Assembly (NCBI GenBank): GCA_014695325.1
Contig: JACJNZ010000037.1
Location: forward strand, 1 to 64,000
Source: Cyanobacteria bacterium FACHB-502
GTDB taxonomy: Bacteria > Cyanobacteriota > Cyanobacteriia > Elainellales > Elainellaceae
Direction: 5' to 3'
DNA length: 64,000 bases
The notes under the pieces were generated by a model, which made no database searches, was not told the DNA's origin, and saw only the letters and a program-made list of their open reading frames with translations. Position numbers and translations under genes: made by a program. Below, one piece after another: positions 1 through 64,000 of the stretch (positions are counted from its first letter, which is position 1; each line of letters begins with the position of its first letter).

Positions 1-213
1 CATCGCAAACCGAAACGAGGAGAGTTGAGTCCGCAGCAAAAGGAGGAGAATCGAGCCTTAAGTCAATCGCGAGTGGTCTGTGAAAATGCGTTTGCTGGAG
101 TCAAGCGTTACAATGCGGTGAGCGCTATCTATCGCAATCGAAAAGCGGAGTTTGATGATCACCTTATGCTAACCGCAGCAGGATTATGGAACTTCTACCT
201 GACTGCGGCATAG
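1..213 (+). CDS. C-terminal end of an IS5-type DDE transposase (cut by window edge)
   Basis: The reading frame is open from the first base and stops at 211-213, so only the last 70 residues are visible. They contain RVVCENAFAGVKRYNAV followed by RNRKAEFDD and LTAAGLWNFY, which is the conserved tail of cyanobacterial IS5/HARBI1-like transposases; the Glu of CENAFAG is the expected third acidic residue of the DDE catalytic triad. A TTG at 25 begins the longest start-to-stop frame, but the reading continues upstream of it, so it is not the true start. Whether the gene is intact cannot be decided because its first part lies outside the window. It borders a run of broken mobile elements. The family assignment is from memory of the motif, not a search. 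Confidence 0.75.
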   Translation, partial: HRKPKRGELSPQQKEENRALSQSRVVCENAFAGVKRYNAVSAIYRNRKAEFDDHLMLTAAGLWNFYLTAA

Positions 214-319
214 GAAGAACTTGAAAGGTCGCATTGGCTAGCTCTGTTCTTATTTCCCGACAACTCTAGTTTCTGCTGCTAGTGCTTCATGGGTGCGTGT
301 CACGTTCTTGGTAGGAAAA

Positions 320-420
320 TCATAGCTGCTGATTGAGGTAAGCGCATCGCTGCGCCAACACTTTTGGCACATGGGCGGGCTTCCATCTCGCCCCTGAAAT
401 CTGCAAGCGACGGTCAATCT
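320..420 (-). pseudogene. ISKra4-type transposase relic, C-terminal tail only
   Basis: Reading the minus strand from base 418 gives IDRRLQISGARWKPAHVPKV, then LAQRCAYLNQQL and a stop at 320-322. This resembles the C-terminus of cyanobacterial ISKra4-family transposases (RRL..SGAQW..ENVP.VL..RCAYLN). The similarity ends exactly at base 421, where the left inverted repeat of another insertion sequence starts, so the gene was cut by that insertion or by a later rearrangement. No start and no upstream part is present in the window. The family call rests on recognition of the motif only. Confidence 0.55.
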
Positions 421-1612
421 CTGGAGTTTAGACTAAACGAAGGATGGAACAGCTAAAAAAGAGCAGCCAAAATAAAGAAACTGGCTGCTCCTGCCATTCT
501 GAGAAAAGCACTACCAATCCTCAGAGGCCGATATGAATGCTGACAAATTGCTTGCGTTTCGTCAAACTGCCTATGAGTGCTTAGGACGCGCTCATGATGC
601 GATGTTTGAGTTGGGTGACGCAGTCTTGAGTAGTCCCAGGGTGAACAGCTTTGCTGAACTCAGTTGTAGTCCTCTGTTCCGACGGCAATGGTCGAGTCTG
701 TACGAAGCCCTGCAAGATAGCCGACCGCAGCGTCGCAAGTTAATGCAGCTGTACATTGAGCAGATGAGTCAGATGGAGCGACCGGTAATTGCAGGTGACC
801 ACACGATCTGGGCACGCCCCTATGCCGTCACCTTGCAGGAACGCACCTACGAACATCAAGCCACAATGTTAGGCAACCGCCCGGTTGGGGTCGGACAGGG
901 ATGGAGTACGCTGACGTGGATTCCCGAAGCGGGCAGTAGTTGGGCGTTACCCTTACGACTCGAGCGCATCACCAGCTTTGAAAGTCCCATTAGCAAAGCC
1001 GCCTGGCAATTGCGCCAGGTGTGTCAGGCACTAAATGTCCGGGCGATCTCGTTGTGGGACAGTGAGTATGGCTGTGCCCGGTTTGTGCTGGCAACGGCAG
1101 ATATTGCTTGTGATAAGTTGATACACTTGCGCTCGAATCGTTGTTTGTGGACAGCACCGCCTGCTTATGGGGGCAGGGGCAGACCGAGCGTGCATGGCGA
1201 CAAGTTCAAACTCAATCACCCCACCACTTCATCACCCCGACCAGCAGAGCGAGGTGGATGACCCAAAACAGGGACGGTTGCGCTTACAGGGCTGGCACAA
1301 GATGCACTTTCGCACCACCGCTAATCATTCAATGCAACTAATCTTAGTGGAACGACTTGCTCAATCGATGGCTGCCCTTTTTACCCAGCTTGGCACACCG
1401 ACCCAAGTTCCCAAACCGCGAGGAAAATCACCAGGCTGGATACCAGGACAATCTCGTACTCCTCGTGTTCGCGCGCCCATTGTCAAAAAACGCTACTCCA
1501 AACGCAAAAAGCAAGCTCAAACCTCTGCCTGAACGTTTAGCATCCAGTTCCTCTAACCTTGCTCAAGTCTGCATTACAGGCTGGGCTTATTTCCGCTTGG
1601 TCTAAACTCCAG
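421..1612 (+). mobile_element. Insertion sequence with inverted termini, transposase inactivated
   Basis: The left end at 421 reads CTGGAGTTTAGACTAAACG; the right end at 1591-1612, reverse-complemented, reads CTGGAGTTTAGACCAAGCG. That is a terminal inverted repeat of about 20 bases with two to three mismatches, and it brackets the transposase relic at 533-1532. The flanking bases (CAATCT on the left, TCATAA on the right) show no convincing target duplication. The left flank is an ISKra4-type relic and the right flank a corA relic, so the two flanks do not rejoin into one gene. This suggests rearrangement after insertion. At about 1.19 kb the element is shorter than expected, consistent with the internal deletion in the transposase gene. 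Confidence 0.75.
533..1532 (+). pseudogene. DDE transposase pseudogene (frameshift plus internal deletion)
   Basis: The first frame (533-1261) starts MNADKLLAFRQTAYECLG and contains DHTIWARPYA and SLWDSEYGCARFVLA, which look like the first two acidic catalytic sites of an IS701/IS4-like DDE transposase. Around 1222-1236 the sense moves to the next frame, which gives HPDQQSEVDDPKQGRLRLQ and WHKMHFRTTANHSMQLI. Near 1353 that text jumps straight to the far C-terminus (KPRGKSPGWIPGQ, ending at 1532), so roughly a hundred or more residues carrying the third catalytic residue are missing. The gene is therefore broken twice. It lies inside the inverted-repeat-bounded element 421-1612. A fragment resembling the missing central part of the same family may occur at about 4384. 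Confidence 0.75.
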
Positions 1613-1890
1613 TCATAACAATCGCGCAGGTAAAGGCGAACGTCGTCACTAATCAAATCACTGCCATCGCGAATTAGAGCATTGAGTGCCTCTCATTGGA
1701 GCCAGATTGCCCGTCGTAGGATCAGCAGTTCTCGCTTCACTTGATGAATTTTTTTCAGGGTCTGTTGAGTTGGGTTCTCTACCACCTCTCCTACGAGATC
1801 CTCGATCAATTCGCCGTAGGCTTCCAAAACAGGGAAGAATCGGTAATGTTCTAGACCTATGGACGTGAGAGAGAATAGAGCTACGTCCAC
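1613..1890 (-). pseudogene. corA: corA (Mg2+/Co2+ transporter) relic, central part only
   Basis: On the minus strand the text FFPVLEAYGELIEDL, then KIHQVKRELLILRRAIW, then EALNALIRDGSDLISDDVRL and YLRDCYD matches the long cytoplasmic helix region of CorA channels, including the typical KRELL.LRRAIWP..E segment. An in-frame TGA (1693-1695) stands where an Arg codon is expected after AIWLQ. The match stops at the right terminal repeat of the insertion sequence at 1612. The N-terminal domain and both membrane helices with the GMN motif are absent. The part before FFPVLE is already degenerate. Intact CorA proteins are about 320-390 residues, so this is a dead fragment. Confidence 0.65.
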
Positions 1891-1994
1891 CTCCAAACGT
1901 CCCGATGGTTTTAGAATCCGTACTGTACAGGAACGCTGGTGATGGCACGCGATCGCTCAGGACAGTGGGACAATCCTGTCCGCCTAGTGTCTAC

Positions 1995-2240
1995 GTCCAG
2001 CATCAAAAAGCCTTTCTAACCTACGCTTTTGGTGGTGCTGAACACTGGAATGGTCGCCCTCTGAGGGACGCACATTAAGAATTAGTGGCTGAGATGGGCT
2101 TAACTGACAGTCACTTCGATGCGATCGCGGAGGATCTAGTCGCGACTCTAGTTGAGATGGAAGTTCCCCAAGCCTTAATTGAAGAAGTAGTGCAAATTGT
2201 TGGCTCCACTGCTTCTCGAAATGCTGTCTTAAATCGCTAA
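1995..2240 (+). pseudogene. glbN: Group I truncated haemoglobin (cyanoglobin) relic with in-frame stop
   Basis: The frame from 1995 reads VQHQKAFLTYAFGGAEHW, NGRPLRDAH, a TAA stop (2076-2078), then ELVAEMGLTDSHFDAIAEDL, VATLVEMEVPQALIEEVV and QIVGSTASRNAVLNR, ending at 2238-2240. This is the C-terminal two thirds of a group I truncated haemoglobin: the Gln/Lys-rich E helix before FLTYAFGG, and the LVAEMGL..SHFDAI F/G region with the proximal His in SHFD. The N-terminal A and B helices are not found upstream. Apart from the one stop codon the remaining frame is well preserved, which suggests fairly recent loss. It follows the corA relic directly. The stop should be verified, since one base could be a sequencing error, but the missing N-terminus still points to a pseudogene. 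Confidence 0.75.
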
Positions 2241-2346
2241 GACCTGCTTGTAACCACAGCTGAACTATAAAAAAATAGTTTTGGCGATAGTTCCTCCAGG
2301 TTTAGCAAGACACCTTTACAGGAACATCAAACATTGGACGTAGTTG

Positions 2347-2736
2347 CTAGGCGAATTTATTTTTAGTTAGTTTGACGACTAAAACAACCGCTAGAAATAG
2401 AGCGCAGCACAATACTGCGACTAGCGTTTCGTGGATTCTTGGTGAGACCACTACGATAAACCCCTGCCCTTTAATCAAAGCAGAAAAGCTTGAGACGCAG
2501 AATGGCATCAGATATAACCTGAATGTTTGCCAGGGATCACTTCTGCTAGTCTTGCCAGAAGAAACACTGAATAAGAGACCTGTCCCAATGACCGCACTGA
2601 TACCAATTGAATTAATCCATATCTTCAGCGAAGGATCAAAATAGAAATAAAGGATTACAAGATACCAAATGAAATAGCACCAGAGAATCGCTTTATCTAA
2701 TTTGATTTCATCAAGATATTGAATCAACCCTTTCAT
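2347..2736 (-). CDS. Small conserved membrane protein, function unknown
   Basis: 129 residues with three or four hydrophobic segments (about residues 16-35, 41-57, 76-95 and 103-122) separated by short polar turns, so an integral membrane protein is expected. The first part, MKGLIQYLDEIKLDKAILWC, and the segment WQTFRLYLMPFCVSSFSALI resemble small hypothetical proteins I recall from other cyanobacteria, but I cannot attach a function. A few charged residues at each end (KLTKNKFA tail) could set topology. It stands alone: the stretch on either side for several hundred bases holds no other gene, and raf1, on the same strand, ends nearly 400 bases upstream. Codon use looks like that of an AT-richer gene than its neighbours, which may indicate separate origin. 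Confidence 0.6.
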   Translation of the reverse strand: MKGLIQYLDEIKLDKAILWCYFIWYLVILYFYFDPSLKIWINSIGISAVIGTGLLFSVSSGKTSRSDPWQTFRLYLMPFCVSSFSALIKGQGFIVVVSPRIHETLVAVLCCALFLAVVLVVKLTKNKFA

Positions 2737-3133
2737 ACATTACTGAACTACAGCAACGACATTCTTTAATTTCGCCACGACTGAGCAAATGGCTCTTTGT
2801 GTGTTAGCTGCAAAACTGAGAAAGAATTGATAACAGACCAACAAAAACGGTGCTACCTTTAAGCTTCTTCAAAGTAGAACTATCTCACTAATCGCCATGA
2901 GCTTTCTGTATAGAATGCAGCTTTAGGTGAACACCCTACCCATCTCCGTCAAGCTCAACCTCGCATACCTCACAGAGACGAGCGGGATCGTCAACATCAA
3001 CTACCTCCTTGAATCAAGATAGAGCATGAGTAGACATCGGAGGGGATAAGGCAAAGCCAGGCTTGTTTGCCTTACCATCGATCGCTTTTGCGACACAGCC
3101 GCCTGTCTTCATCGTGATCGATCGCAGTAAACA
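2737..3133. other. Gene-free stretch between raf1 and a small membrane-protein gene
   Basis: About 400 bases without a supported gene. It should contain the promoter of the small minus-strand membrane protein that starts at 2736 and the 3' end of the raf1 transcript. I see no clear terminator hairpin, tRNA or repeat. Confidence 0.4.
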
Positions 3134-4222
3134 CTACTCATCAATCTGCCACAGCTCCTTGTTGTATCCTTCATCCAGCACCTTCTTCGGACGCAAAACT
3201 AAAATCACGCGACCCAGCAACGTTTTCTCTGGAGCTTCCTCAAACCAATCAATCTGAATCTGTCCCTCCTGCTCGATTGCAAAGTAGCTGTTGTCCTGCC
3301 ATTCGCGTTCCGCCCGATCGATCACAATCATCACTTCTTCGATCGTTTCTAAGTCATTATTGGGAAGCCGATCGCTGTCTGCCAAAAACGCAACCGGATC
3401 TTCCGCCGCAAAAATCACCTGCCAACCCGGTAAGCTAACCCATACTCCTGTGCCCGAAAACTGAACAAGCTGAAACGTTCCCTGCGGCTCGACCAGCGGC
3501 ACTGCCTGAAGATCGGCGATCGCCAGCGGTAATTTCCCTACCACAGGCAAAATTCGTGGCTGCTCAGTCGCAGACTCTAACCGATAAAAAGGCAATCGCG
3601 GAGCAGGACGACTGCGCGTAACCGAAAAATCAGTTAACAACTTTTCAACCTGCTTTCGGGCAGTCTCACTCTCTGCAAACCGCAACGCCTGGGCAATAAG
3701 GCGCGATCGTGCCTGAAGGTCAGTCTGCTGCCGCGCCAGCTTCCAGTAGTAGTAGGCAATTCCATCGCCAGCCGCAGCGGTAAACCCCGTAGGCGGATTA
3801 GAGAGCCGCGAATACTCCTTCATTGCTTTCGCCACATCCCGCGCCGCTTCTGAATCGATTCCTTTTTCAACCGCCAGGGTCGCCGCCGCCGCCCGATCTG
3901 CCTGAGTTAAGATTCGAAATTCATATAGCGTATCGCTCCCAGTCCGCTCGAACCGCGCCAGCACATCTGGACTCACCGTTCCAGAGGCGATCGACTGATA
4001 AACCTGAGCTGCCACAATCACCTGATTTTGCTGAACTGGCTCAAATCCCGTTTCCTCAAAAATTTGCTGCGGCGAATAGCCTGCCTTCTGCAACTGCTGA
4101 CAGGCTTGCCCCCAGACAACCCAATTTTCTTCTTTGCGTCGGAGTTGCTTCAGCAGAACGGCTGCCGCTTCGCTATCTAATGAATTCGACTGCTCCGAAG
4201 AGTCGGGCGGTAAAACAGACAT
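3134..4222 (-). CDS. raf1: RuBisCO accumulation factor 1 (Raf1), Rubisco assembly chaperone
   Basis: Raf1 is a dimeric chaperone that binds the Rubisco large subunit after folding and stabilises RbcL dimers until the octamer and small subunits assemble. The 362-residue product has the expected size. It shows the N-terminal helical domain (LLKQLRRKEENWVVWGQACQ, then QLQKAGYSPQQIFEETGFEP), the second helical part (KGIDSEAARDVAKAMKEYSR), and a proline-rich linker into the C-terminal beta domain (LPFYRLESATEQPRILPVVG) that ends in LLGRVILVLRPKKVLDEGY. The frame is open further upstream to 4381, but ATG 4220-4222 (MSVLPPDSSEQ) starts where homologues start, so I chose it; the extra N-terminal residues look like non-coding translation. 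No rbcL or rbcS lies in the window, which is common because raf1 is usually unlinked. Confidence 0.92.
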   Translation of the reverse strand: MSVLPPDSSEQSNSLDSEAAAVLLKQLRRKEENWVVWGQACQQLQKAGYSPQQIFEETGFEPVQQNQVIVAAQVYQSIASGTVSPDVLARFERTGSDTLYEFRILTQADRAAAATLAVEKGIDSEAARDVAKAMKEYSRLSNPPTGFTAAAGDGIAYYYWKLARQQTDLQARSRLIAQALRFAESETARKQVEKLLTDFSVTRSRPAPRLPFYRLESATEQPRILPVVGKLPLAIADLQAVPLVEPQGTFQLVQFSGTGVWVSLPGWQVIFAAEDPVAFLADSDRLPNNDLETIEEVMIVIDRAEREWQDNSYFAIEQEGQIQIDWFEEAPEKTLLGRVILVLRPKKVLDEGYNKELWQIDE

Positions 4223-4383
4223 AAAACCAAACCTGGCAAACTTCACTTTAAATTTTAGAAGTTGGTGGGGCGATCGCTCTCCCTCATGCAACAATCTGTC
4301 GAAATTGCAGGGGCGATGCAAGGCTGTTTCTCCCAAGGCGATACGAAGCAGTTCCTGCTTTGGAGCGATCGAGCCCAGCAAGG

Positions 4384-4460
4384 ATGGACTTTATTCTGCC
4401 CACCGGCTTACCTGCACTGGCGACGATTTGGCAGCAATACTTGCGTCGCTTTGCGATCGA
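4384..4460 (+). pseudogene. Possible short transposase fragment
   Basis: The frame starting at 4384 reads LPTGLPALATIWQQYLRRFA and then ID. It resembles the segment just before the third catalytic region of the same cyanobacterial transposase family as the relic at 533-1532 (..LWQQYLRRFAIEHW..). The likeness is lost after about 4455, and the frame runs into the 3' end of the convergent NRPS gene. No inverted repeats are visible. The match is short, so chance is possible. Confidence 0.3.
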
Positions 4461-4506
4461 TCAAGCTAGTTTTGGGGCGTTAGATCTGCAACGTTTCAAA
4501 CTGCTT

Positions 4507-7500
4507 CTAGGAAAGATAGGCTTGAAGCTGCTGCGCTAGAACCTGCACGTGGGGCAGTTTAAGCATCGATAAATGATTGCCCGGAACAGAATGCACCTGA
4601 ACTCGATCGCATAATTGACTCCAGCCCAGTGTGGGATCAGAACTGCCGTAGTCCGAGGGATTCGTCGCTTTGAAGAGGGTTACAGAGCCAGGATAGAACT
4701 GCGGCATATAGCGATAAGCTGCCTGGCTGTTCGCATAAAAAATTCGCATCAGCGGCACGATCGCCGATTCATCTTGGAGCCGGAGCCGCGCATCGGGCAT
4801 CAGGCGCGTAATTGCAGACCATTGCCAGCGCGAATACCAGGATTTCCAGCGTTGCGATTGGGGCAAAGCATTCGGCAGGGTATTCAGGACAGGAAATCGA
4901 TTAGTGACGATCGCGCCATAGTCTAACAAGAACGGCAGCGTAGACCAGAGCGCAGTTTTCAGCAAAAACTTGAGGCTCTGTACCAGAGAGGGCTGCTGAT
5001 GGGCAAGGGGGGCGGGCGTATCGAGAATTGCTAACAGCGCAACGGTTTCACCTGCTTGGCTAAGCTGCTGCGCCATCTCGAAGGCAACCAGCCCACCAAA
5101 AGACCATCCGCCCAGAAAATAGGGTCCGTGAGGCTGAACGGCTCGCATCGCTGTAATGTAATAGGCTGCCATCGCCTCGATCCGGTTAAACGGCAGATGT
5201 TTTCCGTCTAATCCGAGCGGCTGAAGCCCATAAAAACTGCGATTCACTGCTGAACTAGTTTCTAAAAGCTGCGCCAGTTCTAGATAGGGAAACACCACGC
5301 CAAATATCGGATGCACACAGAAAAAGGGCGATCGCGTAACGCTCCCAGGACGATATCGATTTCCCTCAACGGTTAGGGGAACTAGCGGCGATCGGGCTTT
5401 TGCAGAATTACTATTGATAATTTGATCAGTTAGTCGATCGTCATTCGATCGCGGAACAATTTCTAAATTAGATTTAACAGCCTCAGATTTAACAGCCTCA
5501 GATTTAACAGCCTCAGATTTAACAGCCTCAGATACAACTGATTGATCGAGCCGTGAATATTGATAGTTTGACGACAAGGATACCAGCGTTGATGACTGAG
5601 CCAATCTCTCTGTCTTTGTTCGGAGTGTGTCTGCTCGGGCTGTGTCTGTTCGGGCTATGTCTGTTTGAGCTGTGTCTGTTTGAAAATCGCTTTCTGACCG
5701 CTTCGATCGCTGCCATCGATAAACCGATCGATCCAGACGCCCAATTGGCGGAGACTGCATGAGAGTGCTATCGCGAAGTCTGTCAATCGCTGGAGCAAGT
5801 TGGGCGATCGTGGGAGTTTCAAAGACCCGGCGGAGCGGGAGTTCTACCTCAAACCGATCGCGAATCCGCGAAGTCATCTGGGTTGCCAGCAGCGAATGCC
5901 CACCCAGTTCAAAAAAGCTGTCGTGAATGTGGATTTGCTGAAGCCGCAGCAGCTCTTTCCAAATGTCGATCAGGGCGAGTTCGGTAGGAGTTTGGCTTGC
6001 TTCATTGGCGAGAAGATTTGGGCTTGGAGCCGATTCAAGCGATTGCCAGTCGAATTCATTCTGTTCGAGCAGGGCAGCGCGATCGATCTTGCCGTTGGGG
6101 GTGAGGGGAAGGGTTTCGAGCGGCACAAAGGCAGTGGGAATCATGTAATCAGGTAGGGCTTGTCCCAGAAAAGCGCGAAGTTCAGGAATAAGCTGCCGGG
6201 CAACCTGAGACTGAAGCGGACTATTGGTATAGCGATGCCAGGATGAATTCTGGGACAAATCCTGAGATGAATTATTCTGCTGAATTGTGCGTGAATGAAT
6301 CCGTGAATAAATTGGTGAATTGAGCGGTGAATGAGTCGCAAAATTAACTTCCGAGGCAATGCCATTTCTAATTTCATTCTTGATGTCATTTCTAATTTCA
6401 TTCCGAATCAAAACAACATCATAGGTTCCGGCTTGGGAATCGCTCGACCAGCTTATTTCAACCTGATAAGGCAAAACCTTTTCTAGATCCCACCAATCTT
6501 GTGGATCAATCGCAGTTTTAACAGAATTCTGTAGCTTTTCCCGAAATTTTCCTACTGTTTTAGGTAATGCTTTACTTGATAGCCATTCAGCCGTTTGTAC
6601 AGCATTATCAACACGATCGTTGGCAATATTCCTTACCCCAAACAGATCAGGCTGATGCTCAAGCAAGTATCTTTGCGTATCGCTGACGGTTATCTTTTGA
6701 GTTTTCCAGTCTATCCATTGCATTTGCTGCAAAGGTGATCCGAAGCAGTTCTTCTTTTGGAAAAATTGGAATTCGTTCTCAGATAAATCATGCTGACCGA
6801 TGTGCAGCAACACGTTATAGCGAAACTGTGTCATTTCGTTATGGCTGCGACCACGCGCAAGACGAATCTGTACCCGATGAATCCTGGGAAACGCATCGCG
6901 CAGGGCATGAAAAAAGGCAGGATCGATCGCCAGCTCTGATTCTTCAAACTGCGATCGTTCAACCTGTTGGCGAAGCTGAGTTCGTTCTGTAGTTTCATCT
7001 GCCTGAGACAAACCGACCCAGGCATGAAAAGCCTTCAGCAGCGGCAGGCTTCGCACATCGCCCAGAAACACTGTGCCGCCCGGACGCACTGCCTCGATCG
7101 CCCCTGCAATGACCTGCATTAAGTAATCCACATCAGGAAAATATTGCACCACCGAATTGAGAATCACGACATCAAACGCAGACGATGCAACGCCCTCAAA
7201 ATCCGCTGCCGATCGATGCAATAATTTCACCTGAGACAATCCTCGATCATTCACCTGCCGCTGCACCGTCTCCAGCGAAACCGTCGAGAAATCGATGCCC
7301 CAGTAAGCCTCGCAGTGCGGCGCAATTTGAAAGAGCAGTAGCCCTGTGCCGCAACCAATTTCTAGCACTTGTTTAGGATGAAGAGCGAGAATTTGCTGCA
7401 CGCGATCGTCTACCCATTCGCGCATCTGGGCTGCCGGAATTGGCTCTCCGGTGTAGCTGCTGTTCCAGCCTGTGATGTTGAATGCCGGATCAGCCGGACG

Positions 7501-10500
7501 ATCAGGCGATCGATAGGTCTGGTTGTAGAGCGTCTGCCAGTGCTGGATTTGCTGGGCTTGAAGTAAGCCTGGTGTCGATTGTGTGCTGCCAGAATTGGAG
7601 TCGCCAGCGTTAGAAATCAAGGGACGAGTCAGACTGAAATAGGCAAGCAGCCGCTTGGCGTGGGAGGCTTCGCCCGTTGCTAAAACGATCGCCTCCTGAA
7701 CTGCCGGATGACGTTGCAGCGCAGTTTCAATCTCGCCCGGTTCGACCCGAAATCCGCGAATTTTAATTTGATCGTCCGATCGTCCACAAAATTCTAAATT
7801 GCCATCTGCCCGATAGCGCACCCGATCACCCGTGCGATAAAGTCTCGCCCCCGAACTCGACAGACTGGCATCAAACGGATTGGCATCAAACGGACTGGAA
7901 ATAAACCGGTTCGCCAGTTCAGGACGATTCAAATAGCCTCGTGCAACGCCTGCCCCGCCGATGTAGAGTTCGCCCACCACGCCGATCGGCACAGGCTGAA
8001 GCGCACCATCCAGCACGTACACCTGCATATTCGCCACCGGACGACCAATCAGCGGTGCATCACCGGGACACAGTTCGGCAACCGTTGCCCAAATCGTAGT
8101 TTCTGTGGGTCCGTAGGCATTGAAGAAGCGGCGATTGGCTGCCCACCGATCGATCACCGGACGGGGACAGGCTTCGCCTCCGGTAATCAGCGTTTGCAGC
8201 GCAGGCAGATCTGCAGACGGCAGCACCGCCAACACCGCCGGAGTGAGCAGCGCGTGGGTAATTGCATGATCCTGCAAAAACCTGACCAGAGCAGCTCCGG
8301 GCAACTGAACAGACTGCGGCGGAATGTAGAGCGTCCCCCCTGAACCGATCGCCAGCGCAATCTCAAACACTGACGCATCAAAGCTAAGCGAGCTGAACTG
8401 AAGCACCCGAATTTTGCTGGATGAATCAGCAGGTAAATCAAAAGCTTGACGCTGTGCTGCCACCACATTGCACAGCCCGCGATGGGTAATTAGCACTCCT
8501 TTCGGCGTTCCAGTCGAACCGGAAGTATAAATCACGTACGCCAGCGAATCCTGGGTAAAAAAGGGAGAATTGCCCCCTAAATCTTCCAACGTTGGAGAAC
8601 TTTGAGCGTCAGAATCATCAAGCTCGGTTCCTTCCAGATCGGTTCCTTCCAGAATTGAGGGGTTAAAGGGACGGCTGAGATTTGAATTCAGCACTGAAAC
8701 TTTAACTTTTTCATTCACCGCAAGCGGCTGATCGAGACAGATGATTTGCGCCTGCGATCGCGGCAAGGTTTCCCGTAGCCAGGATTGCGTCAGCAGAACG
8801 TTCATTTGTGTATCGATCAAGATAAACTCAATGCGATCGGTGGGATAGCTGGGGTCGATCGGCACATAGGCTGCCCCTGTTTTGAGAATGCCAAGAATGC
8901 CGATGATCAAGTCAGCCGATCGATCGACACACAATCCGACTAAATCATTAGGCTGTGCTCCAATTTGTTTGAGCGTATTCGCTAAGCGATCGGCTCGATC
9001 ATTCAATTCAGCGTAACTGAGGGATTCCGATTCGGTGACTAAAGCAATTCTTTCAGGAAACTGATTGGCCTGTCTTTCAAATAAATGATGAAAACCGAAA
9101 TGATAAAAACTGCGATCGTTTAGAAATTCGGTTGCCGTTTGATTCCACTTCACCACAAGCTGCTGATGTTCGGCAGGGGTGAGCAATGGCAGGTCTGACA
9201 GCCGTGCGTCGGGATTGGCAACAATACCATGCAACAGGGTTTGAAAATGTTCGACAAATCGGTGAATTGTGGCGCGATCGAAGAGGTCGGTGCTGTAGGA
9301 AATAAAGCCGCTTAAGCCTGCCTCAGACTGCCACAGGCTGCTTAACCCGTGCGACGGCTGCCACAGATGCACCTCCAGATCAAAGCGAGTTGTCTGCGGC
9401 TCCAGCGGCACAGGTTCCAGGCGAACTCCGGGTAATTCCAACGGCTGCATCGGCGCATTTTGCAGCGCAAAGGCAACCTGAAACAGGGGATTTCCGCTCA
9501 AATCTCGCTCTGGGTCAAGCTCCTCGACCAGCTTTTCAAACGGCAAGTCCTGATGCTGATACGCCTCTAACGCCACATTTCGCACCCGCCCCAGCAATTC
9601 TCGAAACGTGGGATTGCCCGACAAGTCCGATCGCATCACCAGACTGTTCACAAAAAAGCCAATTAACTCCTCGAATTCGCTGCGGTGACGGTTGGCAATC
9701 GGTGAGCCGATCGCAATATCGGTTTGTCCGGTGTAGCAGTGCAATAACGTTTGAAACGCTGCCAGCAGGGTCATAAACAAAGACACTCCTTCCTGCTGAC
9801 AGAGTGCCTCGATCGCCCCGGTCAAAGTCGGAGAAAAGCGAAGGGGAAAGGTTGCGCCCCGATAGGTCTGCATCGCAGGACGCGGACGGTCAATCGGTAA
9901 ATCTAGCCGTGAAACGTCCTGGAGCTGCTTGCGCCAGTAAGCCAACTGATTCTCCAACACTTCGCCCTGAAGCCACTGCCGCTGCCAGCAGGCAAAGTCT
10001 GCATATTGAATGGGTAATGGAGCAAGGGCTGCCGATCGTCCTTGAATGCCGGCTTGATAAAGCTCAGCCAACTCCCGAATCAGCACACCCAGCGACCAGC
10101 CATCTGCCACGATATGATGCAGCGTTAACAGCAAAATCGCCTCCGACTCGTCAAATTGCAGCAGCGTCACCCGCATCGGTAAATCGGTACTTAGATTAAA
10201 GGGACGCTGGGCTTCGGCGGTGATGAATTGTTGCAGGATATGTTCTCTATCGCTTCGCAGTTTTTTCAGGAAAGCATCGCTGGGGGCAATTGTTTGCATT
10301 GCAGTTTTCTGCAAGGACGATCGCAAATCAACGACAGGAATTGTAATTCTGGCTTCTGGTTCAATCACCTGCACAGGTTCACGATTTGCGGCGGTAAAAG
10401 TCGTTCGCAGAGCAGCATGACGACGGACTATCTCGTTAAACGATCGCTCCAGCACAGAGCAATTGAGCGATCCGGTTAGCCGAATCGCTGCAGGCACATT

Positions 10501-10896
10501 GTAAAAAGGATTATCAGGCGCAATTTGATATAGAAACCATAATCGCTGCTGAGCAAACGACAAGGGAAATACTGTTTCTGAAGAATTAAGTGGAATAGGC
10601 TGGGATAGGGTTTGCGGAACACGATTTTGAGAATCGGGTTGAAAGTCCGGTTGAAAGCCTGGTTGAAAGCCTGGCTGAGAATCTGGCTGTAGATTATGCT
10701 GTAGAAAATCGATAATCTCTGCTTTGCAATCGATTAACTGCTGCCTCAGTTCAGAAGTTAAAACCCCTGCTGGAGCGTTGCAGCGGAGACGCGGCGATAA
10801 AGCCAAACCCTCCGAAATAGGCGATTCCACAACCGCTAACTGAACATCTAGACGTTGCAGCTCTGCCAAAAATTCGGCGATCGAACGATGGCTCAT
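4507..10896 (-). CDS. NRPS: TubC dock - C - A with inserted N-methyltransferase - T - TE (terminal module)
   Basis: 2129-residue second and final module of a dimodular non-ribosomal peptide synthetase. Order: TubC-type docking domain (1-70); short Gln/Pro repeat linker; condensation domain (about 110-550, active site HHIVADG at 260-266); adenylation domain (about 570-1090, A3 loop YTSGSTGTPKG near 790, NAYGPTETTIW); methyltransferase inserted after the A8 motif (SAM-binding EIGCGTG near 1177, preceded by GWNSSYTGEPIP); end of A with LTPNGKID; thiolation domain (GGHSLL, Ser1668 carries phosphopantetheine); Ser/Val/Lys repeats; thioesterase (GWSFGG, Ser1932). By hand alignment with GrsA the specificity residues read DAFLIGAIWK, which I cannot assign with confidence, though a hydrophobic residue is likely. 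The methyltransferase position implies N-methylation of this residue. ATG overlaps the stop of the preceding NRPS by four bases (ATGA), so the two are translationally coupled. TE at the end implies hydrolysis or cyclisation of the product. Confidence 0.95.
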   Translation of the reverse strand: MSHRSIAEFLAELQRLDVQLAVVESPISEGLALSPRLRCNAPAGVLTSELRQQLIDCKAEIIDFLQHNLQPDSQPGFQPGFQPDFQPDSQNRVPQTLSQPIPLNSSETVFPLSFAQQRLWFLYQIAPDNPFYNVPAAIRLTGSLNCSVLERSFNEIVRRHAALRTTFTAANREPVQVIEPEARITIPVVDLRSSLQKTAMQTIAPSDAFLKKLRSDREHILQQFITAEAQRPFNLSTDLPMRVTLLQFDESEAILLLTLHHIVADGWSLGVLIRELAELYQAGIQGRSAALAPLPIQYADFACWQRQWLQGEVLENQLAYWRKQLQDVSRLDLPIDRPRPAMQTYRGATFPLRFSPTLTGAIEALCQQEGVSLFMTLLAAFQTLLHCYTGQTDIAIGSPIANRHRSEFEELIGFFVNSLVMRSDLSGNPTFRELLGRVRNVALEAYQHQDLPFEKLVEELDPERDLSGNPLFQVAFALQNAPMQPLELPGVRLEPVPLEPQTTRFDLEVHLWQPSHGLSSLWQSEAGLSGFISYSTDLFDRATIHRFVEHFQTLLHGIVANPDARLSDLPLLTPAEHQQLVVKWNQTATEFLNDRSFYHFGFHHLFERQANQFPERIALVTESESLSYAELNDRADRLANTLKQIGAQPNDLVGLCVDRSADLIIGILGILKTGAAYVPIDPSYPTDRIEFILIDTQMNVLLTQSWLRETLPRSQAQIICLDQPLAVNEKVKVSVLNSNLSRPFNPSILEGTDLEGTELDDSDAQSSPTLEDLGGNSPFFTQDSLAYVIYTSGSTGTPKGVLITHRGLCNVVAAQRQAFDLPADSSSKIRVLQFSSLSFDASVFEIALAIGSGGTLYIPPQSVQLPGAALVRFLQDHAITHALLTPAVLAVLPSADLPALQTLITGGEACPRPVIDRWAANRRFFNAYGPTETTIWATVAELCPGDAPLIGRPVANMQVYVLDGALQPVPIGVVGELYIGGAGVARGYLNRPELANRFISSPFDANPFDASLSSSGARLYRTGDRVRYRADGNLEFCGRSDDQIKIRGFRVEPGEIETALQRHPAVQEAIVLATGEASHAKRLLAYFSLTRPLISNAGDSNSGSTQSTPGLLQAQQIQHWQTLYNQTYRSPDRPADPAFNITGWNSSYTGEPIPAAQMREWVDDRVQQILALHPKQVLEIGCGTGLLLFQIAPHCEAYWGIDFSTVSLETVQRQVNDRGLSQVKLLHRSAADFEGVASSAFDVVILNSVVQYFPDVDYLMQVIAGAIEAVRPGGTVFLGDVRSLPLLKAFHAWVGLSQADETTERTQLRQQVERSQFEESELAIDPAFFHALRDAFPRIHRVQIRLARGRSHNEMTQFRYNVLLHIGQHDLSENEFQFFQKKNCFGSPLQQMQWIDWKTQKITVSDTQRYLLEHQPDLFGVRNIANDRVDNAVQTAEWLSSKALPKTVGKFREKLQNSVKTAIDPQDWWDLEKVLPYQVEISWSSDSQAGTYDVVLIRNEIRNDIKNEIRNGIASEVNFATHSPLNSPIYSRIHSRTIQQNNSSQDLSQNSSWHRYTNSPLQSQVARQLIPELRAFLGQALPDYMIPTAFVPLETLPLTPNGKIDRAALLEQNEFDWQSLESAPSPNLLANEASQTPTELALIDIWKELLRLQQIHIHDSFFELGGHSLLATQMTSRIRDRFEVELPLRRVFETPTIAQLAPAIDRLRDSTLMQSPPIGRLDRSVYRWQRSKRSESDFQTDTAQTDIARTDTARADTLRTKTERLAQSSTLVSLSSNYQYSRLDQSVVSEAVKSEAVKSEAVKSEAVKSNLEIVPRSNDDRLTDQIINSNSAKARSPLVPLTVEGNRYRPGSVTRSPFFCVHPIFGVVFPYLELAQLLETSSAVNRSFYGLQPLGLDGKHLPFNRIEAMAAYYITAMRAVQPHGPYFLGGWSFGGLVAFEMAQQLSQAGETVALLAILDTPAPLAHQQPSLVQSLKFLLKTALWSTLPFLLDYGAIVTNRFPVLNTLPNALPQSQRWKSWYSRWQWSAITRLMPDARLRLQDESAIVPLMRIFYANSQAAYRYMPQFYPGSVTLFKATNPSDYGSSDPTLGWSQLCDRVQVHSVPGNHLSMLKLPHVQVLAQQLQAYLS
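5471..5530 (-). repeat. Four perfect 15-base tandem repeats inside the NRPS gene
   Basis: The unit gatttaacagcctca occurs four times without change, encoding (SEAVK)x4 in the linker between the thiolation and thioesterase domains. In-frame repeat number changes here would only alter linker length. Confidence 0.95.
8569..8606 (-). repeat. 38-base dispersed palindromic repeat, copy inside NRPS adenylation domain
   Basis: The sequence begins attgccccctaaatc and ends ggagaactttgag, with the perfect palindrome ccaacgttgg in the middle. It matches the sequence at 47624-47661 at 34 of 38 positions. Here it encodes QSSPTLEDLGGNSP just before the A3 (P-loop) motif, in a segment that looks like an extra insertion relative to usual adenylation domains. 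Confidence 0.85.
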
Positions 10897-13800
10897 AGCT
10901 CAATCTCCTCACGGGACGGCATTGCGGCTGATAGTTGAGCCAACGACTGAAACTGAGACAAATCCACGTCCGGCATTGCCTCAATTTTTTGTGCTAGAGC
11001 TGCGATCGTCGGCGTTTCAAACACGGTTCTTAAAGGAATTTCCACCCGAAATCGATCGCGTAGCCGCGACACAAGCTGAGTTGCTAGCAGCGAATGACCG
11101 CCCAGTTCAAAAAAATTGTCGTGAATGCCTGCTTCCCGTCCCAAAAGCTGTTGCCATAGATCGACTAAAACCTGCTCTAGCGAAGTGGTGGGCGCAGTTG
11201 CCGTGACTGGATCGGTCGATGTCAGGGTAGGCAGGGGCAGGGCGCGATGATTTACTTTGCCATTGGGCGTGAGGGGGAGCGCATCCAGAACCACAAACGC
11301 CGCAGGCAGCAGATAGGCAGGCAATTTTGCTTTGAGAAAAGAGCGCAGCTCCAGTTCTGTGACCGATAATCGCTTCACAGCTTTGGGAACGACATAGGCA
11401 ATCAGTTGGCGATCGGCTTCGATTTCGCGCACGGTCAGGAGTGCCGCCTCAATTTCTGGATGCTGAAGCAAAGCTGTTTCAATTTCGCCCAACTCAATCC
11501 GAAAGCCGCGAATTTTAACCTGATAGTCGGTTCGCCCCAAAAACTCAAGATTTCCATTGGTGTCATAACGGGCACGATCGCCTGTTTTATATAATCGCTG
11601 CTGATTCACCGGATGATCAATAAAGCGTTCCTGAGTTAACTGCGGTTGGTTCAGATATCCCTGCGCTAATCCATCGCCGCCCAGATAAATCTCACCAATA
11701 ATCCCAGGGGGAACGGGCATTAAATTTGTATCCAGCACATACACCTGCGTATTCGCAATTGCCTTACCGATCGGAATCGTAACCGCATTCTCCAGCACAT
11801 TCTCAACTTCATACCAGGTTGAAAAAGTTGTGTTCTCGGTAGGACCATACACATGAATTAAATGCTGCGGTTTACCCTGCTCCAGAATCGTTCTGACGCG
11901 ATCGGGATTGGCTGCCTCGCCACCAAACAGAAGATAAGTGAGCGATCGAAACGCCGCGGGAATTTGGCTCACCGTTTGATTCAGCAAAGCCGTGGTGAGA
12001 AACATTGCATCAATCTGCTGCTCTTGCAGTGCTGCGGCAAAGTCTGCCGGAGACAGGGTAATATCTCGCTCAATTCCCACCAGACAAGCTCCGTTAAGCA
12101 ACGCACCCCAGATTTCAAACGTTGCTGCATCAAATGCCAGATTTGCCGCCTGTGCCATTCGCATTTCTGGTTTAATCTGCACATAGTTTGTATCGCACAC
12201 CAAGCGGACGATCGCCCGATGCGAAACCATCACGCCTTTGGGAGTTCCTGTCGAACCAGACGTGTACATCACATAAGCAAGCGGATTGTTGGGGCAGCGA
12301 TTTGCTAAATTCTCCTCAGACTCTTGTGCGATCGTCTGCCATTCCTGCTCTAAAGCAATCACCTTAACGTCATTCTCAAATAAATTCTGCCATCGCAACT
12401 GCGTGATCACGATTGGAACTTCAGCATCCTCCAACATAAAACGCAACCGTTCCGGCGGATAGTCAGGATCGAGCGGTAGGTAGGCTGCCCCAGCTTTCAA
12501 AACTGCCAGTATCGCAGCGATCGTTTCTGCAGATTGTCCCAGGCAGATTCCCACGCGCATTCCCGCCTCAATTCCAAGCTTTTGCAAATAGCGGGCAAGC
12601 TGATTACTGCCTTGGTTCAGTTCCCGGTAGGTAAACTGCTGCTGTCCAAACTGAACGGCAATCGCATGCGATCGCTGCCTCACCTGGGTTTCAAACAGCT
12701 CATGCACCGTCCAATTTTCCGGGTAGTCGGTCTGGGTTTGGTTCCAGAGGCTCCACTGCTGCTGTTGCTCTGCCTGCGTCATCAAAGGCAACGTCAATAG
12801 GCGCGAGTCTGGATTGGTCACAACGCCTTCTAACAGCCATTGAAACTGCTGCCGCAACCGGACGATCGCCGCATCGTCAAACAAATCCCGGTGATAGACC
12901 ACCACGCCTCGCAACCCCTCAGACTGCTGCCATCCCTTGCCCCACAGACTTCTAAAGTTGCCGTCACATTTCCAGACATACAGTTCCAGATCAAAGCGCG
13001 TTGTTTCCGTTTCAAACGCCACCGGGCTGAGCGTTAATCCCGGCAGTTCAAGCTGCGTCATCGGCGTATTTTGCAGCGCAAACACTACCTGAAACAGCGG
13101 ATTTTGATTCAAACTGCGGACGGGCTGCAATTCCTCGACGAGCTTTTCAAACGGCACATCCTGATGGGCATACGCCGCCAATGTCACTTCCCGCACTCGA
13201 TCGAGCAGCACCCGAAAGGGGGGATCGTCCGACAAATTCGATCGCAGCACCAGGCTATTCACCAGAAACCCGATCAGTCCCTCCAGCTCACTGCGATGAC
13301 GATTCGCAATGGGTGAACCGATCGCAATATCCGTTTGTCCGGTGTAACGGTGCAATAACGTTTGAAACGCCGCCAGTAGGGTCATAAACAGCGTTACGCC
13401 TGCCGCCTGGCTCAGCTCCTCTAGTTGATCAAGCAAGCCCTGAGGCAGCTCCAGCAGTTGGCTGGCTCCCCGATTGCTCTGCCTGCTGGGATAACCCCCT
13501 AATCCGTTGAGCACAGGCAAATTGAGTCGGGGCACATCTTTGAGCTGCTGCCGCCAGTAGTGAAGCTGAGCATTCAGCACCTCTCCCTGCAACCATTCCC
13601 GCTGCCAGCCAGCAAAATCTGCATATTGAATGGACAAGGCTGGCAACTCCAACGGGCGATCGTTCACTGCTGCTGCATAAAATTCACCCAGTTCTCGAAT
13701 CAAAACCCCGCTCGACCACTCATCAAAAATAATGTGATGCAGCGCGATTAGCAGCAAATGATCGGTTTCTCCCAACCGCCACAGCCCTAGTCGAAACAGC

Positions 13801-14240
13801 GGACCCTGAGTCAGATCAAACGGCTGCTGCGCTCGCTCTCGAATCTGTATCAGCGCAATTTCTTCTCGGCTGCTTTCCAGTTCTTCAGCGAGAAAATCGC
13901 CTTCTGGCAAGCTCTGAAGCTCAACCAATGGCAGAGCAACCGAAACCCAATTGCAAACCACCTGAACCAGTTGCCCATCGACCACATCAAAGGCAGTTCG
14001 CAGCACTTCATGACGATGAACGATCGCCTCCAGGCTAGATTCCAGTGCCGCTCGATCCAAAACGCCTGTCAGCTTTAAGATAATCGGGATTGTGTAGAAC
14101 GAAGCTCCTGGCATTAGCTGATCGATAAACCAGAGTCGCTGCTGAGCGAACGAAGCCGGAAACACAAAAACCTCTTCCTCAGCCCAGTCAGAAGCCAGGT
14201 TGAAATTGCTTTGCTTACAATCAGCCACGCCATCCCCCAT
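10893..14240 (-). CDS. NRPS: C - A - T (first module)
   Basis: First module of the pathway, 1115 residues from ATG 14238-14240 (GTGGGG just upstream); the frame also allows a TTG at 14309. Domains: condensation (about 25-450), adenylation (about 470-960, A3 YTSGSTGTPKG near 657, HVYGPTENTTF), thiolation (GGHSLL, Ser1050), then a 60-residue tail. The catalytic condensation motif reads HHIIFDE (168-174): the usual HHxxxDG has Glu in place of Gly. The ten specificity residues aligned by hand to GrsA read DAFFLGVTFK, a code I associate with isoleucine/valine in cyanobacterial peptides. A condensation domain on a first module commonly means N-acylation, or a missing upstream partner; none is visible upstream within the window. 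It ends without a release domain and passes its substrate to the overlapping downstream NRPS. No epimerase is present. Confidence 0.95.
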   Translation of the reverse strand: MGDGVADCKQSNFNLASDWAEEEVFVFPASFAQQRLWFIDQLMPGASFYTIPIILKLTGVLDRAALESSLEAIVHRHEVLRTAFDVVDGQLVQVVCNWVSVALPLVELQSLPEGDFLAEELESSREEIALIQIRERAQQPFDLTQGPLFRLGLWRLGETDHLLLIALHHIIFDEWSSGVLIRELGEFYAAAVNDRPLELPALSIQYADFAGWQREWLQGEVLNAQLHYWRQQLKDVPRLNLPVLNGLGGYPSRQSNRGASQLLELPQGLLDQLEELSQAAGVTLFMTLLAAFQTLLHRYTGQTDIAIGSPIANRHRSELEGLIGFLVNSLVLRSNLSDDPPFRVLLDRVREVTLAAYAHQDVPFEKLVEELQPVRSLNQNPLFQVVFALQNTPMTQLELPGLTLSPVAFETETTRFDLELYVWKCDGNFRSLWGKGWQQSEGLRGVVVYHRDLFDDAAIVRLRQQFQWLLEGVVTNPDSRLLTLPLMTQAEQQQQWSLWNQTQTDYPENWTVHELFETQVRQRSHAIAVQFGQQQFTYRELNQGSNQLARYLQKLGIEAGMRVGICLGQSAETIAAILAVLKAGAAYLPLDPDYPPERLRFMLEDAEVPIVITQLRWQNLFENDVKVIALEQEWQTIAQESEENLANRCPNNPLAYVMYTSGSTGTPKGVMVSHRAIVRLVCDTNYVQIKPEMRMAQAANLAFDAATFEIWGALLNGACLVGIERDITLSPADFAAALQEQQIDAMFLTTALLNQTVSQIPAAFRSLTYLLFGGEAANPDRVRTILEQGKPQHLIHVYGPTENTTFSTWYEVENVLENAVTIPIGKAIANTQVYVLDTNLMPVPPGIIGEIYLGGDGLAQGYLNQPQLTQERFIDHPVNQQRLYKTGDRARYDTNGNLEFLGRTDYQVKIRGFRIELGEIETALLQHPEIEAALLTVREIEADRQLIAYVVPKAVKRLSVTELELRSFLKAKLPAYLLPAAFVVLDALPLTPNGKVNHRALPLPTLTSTDPVTATAPTTSLEQVLVDLWQQLLGREAGIHDNFFELGGHSLLATQLVSRLRDRFRVEIPLRTVFETPTIAALAQKIEAMPDVDLSQFQSLAQLSAAMPSREEIEL

Positions 14241-14699
14241 TTTACCCCACTCTGTTTTAAGGGAAAATCCGAGCGAAAAATTGTCCTCTAGGATAGATTG
14301 ACAGTTCAATTAATGTATTTTTTTGCTGCGATCGAATGGATTTCTTGTAGGAGGATGTTTGAAAAGTTATCGCTGTGACCAAACTGCCTCCCTCGCCTCC
14401 GATTCTAAGCAAACCCGATGGGTCACTTGGCATGAGCATCGCCATTCGAGGAAGCAGACCGCAAAGGCAAGACAGATGGGGTACAAGCCCCAAAGCCATC
14501 CAAGCGATGCTGCGATCGTCGCAAACGGGACACTTTAGACTGCCGCATTGAGTTCTCTCAAATCGTTACTTTCTCGGATTGAAACCGTCTGAGATTTCTA
14601 CACCACTAAGCTTCTCAGATATCCTCTAACCGGTTTGTATAACCAATTTGTACGATACCACCCCGCCAATTGGCATGGCATTAAGCCAGTTCCTAAAAA
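14241..14699. other. Gene-free stretch upstream of the NRPS operon
   Basis: About 460 bases between the NRPS start and the stop of the sensor kinase gene upstream. It must hold the NRPS promoter on the minus strand. A plus-strand frame of 58 codons (14375-14551, GTG start) exists but has no recognisable features. I see no clear hairpin terminator. Confidence 0.4.
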
Positions 14700-16334
14700 C
14701 TAAAGTATTGAAGGAAGAAAAAACTTAAAGGTTGTACCGATTCCAACACAACTTTCAACCGTAATCTTTCCTTCCATTGCGTTAATCAGCTGATTAACGA
14801 TTGCTAATCCTAATCCAGTTCCAGGAATCTTGCCTACATTCCTTGCTCGGTGGAAGAACTCAAATAAATGGGGTTGGTCTTCTGGGGGAATGCCAATTCC
14901 TTCATCCTGAACATGGAAAAGCACCTGTGACTCCTGACAACTTACTCGAAACTGAATTCTGCTCCCTTCAGGCGAGTATTTCATTGCATTAGAGAGTAGA
15001 TTAACGAGAATCTGTCGCAGCAGCTTTTCATCCAGATAAACGCAATGGTCTGTACAGTTGCTTGTAAAAGCGATCGTCTGTCGGCTCCCCGCGTGCAATT
15101 GCATTTGATTCACGAGGTCGTGACAAAACTTAGATAGGTCTAGAGCAACAGGCTTCGATTGAATCTTTCCAGCTTCAGCTTGACCAACAATCAGGATGTC
15201 TTCAAGCAGTGATTTCATTTCCTTCGCTGCGGTTTGAATACATTTGAGTCGTTCTAGTCTTTCTGCCTCGCTCCAACGATGGCTGTAATGTTCCAACAGT
15301 TCAGCTGCAAGCATAATTGTACTGAGGGGGCTACCAAATTCGTGAGAAGCCATCGAAATAAACTGAGATTTCAATGCTCTCAGCTCCTTTTCTTGGGCTA
15401 GAGCTTGCTGCATCTGTCGTTCGGTTTGCTTGCGCTTGGTGATATCCCGCACCATGCCCCGATACCCTTGGAGCCTGCCTTCTTCATTCAAAATAGGACA
15501 ACCACTCGTTTCGAGTTCAACAGCATGCCCGTTTTTGTGAAGCAGGACTTTTTCTAATCCGACAAAAGGAGTTTGCTGAGCGATGAAGGGACTCAGAAGG
15601 ATAGAAAATTGCTTGGCTTCTTTTGCAGCCATAAAGTCGAACGTCGTTTTCCCCAAGACTTCTTCAGCTCGATATCCTAAAATGTCAAACACTTTGGGAT
15701 TGGTGTAGGTAAAGCGACCGTCAAGGTCAATTTCCCAGACCCAATCATTTGTCTGTTCGACCAGGTTGCGAAACTTGGCTTCGCTCTGACGCAGTGCCAA
15801 TTCAGCCGCCTTGCATTCCTCTGCCAGTAACACCGATTTCATCAGGCTATGCCGCAGCTCTAGTTGAGTAACGACCTGTTGACCTAGAACCTGCAGAACT
15901 TCAATTTGCTGAGGCGTGAGTGTACGAGGAACCCGATCGATTACACAGAGCGTTCCCAATACTTCTCCGGTGGGAGTGAGCAAAGGCATCCCCGCATAAA
16001 AGCGGATCGTCAGGTTGGAAGTCACGCGTGGATGGGTTGCAAATCGTTCATCCTCCAGTGCGTCTGGTACTATCAACACTTCGCGCTGTAAGATGGTATG
16101 GCTAAAGAATGCAATATCGTAGGCAGTTTCTGTGGCTTCTAGCCCCACCTTTGACTTAAACCACTGGTGATGAGCATCAATAAGACTGATCAGGGCGATC
16201 GGTGCACCACACAAGTGCGCGGCTAGGCGGGTAAGGTCGTCAAAGGCAGCTTCAGGTTCAGTCTCTAAAATGCCATACTGCGAGAGGGCACAAAGCCTTA
16301 CTGATTCATACTTAGGCGAAGGAGCTATCTGCAT
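14700..16334 (-). CDS. Sensor histidine kinase, GAF-PAS-HisKA-HATPase
   Basis: Soluble sensor kinase of about 544 residues with no membrane segment. From ATG 16334 the domains are: GAF (about 20-165; PIALISLIDAHHQWFKSKVG and FYAGMPLLTPTGEVLGTLCV are typical of the short-GAF kinases of cyanobacteria), PAS/PAC (about 185-300, ending GYRGMVRDITKRKQTE), HisKA with the phosphorylated His in SMASHEFGSPL (about residue 331), and the HATPase with ILVNLLSNAMKYSP (N box), VQDEGIGIPPED (G1) and GTGLGLAIV (G2). The GAF lacks an obvious bilin cysteine motif, so a light role is not indicated. The frame can be read from a TTG at 16361, because GATTGGAATTGTATG is duplicated at the start; I prefer ATG 16334. 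No response regulator is fused; a partner may be one of the single receivers nearby. Confidence 0.9.
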   Translation of the reverse strand: MQIAPSPKYESVRLCALSQYGILETEPEAAFDDLTRLAAHLCGAPIALISLIDAHHQWFKSKVGLEATETAYDIAFFSHTILQREVLIVPDALEDERFATHPRVTSNLTIRFYAGMPLLTPTGEVLGTLCVIDRVPRTLTPQQIEVLQVLGQQVVTQLELRHSLMKSVLLAEECKAAELALRQSEAKFRNLVEQTNDWVWEIDLDGRFTYTNPKVFDILGYRAEEVLGKTTFDFMAAKEAKQFSILLSPFIAQQTPFVGLEKVLLHKNGHAVELETSGCPILNEEGRLQGYRGMVRDITKRKQTERQMQQALAQEKELRALKSQFISMASHEFGSPLSTIMLAAELLEHYSHRWSEAERLERLKCIQTAAKEMKSLLEDILIVGQAEAGKIQSKPVALDLSKFCHDLVNQMQLHAGSRQTIAFTSNCTDHCVYLDEKLLRQILVNLLSNAMKYSPEGSRIQFRVSCQESQVLFHVQDEGIGIPPEDQPHLFEFFHRARNVGKIPGTGLGLAIVNQLINAMEGKITVESCVGIGTTFKFFLPSIL

Positions 16335-16488
16335 ACAATTCCAATCTTCATACAATTCCAATCTTAAGCACGGCTAGCACAAGCTATTGATTTCATTAAC
16401 ATTGATTGTACTGTGACGTCCCAGTATTCCTGATTGAAATAAGAAAGATAACTTCCATGTTTCAAATTATTGAATTATCTATAATTAT

Positions 16489-16692
16489 TCAACTGTTTTT
16501 GAGTTGCTGAACTGGAATCTTAATGACAAATTCAGTTCCTTGTCCAGGAGTAAAAGAACAGTACCGTGAACCCTCATGCTTTTCTACCGTAATTTGATAG
16601 CTGTCGCTGATTGACTTCCTAATCCTGTTCCTTTCCCAGCAGATATTGTGGTCAAGAACGGATCAAATACCCAAAGACTTGATTGAGTTGCC
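16489..16692 (-). pseudogene. Histidine kinase relic (end of an HATPase domain)
   Basis: The minus strand reads SLWVFDPFLTTISAGKGTGL, corresponding to the [17 protein letters not shown]-box region of a sensor kinase. After GLG a frameshift is needed to continue as SDSYQITVEKHEGSRYC and then SFTPGQGTEFVIKIPVQQL with stop at 16489-16491. This is the last 70 or so residues of a cyanobacterial kinase of the GAF/PAS class. The rest is missing. It sits between two intact kinase genes, so it may be the remains of a third. Confidence 0.65.
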
Positions 16693-16772
16693 CCGCCTAT
16701 CCCTGCAGCCCGCTGCCCCAGGCTCGACATCTTCTCACTCTGCACCAATTGAGCTTGCGCTTGCCGGATTGC

Positions 16773-18800
16773 TTAAACCCGATCGATCGCCTTGAGGTGA
16801 GAGCCAATCGTTTGCAGTAAATCTTTCCGCGTAAAGGGCTTTTGCAGGAATCCTTGAAATCCCACCTGTTCCGCTCTCGCAGTGATATCGGTTGAAGTCA
16901 CGCCGCTCATTGCGATCGCACACAGATCAGGATTAAATCGACGTAACAGCGGCAAGGCTGTAAAACCATCCAGCGTTGGCATCATTAAATCCATCACAAC
17001 GCAGCGAACGCTTTCTTCATGTTGAGCCAGCAGCGCGATCGCCCCGATGCCATCGTAGGCGGTCAGAACTTGATAATCCTGAGCCAGCAGCGTTTCCTGC
17101 ATCGTTTCACGAATTGCGACTTCATCATCCACGATTAAAATGAGCTGTTGATCACCCGATCGCAACTCCAGCTCCTTATCGATGCAGGGGGCGATCGTTC
17201 GGCTAGCAGGCAAAAAGACTTTAAACTGGCTGCCTTTGTTCACTTTGCTTTGGACATCTACAAATCCGCCGTGACTTTTGACAATGCCCAGCAGCGCGGA
17301 GAGCCCTAAACCCGTTCCTTTGCCCACTGCTTTGGTGGTAAAGAATGGATCAAAAATGCGATGCAAATGCTCTGGCGCAATCCCGATTCCTGTGTCTGTA
17401 ATGGTCAGAACTACATAGAAACCCGCCGCAGCGTCAGGGTACATTCGGGCGTACTGTTCATCGATCGTCACGTTTTCTGCGTTGAGCGTTAACGTACCCC
17501 CTTGGGGCATGGCATCGCGAGCATTCACACAGAGATTCATGAGCACCTGATGCAGGTGGGTTGGATCGCCGGAAACCAGCGAGAGATCGGGAGCAATGGC
17601 AGTTTTGATGTCGATCGCCTTGGGCAATGTTGGCTCGATGATCTGCTTAATTTCGAGCAGCAAATCGTTAAGCTGGATGCAAACGCGCCGCCCTTCGACT
17701 CCTCGTGCAAAGGTAAGAATCTGTTTGACTAAATCGGCTCCACGACGGGCACTGGCTTCAGCAGTCTTGATTAAATCATGATTGTGATCGCTGAGGTCTG
17801 CTATTTTCAGCGGTAATAGCTGCATCACGACGAGAATTGGCGTGAGAATATTGTTCAGGTCATGTGCAATTCCCCCGGCAAGCGTTCCCAGGCTTTCGAG
17901 CCGTTGCGCTCGTAAAAACTGTGTCTCAAGCTGTTTCTTCTCGGTGATATCGATATGAATACCGAGCATCCGAACGGGCTGATCGCCTTCATAAAAGAGG
18001 CTGCTTTTCACCGCAATCCAGGGGGTGCTGCCGCTGACATGTAGAATCCGAAACTCAGTATCCAGCCCATGTCGGTTCTCGATCGCCTGCTGAAGTTCCT
18101 GCTCAATTCGACTCCGATCGTCTGGGTGCAGGGTTTGAATCCAGTCGTCGTACTGCCCATCGAAGCTCCCTGGGGCTAAACCATATAACGCTTCAACTTC
18201 CGGTGTCCATGAAACCGTATTGGTTTGAATATTCCACTCAAACGTCCCTGCTTTTCCCGCTTTCTGCGCGAGTTCCAGCCGTTCCTGAATTTTCTGAGCG
18301 CGAGCGATTTCCTGCTGAAGTCGCTGGTTTGCCGTTTCAAGTTCGATCGTGCGTTCCTGAATGCGCTCTTCTAAAATTTCGTTGGCTTCGTGGAGGGCAA
18401 CGGAAGCCTGTTTGCGCTCGATTGCGTACTGAATCGACCGGATCAGGATATCGGGATTGATCTGCCGCTTCACCAGATAGTCCTGTGCGCCCTGTCGAAC
18501 TGCCTGGATTGCCAGTTCATCGTTATTGGTATTGGTCAGCACGACGATCGGCAGGTTGGAAGATTCCCCGATAAGAGTGCCGAGCGACTCCAGCCCGGTA
18601 CTGTCGGGAAGCGTGAGATCAAGCAAAATAACGTCGAAGTGTTCGGCTCGCAAACAGGCGATCGCTTCACTGATTCGCTTTGCGGAGGCAAGATAAAACT
18701 GATTGACTACGGTGTTTTTTAGAATCTCCTGAAGCAAGCGCAACTCCGCTGCATTGTCCTCTACCAGCAGCACTTTGATAGATGAAGCAGAGCCACGCAT
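16773..18800 (-). CDS. Hybrid histidine kinase, REC-PAS-HisKA-HATPase-REC
   Basis: 675 residues from ATG 18798-18800. N-terminal receiver (about 7-125) with VLLVEDN, phosphoacceptor Asp61 in [10 protein letters not shown], and the switch Thr and Lys in VVLTNTN and DYLVKRQ; a coiled coil (about 135-190); a PAS/PAC domain (about 195-310, ending [10 protein letters not shown]); HisKA with [13 protein letters not shown] as phosphorylation site; HATPase ([30 protein letters not shown]); and a C-terminal receiver ([26 protein letters not shown]). The start shares one base with the stop of the upstream response regulator (TGATG), so translation is coupled and this is the third gene of the phytochrome operon. 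The frame extends upstream to 18902, but that would lie inside the neighbour. The double-receiver layout suggests a phosphorelay receiving input from the light-sensing genes ahead. Confidence 0.92.
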
Positions 18801-19228
18801 CAAAGCGTGAGGGGCAGTGTCGCTGTTTCTAACCAAAATTCCTCGATCCCCCGAATAATTTTGAAGAGCTGATTGAGATTGCGCGATTTTGCAATATAGC
18901 AATTGACGTGCAGATCGTAGCTTTTGGTAATGTCCTCTTCGTTGCGCGATGTTGTGAGAACAACGACGGGAATGTGTTTCAGGGAGGGGTTCGCTTTGAT
19001 TTCCGCCAGCACTTCCCGCCCATCTTTTTTAGGCAGATTGAGATCCAGCAGAATCAGATCGGGATGAATTACCTGATCCTGCTGAAGATACTCCATGGCT
19101 TCCACACCATCCCGTGCAACGACAACATCACAGTCTACCCCCGTGCTTTTCAGGGCTTCCTGAATGAGCCGGATATCGCCTCGATTATCCTCGACGAGGA
19201 AGATAGTTTTTCTTCTGTCCGATCGCAT
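18800..19228 (-). CDS. rcp1: Rcp1-type single-domain response regulator
   Basis: 142-residue stand-alone receiver without an output domain. Key residues are all present: the acidic pair in FLVEDN (13-14), phosphoacceptor Asp62 in LILLDLNLPKKDG, Thr in VVVLTTS, and Lys in CYIAKSRN. The segments KKDGREVLAEIKANPSLKHI and the C-terminal IEEFWLETATLPL are typical of cyanobacterial phytochrome response regulators (Rcp1 family). It follows the phytochrome gene, overlapping its 3' end by about 44 bases if ATG 19228 is used, and overlaps the next kinase start by one base. In Synechocystis Rcp1 receives phosphate from Cph1, and gene order here indicates the same pairing. The downstream hybrid kinase could extend the relay. 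Confidence 0.9.
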   Translation of the reverse strand: MRSDRRKTIFLVEDNRGDIRLIQEALKSTGVDCDVVVARDGVEAMEYLQQDQVIHPDLILLDLNLPKKDGREVLAEIKANPSLKHIPVVVLTTSRNEEDITKSYDLHVNCYIAKSRNLNQLFKIIRGIEEFWLETATLPLTL

Positions 19229-21488
19229 GGCTGTGATCCCGCTCTCCTACCGGAATGGTGAAATAGAAGGTTGCCCCCTGACCCAGTTCAGACTCAACCC
19301 AAATCGTTCCGCGATGGCATTCAGCAATCTTTTTGCAAATTGCTAGCCCCATGCCTGAACCGGGATATTCATCGCGTGTGTGCAGTCGCTGAAAAATGAC
19401 AAAGATGCGATCGCTAAATTTCGGGTCAATTCCAATTCCGTTATCGCGCACTGAAAAGAGCCACGCCTCTTCCCGACGCTCTACGCCCACATGAATTCGC
19501 GGTGCTTCACTGCTTCTGAACTTAATCGCGTTCGCAATCAGGTTCTGGAAGAGCTGCATCAATTGCGTTCCGTCTGCCACAATTTGCGGCATTGGATCAT
19601 GAGTCACGATCGCTTCGGTTTCAGCAATCCGTCCGCGTAGATTGCTCAGCGCATGGTTGAGGGCAGTTTCAGAATTGGTTAATTGCCATTCAATCCCCTT
19701 GAGATCGACCTTTGAATAAGTCAATACATCGTCGATCAGGGTTTGCATCAAGCTCACGCCTTCCACCGCAAACTCGATAAACTCGCTGGCATCTTGGTCA
19801 AGCTGGTCGTGATAGCGCATCTCAAGTAACTGCACATAGTTCGCGACCTGGTTCAACGGCTCCTGCAAGTCGTGAGACGCGACATAAGCAAATTTCTTGA
19901 GCTCCGCGTTCGATCGCTCTAAATCCTGTGCCAGGAGTGCCAGTTCTTCCGCCTGCCGCAGCACGATATTGACGATCGCTTTCCGCAGTTCCAGGGTCGC
20001 TTGAATCTCTACTGGTTTCCAGGGCAGCGAGTTGAGGCGAACGGTTTCCTTCCAGAGTTCAAACGACTTACGAGGACAAAGCCACTGCCGATCGCCTGAT
20101 TCTTGCAGCTCGTAGGCATGATTGGGATCACCGCCCCAGTTCACTGTTTGAATCACCTCTGGACGGAACCACAGCACATAGCTCCGCTTCGAGATGGGAA
20201 TTGCCAGCAGTCCGCTTGCCACGTGCTTAAACCGCTCGGCATCCGAGTAGACTAAAGGCAGCGAACTGGTGTAGAACACTTCTTCATCCACATTTTTCGC
20301 AAGCCATTGAACGAGATAATTTAGCTCTTCCTCGGAAGGGGTTTGCCCGATCGTTGTCCAGCGTCCGCCAAAACAAATTGCCGCTCCTTTTGCGTCTGTC
20401 AGGTCAAGCAAGTTTGGTTCGGGCTGCATCAAGCCATCCACAAAACTGTTGGCTTCAGACATTGATTCGATCAGGACAGATTGTACGTGCGCCAGGTGCA
20501 TCCGATAGTGATAATCCGCCGTTTCTTCACGGGTGGAAATCTCTGCAAAAATGACCCGCCCCAAAAATTCGCAGGCTTTTCGCAGCTCATAGGAAACGTA
20601 TTTGGGCGATCGATGGTGGCAGGCAATTAATCCCCAAAGTTTGTCGTCTTTCATCAGCGAGATGGTCAGCGATGCACTTACGCCCATATGGTGTAGATAC
20701 TCAATATGGCACTGGTAAGGACTTCGCAGAATGGACAGTGTGAGATCGGTGGGCTGCTGCGTAATTGGATTATTGCCTGGATAGAGCGAAGCCGGTTCGG
20801 CATGGGCATCGGGAATGACGCGAATCCAGTTTGACAAAAACATTTTGCGAGCCGGAACAGGAATATCCGATTCAGGAAAATGGAGACCGAGATAAGATTC
20901 CATCTCGTCTACTTTCTCTTCGGCAACGACTTCACCATGTCCATCTGCGTCAAATTTGTAGAGCATGACGCGATCGAAGCCAGTCACGTTACGCACTTCC
21001 CGCACAATCACCTGACAGAAGTCCTGTAGATTTGAGGTAGCTTCAAGCTGATTAATCGATGCCTTTGCAAGATGATAAAAACTCAGAAACGGAATGTTCT
21101 GCTGCGTAAATGCTGGCTCCAGCTCTAGCACCAGAAAACCATCTGCACTGCGATGGAAAACCGCATCAAACACACCATAGTCATCGCCGTTGCGCCGCAC
21201 CCAGACGCGGGTGGGATTAACAAAATCTAGATTTTCTTCAGCTAACCCAGCTCGGAAGCGATCGACCTGAAACGAATCAAAAATCTCATCCAGTGTTTTA
21301 CCCAGCAGCGAGGCAGGCGAGCGTTGCAGCAATGCCGTCGTATTGGTACTTGCCTGCAAAACAGTCAGCGTAGGCTCTTCCAGAATCAGCAAAATGCCAT
21401 GTGGCTGAACCCCGGTCAAACTATGAATCGCGGGCTGTTTTAAACTGGTGAGATTAATGAGTTGCGTTTCCAAATTAAGATTGGTCAT
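19185..21488 (-). CDS. cph1: Cph1-type cyanobacterial phytochrome (PAS-GAF-PHY-histidine kinase)
   Basis: 767-residue red/far-red photoreceptor kinase. PAS (about 20-125), GAF (about 145-320), PHY (about 330-510), coiled linker, HisKA (YVASHDLQEPLNQVANYVQL), HATPase with DNGIGIDPKF and GSGMGLAICKKI. The GAF carries PESDIP (205-210), which contacts the bilin, and Cys260 in QCHIEYL, the position of the thioether-linked phycocyanobilin in Cph1 (Cys259 there). The N-terminal Cys that binds biliverdin in bacteriophytochromes is absent, so phycocyanobilin is the likely chromophore. The PHY tongue contains WGG and CPRKSFELW, the PRxSF signature. ATG 21488 is preceded by AAGGAA at good spacing. It leads an operon with the Rcp1-type regulator and a hybrid kinase, which follow with overlaps. 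No haem oxygenase or pcyA is in the window. Confidence 0.95.
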   Translation of the reverse strand: MTNLNLETQLINLTSLKQPAIHSLTGVQPHGILLILEEPTLTVLQASTNTTALLQRSPASLLGKTLDEIFDSFQVDRFRAGLAEENLDFVNPTRVWVRRNGDDYGVFDAVFHRSADGFLVLELEPAFTQQNIPFLSFYHLAKASINQLEATSNLQDFCQVIVREVRNVTGFDRVMLYKFDADGHGEVVAEEKVDEMESYLGLHFPESDIPVPARKMFLSNWIRVIPDAHAEPASLYPGNNPITQQPTDLTLSILRSPYQCHIEYLHHMGVSASLTISLMKDDKLWGLIACHHRSPKYVSYELRKACEFLGRVIFAEISTREETADYHYRMHLAHVQSVLIESMSEANSFVDGLMQPEPNLLDLTDAKGAAICFGGRWTTIGQTPSEEELNYLVQWLAKNVDEEVFYTSSLPLVYSDAERFKHVASGLLAIPISKRSYVLWFRPEVIQTVNWGGDPNHAYELQESGDRQWLCPRKSFELWKETVRLNSLPWKPVEIQATLELRKAIVNIVLRQAEELALLAQDLERSNAELKKFAYVASHDLQEPLNQVANYVQLLEMRYHDQLDQDASEFIEFAVEGVSLMQTLIDDVLTYSKVDLKGIEWQLTNSETALNHALSNLRGRIAETEAIVTHDPMPQIVADGTQLMQLFQNLIANAIKFRSSEAPRIHVGVERREEAWLFSVRDNGIGIDPKFSDRIFVIFQRLHTRDEYPGSGMGLAICKKIAECHRGTIWVESELGQGATFYFTIPVGERDHSHAIGQKKNYLPRRG

Positions 21489-21882
21489 GATAGTTCCTTA
21501 GCTGTGCAAAGCGCACACCCTTATAAACAGCAATCGTTGAGGCGACAATATCCCAGCAGCTTCGTCTAAAAAATGAACAAAAGACTGACGAAACTCACTT
21601 CACTTGTTCTTCACTCGTTCGGCTTTTATTACGTTTCCTGAAGGGATACGGAAAACAATGCAAACGAATCAGTCAAAAGGTAGAACTACTATCTTTATTT
21701 TTGCTCTACGTTAGCAGCATAACGTAAAAGTCGTAGAATTTGAGTCGGAATTGTTAAGTAAAACAAAAGCCTATTTTGATTAAAATAAACCAATTTTTCT
21801 TAAGCTAAAGCAATTAAAAAAACAGCTTTTAAGTTAATAAAAATTAGAATCCTTCAAGAAAAGTTTTAACAGGGATAGCGTT
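21489..21882. other. AT-rich gene-free stretch upstream of the phytochrome operon
   Basis: About 390 bases. The half next to the phytochrome start should hold its promoter. The other half (21750-21860) is very A/T-rich, and the imperfect arms CTTAAGC and GCTTTTAAG there could form part of a hairpin. No gene is supported. Confidence 0.4.
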
Positions 21883-22320
21883 CTACTCTAACGGTAAAGT
21901 AACAATTCCCAACCAAAACTCCTTAATCCGCTGGACGATTTGGTGAAGCTGATCGCCATTTCGGGGATTGATGACATAGCTATTTCCTTGCAGCAAATAG
22001 CTTCCGAAGATGTCTTCCTCATCATCGGAGTCTGTCAAAATGATCACTGGAATTCGTCTTAGGCCTGCATTAGATTTTAATTCCTCCAGAACTTCTCGAC
22101 CGCATCCTTTCAAACGAAGGTTGAGCAAAATTAAATCTGGACGCTGAGCCTGGGTATATTCTCCACGACGATGGATAAAATTAAGGGCTTCTGTACTTTC
22201 TGCGATCGCTTTGACTCGAGAGGTAACCGCACCTTCACGGAAGACGTTTTGAATCAGAACAGCTTGCTCTGGATTGTCTTCTAAAATTAAAATAAAGGGT
22301 TGAGACGAGGATTGTTCCAT
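21883..22320 (-). CDS. Atypical receiver protein, phosphoacceptor Asp replaced by Asn
   Basis: 145 residues, clearly of the Rcp1/single-receiver family by length and by the C-terminal IKEFWLGIVTLPLE, which matches the end of the Rcp1-type protein at 18800-19228. The metal-binding acidic pair is kept (ILILEDN). The phosphoacceptor is not: PDLILLNLRLKG has Asn67 where the neighbour has Asp62. The conserved Lys also appears lost, with VINPRN (Asn118) against IAKSRN. The switch Thr is present (ILTDSDDEEDI). Such a protein should not be phosphorylated at the usual site, so it probably works by binding a partner or is decaying. It lies about 390 bases upstream of the phytochrome gene on the same strand, with a gap large enough for a separate promoter. 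The rest of the frame is intact and unusual only in these residues. Confidence 0.85.
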   Translation of the reverse strand: MEQSSSQPFILILEDNPEQAVLIQNVFREGAVTSRVKAIAESTEALNFIHRRGEYTQAQRPDLILLNLRLKGCGREVLEELKSNAGLRRIPVIILTDSDDEEDIFGSYLLQGNSYVINPRNGDQLHQIVQRIKEFWLGIVTLPLE

Positions 22321-22510
22321 ACTGAATATCCTACATTAATCATCAATAACCCTATTGTGTGGCTAAAACTTTGTCATCCTCAGAAATAATGCGATTTTGT
22401 TAATTTTCAGGTGTGATGAATCAATCAAACTGCAAGTGATTGTTCCGGTAGTGCGGCAATCTGATGTGGAATTGATAGAGTAGAGAAGCTCATTAATCAG
22501 AAATCAGGGG

Positions 22511-22705
22511 ATGCAATGCCCTCTGTGGAGTCATCGCAAAGCCTATACGCATGGCAACATGCCCAATGGTCATCAACGCGATCGCTGCCCTACTTGCCAT
22601 CAAACCTTTTGTGAGTCCTTTGATAGTCTCTACTGCCGTCGACCGCATCTGAAGAAGACGATTCAGCTTGCGTTTAAACCTGATTACGGGGCTGCTCAAC
22701 TATGA
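22511..22705 (+). pseudogene. IS1-like transposase N-terminal relic
   Basis: The short frame MQCPLWSHRKAYTHGNMPNG, then HQRDRCPTCHQTFCESFDSL, recalls the N-terminal zinc-finger part of IS1-type transposases in cyanobacteria (CP.CGS.KAYKHGNMPNGHQRYRCPDCHQTF). One of the first zinc-ligand cysteines is lost (CPLW instead of CPxC). The text decays after residue 45 and the catalytic part is missing. ggtagtgcggcaa near 22447 could be the left end of the element. Confidence 0.5.
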
Positions 22706-22862
22706 ACTGGCACATCCCTCCTGACTCATACAGGAGGTCTAGTTTTTGCAGCACAACCTGGAAGAAGTTGACCGCAATTAATGCGCCCTGACTTCCTGCG
22801 AGACTGGCTGCGAAAGTAGGACGCATTCATGGGCAAGTTGAGCGTAAGAGAACTTAAGCGAC

Positions 22863-24404
22863 TTAAGCCACTCTTGCAAAGGTGAGGAGATCCACCATCG
22901 TAAAGTTTCCGTCTGTCCTTCCATTTCGGCGCGGTAGGGTAGGAGTCCAGGTTGGCTTCTGGCTCCAATAGGAGCTCGAGTCACTCAGCAGAAGTCCGAA
23001 GAAGACCTCGGCAATGATCCGGCTTCCCACCTGACCAAGCCTTTGTCCGCCCTGTTGAACCAGTGCCTCTTTCAGGATGTAGTACCACAGTGGCGTACTT
23101 CTATGGAAGTTGAGGTGTCTCAATTCTGCTAGTTCTTCTGGCGTGAGCGGGGCATACCCCAGTTGCTGAGCGATCGCCTGCCCTGAGGGAATCCCATGTT
23201 GCAGATGACGTTCTAGATTGCGACCTGCAAGCGTTCTCACATCTTCCACCGGATCAGGCAAACCTGGACCCACAGGCAGATCGAACATTGGCGAAGAGAT
23301 AAACGGATCAATGCGCTTGTTCGGCTTCACTCTGGGCTGCACTACAGCTTGACCATTTCTCACCGCAACTTCTTGAACACCAAAGTCAAAGAAGATGTCC
23401 CACTCTACAAATCGTCTTGGTGCCCGCCGACCGCCGCGCAGATCATTCGGATCGCCATCTTGGGGATCGATCACAGGGTCAAAAATGGGTGCACCGAACC
23501 CTTGGTTGGGTTTATAGCCTGGTCGAATCTGGCTGTGTCCAAATCGATAGACGCTAATCTGGAACTCGCGCGGCATTTTAGGTTTGGCAGAAGGCTGGAA
23601 GATGGTTGGACCGTTCTTCTTGACCTGCTCATAAACAACTGGATCAAGAGTCGCCTTCAGAAATTGATTGACGATGATGTACTGGTAGTGCCAGCGAACC
23701 AGACGACGGGCTTCCTCAAACATCCGCTTGGGATCGGAATTCGCAGGGTTCTGCTCCACTACATAATCAATCACCTGGTTATGAAACTTAAGGAATGCCA
23801 GATGGAGCTGAGAAATGATGACATTTTCATCGTTGCGGGGGTCAGCAATAATTGCACGTTGCTGGCTAGTTCGCGGTAGGTCACGCGCAGCTTCCATGTC
23901 AATCAAGAACTTGGTTGGGGCAGGACGCTGCAATTCTGGAGAGCGATCGTACAAGATGCTGTCTATATCTGGACCTCGTCCATATACACTATCCAGATCA
24001 AAAAATGGCGATCGCAGGTTTTTACTGTTGGTCACGGTCGAGGTCAGTGGCAGCGGATCAAAGGTAATGTCATGATCCAGGAATTGCCCCAAGAAGGTGA
24101 AACCAACCGTCATCTCTGGGTTTTTATTATCTGGATTACGTGTTGGATTGCCATCCAGTGGGTTCGTGATTGTAACGAGCGGATCTTGTGCATCCATCAG
24201 TCCGCCCTTCTTTCCCAAGATACGGAGGCGTTGCAGCACATCTTGCCGATTCTGTCCTTCTGCAAAGGAGGGCAGGCAAGGAAATAGCTTACTAAAATCG
24301 TTTTCTTCAGCTCGAACTGCATCTACCATAGGCATAAAGCTTCGGTAGAGCGAGTCCTCGAACATTGGAACATCCTGGAAAGATTGCTTAACGATCGTCT
24401 GCAT
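22863..24404 (-). CDS. Animal-type (myeloperoxidase superfamily) haem peroxidase
   Basis: 513-residue member of the peroxidase-cyclooxygenase superfamily (An_peroxidase), which oxidises substrates with hydrogen peroxide using a haem. The distal His111 lies in GQFLDHDITFDP, the classic distal histidine and calcium-binding motif; the catalytic Arg is probably Arg190 in IADPRNDEN; the proximal haem ligand is His290 in YRFGHSQIRPGY. PFFDLDSVYGRGP (134-146) matches the second calcium loop. No signal peptide or transmembrane helix is seen, so the protein appears cytosolic or leaves by an unrecognised route. ATG 24404 has AGGAGG six bases upstream, which fixes the start. The gene stands alone between an IS1 relic and repeat-bearing DNA. 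Its natural substrate is not known; bacterial members have been proposed to take part in defence or halide oxidation. Confidence 0.92.
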   Translation of the reverse strand: MQTIVKQSFQDVPMFEDSLYRSFMPMVDAVRAEENDFSKLFPCLPSFAEGQNRQDVLQRLRILGKKGGLMDAQDPLVTITNPLDGNPTRNPDNKNPEMTVGFTFLGQFLDHDITFDPLPLTSTVTNSKNLRSPFFDLDSVYGRGPDIDSILYDRSPELQRPAPTKFLIDMEAARDLPRTSQQRAIIADPRNDENVIISQLHLAFLKFHNQVIDYVVEQNPANSDPKRMFEEARRLVRWHYQYIIVNQFLKATLDPVVYEQVKKNGPTIFQPSAKPKMPREFQISVYRFGHSQIRPGYKPNQGFGAPIFDPVIDPQDGDPNDLRGGRRAPRRFVEWDIFFDFGVQEVAVRNGQAVVQPRVKPNKRIDPFISSPMFDLPVGPGLPDPVEDVRTLAGRNLERHLQHGIPSGQAIAQQLGYAPLTPEELAELRHLNFHRSTPLWYYILKEALVQQGGQRLGQVGSRIIAEVFFGLLLSDSSSYWSQKPTWTPTLPRRNGRTDGNFTMVDLLTFARVA

Positions 24405-24519
24405 AAACGCCTCCTAAGTTATTAGGGAGTCACTGTAGTTTCATTCTGGGTGGGGCATTAACTTTTAACCTTACCCACACGGGTACTTTTTCGGCTTACA
24501 GTTGCGATCCGCTGTCGTG

Positions 24520-24607
24520 ATCGATAGAATCGTGTGTCACGAACTAGATTCATCACAATAATTATCGATAGAATTTTGTGTCCCGAACCAGATTTATCAC
24601 AATAATT
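24520..24607. repeat. Two imperfect 44-base tandem repeats upstream of the peroxidase gene
   Basis: Copy one (24520-24563) begins atcgatagaatcgtgtgtca and copy two (24564-24607) begins atcgatagaattttgtgtcc; both end atcacaataatt. They lie 115-205 bases upstream of the peroxidase start and could be paired regulatory sites or a duplicated scrap. Confidence 0.85.
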
Positions 24608-24859
24608 TTTGAAACAAGTGCTTAACGTAATGGAGGCAATATCCTTTTCGTTTGCCATCAATTTGCTATCAAAAAGATTTCAGAACCCAGTTCCTGGATC
24701 TATCAAATGCTTCTCATCAATTTTTTTAGAATTCCATAATGTTGTCTCACCTTTGTAAATGCTTCAATGCAGCGATCGGGAAGAAACAAAACTCATGGAT
24801 AGCTCTGATTGAAACCCCTTAACTTATGACATAGTGTAATCGTTGATTTGTGGGCGTAT

Positions 24860-25687
24860 ATGGAATTTCTGACTGTTCTGCTGGCTGCGTTGCTGGGCGT
24901 TTTGTCTCCGGCTGGGTTTGTCGCCGATCGCCTCGCTGCAAATGCCATTCGGCAGCAGTTTGACCACATTGAGGATTTAGCCGTTCGGATCGACAGCACG
25001 CCGAATTACCGCCTACTTCAGGGCAGAGCCGATCGGGTACGAATTGCAGGACGAGGCGTTTTTCCGATCGCTGATGTTCGCATCGATACACTGGAAGTCG
25101 AAACCGATCCGATCGCCCTAAATCTGAGCGACGCAAACGATCTCAAGCAGCCAATTCAGGCAGGGGTGCGGCTTGTCCTGACACGGGAGGATTTGAATTC
25201 TGCGCTACGCTCGGAACCCGTAACAGATGCCCTGCGCGACCTTAGCCTGAATTTTTTGGGCGGCACAGCACAGCAGCTTCAGCGATACGACTTTGTGGAG
25301 CCGCAGGTGCAGTTTATCGCAGGCAATTCTCCAGAAGCGGAAACTCGTGTGCGGTTTCAGGTGAGTTTAGTAGAGCAGCCAGCCGAAGAAACGGCGCAAA
25401 CCCCACCTCAGGACAATCGGATTGAAATTACAGGAGAAACAGGGCTGCAAATTCTGGCAGGAAAACAGCTTAGCCTGGTCAATCCAGAAATTCGCATCAA
25501 CAATGAAGCCGTGCCGCCGGAACTGGTGAACCTGCTTTTAGGCGGCATCAGTCAGCAGCTCGACCTGGGCAACTTGCAGGACTCCGGCATTTTTGCCCGC
25601 ATCCTCGACCTTCAGATCCAAGACGATCGCCTCACGCTCGCTGCCTTTGTCCAGCTTCAGCCCGGCTTCGATTTTTCCGATCGCTAA
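24860..25687 (+). CDS. DUF2993 / LmeA-like lipid-binding protein
   Basis: 275 residues with one N-terminal hydrophobic segment (about residues 2-22, FLTVLLAALLGVLSPAGFVA), then a beta-rich domain. LAANAIRQQFDHIEDLAVRI, LLQGRADRVRIAGRGVF, IADVRIDTLEVETDPIAL and LTREDLNSAL are the conserved blocks of the DUF2993 (LmeA/TULIP-like) family, whose members are thought to bind phospholipids at the cell envelope. DNRIEITGETGLQILAGKQL and NPEIRINNEAVPPELVN make up the C-terminal half. The frame is open from a TTG at 24848, but ATG 24860 (MEFLTVLL) is the better start. It is followed 80 bases later by a GerMN-domain gene on the same strand with its own ribosome-binding site, so the pair could form an envelope-related operon. 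Confidence 0.85.
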   Translation: MEFLTVLLAALLGVLSPAGFVADRLAANAIRQQFDHIEDLAVRIDSTPNYRLLQGRADRVRIAGRGVFPIADVRIDTLEVETDPIALNLSDANDLKQPIQAGVRLVLTREDLNSALRSEPVTDALRDLSLNFLGGTAQQLQRYDFVEPQVQFIAGNSPEAETRVRFQVSLVEQPAEETAQTPPQDNRIEITGETGLQILAGKQLSLVNPEIRINNEAVPPELVNLLLGGISQQLDLGNLQDSGIFARILDLQIQDDRLTLAAFVQLQPGFDFSDR

Positions 25688-25769
25688 TTTCCGAAATACC
25701 AGGAATCAAATCCGTAGTTATCCTGAATGTGGCTTACCCCACACCTAAACTTTCAGGAGGAATCCTGCA

Positions 25770-26393
25770 ATGCAAGACCATCAATCCTCAACTCCGAGAA
25801 CTTCCACGCCTCGCCGTGCCCCGGTCGTCATCATTGCTGGCTTAGCAGCGGTCGGTTTAGCCATTGGCGGTGGTGTTGCCTGGTGGAATGGGCGCTCAGC
25901 CGCCCCAGAAGCAAACGCCCCGACCTCAACCGCCGTTTCTCCTTCTCCGCAAACCGCTCCCGCACAGCAAACTGTTCAGATTTACTGGTTGAAGACGAAC
26001 AGCGATCGAATTGAACTGGCTCCCGCTTCAATCAGCGTTCCAACCAATGGACAGCCCGATGCCACGCTCAAAGCTGCCTTTGAAACCATGCTGAAAGGCT
26101 CACCCGATGCCGCTCTCACATCCACTATTCCCCAGAACACGCGCCTCCTTGGATTAGAAGCTAAGCAGGATGGCATTCACGTTAACCTTTCTCAGGAATT
26201 TACATCAGGCGGCGGCAGCACCTCGATGCAGGGCAGACTAGGACAGGTAATTTACACCGCAACGGCGATCGATCCCAATGCGAAAGTCTGGCTTTCAGTA
26301 GAAGGGAAGCCGCTCGAAGTGCTGGGCGGCGAAGGACTCGTGATCAATCAGCCCACTAGTCGATCGGATTTTGAGCAGAATTTCAGCCTCTAA
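25770..26393 (+). CDS. Membrane-anchored GerMN-domain protein
   Basis: 207 residues: a positively charged N-terminus, a single membrane segment (about 18-42, APVVIIAGLAAVGLAIGGGV), a Pro/Ala/Ser/Thr-rich spacer (45-68), then a GerMN domain (about 70-190). VQIYWLKTNSDRIELAPASI, LKAAFETMLKGSP, NTRLLGLEAKQDGIHVNLS and LGQVIYTATAIDPNAKVWLS are typical GerMN segments. In Bacillus, GerM works in spore formation, but in cyanobacteria the domain occurs in periplasmic proteins of unknown role, probably cell-wall related. AGGAGG at 25755-25760 fixes the ATG at 25770. It lies directly downstream of the DUF2993 gene. Confidence 0.85.
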   Translation: MQDHQSSTPRTSTPRRAPVVIIAGLAAVGLAIGGGVAWWNGRSAAPEANAPTSTAVSPSPQTAPAQQTVQIYWLKTNSDRIELAPASISVPTNGQPDATLKAAFETMLKGSPDAALTSTIPQNTRLLGLEAKQDGIHVNLSQEFTSGGGSTSMQGRLGQVIYTATAIDPNAKVWLSVEGKPLEVLGGEGLVINQPTSRSDFEQNFSL

Positions 26394-26532
26394 ACAATTC
26401 CCACTAATTGCATCACTTCACTGGGTACCACTTCACTGAGTGCCCTCTATTTCCCTATTTCTGTTCAGACGGAATCAACTGGTGGCTACACAGCAGACTT
26501 CTATAGGGACGGTTTTTCGTATCCCAACTCCT

Positions 26533-26569
26533 TAAAAAAATTCCCGATCGCCTGACGACAACCGGGAAT
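26533..26569 (-). terminator. Rho-independent terminator after the EF-G gene
   Basis: Read on the minus strand: ATTCCCG, a 16-base loop, CGGGAAT, then a run of seven T. It lies about 55 bases after the EF-G stop codon. Confidence 0.7.
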
Positions 26570-26623
26570 ACTTTCGCTAATTTAATTCATGCTGATTGGC
26601 GATCGGAGAAGCAATTCAAGCGA

Positions 26624-28705
26624 TTAAGCAGCTTGACGCTCTTTCGCTTCCTTGATCACAGCTTCAGCAATGTTATTCGGGCAGGGCGCGTAGTGCGAGA
26701 ACGACATTGAGAACTGTCCCCGGCCGGAAGTCATGGTACGCAGGTCGCCGATGTAGCCAAACATTTCGCTCAGCGGTACATCTGCCTTAATCCGCGCTCC
26801 GGTAACACCCGTTTCCTGAGACTTCATCATGCCGCGACGACGGTTGAGGTCACCAATCACATCACCCATGTAGTTATCTGGCGTGAACACATCTACATTC
26901 ATGATCGGCTCTAGCAACTGCGGACCTGCTTTCGGCATCGTCTGACGATAAGCTGCTTTTGCCGCAATCTCAAACGCGATCGCCGAAGAGTCAACCGGGT
27001 GGAAGCCGCCTTCAATCAGGGTGAACTTCAGATCCATGCAGGGGAAGCCTGCCAGCACACCTCTGTCGATGCTGCTCTCGAAGCCCTTTTGCACAGCGGG
27101 CCAGAATTCACGGGGAACGCTGCCGCCCGTCACTTTTGACTCAAACACAAAGCCCGTAGTAGGTTCGCCGGGTTCGATCGCATAAGTAATCTTCGCGTAT
27201 TGACCCGAACCACCCGACTGCTTTTTGTGGGTGTAGGTATCTTCGGTGCGACGGGTAATCGATTCGCGGTAAGCCACTTGAGGCTTGCCCACTTCGACTT
27301 CCACGCCATAGGTGCGCTTGAGGATGTCCACCTTAATGTCCAGGTGAAGTTCGCCCATGCCCTTCAGAATCGTTTCGCCGCTTTCCTCGTCGGTCATCAT
27401 GTGGAACGAGGGGTCTTCCTGCACCATCTTGGTCAGAGCTGCGACCATCTTCTCTTCACCGCCCTTCGCTTTCGGCTTAACAGCGATCGAGATCACGGGT
27501 TCCGGGAAGACCATCGGTTCCAGGGTTGCTGGATTCTTCGGATCGCAAAGCGTGTGTCCGGTCTGGACATTCTTCATGCCCACGATCGCCACAATATCGC
27601 CTGCCTGTGCCGAATCGATCTCTTCACGTGAGTTTGCATGCATTTCCACCAAACGGCTGACCCGCTCGGTTTTGCCCGTTGCCGTGTTGAGGATCGTATC
27701 GCCCTTCGACAGCGTACCGGAATAGAGGCGGGTAAAGGTGAGTGCGCCGTAGCGATCGTCCATGATCTTGAACGCCAGTGCGCGTAGCGGCTTCGTGGCA
27801 TCAACAGTCGCAAATGTACCCGTTTCGTTGCCTTCCAGATCCATTTCCGGCTGGGGATTGACTTCAGTCGGGTTGGGCAGGTAGTCTACCACACCATCCA
27901 GCACGAGCTGTACACCCTTGTTCTTAAAGGACGAACCGCAGAAGGTCGGGAAGAACGCCATCTTGATCGTGCCCGTGCGGATGCACTGCTTCAGTGTATC
28001 GATGTCCGGCTCGTTGCCTTCGAGGTACTGCTCCAGCACATCGTCATCTTGCTCAACGGCGGTTTCGATCAGCTGTTCGCGGTAGGACTCGACCTGATCC
28101 ACCATATCGGCAGGAACGGGTTCAATCCGGTAGTTCATGGGGTCGCCAGACTCATCCCAGATCCAGGCTTTGCGGTTCAGCAGGTCAATCACGCCTTTGA
28201 ACTCGTCTTCGCGACCGATCGGCAGGGTCATCACCAGCGGCTTCGCGCCGAGGATCTGCTCCACCTGCTTCACCACGCGATAGAAATCTGCGCCCGTGCG
28301 ATCGAGCTTGTTGACGTAGATAATCCGCGACACTTTGGACTCGTTGGCATATCGCCAGTTGGTTTCAGACTGGGGTTCTACGCCGCCCGAGCCGCAGAAT
28401 ACGCCGACGCCGCCGTCCAGCACTTTCAGGGAGCGGTAAACCTCGATCGTGAAGTCTACGTGCCCGGGAGTGTCAATAATGTTGAGCTGGTGATCGTTCC
28501 AGAAGCAGCTTGTAGCAGCAGATTGAATCGTAATCCCCCGCTCCTGCTCCTGTTCCATGAAGTCCGTCGTGGCTGCGCCTTCGTGAACCTCACCGATCTT
28601 GTGGATTTTGCCAGTTAGTTTCAGGATTCTTTCAGTTGTAGTCGTCTTCCCCGCATCAACGTGAGCGAAGATGCCGATATTGCGGTAACGAGTGAGGTCT
28701 TTCAT
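26624..28705 (-). CDS. fusA: Elongation factor G, second-type paralogue
   Basis: 693-residue ribosomal translocase GTPase. G1 [14 protein letters not shown]2 region [15 protein letters not shown]3 DTPGHVD, G4 NKLD are all intact, followed by domains II-V through [16 protein letters not shown]. The start [20 protein letters not shown] differs from the usual str-operon EF-G ([23 protein letters not shown] in most cyanobacteria), and the text [20 protein letters not shown] and [13 protein letters not shown]-type blocks read very like the extra EF-G found in many gammaproteobacteria. No rpsL, rpsG or tuf is beside it, so this is not the housekeeping str-operon copy. ATG 28703-28705 was chosen; a longer frame to 28795 has no similarity. 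What the extra EF-G does in cyanobacteria is not settled; ribosome recycling, stress tolerance and specialised translation have been considered for paralogues. Confidence 0.93.
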
Positions 28706-29293
28706 TGTGTGCGTGTGTTTTCTAAATTGAAAATTTGACGAACCGTTGATCAGGATTTTAGGTTGATCAGGGTTGGGATCGATGATTGCCTGCAAGCGTT
28801 ATCCAGGGACACCGTTGCTTGTTAACGACTGCGGGGAGAATTTCGTGACTGAAGAAATTAAGAAACCCTTTTCCACATTTACGGCAACATAAGCCATTGT
28901 AAAGTGTTGTGACTTAAAAGTGTGGTGTTGTAGACGCAGAAACACATCCTCCTATAGGTGACAGACAGGCTGAAGGCAAACCAACTCCTAAACAAACTTC
29001 TATTGTGCCCCAAAGCTGGAACTATCCTGCTGCTCAGCAATTCCTTTAAATCGTCTAAGTTTCGGTATTAATGGAAACCAGTATTACTGAAAATAATTCG
29101 CTCTCCTCGCCTCCCAATTTTGGGAAGAATTAATTAACGTTCAGGTTTCAAAGTCCCCGGTATTAGGAATCTACCAGTATTGGGAATTTAAGAGGCGATG
29201 TAGAAGTCAGATCAGCAGTAGTCGTATATTCATCCGTTCCACTAACTTGCACTCATTCCAGCTTGTCTTCAGGTTTAGCTCTAGAACAGCCTC
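28706..29293. other. Gene-free stretch between divergent EF-G and GUN4-WD40 genes
   Basis: About 590 bases that must carry both divergent promoters. The short phrase ccagtatt recurs (near 29072 and 29173), and ggtatta occurs near 29065 and 29159, but no longer repeat or gene is supported. Confidence 0.4.
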
Positions 29294-31285
29294 ATGAATC
29301 GATCCCTCTTTGCTTTCCTTTTGTTTGGTACAACTCTGGTTTCCAGTCTTGGTCGCTTCAGCACCCCGTCAATACAGATTTCTCTTGCTCAAACGCTTGC
29401 TCAAACTCCACCGCTCTCCTATCTAACTCAATCTGCTCCGGTAGACTTCAGCACCCTTCGATCGCAGCTTCGGTCTCAAAACTGGCAGGCTGCGGATGCT
29501 GAAACTCGCCGTATTCTCCAGACATGGGTGCATCCCAACGGAGATGTCTTCAGTTCACCGCTTGCCAGCAATATTCCGCCTGAAATTCTGCAAACCCTCG
29601 ATCGCCTCTGGATAGAAGCCAGCAACGGGCGGTTTGGGTTCAGCGTTCAGCGGCGAATTTGGGAGGAAGCCCAATCCCAGCATCCTAACAATACCGACAC
29701 GGCTGCTAAGGCCTTTGGCGATCGAGTCGGCTGGACTCGCCCGACCCCCAACCCAGAAAACTTCGTCTCACCCGACTGGCTCACAGAACCAGAGCTAAAT
29801 TACTCAAAGGAAGCTCCCGCAGGTCATCTACCCTGGGCAGGCATTGACTGGGAGCGAATTGATGCCATGCTGAATGCTCAAAGCTGTGGAAGCTGCATGA
29901 TTGATGCGATATATCTTCAAGGGGAACGCTTTAATCGCTATTTGCCCGTCCTCTTCAACTGGCTTACCACCGCCCTGGAATCTCCTTTACCAAGAGCGGG
30001 CTCCTGGCAGCAGGCAAGCCTTGCCTATTCGATCGATCTGAGGACGCTTTACGCCAACAGTAATCCAAATAATTCTTGTCCGGTCAATGAACTGGCAGAG
30101 GCAATCAGCCCCGATAGCACCATTCTAGCGATCAGCAGCTACAGCTATGAGCGATCGTGTGGCGGAAACCCGAACCAGAACCGGAACAACAGTACGCTGG
30201 CAATCTGGAACGCCCAGCGCGGCAATCGGATTGTTACCCTGCTACGGGGACAGGCGACTGAATCTTTCTCCTTTACAGGGCAGGCTCAGGAACCGCCGAC
30301 TGAAGCCAATCGAATTGTGGGAGATGTTGCCAATGCGATCGCATTTACCCCAGACAGTCGCCTGATTGCCGCCGGACTCTCAAACGGTACAGTGCGGCTC
30401 TGGACAACAGATAAAGGAGAAGCAGTGCGGACGTTTACCGGACACCAATACGCGGTGAGGGCGATCGCCATTAGCAAAGACGGTCAGTTGCTTGTTAGTG
30501 CCAGTGCCGACCAGACAATCAAGCTCTGGAATCTGAAAACAGGTCAACTCCTCCGCACGATTCGCCTTAATCCCTCAGACGGCATTGCTCATACTGTACT
30601 GATCAGCCCGGACGGTCAACGGCTGGCAACGGCAACACATCGCAACACGCTACAGCTCTGGAACACTCAAACCGGACAGATCATTCGCACCTTTACTCAG
30701 GCAGCTACTCAGGCAGCCGATCGACCCCCTGAACTCCCGATTGCCTTCAGCCCTGATGGACAAATTTTGGCAACGGCGGATCGCGATCGCTCTGTTAAGC
30801 TCTGGAATGCCGCTACCGGAGCACGGATGAAAACGCTGAGTAGCCACACAGAAGATATTCAGCATCTCGCCTTCAGCCCAGATGGCACATTGCTTGCCAG
30901 CACGGACGCCAAGAAAGCCCATCTCTGGAACCTGCAAACCTATCAGTCAGTGCAGAGTCTTGATTTAGTGCAGTCGGCGGGACATCCCGTGATGCCGAAC
31001 AATTTGGCAGAGGTGTCTTTTAGTCCAGATGGGAAAGTCCTTGCGACCAGCACGCTGCTGCTGCCGTTGATTCAAAGCGAACCCATTCCTCAGCAGGGCA
31101 TAACGCTCTGGGAAGTCGCAACTGGGCATCCGCTCAAGCAGATTCATGAAGTCGCCCAGTTCCAATTTAGTCCCAATGGGCAGTTTTTCATGGCAAACGG
31201 TCAGAGCGTGCAAATCTGGCAGCCTTATCGCAGTCTGATTAGAAATGCGATGCAAAGCAGTTTTCTCATGGGGCGATCGAACTAA
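29294..31285 (+). CDS. Exported-looking GUN4-WD40 fusion protein
   Basis: 663 residues. A signal-peptide-like N-terminus (MNRSLFAFLLFGTTLVSSLG, possible cleavage near residue 35) is followed by a GUN4 domain (about 50-215): LRSQNWQAADAETRRIL, LQTLDRLWIEASNGRFGFSV, RRIWEEAQS and FGDRVGWTRP. The C-terminal two thirds are about seven WD40 repeats, e.g. AFTPDSRLIAAGLSNGTVRL, AISKDGQLLVSASADQTIKL and AFSPDGQILATADRDRSVKL, which should make a beta-propeller. Free GUN4 binds protoporphyrin IX and Mg-protoporphyrin and stimulates Mg-chelatase inside the cell; fusion to a secretion signal and a propeller points to another role, perhaps tetrapyrrole or protein binding outside the cytoplasm. A cysteine-rich insert (SCGSCMID) lies near residue 200. 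It converges with the dioxygenase gene downstream. Whether the signal really works is unproven. Confidence 0.85.
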   Translation: MNRSLFAFLLFGTTLVSSLGRFSTPSIQISLAQTLAQTPPLSYLTQSAPVDFSTLRSQLRSQNWQAADAETRRILQTWVHPNGDVFSSPLASNIPPEILQTLDRLWIEASNGRFGFSVQRRIWEEAQSQHPNNTDTAAKAFGDRVGWTRPTPNPENFVSPDWLTEPELNYSKEAPAGHLPWAGIDWERIDAMLNAQSCGSCMIDAIYLQGERFNRYLPVLFNWLTTALESPLPRAGSWQQASLAYSIDLRTLYANSNPNNSCPVNELAEAISPDSTILAISSYSYERSCGGNPNQNRNNSTLAIWNAQRGNRIVTLLRGQATESFSFTGQAQEPPTEANRIVGDVANAIAFTPDSRLIAAGLSNGTVRLWTTDKGEAVRTFTGHQYAVRAIAISKDGQLLVSASADQTIKLWNLKTGQLLRTIRLNPSDGIAHTVLISPDGQRLATATHRNTLQLWNTQTGQIIRTFTQAATQAADRPPELPIAFSPDGQILATADRDRSVKLWNAATGARMKTLSSHTEDIQHLAFSPDGTLLASTDAKKAHLWNLQTYQSVQSLDLVQSAGHPVMPNNLAEVSFSPDGKVLATSTLLLPLIQSEPIPQQGITLWEVATGHPLKQIHEVAQFQFSPNGQFFMANGQSVQIWQPYRSLIRNAMQSSFLMGRSN

Positions 31286-31326
31286 ACTGAGGAACTTGCA
31301 GAATGAACCCCCTAATAGTGAACTCC

Positions 31327-32127
31327 CTAATAAGCGTATGCCTGGTAAACCTCAGCGGCAGATCGGTCTTCTAGAGATGCCACTACCGGGTTAAACCGCA
31401 GCAGATGACGGGCGCGATCGGACAGCTTATGCCACTCCTCACGGGGAATCTGAATCGACACTTCTGGGCGCAATAGCCAGCGTCGGCTATAGCCAATCAC
31501 TGCCATCGGGCGAGGGGTATCAGTGTAGTTGGGCGTTCCCCGGTGCAGTCCACGCACATCTCGGATCATGACATCACCCATCTTTAGGGTAATGGGTTCG
31601 AGCTGCACAACTCCTGCTTCCAGTAGACGAAGTCCCTCTTCTTTCGTGACCCGGTGCGTTCTGCGTGCCACTTCAAACGGTCCATTTTCCGGCGTCACAT
31701 CTACAAGCGGAAAATTCACGGCAAGCTGAAACGGAGGAGTCTCTTGCTCAATCTCTGGGAATAGGGGGGGCGCGTCCCGGTGAATGGCTTGATACTCTGA
31801 CCCCAAAAGCGGCGTATCCGTTGCAAGCTGACACATCACAGCATCTTCACCCACTAACCTGGCAACGATCGCCAGAACATCGTCGTCTTCATAAATTGCT
31901 GGGTCGGCAAACGGAGCCATAAAGGGCAGCGTCACGTAGTAGCGGGATGTCCCTCGATTTTTCAGGTTGCCTTCGCGATCGATATGTTCTGTGAGCAGCG
32001 GCGTAAAAGCTTCCTGCCATGTCTGAAGGGTATCTGGCGAGAAGTGATTGCGGAGAATGCAAAACCCGTCCTCTAAAACGGCTTGCGTGAATGCTTGAAT
32101 CTGTTGCTGGCTGTAGCGTTCTGTCAT
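31327..32127 (-). CDS. Phytanoyl-CoA dioxygenase family protein (Fe(II)/2-oxoglutarate)
   Basis: 266 residues with the PhyH fold. The iron ligands are visible: His116 and Asp118 in YQAIHRDAP (HxD) and the distal His195 in DVRGLHRGTPN, followed by the Arg expected to bind 2-oxoglutarate in TPRPMAVIGYSRR. The family includes phytanoyl-CoA hydroxylase, ectoine hydroxylase and many enzymes that hydroxylate or halogenate natural products; the substrate cannot be told from sequence. Length is normal. It faces the GUN4-WD40 gene convergently with a gap of only about 40 bases, and its upstream side holds a gene relic, so no operon partner helps. The NRPS genes are too far away to claim a link. Confidence 0.85.
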   Translation of the reverse strand: MTERYSQQQIQAFTQAVLEDGFCILRNHFSPDTLQTWQEAFTPLLTEHIDREGNLKNRGTSRYYVTLPFMAPFADPAIYEDDDVLAIVARLVGEDAVMCQLATDTPLLGSEYQAIHRDAPPLFPEIEQETPPFQLAVNFPLVDVTPENGPFEVARRTHRVTKEEGLRLLEAGVVQLEPITLKMGDVMIRDVRGLHRGTPNYTDTPRPMAVIGYSRRWLLRPEVSIQIPREEWHKLSDRARHLLRFNPVVASLEDRSAAEVYQAYAY

Positions 32128-32318
32128 ACCCGTTTGAACCGTACATCAAAAGCCTCTCAATCTTAAGAAGCAAAGATTTTCTTGGTGTTAAAAGTTACAA
32201 ATTGTAGCCATCAGCTTGTAATTGAATCAGCGATCGAATTTCCTAAAATCGCCCTGATCAAAGCTCAGTTAAGATACGCTGAAAGCAAGAAACACAGTCA
32301 AGGAATGCCTCGATAAGT

Positions 32319-32441
32319 ACCGTCCTGGATTTATCACCGATCGCCCAGCTTACTCGTGAACAGTTTTATCAGCGCTGCATGGGAAATCGCGACATCCTGC
32401 TCGAACGATGCTCAAACATCTGCTTAGGCAATTACTTTTAA
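32319..32441 (+). pseudogene. Possible Uma2-family nuclease N-terminal relic
   Basis: The frame reads TVLDLSPIAQLTREQFYQRC, then MGNRDILLERCSNI and a stop at 32439-32441. It resembles the first 35 residues of Uma2-family (PD-(D/E)XK-like) proteins, which are abundant in cyanobacteria (..LTDEQFYQLC..N.DIRLERT..G). The rest of the domain, with its catalytic residues, is not found downstream. A short match, so only moderately sure. Confidence 0.4.
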
Positions 32442-32792
32442 CTTAACTTTGAACGGGGCGATCGTTGTTGTTAGTCTTTCTGATTCAGTAGAGGGTGATG
32501 GATATCTTCTGCCTGACTTCTGCTGCTGACCCTAAAAATACTCAATCTTAAAATTGAACGTATCTCTAAAGAAAGGATCTATATAAAGCACGGCTGTACA
32601 TACAATACATTTGCTCTTAATCAATTAATTACCAATCCATGGAGCGATTGCCAGGCAAGGGCTAGGGCGAAATTATTTAATAAGTTTGAGTGGAACAAAG
32701 AGGTGTTTTTCTATGCCAAATCCAAACTTGCTAAGGTAAGTTGAAAGAACTGGTTTTCTTCCCGTTTAAAAATCGAATTTGAGATTTACCTT

Positions 32793-33986
32793 ATGAATTC
32801 TTCAGAATCGTTCGGAAGACAACTCGGTGCATTACATAGCCGTTTAGAGAAACTTTATGCAAATCTTGACCAACCTACGGCTCTTTCAACAGAAGCTGTT
32901 GATTCAGTCTGGAAGGATCTGGGAATTGCGGCTGAAGAGCTACAAGTTGCAAACGAGGAACTGAGCCAACAAAGCGACCACATTGCACAAATGTTGCAGG
33001 ACGCATCGGTGCAGCATCGCTATTATCAAAATCTAATTAATCACATTCCTGAAGCGTATCTCACGACCACCCTGGAGGGAAAAATCCAGGAGGCAAATCC
33101 GATCGCCGCTGGGCTATTCAACCTGCCCCAGTCTATGCTAATCGGGAAACCGCTGGTAACTTTTGTGCCGCCAGAACAGCGGATGCTATTTCGCACAGAA
33201 ATGCTGCGTGTCGCTCAAGAAAATCGCCCCTACACCTGGTCATGCTGGTTTCAGCCCCAAAGCTTGACTCCCATCCACCTAACACTGACCGTTTCTGCTG
33301 CCGCCCATGTCCAGCAAGAACAGAGCAGCCTGCACTGGATTTTGCGCGAGGCAAACGAAGCCTGGATCAAATCTTCTTTTCCCCAGCAAGAGAACTTTGC
33401 GAACGAGGACGATCGTGAGCTGACAATCGATCGCCCCATTCTTCGCTATAGCAAAGGCGAAGCGATCCCGCTCACTCCTCAAAACCTGTGGCTCGTGCAT
33501 GAAGGACTAGTCAAGCTGCATACCCTGACTGAAGAAAACGAAGAGGTGCTGCTGGGGTTGATTGGGTCTCTGATGCCTTTTGGCTCTGGCTCATCCTTTT
33601 TGCCCGTTTATCAGGCGACTGCTATGACCGATGTGCAGCTTCTCCAGTTCTCGACCGCAGAAGTGAAAACCTATCCCCACTTGGCGCGGCTGATTCTGCC
33701 CAAGCTCAACGATCGATTTCAGCAGATGGAATCACTGCTCTCGATCGCCGGACAGCGGCGCGTTCGCCAACGACTCTATCTCTTGCTGCGGCTGCTTAAA
33801 CAAGAGATCGGAGAACCGATTGCAGGCGGAGTGCGGTTAAAGCTGCGGCTGACCCACGAAGAAATTGCCAGTGCCTGTTGTACCAGTCGAGTTACAATCA
33901 CACGCCTGCTAGGCGAGCTGCAGCGACAGCAGAGAATTGCGATCGACTCCCGCTTCCACATCGTAATTTTGAACTCTGAGCTTTAG
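32793..33986 (+). CDS. PAS-domain CRP/FNR-type transcription regulator
   Basis: 397 residues. An N-terminal helical region (1-75, VWKDLGIAAEELQVANEELS) suggests a coiled coil; a PAS domain follows (about 76-190: YQNLINHIPEAYLTTTLEGK); then a jelly-roll effector domain of the CRP type (about 215-310, from RPILRYSKGEAIPLTPQNLW); and a C-terminal winged helix (about 318-392) with LRLTHEEIASACCTSRVTIT, a CRP-type helix-turn-helix. The phosphate-binding cassette of true cAMP receptors (GE..R(S/T)A) is not seen, so cyclic nucleotide binding is not expected. The PAS may be the sensor. It ends 75 bases from the convergent petH end. The target genes are unknown. Confidence 0.85.
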   Translation: MNSSESFGRQLGALHSRLEKLYANLDQPTALSTEAVDSVWKDLGIAAEELQVANEELSQQSDHIAQMLQDASVQHRYYQNLINHIPEAYLTTTLEGKIQEANPIAAGLFNLPQSMLIGKPLVTFVPPEQRMLFRTEMLRVAQENRPYTWSCWFQPQSLTPIHLTLTVSAAAHVQQEQSSLHWILREANEAWIKSSFPQQENFANEDDRELTIDRPILRYSKGEAIPLTPQNLWLVHEGLVKLHTLTEENEEVLLGLIGSLMPFGSGSSFLPVYQATAMTDVQLLQFSTAEVKTYPHLARLILPKLNDRFQQMESLLSIAGQRRVRQRLYLLLRLLKQEIGEPIAGGVRLKLRLTHEEIASACCTSRVTITRLLGELQRQQRIAIDSRFHIVILNSEL

Positions 33987-34002
33987 AGACCAATTACTCA
34001 TT

Positions 34003-34036
34003 AAAAAAACCGGAAGGCTGTCTCCCGGCTTTCTTT
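34003..34036 (-). terminator. Terminator between convergent regulator and petH genes
   Basis: On the minus strand AGCCGG, an 11-base loop, CCGGTT and then a run of T form a hairpin with T-tract 25-60 bases past the petH stop. The plus strand reads CCGG..CCGG followed by CTTTCTTTT, so it may act in both directions. Confidence 0.55.
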
Positions 34037-34060
34037 TGATTTAGAACAAGTTAGCTCTGG

Positions 34061-36156
<2,096 letters not shown>

Positions 36157-37167
36157 ATGACCAGTAAGCCAGACCGTGTGGTTCTCATCGGCGTTGCCGG
36201 AGATTCCGGCTGCGGCAAGTCAACCTTTCTCCGTCGCCTGGCAGATTTGTTTGGCGAAGAACTGATTACCGTGATCTGCCTTGACGATTACCACAGTCTG
36301 GATCGCAAGCAGCGCAAAGACCACGGCGTCACCGCACTGAATCCCGCCGCTAATAACTTTGACCTAATGGCGGAGCAGGTGGCCGCTCTGAAGAACGGTC
36401 AGGAAATTATGAAGCCGATCTACAACCACGAGACAGGCATGATCGATCCGCCGGAACTGATCAAGCCTACCCCGATCGTCGTGATCGAAGGCTTGCACCC
36501 GATGTACGATGAGCGCGTCCGTGCCCTGCTCGACTTCAGCGTCTACCTTGACATCGACGACGAAGTGAAGATTGCCTGGAAGATTCAGCGTGACATGGCG
36601 GAGCGGGGTCACACCTACGACGACGTGCTAGCTGCCATCAACTCCCGCCGTCCTGATTTCGAGGCATATATTAACCCCCAAAAGCAGTATGCCGATGTGG
36701 TAATTCAAGTCCTGCCGACTCAGCTCATCCCAAATGACACCGAGCGTAATGTGCTGCGGGTGCGGCTGATTCAAAAGGATGGCGTGGAAGGCTTTGAACC
36801 CGTTTACCTGTTTGACGAAGGTTCGACGATCGACTGGATTCCCTGCGGTCGCAAGCTGACCTGCTCTTACCCCGGCATTAAGATGCACTATGGTCCCGAC
36901 GAGTACTACGGTCACAGCGTCTCAGTACTAGAACTCGATGGACAGCTCGATCGCCTCGAAGAAGTGATCTACATCGAAGGACACCTGAGCAACACCTCGA
37001 CCAAATACTACGGCGAGATGACCGAACTGCTGCTTCAACACAAAGAGTATCCTGGCTCGAGCAACGGCACAGGCTTATTCCAGGTGTTGACAGGTTTGAA
37101 GATGCGCGCAACCTACGAGCGTCTGATGGGCGTAGAAGCCAAGATGTCGAAGGTCGCTGCAAACTAG
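36157..37167 (+). CDS. prk: Phosphoribulokinase
   Basis: 336 residues, the normal size. It phosphorylates ribulose 5-phosphate to ribulose 1,5-bisphosphate in the Calvin cycle. The P-loop is GVAGDSGCGKSTF (12-24). The redox pair Cys19 (in the P-loop) and Cys41 (VICLDDYHS) is present, and the C-terminal pair Cys230/Cys236 (approximate) is seen in IPCGRKLTCSYPG; these are the thioredoxin/CP12 control sites of photosynthetic enzymes. VVIEGLHPMYDERVR is the typical Walker B area. AGAGGAAA lies upstream of the ATG at 36157. A strong terminator follows at 37253, so the gene is probably monocistronic. Confidence 0.98.
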   Translation: MTSKPDRVVLIGVAGDSGCGKSTFLRRLADLFGEELITVICLDDYHSLDRKQRKDHGVTALNPAANNFDLMAEQVAALKNGQEIMKPIYNHETGMIDPPELIKPTPIVVIEGLHPMYDERVRALLDFSVYLDIDDEVKIAWKIQRDMAERGHTYDDVLAAINSRRPDFEAYINPQKQYADVVIQVLPTQLIPNDTERNVLRVRLIQKDGVEGFEPVYLFDEGSTIDWIPCGRKLTCSYPGIKMHYGPDEYYGHSVSVLELDGQLDRLEEVIYIEGHLSNTSTKYYGEMTELLLQHKEYPGSSNGTGLFQVLTGLKMRATYERLMGVEAKMSKVAAN

Positions 37168-37252
37168 TAGGGCGTTACCCCAGAAGGGAAACTGCTTCGC
37201 ATCGGGCTTTTGACTCGGCAGGTTTGAATTGAATTCATTGAATGAACAGATG

Positions 37253-37281
37253 ACTCCCAGGCTTTGATCTGGGAGTTTTTG
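37253..37281 (+). terminator. Rho-independent terminator after prk
   Basis: actcccag, an 8-base loop, ctgggagt and ttttgtt: a perfect 8-bp stem and T-tract about 85 bases after the prk stop. Confidence 0.85.
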
Positions 37282-37655
37282 TTGGGCGATTGAACGTTAA
37301 CCTTGCTCAGGATCTACCCGATAAGGACGGACAACACGTTTGCCAGTAAATCATTGCGGCTATTGCGGCGAGTCAAGACAACTTCTGAAGTGACAAGCCG
37401 AAAAGAGCTAGTGCACTAATGTCATATTCCCAACTTATTGCTTCAGTAGGAATACGGTAGGTTCGAGAAGATGACAACAAAGGATTTAATCCTGAAATTC
37501 CGTATTTGCCGCCACGCGCTCCTTGTATTCCTATGATTTGATTAAGGTACATTCCTTTTTTATCGATTCGCTCTTAAATTCGCCTGTGTCCAAATTCGCT
37601 GATTAGATTTCCCCTTCTTCAAATTTTTCTCCCATAGTTTATTCTGTTGTCACCT

Positions 37656-37874
37656 ATGGTTTTCTACTTATTTGGAGCCACGGCTACCTTCAGCATTCTG
37701 TTTCACGCCTTCTGCAAAGACACGACAACTTCAAAAACAGACGTTACTTCCTGGCTTGTCTTGTTGATAGCAACTTTAATCTGGTTCATCACCCTTCCCC
37801 GAATTCTGCAAAAGAAACTCCAGCCTGTAAAAACGCCTTATTATCAAGGGTGGGCGAAGTCGAGCAACTTCTGA
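37656..37874 (+). CDS. Small two-helix membrane protein, conserved in cyanobacteria
   Basis: 72 residues from ATG 37656 (an in-frame TTG lies three codons earlier). Two hydrophobic segments: FYLFGATATFSILFHAFC (2-20) and SWLVLLIATLIWFITLPRIL (about 32-51), joined by the polar phrase KDTTTSKTDV, with a basic tail. The text resembles small hypothetical proteins I recall from other cyanobacteria, which supports it being a real gene, but no function is known to me. It lies in an otherwise empty stretch between prk and an anti-sigma-type gene on the same strand, with 280 bases to the next gene, so it is probably transcribed alone. Confidence 0.65.
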   Translation: MVFYLFGATATFSILFHAFCKDTTTSKTDVTSWLVLLIATLIWFITLPRILQKKLQPVKTPYYQGWAKSSNF

Positions 37875-38153
37875 AGAGCTTATTCCTGACGCTTACACTG
37901 GCTGACTAATTCTACAAAATGGCCTGAAAGTAACCTCAACTAATAACATTGGAATCCTGAGTTGTCCTGCCAACTATTGAGTACCGTCGATGGTTGCAGG
38001 ACGTTTCATTACAAATTAACATGAGGGTGCTGGAGTTAACGAGCGGAAGGTGATTTCAACCGACAAGCTTATAAAGGACTGCTGTAGCTGCAATACAATA
38101 AGTTAAAGAGTGAACGGATATCAAAACTTCGCCCATTAATGTAGTTCTGATGC

Positions 38154-38618
38154 TTGACCTGCGAGTCTACGTTCGTGAATCTACTAGCTCAACTTCATAC
38201 CCTGCAAGTTCGTACCCAAGTTAAAACTGATCTAAACTCTCTAGGGCAGGTGCTTTCCTGGTTTGAGCAGCTTGCTTGCCCGGTTCTGCCTCGTACGATT
38301 TGGCTTCAGTGCCAGATTGCGCTCGCAGAAGCCTTCACCAATGCTGTGCGATATGCCCATTGCAGCAAGCCCGCTGATACGCCGATCGAAATCGAGGTGA
38401 CGTTCAATAGAACCACACTCGAAATCCGCATCTGGGATTATGGAGCCGAATTTGACCTGGAGAATTTCCTCCAGAAAGCTCCTTTGGTTCCAGAGCAGGC
38501 TGAAGGAGGGCGCGGTTTACGGCTGATGGAAAAAATTGCTGATGGGCTGGCTTATTGGCGAACAGAAGATCAGCGCAACTGCCTGCTAATTGTGAAAAAT
38601 ATCCTTCCTGAGGGGTAA
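38154..38618 (+). CDS. RsbW-like ATP-binding protein (anti-sigma/serine kinase type)
   Basis: 154 residues with a single HATPase_c_2 domain. The N box is QIALAEAFTNAVRYAH, the G1 region IRIWDYGAEFD, and the G2 box EGGRGLRLMEKIADG. The size and absence of other domains match RsbW/SpoIIAB-type serine kinases that bind sigma factors or phosphorylate anti-anti-sigma proteins. No STAS partner or PP2C phosphatase is next to it. The start is uncertain: the frame opens with a TTG at 38154 and has a GTG at 38175, neither with a good ribosome-binding site. A MITE-like sequence (GGCATTGCTGA, 38626) begins only eight bases after the stop. Confidence 0.8.
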   Translation: MTCESTFVNLLAQLHTLQVRTQVKTDLNSLGQVLSWFEQLACPVLPRTIWLQCQIALAEAFTNAVRYAHCSKPADTPIEIEVTFNRTTLEIRIWDYGAEFDLENFLQKAPLVPEQAEGGRGLRLMEKIADGLAYWRTEDQRNCLLIVKNILPEG

Positions 38619-38639
38619 GAATTCGGGCATTGCTGATTG

Positions 38640-38840
38640 AATACAACGATCGCTTATGTCCCTCGTGCCCCGCTTCCCTGGATTCTTTTTCCCCTGCTGC
38701 TTGCCTTTTGCCTTAAAGCCTTTGCCTCGATCTTGAAACGGGGGCTTAGATGAGTTCTTGCTATTGGGCTGCAACGGCTCCTTGAGCAATTGATTCTCCG
38801 ACTTGACTTCCTTGTATTACCGTTCTAGCTGTTCAATGCG
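38640..38840 (-). pseudogene. IS66-type transposase N-terminal relic
   Basis: Minus-strand text: EQLER, a TAA (38817-38819), YKEVKSENQLLKEPLQPNSK, then NSSKPPFQDRGKGFKAKGKQ. This is the N-terminal leucine-rich/NSKNSSKPPS.D region of IS66-type transposases. It has one stop in the reading frame and the rest of the gene (zinc finger and DDE part) is absent. Confidence 0.6.
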
Positions 38841-38901
38841 CCCCGTACGTCAGCAATGATAAGCAATCGAGCCGGATTAATTATCAGCATAACTTCAACA
38901 A

Positions 38902-38944
38902 TAAAAACTCACAGGCAGGCGCAAAAATTACCTGACCTATGAGT
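38902..38944 (-). terminator. Terminator after the PRC-barrel/DUF2382 gene
   Basis: On the minus strand ACTCATAGGTCAGG, a short A/T loop, CCTGCCTGTGAGT and a T-run form a long stem with one bulge and a mismatch, about 55-95 bases after the stop at 39000. The plus strand also ends in TTTTT, so it could work both ways. Confidence 0.7.
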
Positions 38945-38999
38945 TTTTGCATTCGGATTTAGGGAATTAGATCAACGAATCCCGGTAGAACAACCCTAA

Positions 39000-39932
39000 T
39001 TACAGGTTCGGATTGTTGACGATCGGGTTGCCGTCTTTGTCGATGTTGAGTTCTTCACGGCGCAGAGTTTCATCTGCAACCACGGTATCGCGATCGATTT
39101 CCTTCCGTACCGTTACTTCCTCGCGCAGGACGGTTTCTTTGCGAATGTCGGGCGTTTCTTCGTAGACTTCCATCCGCACAGCGTCATCATGGAAGGCATC
39201 ACTCGTGTCGCCAGCCACCACCTGGCCAGCAGCGGTGCGCTCGATGACAACCCGCTCTCTCTCGATGGGGACTGCAACATGCGCGGTTTCAGTTTCAACT
39301 GTTTTACCGATCGCTACTTCACCCGTCTTCTGGCGGTGCTTGTTAGCAATCAGGCGTTCCTGATACAGCTTCAGAGTTTGGTGGTCGCGATCGTTCATGC
39401 CATACATAGCAGCGTCACGATCGTAGGTGTAGCTGTTGCGATCGTAGGTGGTGTCAGCGGTGACAGGCGTATCGATCGTATCCATTGCCGTCATGTCAGA
39501 AGTCATCATGCCAGCCGTTGATGCCGTACCCATTGTGGTTGCAGCAGTCGTAGTACCCATGGACGGACGATAAACGCCACGCACTTCTTCTTCGTAGTCG
39601 TAGTCAGTTTTTTCCAGGTCGTTGAACTTAGGTAAAGCTTCAACCTGCTCGCGAGTCAGATTGGTTGCATAGATACGCTGGGAGGTAGAATCAATGCTTG
39701 CCATACCAACAGGCAGCAGCACTTTCTTACCGAAAATCCAAAATCCACTGTCAACCACAAAGTAGCGGAACTCACCTGTTTGATCATCCACTAAAATGTC
39801 ATGCACAGAGCCAACCTTATCATCGCCCTGAGCATAGACATCATAGGACTTAACATCATCAAGGCTAGAACCCATTTCAGAAGAGAATTCTTGATGATCA
39901 GGATAGAAATCCTCGAGTTTCATTAAAGGCAT
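39000..39932 (-). CDS. PRC-barrel and DUF2382 (YsnF-type) stress protein
   Basis: 310 residues from ATG 39930-39932, which has AAGGAG at good spacing; the frame extends upstream to 39983 without support. An N-terminal PRC-barrel (about 20-110: SYDVYAQGDDKVGSVHDILV, then GEFRYFVVDSGFWIFGKKVL) is followed by a Thr/Met-rich low-complexity linker (TTTAATTMGTASTAGMMTSD) and a DUF2382 domain (about 195-305: LYQERLIANKHRQKTGEVAI, VPIERERVVIERT, VLREEVTVRKEID). This pairing is common in cyanobacteria and desiccation-tolerant bacteria and is linked to general stress responses (AvaK/YsnF-type); biochemical function is unknown. It has no operon partner. Confidence 0.88.
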   Translation of the reverse strand: MPLMKLEDFYPDHQEFSSEMGSSLDDVKSYDVYAQGDDKVGSVHDILVDDQTGEFRYFVVDSGFWIFGKKVLLPVGMASIDSTSQRIYATNLTREQVEALPKFNDLEKTDYDYEEEVRGVYRPSMGTTTAATTMGTASTAGMMTSDMTAMDTIDTPVTADTTYDRNSYTYDRDAAMYGMNDRDHQTLKLYQERLIANKHRQKTGEVAIGKTVETETAHVAVPIERERVVIERTAAGQVVAGDTSDAFHDDAVRMEVYEETPDIRKETVLREEVTVRKEIDRDTVVADETLRREELNIDKDGNPIVNNPNL

Positions 39933-40289
39933 TTCGTGAAGTCTCCTTAGTGTTTGTTGTGTGCCGTATTTATTCTTTAACATTAAGGATTTTTCAATCT
40001 AAATCACCTTTCGTTGGGGAGACAATTAAAAATAAGCAAGCAAGACTTTAGTTGTAGATCAGCCTGAAATTTTTAGCGATCGCGAGCATAAACGAGCATC
40101 GACAACCTATGACACTCCAGACAATCTGAAAAGGGATAACGAACATGGTTTAAGGAGTCTGGAATGATTGGCTTGAGAGGGTTTGGCCTCCTAAATCCTC
40201 ATTACAAACGGCAGGAAATTTTTCATTTTCGCGAAAAAATGGAACATCATCCTACTATTCTTTTCTGGGAAAATTACAGAAGAACTTAA

Positions 40290-40390
40290 GGCATTGCTGA
40301 TCCGAGGGATGAATTCTGTAAGAGTGGCTTGCAAACTACCCCTAGCGCAGAACCCCCTATCCGAGAATCTGATTTCCATTCAGCAATGCC
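40290..40390. repeat. MITE-like element with GGCATTGCTGA inverted ends
   Basis: ggcattgctga at 40290-40300 and its exact reverse complement tcagcaatgcc at 40380-40390 bracket about 80 bases without a transposase gene. The same end sequence occurs singly at 38626-38636, and its last ten bases at 43768-43777, so the family is dispersed here. The short minus-strand reading frame over it is a by-product. Confidence 0.65.
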
Positions 40391-40529
40391 GGACTTAACT
40401 CTCGAATTGTTTCTGAACGATAAATTTTTCCACCTTACTTCTGGTCGAACCCGTTCTGCGGGAATCTGTAACATCACCATTAGGAATTGGCGTCCCTAAC
40501 TTGTGACCTTTTAAGGCACATACCACCGT

Positions 40530-40585
40530 CCCTAATTCCGAGGAAACCAGCCTTCTTTAGGGCTTGAAAGTCCTCAGGATTAGGG
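40530..40585. repeat. Strong imperfect hairpin downstream of glgP
   Basis: ccctaattccgagga (40530-40544) and tcctcaggattaggg (40571-40585) are inverted repeats of 15 bases with two mismatches around a 26-base loop. It lies 70 bases past the glgP stop. There is no T-run, so it may be an RNA-stability element or a small mobile repeat rather than a simple terminator. Confidence 0.7.
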
Positions 40586-40654
40586 AACAGGTCAGGCAAC
40601 GGATTAGAAATGATAGAGGGCGTTGTAGAGCCTCAACCCTGCTGAGGTAACCGC

Positions 40655-43309
40655 CTAACTCGATAGCGTTAGTCCTGCTTCATAAGGACTGCTGAGGTTT
40701 TCATGTTGCGGCATGACACGCAGCGAGAACCCTTGTAGACCGCTATTCTGGTATGCAATGTCAACCATGTAGATGCTGATATGGGGATGCTGTGGATCTG
40801 TGCCCTGGTACTCCATCACGACTGGGGAACCCCGTTCGATATCACCATTGGCATTTACAGCTCCTTGATACAGTTCCACCCGCACATCTTGAGGTGTAAG
40901 TACCCCTAAGCTGAGTCTGGCTTTTACACCGATCGCCTGACCCACTTTAACGTTTGCGGGTTCAGACACATCCACCTGTTCGATCTTGATGTCATACCAG
41001 TGTTCAAACAGATGGCTTTTCCAGTGCGCCAGTTCTTTGGCAGGGGCATAGCGGTCAGCCATCATAATGCGATAGCGATCGCTGGCAGGGAAGTAAGCGC
41101 GTGTGGCATATTCACCAACCATCCGTGCAGTGTTGAAATGAGGACAGTTGATCCGAATCGCGTCCTTCATTTTGGCAATCCAGCCATGCGGCAGTCCTTC
41201 ATCATCGCGATCGTAAAATAGGGGCACGACCTCCTGTTCTAAAAGGTCATACAGGGCATTTGCCTCGACTTCATCCTGGTATTCCAAGTCGTCGTAGTCT
41301 TCGCCGTGACCGATCGCCCAGCCCGTTCGCACGTAGTCTGCTTCGGCCCACCAGCCATCCAGCACGCTCAAGTTTGGCAGTCCGTTCATCGCGGCTTTCA
41401 TGCCGCTGGTTCCCGATGCTTCTCTGGGACGGCGGGGCGTATTTAGCCAGACATCGCAGCCAGCCACCATTAGCCGGGCTACATGAACATCGTAGTTAGG
41501 CACAAAAACAATATTGTGCTGCATGCCCTGTTCACGAATGAAGTGCGTGACTTGCCGAATTAGCTCTTTCCCTGGGCTGTCTTTCGGGTGCGCCTTGCCC
41601 GCAATCACAAACTGAACCGATCGCTTCTGGATTGGATCTCCTTTGGTGCGATCGGCATTTGCCCCCAGCAGAATGCGCTTAATTCGCTCCACATTGCGCA
41701 GGAACAGGGTGGCGCGTTTGTAGGTGGCAAAGCGGCGGGCAAACCCAATTGTCAGTACCGAGGGGTCAAGCACATCTTGAGCAGCAGCAAGCTCAGTCGG
41801 AGAAGCACCGCGATCGCGCAGGCTGTGCTGCAAACGTTCCCGCACAAAGACGATCATTTCCGATCGGCAGCGTTCATGGTTGCGCCACAACTCCTCGTCG
41901 GGAATGGAATAAACCCGCCCCCATAGGGGATGATCCGCCGGGGCACTCGACCAGCTTGGACCCAAATAGCGATCGTATAGATCCTGATTCGCAGGCGCAA
42001 CACAGCTTCGGGCATGAACGCCGTTGGTAATAGAGGTAATAGGCACTTCGTCGGTGGGCAGTGTAGACCAGAGTTTGCCGAACATCGACCGCGACACTTC
42101 GCCGTGAAGCTGACTCACCCCATTCACAAAAGTTGCCGTCTGAATTGCCAGCACTGCCATACTAAACGGCGAAGACAAATCCCCAGTGTTTTCGCGCCCC
42201 AGCGACAGAAACTCTTCTCTGGAAAGTCTGAATTTCTCAGCGTAGTACCCCAGGTAGTACAACACCTTGTCAGGCGGAAACAAATCGATGCCGGCCGGGA
42301 CAGGCGTATGAGTCGTAAAAATCTGGCTGGACTGCGCCACCTGCTTTGCTTCTCTAAAGGTTAGCCCTTCTTCTTCAATCAAAATGCGGATTCGCTCCAG
42401 TGCCATAAACGCAGAATGCCCTTCGTTCATGTGGTATGCCGTGGGTTGGAGCCCCAATGCTCGCAGCATTCGCACGCCGCCAATGCCAAGCATGATTTCT
42501 TGATGAATTCTTAGATCGAGGTCTCCGCCGTAGAGCTGGTCGGTAATATTCTGGTCGTAGGTGTTGTTTGGCTCAATGTTGGTATCCATTAAATAGAGCG
42601 GAACCGTTCCCACCTGCACTCGCCAGACCCGGGCATAAACGGTTCGACCCGGATATTCCACAGCAATTCGCAGCTCCGAGCCATCTGGATTGCGCTCCAG
42701 GTGCAGCGGCATATTATAAAAGTCATTGAGTGGGTAACGTTCCTGCTGCCAGCCATCTGCGTTCAGGTATTGGGCGAAATAGCCCTGCTGATACAGCAAA
42801 CCCACGCCGACTAGCGGCAGCCCTAGATCGCTTGCAGATTTGAGGTGATCGCCTGCCAGAACTCCTAAGCCACCCGAGTAAATGGGCAGAGCGACGGTTA
42901 AGCCAAACTCTGCTGAAAAGTAGGCGTAGCAATCTTGAGACGTCGAGGCACTCGTTGGAGGTTCGGCCAGACCCTCGGCTGTGCTGCCGCTATTGTTGCC
43001 TTTAATATTGCGGTGCTTGCGATACCAGGTGCGCTCGGTTAAATACTCCTCAAGTTGGCGGGCTGCTCGGTGCATTTGCGCCAGAAACCCTTCATCCTCT
43101 GCTGCCTCTCGCAGGCGTTCCTGGCTGATGGTTCCCAGCAGCAAAATGGGATTGTAACGGCTGGATTCCCATAGCTCGCGATCGAGCCGTCGAAATAAAT
43201 TTGCAGTCTCAGCATTCCAATCCCAATGCAGATTGTAGGCAAGCTGGCGTAGGGGTTCTAGCTTGGTAGGCAGAGAAGGGGAAACATTAAAAATGCGAAT
43301 TGGCTTCAT
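40655..43309 (-). CDS. glgP: Alpha-glucan (glycogen) phosphorylase, GlgP short-type family
   Basis: 884 residues of glycosyltransferase family 35 in the TIGR02094-like branch, with an N-terminal DUF3417 region (1-110: FNVSPSLPTKLEPLRQLAYN). It releases glucose 1-phosphate from glycogen using pyridoxal phosphate. The cofactor lysine is Lys638 in EASGTSGMKAAMNG; IYSGGLGVLAGDHLKSASDL, TTHTPVPAGID and GFARRFATYKRA are further signatures. The C-terminal 110 residues form a beta-rich extension (VDVSEPANVKVGQAIGVKAR). Length is usual for this family. It stands alone, with long non-coding DNA on its upstream side and a hairpin downstream. Glycogen breakdown in the dark is the expected role. Confidence 0.95.
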   Translation of the reverse strand: MKPIRIFNVSPSLPTKLEPLRQLAYNLHWDWNAETANLFRRLDRELWESSRYNPILLLGTISQERLREAAEDEGFLAQMHRAARQLEEYLTERTWYRKHRNIKGNNSGSTAEGLAEPPTSASTSQDCYAYFSAEFGLTVALPIYSGGLGVLAGDHLKSASDLGLPLVGVGLLYQQGYFAQYLNADGWQQERYPLNDFYNMPLHLERNPDGSELRIAVEYPGRTVYARVWRVQVGTVPLYLMDTNIEPNNTYDQNITDQLYGGDLDLRIHQEIMLGIGGVRMLRALGLQPTAYHMNEGHSAFMALERIRILIEEEGLTFREAKQVAQSSQIFTTHTPVPAGIDLFPPDKVLYYLGYYAEKFRLSREEFLSLGRENTGDLSSPFSMAVLAIQTATFVNGVSQLHGEVSRSMFGKLWSTLPTDEVPITSITNGVHARSCVAPANQDLYDRYLGPSWSSAPADHPLWGRVYSIPDEELWRNHERCRSEMIVFVRERLQHSLRDRGASPTELAAAQDVLDPSVLTIGFARRFATYKRATLFLRNVERIKRILLGANADRTKGDPIQKRSVQFVIAGKAHPKDSPGKELIRQVTHFIREQGMQHNIVFVPNYDVHVARLMVAGCDVWLNTPRRPREASGTSGMKAAMNGLPNLSVLDGWWAEADYVRTGWAIGHGEDYDDLEYQDEVEANALYDLLEQEVVPLFYDRDDEGLPHGWIAKMKDAIRINCPHFNTARMVGEYATRAYFPASDRYRIMMADRYAPAKELAHWKSHLFEHWYDIKIEQVDVSEPANVKVGQAIGVKARLSLGVLTPQDVRVELYQGAVNANGDIERGSPVVMEYQGTDPQHPHISIYMVDIAYQNSGLQGFSLRVMPQHENLSSPYEAGLTLSS

Positions 43310-44379
43310 AGTTCAACCAGGCTCCGTCGATTTTGGGCGAGAGTCTCGGCACGAATCTCTAGCAGAGATCTTGTAGCAACAATCGGGGGAACTGACCTCT
43401 ACCAGGAGTCTCTAGTCATTGTGACGCTGGCAGCCGGAACCAGGGAAAGTCTTAATACTCTTTTCTGAGTTTTTCTAATTTCTTCGCGGTAGAGTAAGGC
43501 TGAGCATTAGAAAAGTTAACAAAGCGATCGTTCAAAAGTTCGATTCTTCTCAGGGAAAATTCCCCTGATTTTGTGTCTCAGGGTGCATTTGTAAATCTAG
43601 AACGCCCAGTATTCTAGGATTTATCAAAGGAAGGGGCCATACAAAGTCGAATTGTTTGAGGGGTGTGACAAACACGTTAACTAATGTTACGATTATTAAA
43701 ATTCAAGTTATGAAGGGGTCAAATAGCAGTCAAGCACAAGGACTCTAGACTCAGAAATACAATGCTCGCATTGCTGATTCTGCTTCCAAGTCTTGATTGC
43801 ATTCGAGAAACGGTGTTGCATTCGAGAAACGGTGTCGAAAATTTTTGTAACATCTTGCGGTAGCTGTCACATCCTGAAGCGATATCTATCCCATCTCTCT
43901 CCGGTATCATCGCTCTGACCTGATACGGCGACTGATTCTCATCAAATTTCAGCAGGTGTAGTGCTTTTAGCTTCTCTTTAATGAAGTTCTCAGCTCTCGT
44001 CAAATCGTGCAGAGCAGGCGATCGTCTGTTCTAGCTACTTTGTTTTACACATTTTGTTTTACAAAGGGCGATAAGAAAGAGTGACAAGTCTGAGCGCAGT
44101 TTGCAGTTCATGCTGCAATTCCATGATTAGTTCACAGTGAATTCATAAAACTCACGGTGAATCGACTGCGAACCGACTGTAAACAGGAATTTGTGAATAA
44201 GTACTGAGGTAGAGCCTTCCAGCGCAGCTATCTCTCTAACGCATTTGTCCTGAGTCATTTGTTACTTCTTTGTTTCAAGCATCTTTGTTCTAAACAAAGT
44301 AAATCAAGCAAAGTAATCCTGCGAATCGTCAACCTAACCCATCCCCACTCGTGTCCTCAGAAGCTAGAGTATCGGCAAT
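43310..44379. other. Long gene-free region upstream of glgP and the sigma gene
   Basis: About 1070 bases holding divergent promoters. It contains a perfect 19-base tandem duplication, ttgcattcgagaaacggtg, at 43797-43815 and 43816-43834, and gcattgctga (43768), the last ten bases of the MITE-type end. A minus-strand frame of 94 codons (43719-44003) overlaps both and is not supported. The long leader ahead of the sigma gene (from about 44040) may be a regulated 5' UTR. Confidence 0.5.
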
Positions 44380-45348
44380 ATGAAGACGACTTTACCCTCC
44401 ACATCTTCCGCAGACATGGTTCGCGCCTACCTCCGCGAGATTGGTCGTGTCCCTCTGTTAACGCATGAGCAAGAAATTCTTTACGGTAAGCAAGTTCAGC
44501 GACTTAGCATTTTTAATGAAATCAAGGAAGCCCTGACTGAAAAGCTGGGGCATGAACCCAGTCTTGAAGAGTGGTCAACCGCAGCAAAAACCTCCCTCGA
44601 AGAACTCGATCAGGTTATCATCGAAGGCGAACGAGCCAAGCGAAAGATGGTCGAGGCAAATTTGCGTCTTGTGGTGTCGGTTGCTAAGAAGTACATCAAG
44701 CGCAATGTCGATCTGCTCGACCTGATTCAGGAAGGGACGATCGGAATGCAGCGCGGCGTTGAGAAGTTCGATCCGACCAAGGGCTATCGCTTCTCGACCT
44801 ATGCTTACTGGTGGATTCGCCAGGCAATTACCCGCGCCATTGCCGAAAAGGGACGCACTATCCGCCTCCCGATTCACATCACCGAAAAGCTGAATAAAAT
44901 CAAAAAAGCACAGCGACAGCTCTCGCAAAAGCTTGGACGAGCTGCAACCCCGGCAGAACTGGCAGCAGAACTGGAACTCACCCCCCGCCAGGTGCGGGAA
45001 TATCTGGAACGGGCACGCCAGCCCCTCTCCCTAGATCTGCGGGTCGGAGACAACCAGGACACCGAACTCGGCGAACTGCTGGAAGATACGGGTCCATCTC
45101 CTGAAGATTTTGCCACTCAATCTTCTCTGCGAACGGAACTTGATCAGCTCATGGCAGACTTAACGCCGCAGCAGCGCGAAGTCCTTTCCCTCCGCTTTGG
45201 GCTGGAAGATGGGCAATCGCTCACCTTGGCAAAAATTGGCGATCGGCTCAACATTAGCCGAGAACGAGTCCGCCAGATCGAGCGGGAAGCTCTGACCAAA
45301 CTGCGGAAGCGCAGAGCCGACATTCGAGAATACCTCGCTGTTAGCTAA
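44380..45348 (+). CDS. Group 2 RNA polymerase sigma factor (sigma-70 family)
   Basis: 322 residues. Region 1.2/2: [40 protein letters not shown], then the -10 recognition part [20 protein letters not shown]; region 3: [20 protein letters not shown]; region 4 with the -35 helix-turn-helix: [20 protein letters not shown]. It lacks the long region 1.1 and non-conserved insert of the principal SigA, so it belongs to the non-essential group 2 (SigB/C/D/E-like); the [10 protein letters not shown] start fits the SigB/SigD branch, but I cannot choose between them. These factors adjust transcription to light, nutrients and stress. The ribosome-binding site is weak. A long inverted repeat follows at 45419. 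Confidence 0.93.
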
Positions 45349-45418
45349 TTCGATTTTCCGTCCAGTTTCGCATTAGCAACGCGATCGGAGTCACCTAATC
45401 GTCACTCAATCCTGAAAT

Positions 45419-45494
45419 TGGGACGATCGATTTTGAGCCGAAGATAGAGAGGTGAATTGAACCTCCTATCCTGAGTTGAAAGTCGATCGTCCCA
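45419..45494. repeat. Long inverted repeat / RNA hairpin after the sigma gene
   Basis: tgggacgatcga (45419-45430) and tcgatcgtccca (45483-45494) are perfect 12-base inverted repeats. Inside, gatagagaggt and acctcctatc continue the pairing around the 7-base loop gaattga, giving arms of about 34 bases with mismatches. There is no T-run. It could be a small RNA, a processed 3' end, or a palindromic mobile repeat. Confidence 0.75.
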
Positions 45495-45676
45495 CTGTCG
45501 TCTTTAAAAGTTGTCCTTAAAAAAACGTCCCTTCCCTCTGATCAACTCAAATTTGAGATGAGGCTTTAGACGATCGCTAGGGTGCATGAATTTCTGGATG
45601 AGAGGCATTCCCCCCAGAAGCTGATGCGTGACGCTACCCCATCCTACGGAAACTCACTCGTTCGCCTACCCATTCC

Positions 45677-46486
45677 CTATCGCACCAACTCCTGAAACTG
45701 AGCATGACTCCGAACTCGATCGAAGCAGGGATCGGTTTGTGCCATGACCCGGTAAAGATTAGGACTGATCACGATCGCCCGATGCAGGGCTCGCAGGGTT
45801 TGGTCGATATCGCCTTGCATCGCATAGGAACAGGCTTGACCATACCAGGCGTTGGGGTTGTCTGACTGATATTTAAGGGATTTGTCGAAGCAGATAAGGG
45901 CTTCTGCATGGCGATCGAGCTTGATCAGCACTAAACCTTTGTAATTCCAGGCATAGTAGCAGCTTCGCTTGATTGCAAGGGCAGTATCGATGCTGGTAAG
46001 GGCATCTTCGTAGCGGCGCAGCGAGGCAAGAGCAACGGCACGGCTATACCAGGCGCGATAGTTATTGGGCTTGAGTTCGATTGCCCGATCGAGGGCAGTA
46101 ACCGCTTCCCGATACTGGTAAAGGCAAAGGTGAGTGTGCCCGGTGTTATACCAGACTTTGGCATTATCTGTGCCGTACTTAAGTGCCTGAGTGAAGCTGG
46201 TGATGGCTTCTTCTAACCGTCCGAGTTTTGCCAGCGCGATGCCTCTGCCGTGCCAGGCGAGGGGATACTTTGGCTTAATCCGAATTGCCTTATCAAAGCT
46301 GACGATCGCTTCTTCATAAGCGCCCATTTCGTAGAGTGCACAGCCTCGCTGGCTCCAGACCTCGTAATGATCGGGCTGCGCTAGCAAAAACTTATCGAAG
46401 CGGGCAATGGCTCCCTCGAAACGTCCAACGCGAAATAGGGCAGTGCCCTGGTCGTACCAGGTTTGTAGCTCTTGACTTTGACTCAT
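45677..46486 (-). CDS. Tetratricopeptide-repeat protein
   Basis: 269 residues made of about seven TPR units of 34 residues each, e.g. AWHGRGIALAKLGRLEEAIT, VWYNTGHTHLCLYQYREAVT, AWYSRAVALASLRRYEDALT and AWYGQACSYAMQGDIDQTLR. Such repeats stack into a superhelix that binds other proteins. No signal peptide, membrane helix or catalytic domain is present, so it is probably a cytosolic adaptor. The last 30 residues (VMAQTDPCFDRVRSHAQFQE) cap the array. It lies on the minus strand between the sigma gene, which converges on it, and an ABC transporter operon 226 bases upstream. No specific partner can be named. Confidence 0.88.
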   Translation of the reverse strand: MSQSQELQTWYDQGTALFRVGRFEGAIARFDKFLLAQPDHYEVWSQRGCALYEMGAYEEAIVSFDKAIRIKPKYPLAWHGRGIALAKLGRLEEAITSFTQALKYGTDNAKVWYNTGHTHLCLYQYREAVTALDRAIELKPNNYRAWYSRAVALASLRRYEDALTSIDTALAIKRSCYYAWNYKGLVLIKLDRHAEALICFDKSLKYQSDNPNAWYGQACSYAMQGDIDQTLRALHRAIVISPNLYRVMAQTDPCFDRVRSHAQFQELVR

Positions 46487-46711
46487 AACGGATGTGAGTC
46501 TGACCCCGCTCTAGTAAAGATTGACAGATGGAAATTCTAATAAAGATACAGAAATAAAGCCTGGGTGAATGTTCCCAGCCGTGATTTCTTCAACAGATAT
46601 TCTGCCGATGATGATGGTGTAGTGCAACCCTGCCCTAATCTTGCCCACTTTAATGAACGGAACCAAACTTTTGCCAAATCGCGGAAGGGGAGATTTTCAC
46701 CCAGTGGCTTT

Positions 46712-48529
46712 TCACCGCAGCAATCGTCTAGCGGTACGGCTGATCCAATCCACGCCAACCGTCATCAAGACGAAACAGCCCAGCGTCACAATTAAACTGC
46801 TGTAGTTAAAACTGCTCAACTGTTCGCTAACCAGCCGCCCCAACCCACCTGCTCCCACCAGCCCAACAATTACGGTTTCTCGCGTGCAGACCTCCCAGCG
46901 ATACAGAATGTAGGCAAGAAAACGGGTCAAGGTAAGCGGCAGCATTCCATACAAAAAGACGATCGCTGCTGGAGTTCCCTGAGCTTTGAGCGCAACGATC
47001 GGACGTTGATCCAGGTTTTCATTTACTTCTGCCATCAGCCGTCCTAAAATGCCCCAGTTGTGAATGCCCAGGGCGATCGCTCCGGGCAAAATTCCGGGAA
47101 ACAGGATAAATAAGGAAATCAGTGCCCAGATCGGGGCGGGGATCGATCGAAACAGCAGCAACAGCAGCCGAGACGAAATCAGCAGCAGCCAGCTTGATCC
47201 CTGCGCGATCCTACTTGTGCTAAAGGGTTGCAGCAGTCCGCCCGGCAGGAAAATGTTGCGAGCCGAGGGGAAAGACAGCACAATCCCGCCCAATCCTGCT
47301 AAGGTAATCGCGAGAACCGACATGGCGATCGTTTCCAGGCAGAGGCGAATCAATTGCGGAAATTGAGCGAGTTGAAAGTTAGGCGGGAAGGTTGTTCGCC
47401 CCACTTCTCCTAACAGCATCACGGTACGAGGCGACCAGAGTTTGCTGTAGTCTGCCCCGACAAACCAGAAACAAAAGGGGATGAGGACGATCGCCCCCAG
47501 TCCTGCCAGGGTGAGGCTGGGCTGCCACCTGGTTTGGAACAGGAACCTGGAAATTCTTGAGGGGAAGCTGTTTTCGTGGGGGGGCTGAAGTTGGGGGTAA
47601 ATGATCAATCCTCTAACGCTTGCATTGCCCCCTAAATCCCCCAAGGCTGGAGAACTTTGAGACGGAAGCTGCCTGGCTCGGCGGCGTAGATTGAGATCGA
47701 GGCGCGTGGGTGCTCCGAGGCGATGGCGCAGCAGGGCACTGGCTAGATCGACCAAACTGTTGAGCATGATCAGCGCGTAAAACAGCGTCCAAAGCTGCTC
47801 GTAGCGGAGCGATTGCAAACTCAACAAAATTTGATATCCCACTCCTCCGGCTCCGATGATCCCCAGAACGGCAGCCGATCGCAGTGAACATTCAAAGCGA
47901 TAAAAGCTATAGGAAATCAGATCGAGGGCAGCCTGGGGAAGCAGCGTGTAGAAGAAAGCAGTCAGGGGCAGCACACCGCTATTCAGCAGGGCATTGAGCG
48001 GTTCGCGGGGGGTTTCGTCCAGCGTTTCGGAAAAGACTTTAGAGACGATCGCGCTGTAGGGAACAACGATCGCCACAATGCCCACCAAGGGATCAAGCCC
48101 AAACAGATTAACGAAAAATAGTCCCCAGATCAGCTCATGAATTGCACGCGGAACCAAGAGGATTACCCGGAGTCCCTGTCCAAAAAATTGCCCCGCTGCC
48201 CAACGCGGAAAGACAGACTGCCACCAAACTTCTGAGATCAATACGCCGCCCAGAAGTCCCACAGTGACACTGAGAACTGTGCCGCAGACGGCAAAGGCAA
48301 GCGTGACTAGACTGGCATTCCAGGTAAGCTGCAAGAATTCTGGACTTAGATCGGGGTGAATACTGGCGCGAAAAAATTGTCCGAGCTGAGGCAGCCCCCG
48401 AAAGTTCAGCAAATCCTGCTGGAAGAGTCCCGCCATGTAGCCGGAAAAGCCGATCGCCCCCAGCATCAGCAGGAACCAGCGCGTTTGGGCAGTCCACAGC
48501 GAGGGGCGCGGCATAAACCGAGAAGACAT
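46712..48529 (-). CDS. phnE: Fused double permease of a phosphonate/selenate-type ABC importer
   Basis: 605 residues containing two complete PhnE-like permease halves joined in one chain. The first half has the ATPase-contact loop ETLDETPREPLNALLNSG (about residue 170) and the second AEVNENLDQRPIVALKAQG (about 510), each surrounded by five or six hydrophobic segments. Usually one such protein forms a homodimer; here the dimer is covalent. The linker (about 285-340) includes QSSPALGDLGGNAS, encoded by a dispersed repeat (47624-47661). ATG 48527-48529 is preceded by GAGGAA; the frame extends to 48574 but that would overlap the ATPase gene. It follows the ATPase gene by ten bases in one operon. 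Substrate is unclear: phosphonate, phosphite or selenate. Confidence 0.9.
   Translation of the reverse strand: MSSRFMPRPSLWTAQTRWFLLMLGAIGFSGYMAGLFQQDLLNFRGLPQLGQFFRASIHPDLSPEFLQLTWNASLVTLAFAVCGTVLSVTVGLLGGVLISEVWWQSVFPRWAAGQFFGQGLRVILLVPRAIHELIWGLFFVNLFGLDPLVGIVAIVVPYSAIVSKVFSETLDETPREPLNALLNSGVLPLTAFFYTLLPQAALDLISYSFYRFECSLRSAAVLGIIGAGGVGYQILLSLQSLRYEQLWTLFYALIMLNSLVDLASALLRHRLGAPTRLDLNLRRRARQLPSQSSPALGDLGGNASVRGLIIYPQLQPPHENSFPSRISRFLFQTRWQPSLTLAGLGAIVLIPFCFWFVGADYSKLWSPRTVMLLGEVGRTTFPPNFQLAQFPQLIRLCLETIAMSVLAITLAGLGGIVLSFPSARNIFLPGGLLQPFSTSRIAQGSSWLLLISSRLLLLLFRSIPAPIWALISLFILFPGILPGAIALGIHNWGILGRLMAEVNENLDQRPIVALKAQGTPAAIVFLYGMLPLTLTRFLAYILYRWEVCTRETVIVGLVGAGGLGRLVSEQLSSFNYSSLIVTLGCFVLMTVGVDWISRTARRLLR
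47624..47661 (-). repeat. 38-base dispersed repeat, copy inside permease linker
   Basis: Begins attgccccctaaatc and ends ggagaactttgag; 34 of 38 bases match 8569-8606 in the NRPS gene. In both genes it is on the same strand relative to coding and in the same frame, giving QSSPxLxDLGGN. Confidence 0.85.
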
Positions 48530-48539
48530 CAGCAGTTCC

Positions 48540-49295
48540 TCATCGCTGGTAAAGGCTGGAAATGAGCGCATCACTTACCTGATGAACAGGCAGATCAAAG
48601 AAAACCTGTCCGGCGCGCAGTCCAATAATGCGATCGAAGTGGCTTTTTGCCAGCTCGATCGAATGAATGCTGACCACCAGCGTTTTACCGTCGATCGCTG
48701 CCAAGCCACAAAGCAGATTCATAATCTCGCGGCTGAGCTGGGGATCAAGACTGGCGACGGGTTCATCTGCCAGGATTGCGATCGGGTCTTGCACCAGCAC
48801 CCGGGCAATGGCAACGCGCTGCTGCTGTCCGCCAGAGAGAGAATCAGTGCGATCGTAGAGCTTCTCTGGAATGCCGACCCGATGCAGAGCCTTGGCTGCC
48901 GTCTCCAAATCTTGCGGATAAATCAACGACAGAGCCGCCTTCCAGAACGACCATCTGCCCAAGTGACCCGCGTTGACGTTGTGAACGACGGCGAGATGAT
49001 TCACCAGATGAAACTGCTGATACACCGTGCCGATCTGCCGCTGAACTCGCCGCATTTTCGCCGCCGAAAGAGAATTCAAAGGCTGTCCCAGTGCCCAGAC
49101 TTCCCCTTGCGTGGGGAGCAGTGTGCCGTTGAGTAGCCGCAGCAGTGTGCTCTTCCCGGCTCCACTCGACCCGACTAACGCCACCCGCTCTCCTGAATTA
49201 ATATGCAGATTTAAACCAGTCAGAGCTACGAACTGCCCAAACCACTGCGTGACCTGCCGCAGTTCAAAAATCGGGTCAAAAAGGGGAAGTGCCAC
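48540..49295 (-). CDS. phnC: ABC transporter ATP-binding protein, PhnC type
   Basis: 251 residues. Walker A GSSGAGKST, Q-loop TVYQQFHLV, signature LSGGQQQRVAIARVLVQDP, Walker B AILADEPVASLD and the switch His in VVSIHSIELA are all present. FHLVNHLAVVHNVNAGHLGR is typical of PhnC ATPases. The start codon is GTG (49293-49295). It lies between the binding-protein gene (gap 37 bases) and the fused permease (gap 10 bases), so the three genes form one operon. It would power import through the double permease. Confidence 0.92.
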   Translation of the reverse strand: MALPLFDPIFELRQVTQWFGQFVALTGLNLHINSGERVALVGSSGAGKSTLLRLLNGTLLPTQGEVWALGQPLNSLSAAKMRRVQRQIGTVYQQFHLVNHLAVVHNVNAGHLGRWSFWKAALSLIYPQDLETAAKALHRVGIPEKLYDRTDSLSGGQQQRVAIARVLVQDPIAILADEPVASLDPQLSREIMNLLCGLAAIDGKTLVVSIHSIELAKSHFDRIIGLRAGQVFFDLPVHQVSDALISSLYQR

Positions 49296-49332
49296 GATCG
49301 ATCAAATGGATGAGTGAAATCGATAAGTGAAA

Positions 49333-50250
49333 TTACTGAATCTTGCCAATTTGCCGCCCAACTTGCTCGATCTGCTGATAGTTCGAGTTTTTCGTGGGGA
49401 TGAACTTCTTTGCGCCAAACAAATCGAGGATTTCCTTTTGCTCCGGCACATTGGGATCAAGCTTGAGCAGGGCTGTCTTCAATTTCTCAACAAAATCAGC
49501 CCCATAGCGTTCAGCCAGTTGGGGATTGACGACCCAGTGATAGTCGAAATAGGCGGGAGTCCGCCAGAGAACTTCAACTTTATTCAGATCAACCTCGCCC
49601 GCATCGACGCGCTTTTGCCAAACCTGCTCGTTCAGCACGCCTGCATCGTAGGTTCCAGCTTCTACCAGCTTGAGCGTAGCATCGTGATTTTTGGAAAAGC
49701 CGACCTGTCCTTTAAAGTCTTCCAGCTTCATGCCTGCCTGCTCCAGGAAGTATTGCGGCATCAACCGCCCTGAGGTAGAAGACTCGCTGCCAAAGGTGAA
49801 CGTGCGTCCTTTTAAAGTTTGTAGCCCGTTAATTTCCTGAAACGGCTTCAGTCCAGACTGCTTATGGGCAATAAATACGCTGTGAAAGTCTGCATCAATG
49901 TCGCGCTGGACGATCGCCTCCGCCCCCGGAACCTGAAGCCGCGCCTGTACGCCCGTTAGTCCGCCAAACCAAACGAGATCGAGATCGCCCACCTTAAAGG
50001 CAGTCACCGCTGCCGTGTAGTCCGTCACGGGCTTGTACTCAACCGGAACGCCCAGTTCCTGGGTCAGATAGGCAGAGAGCTTGCCATAGAGTCGCTGAAG
50101 CTTTTCTGGATCTTGGTCGGGAATTGCCCCTGCAACCAGCGGTTTAACTGCTGCCTGATCGCCAGAACTTGCCGTTGAATTGGGGTTTGAGGTACAGGAA
50201 GCGATTGGCAAAAGCAGTGCCAACAGCGCAGGAACAAAAACTCGTTTCAT
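49333..50250 (-). CDS. phnD: PhnD-like periplasmic binding lipoprotein
   Basis: 305 residues from ATG 50248-50250. A lipoprotein signal MKRVFVPALLALLLPIASC ends in the lipobox IASC, so Cys19 is probably the lipidated first residue. The mature part is a family-12 type binding fold: VAGAIPDQDPEKLQRLYGKL, DYTAAVTAFKVGDLDLVWFG and RTFTFGSESSTSGRLMPQYF. The text WFGGLTGVQARLQVPGAEAI is the form I associate with the branch named putative selenate-binding (TIGR04553) rather than classical phosphonate binding PhnD; this is from memory and should be tested. First gene of the transporter operon. Confidence 0.88.
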   Translation of the reverse strand: MKRVFVPALLALLLPIASCTSNPNSTASSGDQAAVKPLVAGAIPDQDPEKLQRLYGKLSAYLTQELGVPVEYKPVTDYTAAVTAFKVGDLDLVWFGGLTGVQARLQVPGAEAIVQRDIDADFHSVFIAHKQSGLKPFQEINGLQTLKGRTFTFGSESSTSGRLMPQYFLEQAGMKLEDFKGQVGFSKNHDATLKLVEAGTYDAGVLNEQVWQKRVDAGEVDLNKVEVLWRTPAYFDYHWVVNPQLAERYGADFVEKLKTALLKLDPNVPEQKEILDLFGAKKFIPTKNSNYQQIEQVGRQIGKIQ

Positions 50251-50449
50251 ACAATTCCTACAAAACAATGCCTATAACTAAGAATGAAAAGAAAGCAATT
50301 CTCTATCGTAACGAATTTCTCCGGCTAGACAGAAGGCGAGTGACCTTTGCTCAGAAGCTAAAATTAGCCAGTCTCTAACTTTGCAGGACGCCCTCCTCGC
50401 AGTATTCATCGCCTCTAAGCTTGAATCCCTGCACCTTGCATCCATCCCG

Positions 50450-51700
50450 TCATCCCTCACATTGCCCCACCTCCTCGATCGCTGCCTCTAGCGCAAGCGC
50501 AACATGAGTCCAATGCGTCCCACCCTGACAAAAGACAACATAGGGTTCGCGCAGCGGGCCATCGGCTGAAAATTCGGAAGTGCTGCCGTCGATAAATGTG
50601 CCGCCTGCCATCACCAGATTGCTTTCGTAGCCGGGCATTTGAGCAGGAACCGGACTGAGATAAGAGCCGATCGGAGAATAAGACTGAACCGCTTTGCAAA
50701 AGGCAATAATTTTTTCGGGTGAGCCAAGCTTGATTGCCTGGATTACGTCTCGCCGCGGAGCAAAAGGCGCAGGGTTCACCGGATAGCCAAGCTGATCGAA
50801 CACATAAGCCGTGAGGTGATTGCCCTTCATCGCCTCGCCGACCATTTGCGGAGCCAGAAAAAGTCCCTGAAACAGCAGCCGATTTTGATCAAATGTTGCA
50901 CCGCCTTCTCTGCCAATGCCGGGAGCCGTGAGCCGAAACGCTGCTCGCTCCACTAAATCGGCGCGTCCTGCTACATAGCCACCTGCCGGAACGATCGTCC
51001 CTCCCGGATTTTTGATCAACGATCCGGCAATGAGATCCGCGCCTACGGCAGGCGGTTCCTGGTCTTCGATAAATTCGCCATAGCAGTTGTCCACAAAGCA
51101 CACCGTTTCAGGATTTTGCTGCTTAACCAGGCGAACAATTTTTTCGATGTCTAGAATCGAGAGGCTGGGTCGCCAGGAGTAGCCGCACGATCGCTGAATA
51201 TGAACCAGGCGCGTTTCTGGACGAATGGCAGCGGCAAGGGTTTGCCAGTCGATTTCTCCTGATTCGGTCAGTTCTAGCTGGCGATAAGTAATGCCAAACT
51301 CTTTGAGGGAACCCTGTCCCTGTCCACGCAGCCCGATCACTTCTTCCAAAGTATCGTAGGGCGCACCCGCAACAGCAAGCATTTCATCCCCCGGTCGCAG
51401 CACGCCGAACAGCGCAGCGGCGATCGCATGTGTGCCCGACACAAACTGAACGCGCACGGCTGCGGCTTCTGCCCCCACCACATCAGCAAACACGCGATCG
51501 AGAATTTCTCTGCCTAAATCATCGTGTCCATACCCGGTCACACCCGCAAAATGGTGGACGCCAACCTGGTGTCGCCGGAATGCTTCTAGCACTCGCCGGA
51601 GATTTTTCTTGACCTTCGTGTCAATAGAGGAAAAAATCGGAGATAGTGTCTGCTGCGCCTCCTGAAGCCGGTTAAAGCTGTTCATTGCCTGGCTGTTCAT
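50450..51700 (-). CDS. PLP-dependent methionine gamma-lyase / aluminium-resistance family protein
   Basis: 416 residues from ATG 51700, which has GGGAGA upstream; the frame extends to 51733. It belongs to the Alu_res family of fold-type I PLP enzymes. The cofactor Lys230 is in GSLIKNPGGTIVPAGGYVAG; FVDNCYGEF carries the Asp that binds the pyridine nitrogen; FVSGTHAIAAALFGVLRPGD is the PLP-phosphate area. Members are annotated as cystathionine beta-lyase or methionine gamma-lyase relatives, but the true reaction is not known. It lies 200 bases upstream of the binding-protein gene, same strand; a link between a sulphur/selenium amino-acid lyase and a selenate-type importer is possible but unproven. 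Confidence 0.9.
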   Translation of the reverse strand: MNSQAMNSFNRLQEAQQTLSPIFSSIDTKVKKNLRRVLEAFRRHQVGVHHFAGVTGYGHDDLGREILDRVFADVVGAEAAAVRVQFVSGTHAIAAALFGVLRPGDEMLAVAGAPYDTLEEVIGLRGQGQGSLKEFGITYRQLELTESGEIDWQTLAAAIRPETRLVHIQRSCGYSWRPSLSILDIEKIVRLVKQQNPETVCFVDNCYGEFIEDQEPPAVGADLIAGSLIKNPGGTIVPAGGYVAGRADLVERAAFRLTAPGIGREGGATFDQNRLLFQGLFLAPQMVGEAMKGNHLTAYVFDQLGYPVNPAPFAPRRDVIQAIKLGSPEKIIAFCKAVQSYSPIGSYLSPVPAQMPGYESNLVMAGGTFIDGSTSEFSADGPLREPYVVFCQGGTHWTHVALALEAAIEEVGQCEG

Positions 51701-51850
51701 TGACTGTTTATCTCCCGGCTCCTTGCAAAACATCTGGCGATCGAATGGGATAATCCCTTGGTAGGAGGTTCCAAGCAGAATCTCTCGGTACGATCGCGTT
51801 GTTCATTGTCGCGCAAATTCAGACCGACTTGTTCACATTGAGATTGCTAC

Positions 51851-52666
51851 ATGACTACTGCATCAGTTAAAACACTCCGCCGCGATTGGGTCGTCATCGG
51901 CTTTATGGTGTTCGTCCATGCTGTGGCACTTCTTGCCCTGCTTCCGAGTAACTTTAGCTGGACGGCAGTTGGGCTAGCGGTATTCTTGCATTGGTTTACG
52001 GGTTGCTTAGGAGTGACGCTGGGTTGGCATCGATTGATTACGCACCGCAGCTTTCAAACTCCTAAATGGCTAGAGTATGCGTTAATGTTTTGCGGAACGC
52101 TGTCTATGCAAGGGGGTCCGATCTCCTGGATTGGGCTGCATCGTCACCACCACCTTCACTCAGACGAAGATAGCGATCATCACGATTCCAATAAAGGCTT
52201 TTGGTGGAGTCATCTGGGCTGGATGCTCCGAGAAATTCCGGCAAAGGCTGACGTGCCAAGGTACACCAAAGATATTGGAGACGATCCCTTCTATCAGTTC
52301 TGTGAGAACTATTTCTTCCCGATTCAAGTGGCGTTTGCGGGCATTCTCTATCTGATCGGCGGGATGCCATTCCTGATTTGGGGTGTTTTTGTGCGTCTGA
52401 TCATGGTCTATCACTCAACCTGGCTGGTGAACAGTGCCACGCACAAGTTTGGCTACCGCAACTTCGAGTCTACCGACAAATCGACGAACTGCTGGTGGGT
52501 TGCAATCCTAGCTTATGGCGAAGGCTGGCACAACAATCACCACACCTATCAGTACTCGGCTCGTCACGGACTGAAGTGGTGGGAAATTGATGTCACCTGG
52601 TGGATGGTCTGCGTTTTGAAATCTCTGGGATTAGCGAAGAAAATTAAGCTGGCTGAAAATCCGTAG
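51851..52666 (+). CDS. desC: Acyl-lipid/acyl-CoA delta-9 type fatty acid desaturase
   Basis: 271 residues, the normal length. The three histidine boxes that hold two irons are complete: HRLITH (60-65), HRHHH (97-101) followed by SDEDSDHHD, and EGWHNNHH (224-231). Hydrophobic segments at about 14-31, 35-55, 75-92, 155-175 and 175-190 fit the known four-helix topology. It inserts the first double bond into stearoyl or palmitoyl chains; cyanobacterial DesC uses ferredoxin. The text GWHRLITHRSF and NSATHKFGYRNFES are typical of DesC. A clear terminator follows 40 bases after the stop, so it is monocistronic. Confidence 0.95.
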   Translation: MTTASVKTLRRDWVVIGFMVFVHAVALLALLPSNFSWTAVGLAVFLHWFTGCLGVTLGWHRLITHRSFQTPKWLEYALMFCGTLSMQGGPISWIGLHRHHHLHSDEDSDHHDSNKGFWWSHLGWMLREIPAKADVPRYTKDIGDDPFYQFCENYFFPIQVAFAGILYLIGGMPFLIWGVFVRLIMVYHSTWLVNSATHKFGYRNFESTDKSTNCWWVAILAYGEGWHNNHHTYQYSARHGLKWWEIDVTWWMVCVLKSLGLAKKIKLAENP

Positions 52667-52706
52667 CATTAGATTGATTTGAAATTCTGTTAAAAACTTT
52701 TCTCTC

Positions 52707-52729
52707 GCCCGTATCGTCGGGCTTTTTTT
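52707..52729 (+). terminator. Rho-independent terminator after desC
   Basis: gcccg, six-base loop, cgggc and seven T, forty bases after the stop codon. Confidence 0.85.
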
Positions 52730-52972
52730 ATGGCGATCGGTACAGATGACAAAAGTAGCCGATCATGGTTTAAATGATCATGCGGAATCCGGGCTGGAAC
52801 TGATGAAGCTACCCGACTGTCAATCGAATTATCAGGACCTTTGAAAGAGAATCATCAGTTTAGAGAGAAAATAAATATTCTGTTGATCCTGCTGTAAATG
52901 GCGATCCTGCTGTAAATGATTGCTGTTGCTCTCAGTTTGCCCGACTACACGAAGAGGAATGTTCATCAGGCT

Positions 52973-53452
52973 ATGGCTAAACGATTTTTAATTCTTATGG
53001 CTGGAGCGGCTGCCGCGATCGTCGCTGTCACGGGCTGCACCCAATCTGCCCCCACTGCTTCTGCCCCAGAGCAGCCGCAAACCGAAAATACCGCAACGGC
53101 AAATGCGCCCGCCGCAGAGAGCGAGTTCCGTGTGGTTGAAAACCCAACCCTTCCCGCACCGGGAGCCGACCCCCTGACCATGGTGGTTTCACTGCGTCCA
53201 GGCGCACCAGAACCGATCGGGTCAGAGCAAATTCGCCTCACCTATCCCTCACAAGACAAGGCGATCGTCACCGTCACCCAGTCTGGATTGCCCGATGATT
53301 CTGTCCGGGCAAAACGCACGCGCTATGAGCTAACCCCGGCCGAGGACGGCGCAAACGGCGAGAAACTCTGGAAGATTACGCAAGTCACTGAGCAAAACCG
53401 CTGCCAGCCCGGACGCGGAGCTGAAGACTGGACAGGCGATTTGTGTAATTAA
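52973..53452 (+). CDS. Small lipoprotein of unknown function
   Basis: 159 residues from ATG 52973, chosen because it opens a lipoprotein signal (MAKRFLILMAGAAAAIVAVT, then the lipobox VTGC, Cys22); the frame is open from 52916. After a Pro/Ala/Thr/Glu-rich spacer (24-55) comes a compact domain: MVVSLRPGAPEPIGSEQIRL, AIVTVTQSGLPDDSVRAKRT and CQPGRGAEDWTGDLC. The two terminal cysteines may form a disulphide. The tail resembles secreted hypothetical proteins I recall from cyanobacteria, but no role is known. It converges on proA, with a gap of about 35 bases. Confidence 0.7.
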   Translation: MAKRFLILMAGAAAAIVAVTGCTQSAPTASAPEQPQTENTATANAPAAESEFRVVENPTLPAPGADPLTMVVSLRPGAPEPIGSEQIRLTYPSQDKAIVTVTQSGLPDDSVRAKRTRYELTPAEDGANGEKLWKITQVTEQNRCQPGRGAEDWTGDLCN

Positions 53453-53486
53453 TTAGCGTCCTGAATCGGGCGTGATGAATCGGCTC

Positions 53487-54746
53487 CTAGCCCATTCCAT
53501 TTCCCTGCACAATATGCTTCACCGTCGTTAGGGTTTCAAGACTGATCAGCCCACGACGGTGTCCTTTTTGGTTCGACATCCCCAGCACGATCGGGCTACC
53601 CCGCTTCGGGATGCGATAAAACCGGGGAGAGGCGTTGATATAGCTCATGGCACTGGTAATGCCCATCGCAAACTGGCGGCTCTCCTGGTAAGACTCAGTG
53701 GCAAGACAGTCGGCATGGCCGCTGCTGTGAGCATTCATCCAGGCGATCGCCGTCTCTAGCCCGTCTACCACCTTGAAGGCGATCGTGCTGTTGAGATAGG
53801 CCTGATTCCACTCAGATTCTTTTGCCTCTGCGGTAAAGATTTCGGGAAATTCGGCAATAAGTTCGGCATCCCCGCGCAGCTCAAAGCCTTTTTCCTTCAG
53901 GCTGTTCCAAAGCATCATTAAAGATGTAGTGCTGTGCTGCCGATACACCAGCACTTTTTCGATCGCATTGACCGCATCCGGCTCGCTCTGGTGGCTATCT
54001 AAAATCATCCAGCGCGTTACTTCTAAATTTCCAGACGGCGACCAGTACAGGTAGCAGTTACCGATCGCTGTTTTCAGCACCGGACAAGTTGCCTGCCGAA
54101 TTACCTGCTGTACCAGGCTCGAACGTCCGTAGGGAATCACCAGATTCACGTAGCGATCGAGCGTCACCAGTTCTCGAATGTTATCTCCCTGATCCGAGGG
54201 TAAATGCTGTAGCGCATCCACCGGCAGACCGGAATCCTCGATCGCCAACCGCAGCGTCTCGCCGATCACCTGATTAGAGTGGCTTGCCTCCGTGCCGCCC
54301 CGTAGAATTAAACTGTTTCCCGTTCTGATACAGAGTCCGGCGGCGATCGCGCCCAGTTCAGGAAATGCCTCATACACCAGCGCAATCACGCCCAGCGGCA
54401 TGAGCTGATAATAAGTCTGGCACTGATCGACTTGAAACGAGGGAATATTGAGCACCTGCTGAGTGGGATCAGAAATCTCTGCGAGTCGCTGTAGGATTGA
54501 TCCCGTGGTTTGCAGCCGCTCTGGGGTAAGCTTGAGCCAGTCCAGAATCAGTTCCGGCACTGCCATCTCACGGCTGATCTCCAGATCCAGCGTGTTTGCT
54601 TCCAGAATATCGTCCTGCCGCTCTAGGAGGGCTTCTGCCATAATTTGCAGTGCACGGCTGCGATCGATGCCTCTTGAAGCGGCAAGCTGAAGAGAAGCCG
54701 CATAAGCCTGATGGGCAGCGGAGGTGAGATCCGGAGAAGCGTTCAA
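53487..54746 (-). CDS. proA: Gamma-glutamyl phosphate reductase (glutamate-5-semialdehyde dehydrogenase)
   Basis: 419 residues, a normal ProA size. It reduces gamma-glutamyl phosphate with NADPH in proline synthesis. MPLGVIALVYEAFPELGAIA and GLCIRTGNSLILRGGTEASH form the nucleotide-binding part; the catalytic Cys is probably Cys231 in AIGNCYLYW; NSTIAFKVVDGLETAIAWMN and HSSGHADCLATE match the C-terminal half. The phrase around the Cys differs from the commoner VKHYEGVCH, so this may be a cyanobacterial variant. It starts 12 bases after the stop of an upstream zinc-ribbon membrane protein, so the two are probably co-transcribed. No proB is nearby. Confidence 0.9.
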   Translation of the reverse strand: MNASPDLTSAAHQAYAASLQLAASRGIDRSRALQIMAEALLERQDDILEANTLDLEISREMAVPELILDWLKLTPERLQTTGSILQRLAEISDPTQQVLNIPSFQVDQCQTYYQLMPLGVIALVYEAFPELGAIAAGLCIRTGNSLILRGGTEASHSNQVIGETLRLAIEDSGLPVDALQHLPSDQGDNIRELVTLDRYVNLVIPYGRSSLVQQVIRQATCPVLKTAIGNCYLYWSPSGNLEVTRWMILDSHQSEPDAVNAIEKVLVYRQHSTTSLMMLWNSLKEKGFELRGDAELIAEFPEIFTAEAKESEWNQAYLNSTIAFKVVDGLETAIAWMNAHSSGHADCLATESYQESRQFAMGITSAMSYINASPRFYRIPKRGSPIVLGMSNQKGHRRGLISLETLTTVKHIVQGNGMG

Positions 54747-54758
54747 AGAAGTTCCTGC

Positions 54759-55205
54759 CTAACGTCTACAAGCTAGCCACAGCATCAAGACTAACATCAT
54801 CGACAGCAACAGCGCAGCAATGACGCGAAACGCAACGCTGGCACTAATCGGAAACTGAAGGACAGTCAGCAGCAGCAAAAATACCAACCCAAAAATCATC
54901 AGCAGCGTAATGGGGAAATAGCCTCTGCTCAAGCTGGAGTGGGCGACATTCCACTGATGCCCTGTCCATCGCCAGGCTCGCTTATAGGGATAGGTGGTCG
55001 AAAGCTGCTCAATCACATGACCGTTATCCTGCACCACGAAGATTTGCTGACAGCGTGTGCAGCCAAAGGCTTCGGTCAGCGTAATGGGCGTGAGACGACC
55101 CCGACGACGACAAGGACAGGGATAGTCTGCGGTAGTGTCAATCTTGTGAGCTTTTTGGGGTTGCACAGTCAGCTTAGGTGAATGTTGCTTACTAGAAACG
55201 GACAA
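54759..55205 (-). CDS. Zinc-ribbon membrane protein, conserved hypothetical
   Basis: 148 residues read from a TTG start (55205); GTG inside LTVQPQ is an alternative. A four-cysteine zinc ribbon is visible: YPCPCRRRGRLTPI and FGCTRCQQIF (CxC..CxxC). Two hydrophobic segments follow (about 96-116, ITLLMIFGLVFLLLLTVLQF; and 122-145, VAFRVIAALLLSMMLVLMLW). WRWTGHQWNVAH between them is a conserved-looking patch. It likely anchors in the membrane with the zinc domain in the cytoplasm. Twelve bases separate it from proA downstream, suggesting an operon; I know no function. Confidence 0.7.
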   Translation of the reverse strand: MSVSSKQHSPKLTVQPQKAHKIDTTADYPCPCRRRGRLTPITLTEAFGCTRCQQIFVVQDNGHVIEQLSTTYPYKRAWRWTGHQWNVAHSSLSRGYFPITLLMIFGLVFLLLLTVLQFPISASVAFRVIAALLLSMMLVLMLWLACRR

Positions 55206-55470
55206 TAAGCGCGAATCAGAATGCTAGGAGGCAGCCTGAAGAAAGAATTACCCCGCTTACCGCTTAGGGGGAACTGCTTTGCCGCACTACCCCGACTTGT
55301 GGTTTCCTCAGCGAAGCTGCTCCCCGTTTAGAGGATTCGATTTCGCTTTGTCCAATGTTAACACTCTCAATCTAGCTCAAACTCCGTAGACGCTCACGAT
55401 TGTTAACGGTCTTTTTAACTCATCAAGGGGTCGAGCAGAGCAAAGCACAAATGACCAAGCATAAATCGTT

Positions 55471-57627
55471 TTACCGACCGTTTGCGACCAGTCCCAGCAG
55501 GCGGGCGCGAGCATGGCTCAAACTCTGGATCGCCTTTGCGGCCGCGGCTTTGTCCGTTTTATGCAGGCGCACGACCAGAAGCAGACTGTCAGCGTGGACA
55601 GAGAGCTGAAGCGCATCTGCCAGTCCATTCACAGGGGGAGCGTCGTAGATCACCAGATCGAAGGTGTCTTTTAGCTTGTTTGCTAGGGCATGCATTCTGG
55701 GCGATGAAAAAACCTGAATGGGATCAAGCGTTGTTTCCCCGCTCGGCAGGATGTAGAGGGGACTGTCCGGAAGCGGCTGCTGAATCACGTCTTTCAGAAC
55801 CAGATTTGAGGAGAAAAGCTCCCCTAAGCCTCTTGTTTCCGGGAGCTGGAGCCGGGCTTGAAGCTGGGATCGTCTTAAATCAGTATCCACCAGCAAGACT
55901 CGTTGCCCCATTGATGCTGCAGTTTGGGCGAGATACCACGCTATCGTCGATTTGCCGTCTCCTGCCTGAGCAGAAGTAATGACGATCGTTTGCATCGACT
56001 GCCCAGAGCTAGACTGCATCATTTGCAGATTGGTTTGCAGCAGTTTAAAGGATTCCTCAAATTCAAACACATCGTAATCATCGGGCTGAGGCATAAACGG
56101 CAGGCTGCTGCTGAGGCTCTTGCGGATTGCTCTAAGCTGGGTTTTGATCTTTCGCAAAAAGTTCTTTCGACGCCGCGAGCGGACGCTGTACTCCACACCC
56201 AACAGATCAGACTGCAGCGGAATTACTGCCAGAACGGGCAGCTTAAACTTGCGGCTGAGGGCGTCTGCGGTGTGGAATGTCTTGTCCATTTTCTCCACCA
56301 GGAAAGCAGTAGCCACACCGAGCGCAAGGCTAGCAGCAACCCCAATGAGTAAACTGCGAGTCGTATCGGGACCGCGACTGGCAGCAAGCTGTGGCGGCGG
56401 CTCCACAAGCTGCCAGGGAATTTCTTTTTGTGCCGCTTCTACCTGGAGGTTTTCCCGCGTGGCTAAAAACCGATTCAAGCTTTCGGTAGCAATCTGGAGT
56501 TCGCGCTGCAAGTCGGTATACTGGCGAGAAAGCCCGGGAATTTGCTGAAACTCCTGGTCGAGCGTGTTTTGAGTTTCAGCGATCGCCTGCTGCTGGACTT
56601 GCAGAATTTGAATTCGATTACTAATTTCTGCTGCCTTGCCGCCGATCGCTTGACGTGCCTCACTGCCGAGTAGCCCCAACACATTTGCCTGTTTTTCGCG
56701 CAGTACTCGAATGGTGAGACTGTCATCCTGAAAACGCGTTCGCTCCAGCGCAATTTGGGTCTCTAACTCTCGGAGTTGACCGACAAGCTGCTGGTATCCT
56801 GGAGAACTATTGAGTGTAGCGATTGCCCCTGTTTCTTCCTGCAGTCTAGCAAGTTCAGCCTCTGCCTGCTGTAGCTGTTGATCGAGTTCAAGCTGCTGCT
56901 GGGCAAGCTGTTCAGATTGGGCAATAACCTGCCCCGCCTTGCCATCAGGGTCAAAAAATTGGTTGTTTTGTCGAAATGCTTGCAGTCTGAGTTGAAGCTC
57001 ATCCACCCGTTCCTGAGCAGAGTTGAGCTGATTCTGCACAAATTGCAGCCCCTGCCGCAGGTTAGTTTGCCGCTCGTTCAGGCTGTATGACAGATAGTCT
57101 TTAGAAAGTTGCTCCAGCACTGCCGGAACTTCTGCCGGGTTCATGCTTTGATATTGTACCTGAATGATCTTAGTGCCCCGGAGCTGGCTGATTGATAGCC
57201 CTTGCACCAAATTGTTATAGGTCAAATTGGGATACAGAGGACGCAGCTTTTCAATGCTTCGATCGAGTAAACCGGGACTTTGCAGCACTTGAATTTGGGT
57301 ATCGTAGTCCAGCTCAGAAGATGGATTGTTATTGTTGTTGCTGCCATCCGCTAGTTGAGCATTAACGTTGTTAACTGGCTCAACAAGGAGCCGGAACTGA
57401 CCCACATATTCTGACTGCTGCTGCAGCGCGGTACTCACGAAATAAGTCATGCTAATTAGCCCAACTCCGGCAATGATCCACCATCGCCGCTGCACCATTT
57501 CCCAGAAATTGATCGCATCCTCAGAAGTGCTTTGCCCCTGGGGGACGGTCGTGCCTCGAATCAGTGCATTTTTAGGCACACTGCCATTTTTTTCGATCGC
57601 GATCGGTTTCGGTTCAGCGTCTCTCAT
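55471..57627 (-). CDS. Wzc-type polysaccharide co-polymerase / tyrosine autokinase
   Basis: About 718 residues from ATG 57627 (AGGAT nine bases upstream; ATG 57639 is possible). The Wzz domain is at about 30-460: a membrane helix (WWIIAGVGLISMTYFVSTAL), a long periplasmic coiled coil (QERVDELQLRLQAFRQNNQF) and a second helix (SLLIGVAASLALGVATAFLV). The BY-kinase domain (about 520-718) has Walker A SAQAGDGKST, A' VLLVDTDLRRSQL and Walker B LVIYDAPPVNG. The chain stops at LLGLVANGR without the tyrosine-rich tail of classic Wzc, so autophosphorylation sites are not evident. Such proteins set chain length and couple polymerisation to export of capsule or slime. The Wza-type gene lies directly upstream (gap 162 bases). 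Confidence 0.93.
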   Translation of the reverse strand: MRDAEPKPIAIEKNGSVPKNALIRGTTVPQGQSTSEDAINFWEMVQRRWWIIAGVGLISMTYFVSTALQQQSEYVGQFRLLVEPVNNVNAQLADGSNNNNNPSSELDYDTQIQVLQSPGLLDRSIEKLRPLYPNLTYNNLVQGLSISQLRGTKIIQVQYQSMNPAEVPAVLEQLSKDYLSYSLNERQTNLRQGLQFVQNQLNSAQERVDELQLRLQAFRQNNQFFDPDGKAGQVIAQSEQLAQQQLELDQQLQQAEAELARLQEETGAIATLNSSPGYQQLVGQLRELETQIALERTRFQDDSLTIRVLREKQANVLGLLGSEARQAIGGKAAEISNRIQILQVQQQAIAETQNTLDQEFQQIPGLSRQYTDLQRELQIATESLNRFLATRENLQVEAAQKEIPWQLVEPPPQLAASRGPDTTRSLLIGVAASLALGVATAFLVEKMDKTFHTADALSRKFKLPVLAVIPLQSDLLGVEYSVRSRRRKNFLRKIKTQLRAIRKSLSSSLPFMPQPDDYDVFEFEESFKLLQTNLQMMQSSSGQSMQTIVITSAQAGDGKSTIAWYLAQTAASMGQRVLLVDTDLRRSQLQARLQLPETRGLGELFSSNLVLKDVIQQPLPDSPLYILPSGETTLDPIQVFSSPRMHALANKLKDTFDLVIYDAPPVNGLADALQLSVHADSLLLVVRLHKTDKAAAAKAIQSLSHARARLLGLVANGR

Positions 57628-57789
57628 GGTAAATGTCATCCTTAATCTATAGGGCACTCGGGACACTCAGCCGAGGGAAAGCGGTAAGGCAGGGGAAAAT
57701 CGAAGTGAGGAATATGGGTGAGGATGAAGGCTGGTTTACTGCAACCCTTGGAAGACATAAAACAGCGGTCGTTAAACGAGCTGTTCAAC

Positions 57790-60096
57790 CTAGAAAAGAC
57801 CAAATACAGGCAGAATACGGAAGACTGGCTCCAGGATACTTGTAGCAGTATCAGAGAAGCTTGCAAGCCCGTTGCGGCGGACGCGAATCACATCGTTATT
57901 AAAGAGAATCGGATTCGTTTCAGGATCAACGGGGCGATCCCAATCCACCTGGATGTCGCGCTGGGTTATCGTCCCGTTTGGGTTAATGCGGATAAGCTGA
58001 ACGGTGCGGCGTGACCGTCTGTTAAACCCTCCGGCAGCCAGAAGTGCCTGGTTCAGAGTCGTGTTTGCCGGAACCTCCACTGATCCAGCACTCGATGCTT
58101 CCCCGACAATATTGACGCGAATGCTGGTAGGCGAAACGTTGGAACTCGTCAGCCGTGTCATTTCCTCTGGAGTCATCGCTTCTGCTTTGGCAACCGTAAT
58201 TCGATCACCGGGCTGCAAGATCAAATCCTGACTCAGATCGCCCGCCGTTACGAGTTGCCAGAGGTCGAGCGTCGTGGTTTGCACAGTGCCGTTGCGTGCC
58301 GATCGCTGTACCTCGATCTTGCGTAAGTCTGCTTCCGGCGTGACACCGCCTGCTGCCTGGATTGCCTGCGTTAATGTGGCACGGTTTCCTGCTGCACTCT
58401 CTAATTTATATGCACCTGGACGACCGATTTCCCCAATCAGGGCAATATTGATTGACTGGGCTTCATTGGATGCCAGGTTAGATGCGGCAAGTTGCTCTGT
58501 TTCTGCGGCGTTCATGCCGTCAGTTGGCGCGATTACGATCGTATCGCCATCGCGCAGCGTCACGTTTTGGCTCAGGTCGCCCTGTTCTAGCAACGCCCAT
58601 AGATTGACTGAAATCGTTTCGAGACCGCCATTTCGCCCAGCTCGCCGCACCTGCACCTGCCGCAAATTAGCAAGCTGAGTCGCGCCTCCCGCCGTTTGAA
58701 TTGCCTGCGCTACGCTGGGCAGCTGAGCATCAGTGGATGCAATTACATAGTAGCCAGGCTGTCTCACTTCCCCAGCAACCCCAACTCGCAGAGGACGAGA
58801 CTGCGCTAAACTCACTGTGACCCGGATATTTCGCAGTTCGCGACCGTATACTGCGGCGATTGTTTGCTCTGCCTCACTCAGCGTCAATCCTGCCACTGAT
58901 ACATTGCCCACCGCAGGCAAATTTACCGTTCCATCAACCAGGACACGCTGTGGACCGCTATATTCCGGCACATTAAACAAATCCACCTGGATCTGATCGC
59001 CCGGACCCAGACGATAAGTTTGGTCGACTGCGTCAGCAGGCAGTGGATTAGTTATGGTTTGAGGCGTACGAACCGGCAGCGGTGTTGAAGCTGTGAATTC
59101 TGTTGAGCTTGATTGAGTTGAAGAAACTGGTTTTGTTGCAGGAACAACAGAGATAGCAGGCGGAGCAACTGCGGCTGAGGCAAGTTCTGAAGGTTGAGAC
59201 TCTGAAGGTTGAGACTCTGAGGGTTGAGACTTTATTGTCTGTGCAGTTTCGATCGCAACAGGAGCAGCAGAAACCGGATTTGTTGGCTGAGTGCCGGCTT
59301 GAACCGGAGCAGACTCCGTAGGCTGGGCAACAGCTTGAGCTGTAGCGACAGTAGCGTCCGTAATCTGAAGATCCGTAGTCTGAAGATCAGATTGAGCCGG
59401 AGCAGAAATAGAATCTGCGGTTTGAGTGAGATTAGGAATTGAAGGGGTATCCGTCGGCTGAATATCAGCTTGAGCTGTATCTTGAGCTGTCGCTTGACTC
59501 ACAGGATCAGATTTAGCAAATTGGGAATCGAGGGCAGCCGCCTCAGGCAAAAGCTCTTGAGCAGGGGCAGTGGATGGAGTAGCGGCAGAAGAGGTCGCAG
59601 TAGTCGCAGTACGACCGACCGCAGCAAACGTGCTTTCATCAAGACCAACTGAGCGGGCTACTACGCGATCCCAGGCAATATTTAAACGTTCTGGTATGGC
59701 CGCGACTCTAGGGGAGGGACTGGTTCGCACCGATTGCCGAGAGACTGCCTGAGGATTAGACAAGCTCACTTGAGCGGATGGTGGCAGCGGATACACCTTT
59801 GGGTCTGGCAGGTTTACGGAAGTTTGCGTTTTCTGAGTATTTGCAGTTGTAGTTAATGTCTTAGCCGATGACAGAGGACGATCGCTTCCCTGTGCCTCTG
59901 CTGCATATGCTTCTGGTGGCAATATCGTGGTTGATAGGTCAGCCACCGCATTGTTTTTTTGGGAAGCTGTCTCCGGTGAAGTTGGAGTAGACGCTGGCTG
60001 CGAAGGAACGCGGCTGTCTCCCGTGTCGTTTAGGGTCAACAGAGCAAGGGGGCAGGCAGCAAGAGCCGAGAGCTGGATCAAAGCAGAAACACGCAT
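57790..60096 (-). CDS. Wza-type polysaccharide export protein with long disordered N-terminus
   Basis: 768 residues. The start MRVSALIQLSALAACPLALL has a signal-like segment; LAAC could be a lipobox (Cys15), although it is followed by more hydrophobic residues. Residues 30-365 are low-complexity, rich in Ser, Thr, Gln, Pro and Ala, including three copies of SQPSE. The export domain starts about 370 (YRLGPGDQIQVDLFNVPEYS, DGTVNLPAVGNVSVAGLTLS) and is followed by three SLBB units (GVAGEVRQPGYYVI, IALIGEIGRPGAYKL and RVNIVGEASSAGSVEVP). These proteins form the outer-membrane channel for exopolysaccharide. The long flexible segment is far larger than in E. coli Wza (about 380 residues in total). 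Probably co-transcribed with the kinase gene downstream. Confidence 0.92.
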   Translation of the reverse strand: MRVSALIQLSALAACPLALLTLNDTGDSRVPSQPASTPTSPETASQKNNAVADLSTTILPPEAYAAEAQGSDRPLSSAKTLTTTANTQKTQTSVNLPDPKVYPLPPSAQVSLSNPQAVSRQSVRTSPSPRVAAIPERLNIAWDRVVARSVGLDESTFAAVGRTATTATSSAATPSTAPAQELLPEAAALDSQFAKSDPVSQATAQDTAQADIQPTDTPSIPNLTQTADSISAPAQSDLQTTDLQITDATVATAQAVAQPTESAPVQAGTQPTNPVSAAPVAIETAQTIKSQPSESQPSESQPSELASAAVAPPAISVVPATKPVSSTQSSSTEFTASTPLPVRTPQTITNPLPADAVDQTYRLGPGDQIQVDLFNVPEYSGPQRVLVDGTVNLPAVGNVSVAGLTLSEAEQTIAAVYGRELRNIRVTVSLAQSRPLRVGVAGEVRQPGYYVIASTDAQLPSVAQAIQTAGGATQLANLRQVQVRRAGRNGGLETISVNLWALLEQGDLSQNVTLRDGDTIVIAPTDGMNAAETEQLAASNLASNEAQSINIALIGEIGRPGAYKLESAAGNRATLTQAIQAAGGVTPEADLRKIEVQRSARNGTVQTTTLDLWQLVTAGDLSQDLILQPGDRITVAKAEAMTPEEMTRLTSSNVSPTSIRVNIVGEASSAGSVEVPANTTLNQALLAAGGFNRRSRRTVQLIRINPNGTITQRDIQVDWDRPVDPETNPILFNNDVIRVRRNGLASFSDTATSILEPVFRILPVFGLF
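59189..59233 (-). repeat. Three 15-base tandem repeats in the export gene
   Basis: gaaggttgagactct twice and gagggttgagacttt once, encoding SQPSE units in the disordered N-terminal region. Confidence 0.9.
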
Positions 60097-60973
60097 CGAT
60101 CGACCTGTAATTACGACAGAACATAGCGGATACTGCTACTTACTACAGTCCACTGAGGAAAGTTCAGGATGCCTTTTGCAGGGAAATTCGGAAAACAGAA
60201 ACTACCACGAAATTTTCACAGTCGATCGCCTTCCCAGCTTTACAAACTCTAGATAGGATATAAAGCATCTATAAATTCTCTCCAGAGGACTTTGCCCCTT
60301 CCCCGAGAAATTATGTAGTATCACAGCTATACAAGGTTTAAATCAGCGCATCTTCCGCCTCTGGGTTTCTACCAACTGAGCAGCGAGTAACCCACTCAGC
60401 AATTCCCTTCAGGTCATTCAATCAGCTCTATAGCAGACTTGCAAGGCAGAGTTACAAGAGTTTTAAGAACGGTTCTGTACGAACGATTTTGTAAAGCTGC
60501 ATCACCTGCGAATCAAACGTTCAGGGGAAGTTAACCGGATAGGGATCGTATTGTGCATCTGTCCTGCTTCTACGTTTGATATTTACGCTTAATTTCTCAG
60601 CGATACGCTAAAACTTTATCAGGAACTCGATTCGTACACTCTGCTCTCCGAGATATTACTCACGATAGTTCAATCAGTTTTTCCTGATTTGTGATTGATT
60701 CACAGTAAGCTACTGTAGCGTATCAGTAAAGCCTCTCTGGTTTCTTTGGTGGGTCTGCCAGCCGGTTTCATAAATCCGGTTTGAATTTGGTCGAAGTAAC
60801 TCAATTGTTTTGTAGGCTTATTTCTTCAGATTATTTTCATAAGTGCTCCCTGGCTTAAGAATTAAGCCTGATGCATTTTGCTGAAAAAGTATTTGAATAC
60901 GGTGTTACAGTGCATCACCACAAGCAGTATCTGCTGCATCTCCTTTATTGTTCACTGAGCACCCAAGGTCGCC
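60097..60973. other. Divergent intergenic region of the exopolysaccharide locus
   Basis: About 880 bases with no supported gene, between the minus-strand export gene and the plus-strand sugar-phosphate transferase. It must hold both promoters and probably regulatory sites. A small palindrome, gctactgtagc, lies at 60709-60719. Confidence 0.45.
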
Positions 60974-62020
60974 ATGCTCTTGACCTGCCATTCCCTAATA
61001 GTGCTATCAACTGCTATCGCATTCGTCGTTAGTTCCATCCCGCTCGTCAACCAGATTGCTCTTAAGCATCACAAGTTTGATTTACCTTCAACCCGAAAGG
61101 TCCATCAGCGTCCGATCGCTCGCTTGGGGGGAGTTTCAATTTGTCTTGGTACAATGCTGGCACTGGCTGTGGTCGGACTGTTGGCAAGTGAAAGCATTTT
61201 CTCTACTGCCGTTTCCAGCAAGGTTGCTTGGGTGCTGCTTGGCAGTTTTGCTTTTTTCCTGATTGGTTTGGCAGATGACCTTGTTAACTTATCTCCCGTA
61301 TTGCGCCTGATGATGCAGGTTTTTGTAGCAAGCGGCGTTTGGCTGGCAGGTGTCCGAATTGATTTTTTGACGCTGCCGAGTATCGGTCTGACCCATTTAG
61401 GATGGCTGAGCTTGCCAATCACTATCCTCTGGTTGGCAGGAGTCGTCAACGCAATTAACTGGATTGATGGGTTAGATGGTCTTGCCTCTGGTGTTTCCTG
61501 CATCGCATCAATCACCGTTGCGATCGTGAGCCTGTTTACTGGGCAACCGACCGTCGCCCTGGTGATGCTTGCTTTGGCAGGAAGCTTGATCGGGTTCCTG
61601 TATTACAACTTCAATCCGGCTCACATCTTTATGGGTGACGGTGGCTCGTATTTCATCGGTTTTACGATCGCAGGAATCAGCGTTGTCGGTTTGGTCAAGA
61701 GTGCCACAATTACAGCGATCGTCCTGCCGTTCCTGATTCTGGCCGTTCCAATTCTCGACATGGTTGCGGTTATTCTGGCGCGGCTCAAAAATGGGCAATC
61801 TCCGATGGCTGCCGATAAGCGACATCTGCATCACCGTCTACTCAAAATTGGGTTATCGCATCGGTTCACAGTGCTATTCATCTACACCCTGGCGTTATGG
61901 ACTGGAAGTTTAGCGATCGCGCTAGCTGGCATTCCGAACAGTGTTTTTGTCGTGATTGCCACAACGGTTCTGCTGGGATGTAGCTCCTGGCGTGCCTGGA
62001 ATCTGGCTCAACAGAGTTAG
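60974..62020 (+). CDS. WecA/TagO-type undecaprenyl-phosphate sugar-1-phosphate transferase
   Basis: 348 residues with about ten or eleven hydrophobic segments. It starts polysaccharide synthesis by moving a sugar phosphate (GlcNAc-1-P in known members) from a UDP-sugar to undecaprenyl phosphate. Motifs: KVHQRPIARLGGVSICLG (motif with RxGG), FLIGLADDLVNLSP (DD pair for Mg2+), NAINWIDGLDGLASG, FMGDGGSYFIGF and DKRHLHHRLL, the last two typical of the WecA/TagO branch rather than MraY. ATG 60974 follows AAGG. The gene diverges from the export genes, and is followed by a glycosyltransferase on the same strand (gap 150 bases), so it belongs to the same exopolysaccharide locus. Confidence 0.93.
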   Translation: MLLTCHSLIVLSTAIAFVVSSIPLVNQIALKHHKFDLPSTRKVHQRPIARLGGVSICLGTMLALAVVGLLASESIFSTAVSSKVAWVLLGSFAFFLIGLADDLVNLSPVLRLMMQVFVASGVWLAGVRIDFLTLPSIGLTHLGWLSLPITILWLAGVVNAINWIDGLDGLASGVSCIASITVAIVSLFTGQPTVALVMLALAGSLIGFLYYNFNPAHIFMGDGGSYFIGFTIAGISVVGLVKSATITAIVLPFLILAVPILDMVAVILARLKNGQSPMAADKRHLHHRLLKIGLSHRFTVLFIYTLALWTGSLAIALAGIPNSVFVVIATTVLLGCSSWRAWNLAQQS

Positions 62021-62170
62021 CCTCAGTTCTTTTTTGCGGGGTACATCTCACCATCTCTTACCGCTGCCTTTTTGCACAGCAACTGTTCACACAGCAGTTG
62101 TTTGCAGAGTAGTTCTCAGCAGGGCAAGCATCCTCAACCCTGATCCCCACGCAAAAAGCAAATCGTTTTT

Positions 62171-63475
62171 ATGAATATTAGCGACTGGCTAAAGAAGAAT
62201 CCCCAGGTCGGCTCTAGTTTTGTGAGTTCCTCCTCCGAACTGGCTGAAGCCAAAACCCGCGTCAAGATTTCCTTAGTCAATCAATTCTTTCCACCCGACT
62301 ATGCCCCGACTGGGCAATTGATTGAAGAACTGGCAAAGCAGCTTGACCGGCAAGGAGCAGAGGTAGAAGTCTTCACGGGTCAGCCAGGGTATGCATTTCG
62401 GGCAGCAAAAGCTCCTGCGAACGAAACAATCGGTCGGGTTCAGGTTAAGCGATCGCGCACATCCCAACTGTTTCCTTATCGGATTCGCGGTAAAGCGATT
62501 AACGGCGTTCTATTTAGCATTCGCGCTTTTCTCTATTTGCTAAATCCGCGACGTCAAAACAACGTTATCTTATTAACCAGCGCACCGCCTTTTTTGCCAA
62601 TTCTGGGCTATCTTGCTAGTTTGTTGTTTGGCATCTCCTATGTTTGTTTAATCTATGATCTTTATCCTGATATTGCGGTTGAATTAGGTGTAATTTCGGC
62701 AGATCACTGGCTGGCGCGCTGCTGGCAGGAAATCAATCGGAAAGTATGGCGGCGATCGAAAGGCGTGATCGTGCTAAGCCCCGCGATGAAAGATCGGATA
62801 ACCAAAATTTGCCCAGAGGCGGAACATAAGATATCAGTAATTCATAGCTGGGCAAACCCAAATTGGATTATGCCGCTGCCTAAGGAGGACAACTGGTTTG
62901 CCCAAGAGCATCAGCTCGTTGAGCCATTTACAGTGCTATATTCTGGCAACATGGGACGTTGCCACGACGTTGATACTATCTTGGATGCAGCGATTCACCT
63001 GCGTGATGAGCCAGTTCGGTTTGTTTGCATCGGTGCGGGTGCGAAACGAGAGGGGCTAATGCAAGAAGTGCAGCAACTAGGACTAAAGAACTTCACATTT
63101 CTGCCCTATCAAGATCGCCATGTGCTGCCCTATTCACTAACTGCTTGCGATGTCTCCCTAGTAAGTGTTGCAGAAGGGATGGAGAGTTTGGTTGCTCCCA
63201 GCAAACTTTATTCGGCACTGTCTTCTGGTCGTCCACTGGCAGTGATCTGCCCCCAACATTCCTATCTCAATCAGATTGTTGCTGAGGCAGGATGTGGAGC
63301 CAGCTTCAGAAATGGTGATGGACATGAACTGGCACAATTTATCCGATTTTTGATGCACGATCGCCCTAAGGCAGAAGACATGGGCACTGCGGGTCGGGCA
63401 TACTTACAGAAAGCCTTTACCCCAGAGACGATCGCCAAACAGTATTTCAAGGTGCTGCGTCGAGCGTCTGCTTAG
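62171..63475 (+). CDS. Family-4 glycosyltransferase (WcaI/WbuB type)
   Basis: 434 residues with the GT-B fold. The N-terminal half opens with KISLVNQFFPPDYAPTGQLI, a typical nucleotide-sugar transferase start, preceded by 30 extra residues; IYDLYPDIAVELGVI is another family mark. The C-terminal half has VLYSGNMGRCHDVDTILDA and SLVAPSKLYSALSSGRPLAV (the E/S..P.K..E-like donor-binding area). VLLFGISYVCLIYD-like hydrophobic patches suggest membrane contact. It would add a sugar to the lipid-linked intermediate made by the preceding transferase gene. The donor and linkage cannot be told from sequence. Confidence 0.9.
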   Translation: MNISDWLKKNPQVGSSFVSSSSELAEAKTRVKISLVNQFFPPDYAPTGQLIEELAKQLDRQGAEVEVFTGQPGYAFRAAKAPANETIGRVQVKRSRTSQLFPYRIRGKAINGVLFSIRAFLYLLNPRRQNNVILLTSAPPFLPILGYLASLLFGISYVCLIYDLYPDIAVELGVISADHWLARCWQEINRKVWRRSKGVIVLSPAMKDRITKICPEAEHKISVIHSWANPNWIMPLPKEDNWFAQEHQLVEPFTVLYSGNMGRCHDVDTILDAAIHLRDEPVRFVCIGAGAKREGLMQEVQQLGLKNFTFLPYQDRHVLPYSLTACDVSLVSVAEGMESLVAPSKLYSALSSGRPLAVICPQHSYLNQIVAEAGCGASFRNGDGHELAQFIRFLMHDRPKAEDMGTAGRAYLQKAFTPETIAKQYFKVLRRASA

Positions 63476-63974
63476 CACCTGCATATCCCTGAAAGCCGTT
63501 TCGATCAGGCAAGTACCCATCCTCCTCTGTCTAAATAAACTTGCGGTAAACTATTCGTCAGAGGATTGTCATTGGCTCAGGGATATTACTAAGATTCAGG
63601 TCAGGAAATGATCAAACGATGTCATTTTCCTCCGGGCTTTTCAGGGATTATCGCTTCTACCTTTGGTGCATTTTAGGCTACCGCAAAGTTACATTACCGT
63701 GCTGACAAGCCTGGGTACGAAAACCCTTTCGTCAGCCTGAATAGAAGCAAGAAAAGCTTCTCCTAGCACGGGAATCGGGGTGAGTTTTGATCGTTCCGAT
63801 GATTTGTCCTTGATCAAAATCGTAAATCTACCCCTGTGCATCACCAGGCTGCTTACGTTAAGCAATAACTGACCTCAGTAACTTGCACCTTTAACGAAGT
63901 AGCAGATTGGTAGCCCACGTACTTTGTTGAACGAATTTCCTTTCTACAAGCACACACTTGAGGTAGATTCAACT
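63476..63974. other. Gene-free stretch before the last partial gene
   Basis: About 500 bases with no recognisable gene, repeat or clear terminator; probably a long promoter/leader of the gene starting at 63975. Confidence 0.4.
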
Positions 63975-64000
63975 ATGAACTTTTCTTTCAAAGCACTTGC
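63975..64000 (+). CDS. Start of a gene cut by the window end
   Basis: ATG 63975 with GAGGTAGA upstream opens MNFSFKAL, which could be the basic start of a signal peptide. Only eight codons are visible, so nothing more can be said. Confidence 0.45.

Follow-up and report, generated by a model that had tools for sequence, protein, structure and literature searches.

A two-hairpin repeat of one cyanobacterial class, mostly intergenic and partly MITE-borne, with rare gene copies mainly in one reading frame

The short repeat found twice in the 64-kb stretch of DNA analysed here (the window) is a real repeat of a known type: a two-hairpin cyanobacterial element, part of which is borne by an IS1-type MITE, and whose rare copies in genes are read mainly in one frame. 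We think it probable (roughly 0.76) that it represents an old hairpin family of one cyanobacterial class, mostly intergenic and with a MITE subset, whose rare gene copies are frame-keeping survivors.

The first-pass annotation of the window had reported a 38-base repeat at 8569-8606 and 47624-47661, inside genes for an NRPS and an ABC permease. These positions were exact, and the two segments match without gaps at 34 of 38 bases (89%). Both copies lie on the minus strand, oriented like their host genes and in one common frame, and both are read as QSSPxLxDLGGN, as had been claimed; the translated copies are QSSPTLEDLGGN (NRPS, 2129 aa) and QSSPALGDLGGN (permease, 620 aa). The hairpin cores and their host genes are listed in Table 1. 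In the NRPS, the 11-residue segment is followed by 9 residues and then by LAYVIYTSGSTG, which we take to be the A3 motif, in agreement with the annotated position. In the permease, the segment comprises residues 306-316; its placement in the linker between the two halves held on the N-terminal side, as the segment lies C-terminal of the first (128-285) of the two BPD_transp_1 stretches counted. The palindrome ccaacgttgg, which had been named as the core in one copy, is indeed present in copy 1 only, and the feature common to both copies is an imperfect stem, TCCCCCA/TGGGGGA.

Table 1. Features of the repeat in the window and loci of a nested palindrome in a congener
Feature	Position	Strand	Model score	Remarks
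P2 hairpin, copy 1 (34-nt core of the 38-mer)	8572..8605	-	49.3 bits (covariance model)	Within the NRPS adenylation domain, in frame and shortly before A3; translated as QSSPTLEDLGG
Degenerate first hairpin (P1) of the NRPS copy	8622..8662	-		Upstream of P2; limits by eye
P2 hairpin, copy 2	47627..47660	-	52.1 bits (covariance model)	In frame in the permease linker; encodes QSSPALGDLGG
Third, decayed P2-like copy	29148..29196	+	23.1 bits, E 0.00028	Enlarged loop
Host gene 1, NRPS	4507..10896	-		Condensation, AMP-binding, methyltransferase, PP-binding and thioesterase domains
Host gene 2, ABC permease	46712..48574	-		Two BPD_transp_1 stretches
CCGCTCCTGAGGAGCGAGT loci in congener G026				L241, L377, L378, L379, L384, L387, L400, L431, L437, L438, L444

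Three findings go beyond the first-pass annotation, namely a degenerate P1 hairpin in the NRPS, a third decayed copy and a genome-wide family. The NRPS P1, compared with composite copies, is decayed, has an internal duplication and encodes LEGTDLEGTE. No P1 was seen beside the window permease copy, whereas the permease copy of a congener (genome G026) has one. The third copy lies between an ORF ending at 28795 on the minus strand and an ORF starting at 29294 on the plus strand, about 100 bases upstream of the latter. Note that the NRPS gene also has 15-nt tandem repeats at 5470-5544 (AGATTTAACAGCCTC) and 5610-5669 (CTGTGTCTGTTCGGG), between the PP-binding and thioesterase domains, and that a 44-nt unit forms a tandem pair (89% identity) between ORFs at 24520-24607 of the window.

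In a structural model of the permease (mean pLDDT 80.2; 18 sequences), residues 291-349, which include the element, had pLDDT values below 50, which the scarcity of aligned sequences there may partly cause. Inserts lie in segments of variable length in all three genes that were aligned with many homologues (permease, NRPS and MutS2). The likeliest effect of an insert on the protein would be that of a tolerated flexible linker.

Both window segments are rich in S, P and G, as would be expected if they were a chance similarity of low-complexity linker codons. This explanation, which we regard as next to impossible, was refuted by the searches. The hairpin pattern, with up to 3 mismatches, occurred at 2 places in the window and in none of 100 shuffles. 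In the own genome (6.6 Mb in 100 contigs), the pattern of the first-pass annotation gave 21 places at up to 3 mismatches, the consensus TCAAAGTCCCCCANNNTTGGGGGATTTAGGGGGC gave 73 at the same threshold (0 for the reversed-pattern control), and a covariance model built on the 34-nt hairpin gave at least 148 matches at E 0.1 or less among 150 scored candidates. The genome thus holds many further copies, and the proposal of a repeated palindromic family was borne out. Model matches were found in 35 of 36 genomes of the host's family, own genome included, with counts from 0 to at least 150. In a sample of the phylum, searched with stricter filters, 44 of 194 genomes were positive, own genome included, and all positives belonged to one class. 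The repeat was also present in 14 plasmid records from six cyanobacterial genera. As a separate observation, one genome of the family (G028, C113:12292-12559) has a row of four P2 copies, all with high scores, at a spacing of 78 nt.

Subsequent counts refer to 150 copies of the own genome and 100 of the congener. The own-genome set excludes reverse-strand partial self-matches, matches under 26 bits and the loop-expanded 57-nt copy L115:3641; the third window copy was kept despite scoring below 26 bits, a second copy inside MutS2 (L167:2953) was excluded for that reason, and the weak places C80:54090, C34:1002717 and C49:219180 lie outside the set. The congener set was drawn from 140 matches by excluding duplicate places, 4-34 matches (P1-like), loop-expanded copies (of which L241 was retained), and a few matches that were weak or short (e.g., L434:1638, L425:1736, L418:1653 and L419:1420); about a dozen weak matches lie outside it. 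Note that model searches overlook decayed copies in genes, as the own RimI copy was found only via its orthologue.

The description of the 38-mer as a small mobile palindrome had to be modified, since many copies form a two-hairpin unit, in which the 38-mer makes up the hairpin on the 3' side (P2), and some are part of an IS1-type MITE (see below). P2 is often preceded by a hairpin P1, GCCCCCCTAGCCCCCCAAxxTTGGGGGGAACC, which is approximately P2 inverted, and the two-hairpin unit is enclosed by an outer stem, GCCCCC/GGGGGC. By a crude pattern, P1 was present in 43 of 150 own copies and 26 of 100 congener copies. When most of one copy was folded as single-stranded DNA, a branched two-hairpin form was obtained with a z value of -2.67, and 3 of 200 shuffles folded equally well. 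Covariation in the P2 stem was weak, as the paired percentage was matched by 84 and the covariation score by 18 of 500 shuffles, and it was therefore rejected as proof of a conserved RNA.

The core is enclosed by GGCGTTGCTGAAT and ATTCAGCAACGCC in 34 of the 250 copies analysed, with a total length of 136-209 nt. A target duplication of at least 8 bases was found for 27 of these 34 (25 of 8 bases, one of 9 and one of 11) with one mismatch allowed, as compared with 5 of 5000 random pairs in the control. Furthermore, the terminal repeats are common to the MITE copies and to IS1 transposase ORFs (PF03400), adjoining the same end in loci L235 and L236. By its terminal repeats and target duplications, this subset of copies is an IS1-family MITE. 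On the other hand, 216 of the 250 copies were without one or both IS1-type ends (2 mismatches allowed), and both ends were found on none of 24 in-gene copies. Alternative ends, GTTTGAGAAGT and its complement, were present on both sides of 8 of 150 own copies, 0 of 100 congener copies and 0 of 3000 random places; the remaining copies have other ends or no clear ends. In our reading, an IS1-family transposase would move the MITE copies, and some further route may have moved the others.

Like REPs, the copies are strongly under-represented in genes and in divergent gaps. Among the 150 own copies, with genes called by a simple coding-score caller, 9 were inside genes, 3 overlapped a gene end, 4 were at locus edges and 134 were intergenic; the intergenic copies comprised 77 in unidirectional, 42 in convergent and 15 in divergent gaps. 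The baseline is a single 64-kb window; its coding fraction was 0.75, and divergent gaps accounted for 43% of the intergenic bases. In the congener, 15 of 100 copies were inside genes, 52 were in unidirectional, 22 in convergent and 8 in divergent gaps (8 of 82 intergenic). With a stricter open-frame criterion, 8 of 150 own and 14 of 100 congener copies were inside genes versus 1816 of 4000 random window positions; note that in these counts gene-breaking copies would be scored as intergenic and decayed in-gene copies are overlooked. Intergenic copies had a median distance of 83 nt from the 3' end of a neighbouring gene.

This preference for convergent and unidirectional gaps close to gene 3' ends, together with the strong hairpins and the z value given above, would also fit a functional RNA or DNA structure at gene ends (3'-end protection, attenuation or terminator-like), with the copies in genes as by-products. 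We consider this very unlikely, as the consensus is without a T-run after the stem, copy numbers vary among genomes of the host's family from none to at least 150, and the MITE copies bear target duplications. A known RNA family was likewise rejected, as in the four scanned loci no Rfam family scored above the cut-off, with one sub-threshold microRNA match only.

The inverted hairpin pair and the intergenic, non-divergent placement also suit a REPIN, that is, two inverted REP hairpins moved by a RAYT (REP-associated tyrosine transposase), in which case solitary copies would be decayed halves. The own genome has four Y1_Tnp genes, and 30 of its 150 copies have GTAG no more than 10 nt from P2 on the 3' side. 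However, of 100 congener copies, one had this tag and 45 had GCAG, CGTC was present in none of either set, and on the 5' side the counts were 2 of 150 and 1 of 100. Moreover, the 1.5-kb flanks of the four Y1_Tnp genes contained a single P2 match, about 1.2 kb away, and a subset of copies is carried by the IS1-type MITE instead. A RAYT-driven REPIN was rejected on the ground that no repeat copies directly flank these genes, and the REPIN reading as a whole appears unlikely.

We next consider the frame of the gene copies. Three of the six frames of the hairpin are usually stop-free (F1 in 236, R3 in 220 and F2 in 207 of 250 copies); F1 is translated as SKSPxxGGFRG and F2 as QSPPxLGDLGG. The 18 distinct in-gene sites of the two genomes comprised 16 in F2, 2 in R3 and none in F1. 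These sites were counted by manual reading, with sites common to both species counted once; L142, at the C-terminal end of TilS, is within the 18, the open-frame copies L365 and L407:2161 are outside, and F1-open copies at gene edges (e.g., L117, L422, L427 and L440) were excluded from the inside-gene count. By the stricter criterion, 15 of 17 sites were in F2 (binomial p 1.8e-6 or 5.3e-5, depending on the null). The copy length was equal to 34 modulo 3 in all 22 in-gene copies of the stricter criterion versus 188 of 228 others (Fisher p 0.03).

Five of the 14 plasmid records were examined; they were chosen in part for having the match within a gene, and they serve as examples only. Copies in genes were in F2 in Pseudanabaena, Picosynechococcus and Allocoleopsis, and the Gloeocapsa one, in an NRPS gene, was in R3. 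In Synechocystis, the copy was upstream of a gene, not inside it. Note that on plasmid pGLO7428.01 of Gloeocapsa sp. PCC 7428 (L446), the P2 copy runs antisense to this other NRPS gene, in an open frame (R3), apparently near the condensation-adenylation junction of the gene.

The first-pass annotation had proposed that the palindrome spreads into coding DNA without breaking frames, similar in idea to the Rickettsia palindromic elements. The in-frame inserts and the uniform length modulo 3 of the in-gene copies agree with the intact frames, but a preference for coding DNA was not found, with 9 of 150 own copies inside genes, and the Rickettsia comparison is useful as an analogy for the in-gene minority and not for the family as a whole. 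A true cyanobacterial analogue, namely a small palindrome with an adaptation for entering coding DNA in frame and creating new protein segments, would account for the use of mostly one frame, for sites common to two species, and for 4 of the 5 plasmid records with a copy in an annotated gene (three in F2, one in R3). However, the placement in both genomes is the opposite of a coding preference, stop codons and survival can explain the frame use, and the plasmid records were selected as described above; we therefore judge such an adaptation quite unlikely, and a coding-seeking element is unsupported. Instead, the repeat looks MITE/REP-like and mainly intergenic, its in-gene copies being survivors. 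In that reading, which we prefer, selection would remove most insertions into genes, and the surviving ones would have a total length divisible by three and a Pro/Gly/Ser-rich, flexible translation (RPPSPPxLGGTEP...QSPPxLGDLGG) that folded domains may tolerate.

To trace the history of the gene sites, orthologous genes were compared across species. Of the two outcomes that the first-pass annotation had named as refuting its reading (no further copies in the genome, or the segment at one and the same place in all distant homologues of both proteins), neither occurred. The permease insert is also present in the congener and, by eye, absent from 14 of 14 rows from other genera of the host's family. 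The NRPS insert is likewise in the congener, and 0 of 19 other-genus rows show it by eye, one of the rows being incomplete and not all being strict orthologues. The MutS2 insert was found in the own genome and the congener and was absent from 28 other rows, one of them incomplete; the congener copy is a perfect consensus whereas the own copy is decayed, and independent insertion at the MutS2 linker is therefore possible. Copies at matching places in both species were also found in GH38 mannosidase, RluA and CbiA (R3 in both) and in RimI. On the other hand, the PabB site is compact (empty) in the own genome and holds an in-frame insert of 210 nt in the congener, and a PKS linker differs in length by 207 nt between the two. 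The own orthologues of congener MenE (L364), GcvT-like L407 and L413 had no recognisable copy, and that of NDH-like L358 had an ambiguous one. The flanks of gene sites were compared exactly for target duplications, and the linkers differ between species. As some sites are common to both species and others differ, gene insertions predate the species split at some sites, and the two species differ at others. Most likely, the window NRPS and permease insertions predate the split from the congener and have since decayed at a tolerated site.

The congener hairpins themselves contain a second palindrome, CCGCTCCTGAGGAGCGAGT, with 12 entries in 364 kb of congener loci, one of which is the reverse reading of another. 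All 11 places (Table 1) were inside P1 or P2 hairpin loops by eye (an automatic test flagged 10 entries), and three of them are within genes, namely the NRPS (L241), GH38 (L400) and RluA (L431). Reversed-motif controls gave 0, and 855 kb of own-genome loci gave 3 weak matches, none in a loop. Measured by eye, the second palindrome adds some 24 nt to the loop, a length divisible by three. Since the own NRPS is without the loop insert, this nesting step was probably later than the species split. A small-palindrome hierarchy, in which hairpin loops are landing sites and elements grow loop by loop without a classic transposase, is conceivable, though we regard it as doubtful; if true, such growth would repeatedly lengthen protein linkers in frame-keeping steps.

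These loci form a natural series from intergenic hairpin repeat to translated protein, in which some sites are occupied and others empty, one frame is preferred, and several sites are common to two species. They also carry a warning for annotation, as segments of the QSPPxLGDLGG type in cyanobacterial proteins can be repeat inserts and not motifs. In addition, the nested palindromes and the occurrence of the core with IS1-type or other ends make the movement of elements below 40 bases testable in culturable cyanobacteria.

Text searches of the literature for gggggatttaggggg and ccccctaaatccccc found neither, and title searches found no title describing the repeat, most subscription papers being outside the scope of both. 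Among known systems, the small dispersed repeats (SDRs) of Nostoc and its relatives (Elhai et al. 2008) are reportedly very small repeated cyanobacterial palindromes of 21-27 nt from one cyanobacterial subgroup, which occur within minitransposons and also one inside another. By this description, our repeat resembles the SDRs in that small palindromes are nested in one another (in the congener loops) and in a minitransposon-type MITE, and it differs in being a 34-nt hairpin within a two-hairpin unit that is found in many families of a class. It resembles IS1-family MITEs in being short, in sharing GGCGTTGCTGAAT ends with IS1-transposase ORFs and in having target duplications of mostly 8 bases; unlike them, it has both ends in only 34 of 250 copies, the core also occurring with other ends or alone.

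REPs, according to PMC3733652, are located chiefly in gaps of the convergent and unidirectional kinds, although some copies, RPE-4 and RPE-6 among them, are intragenic, and REPINs, according to PMC3116915, are inverted REP pairs linked to RAYTs. The likeness to these consists of an inverted hairpin pair that is intergenic, mostly in convergent or unidirectional gaps, and in some cases intragenic. The differences are that our repeat is without the constant GTAG or CGTC tag of the families so named, flanks no RAYT gene, and is carried in part by an IS1-type MITE. Cyanobacteria are not mentioned in the accessible part of PMC1590033. Finally, RPEs are described in PMC10969869 as about 150 bp long and inserted in frame in genes. 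By the descriptions in that paper and PMC3733652, the cyanobacterial repeat is like RPEs in being palindromic and in frame within unrelated genes (18 sites in two genomes). RPEs are mainly in genes, whereas the cyanobacterial repeat is mostly intergenic, with 9 of 150 and 15 of 100 copies inside genes.
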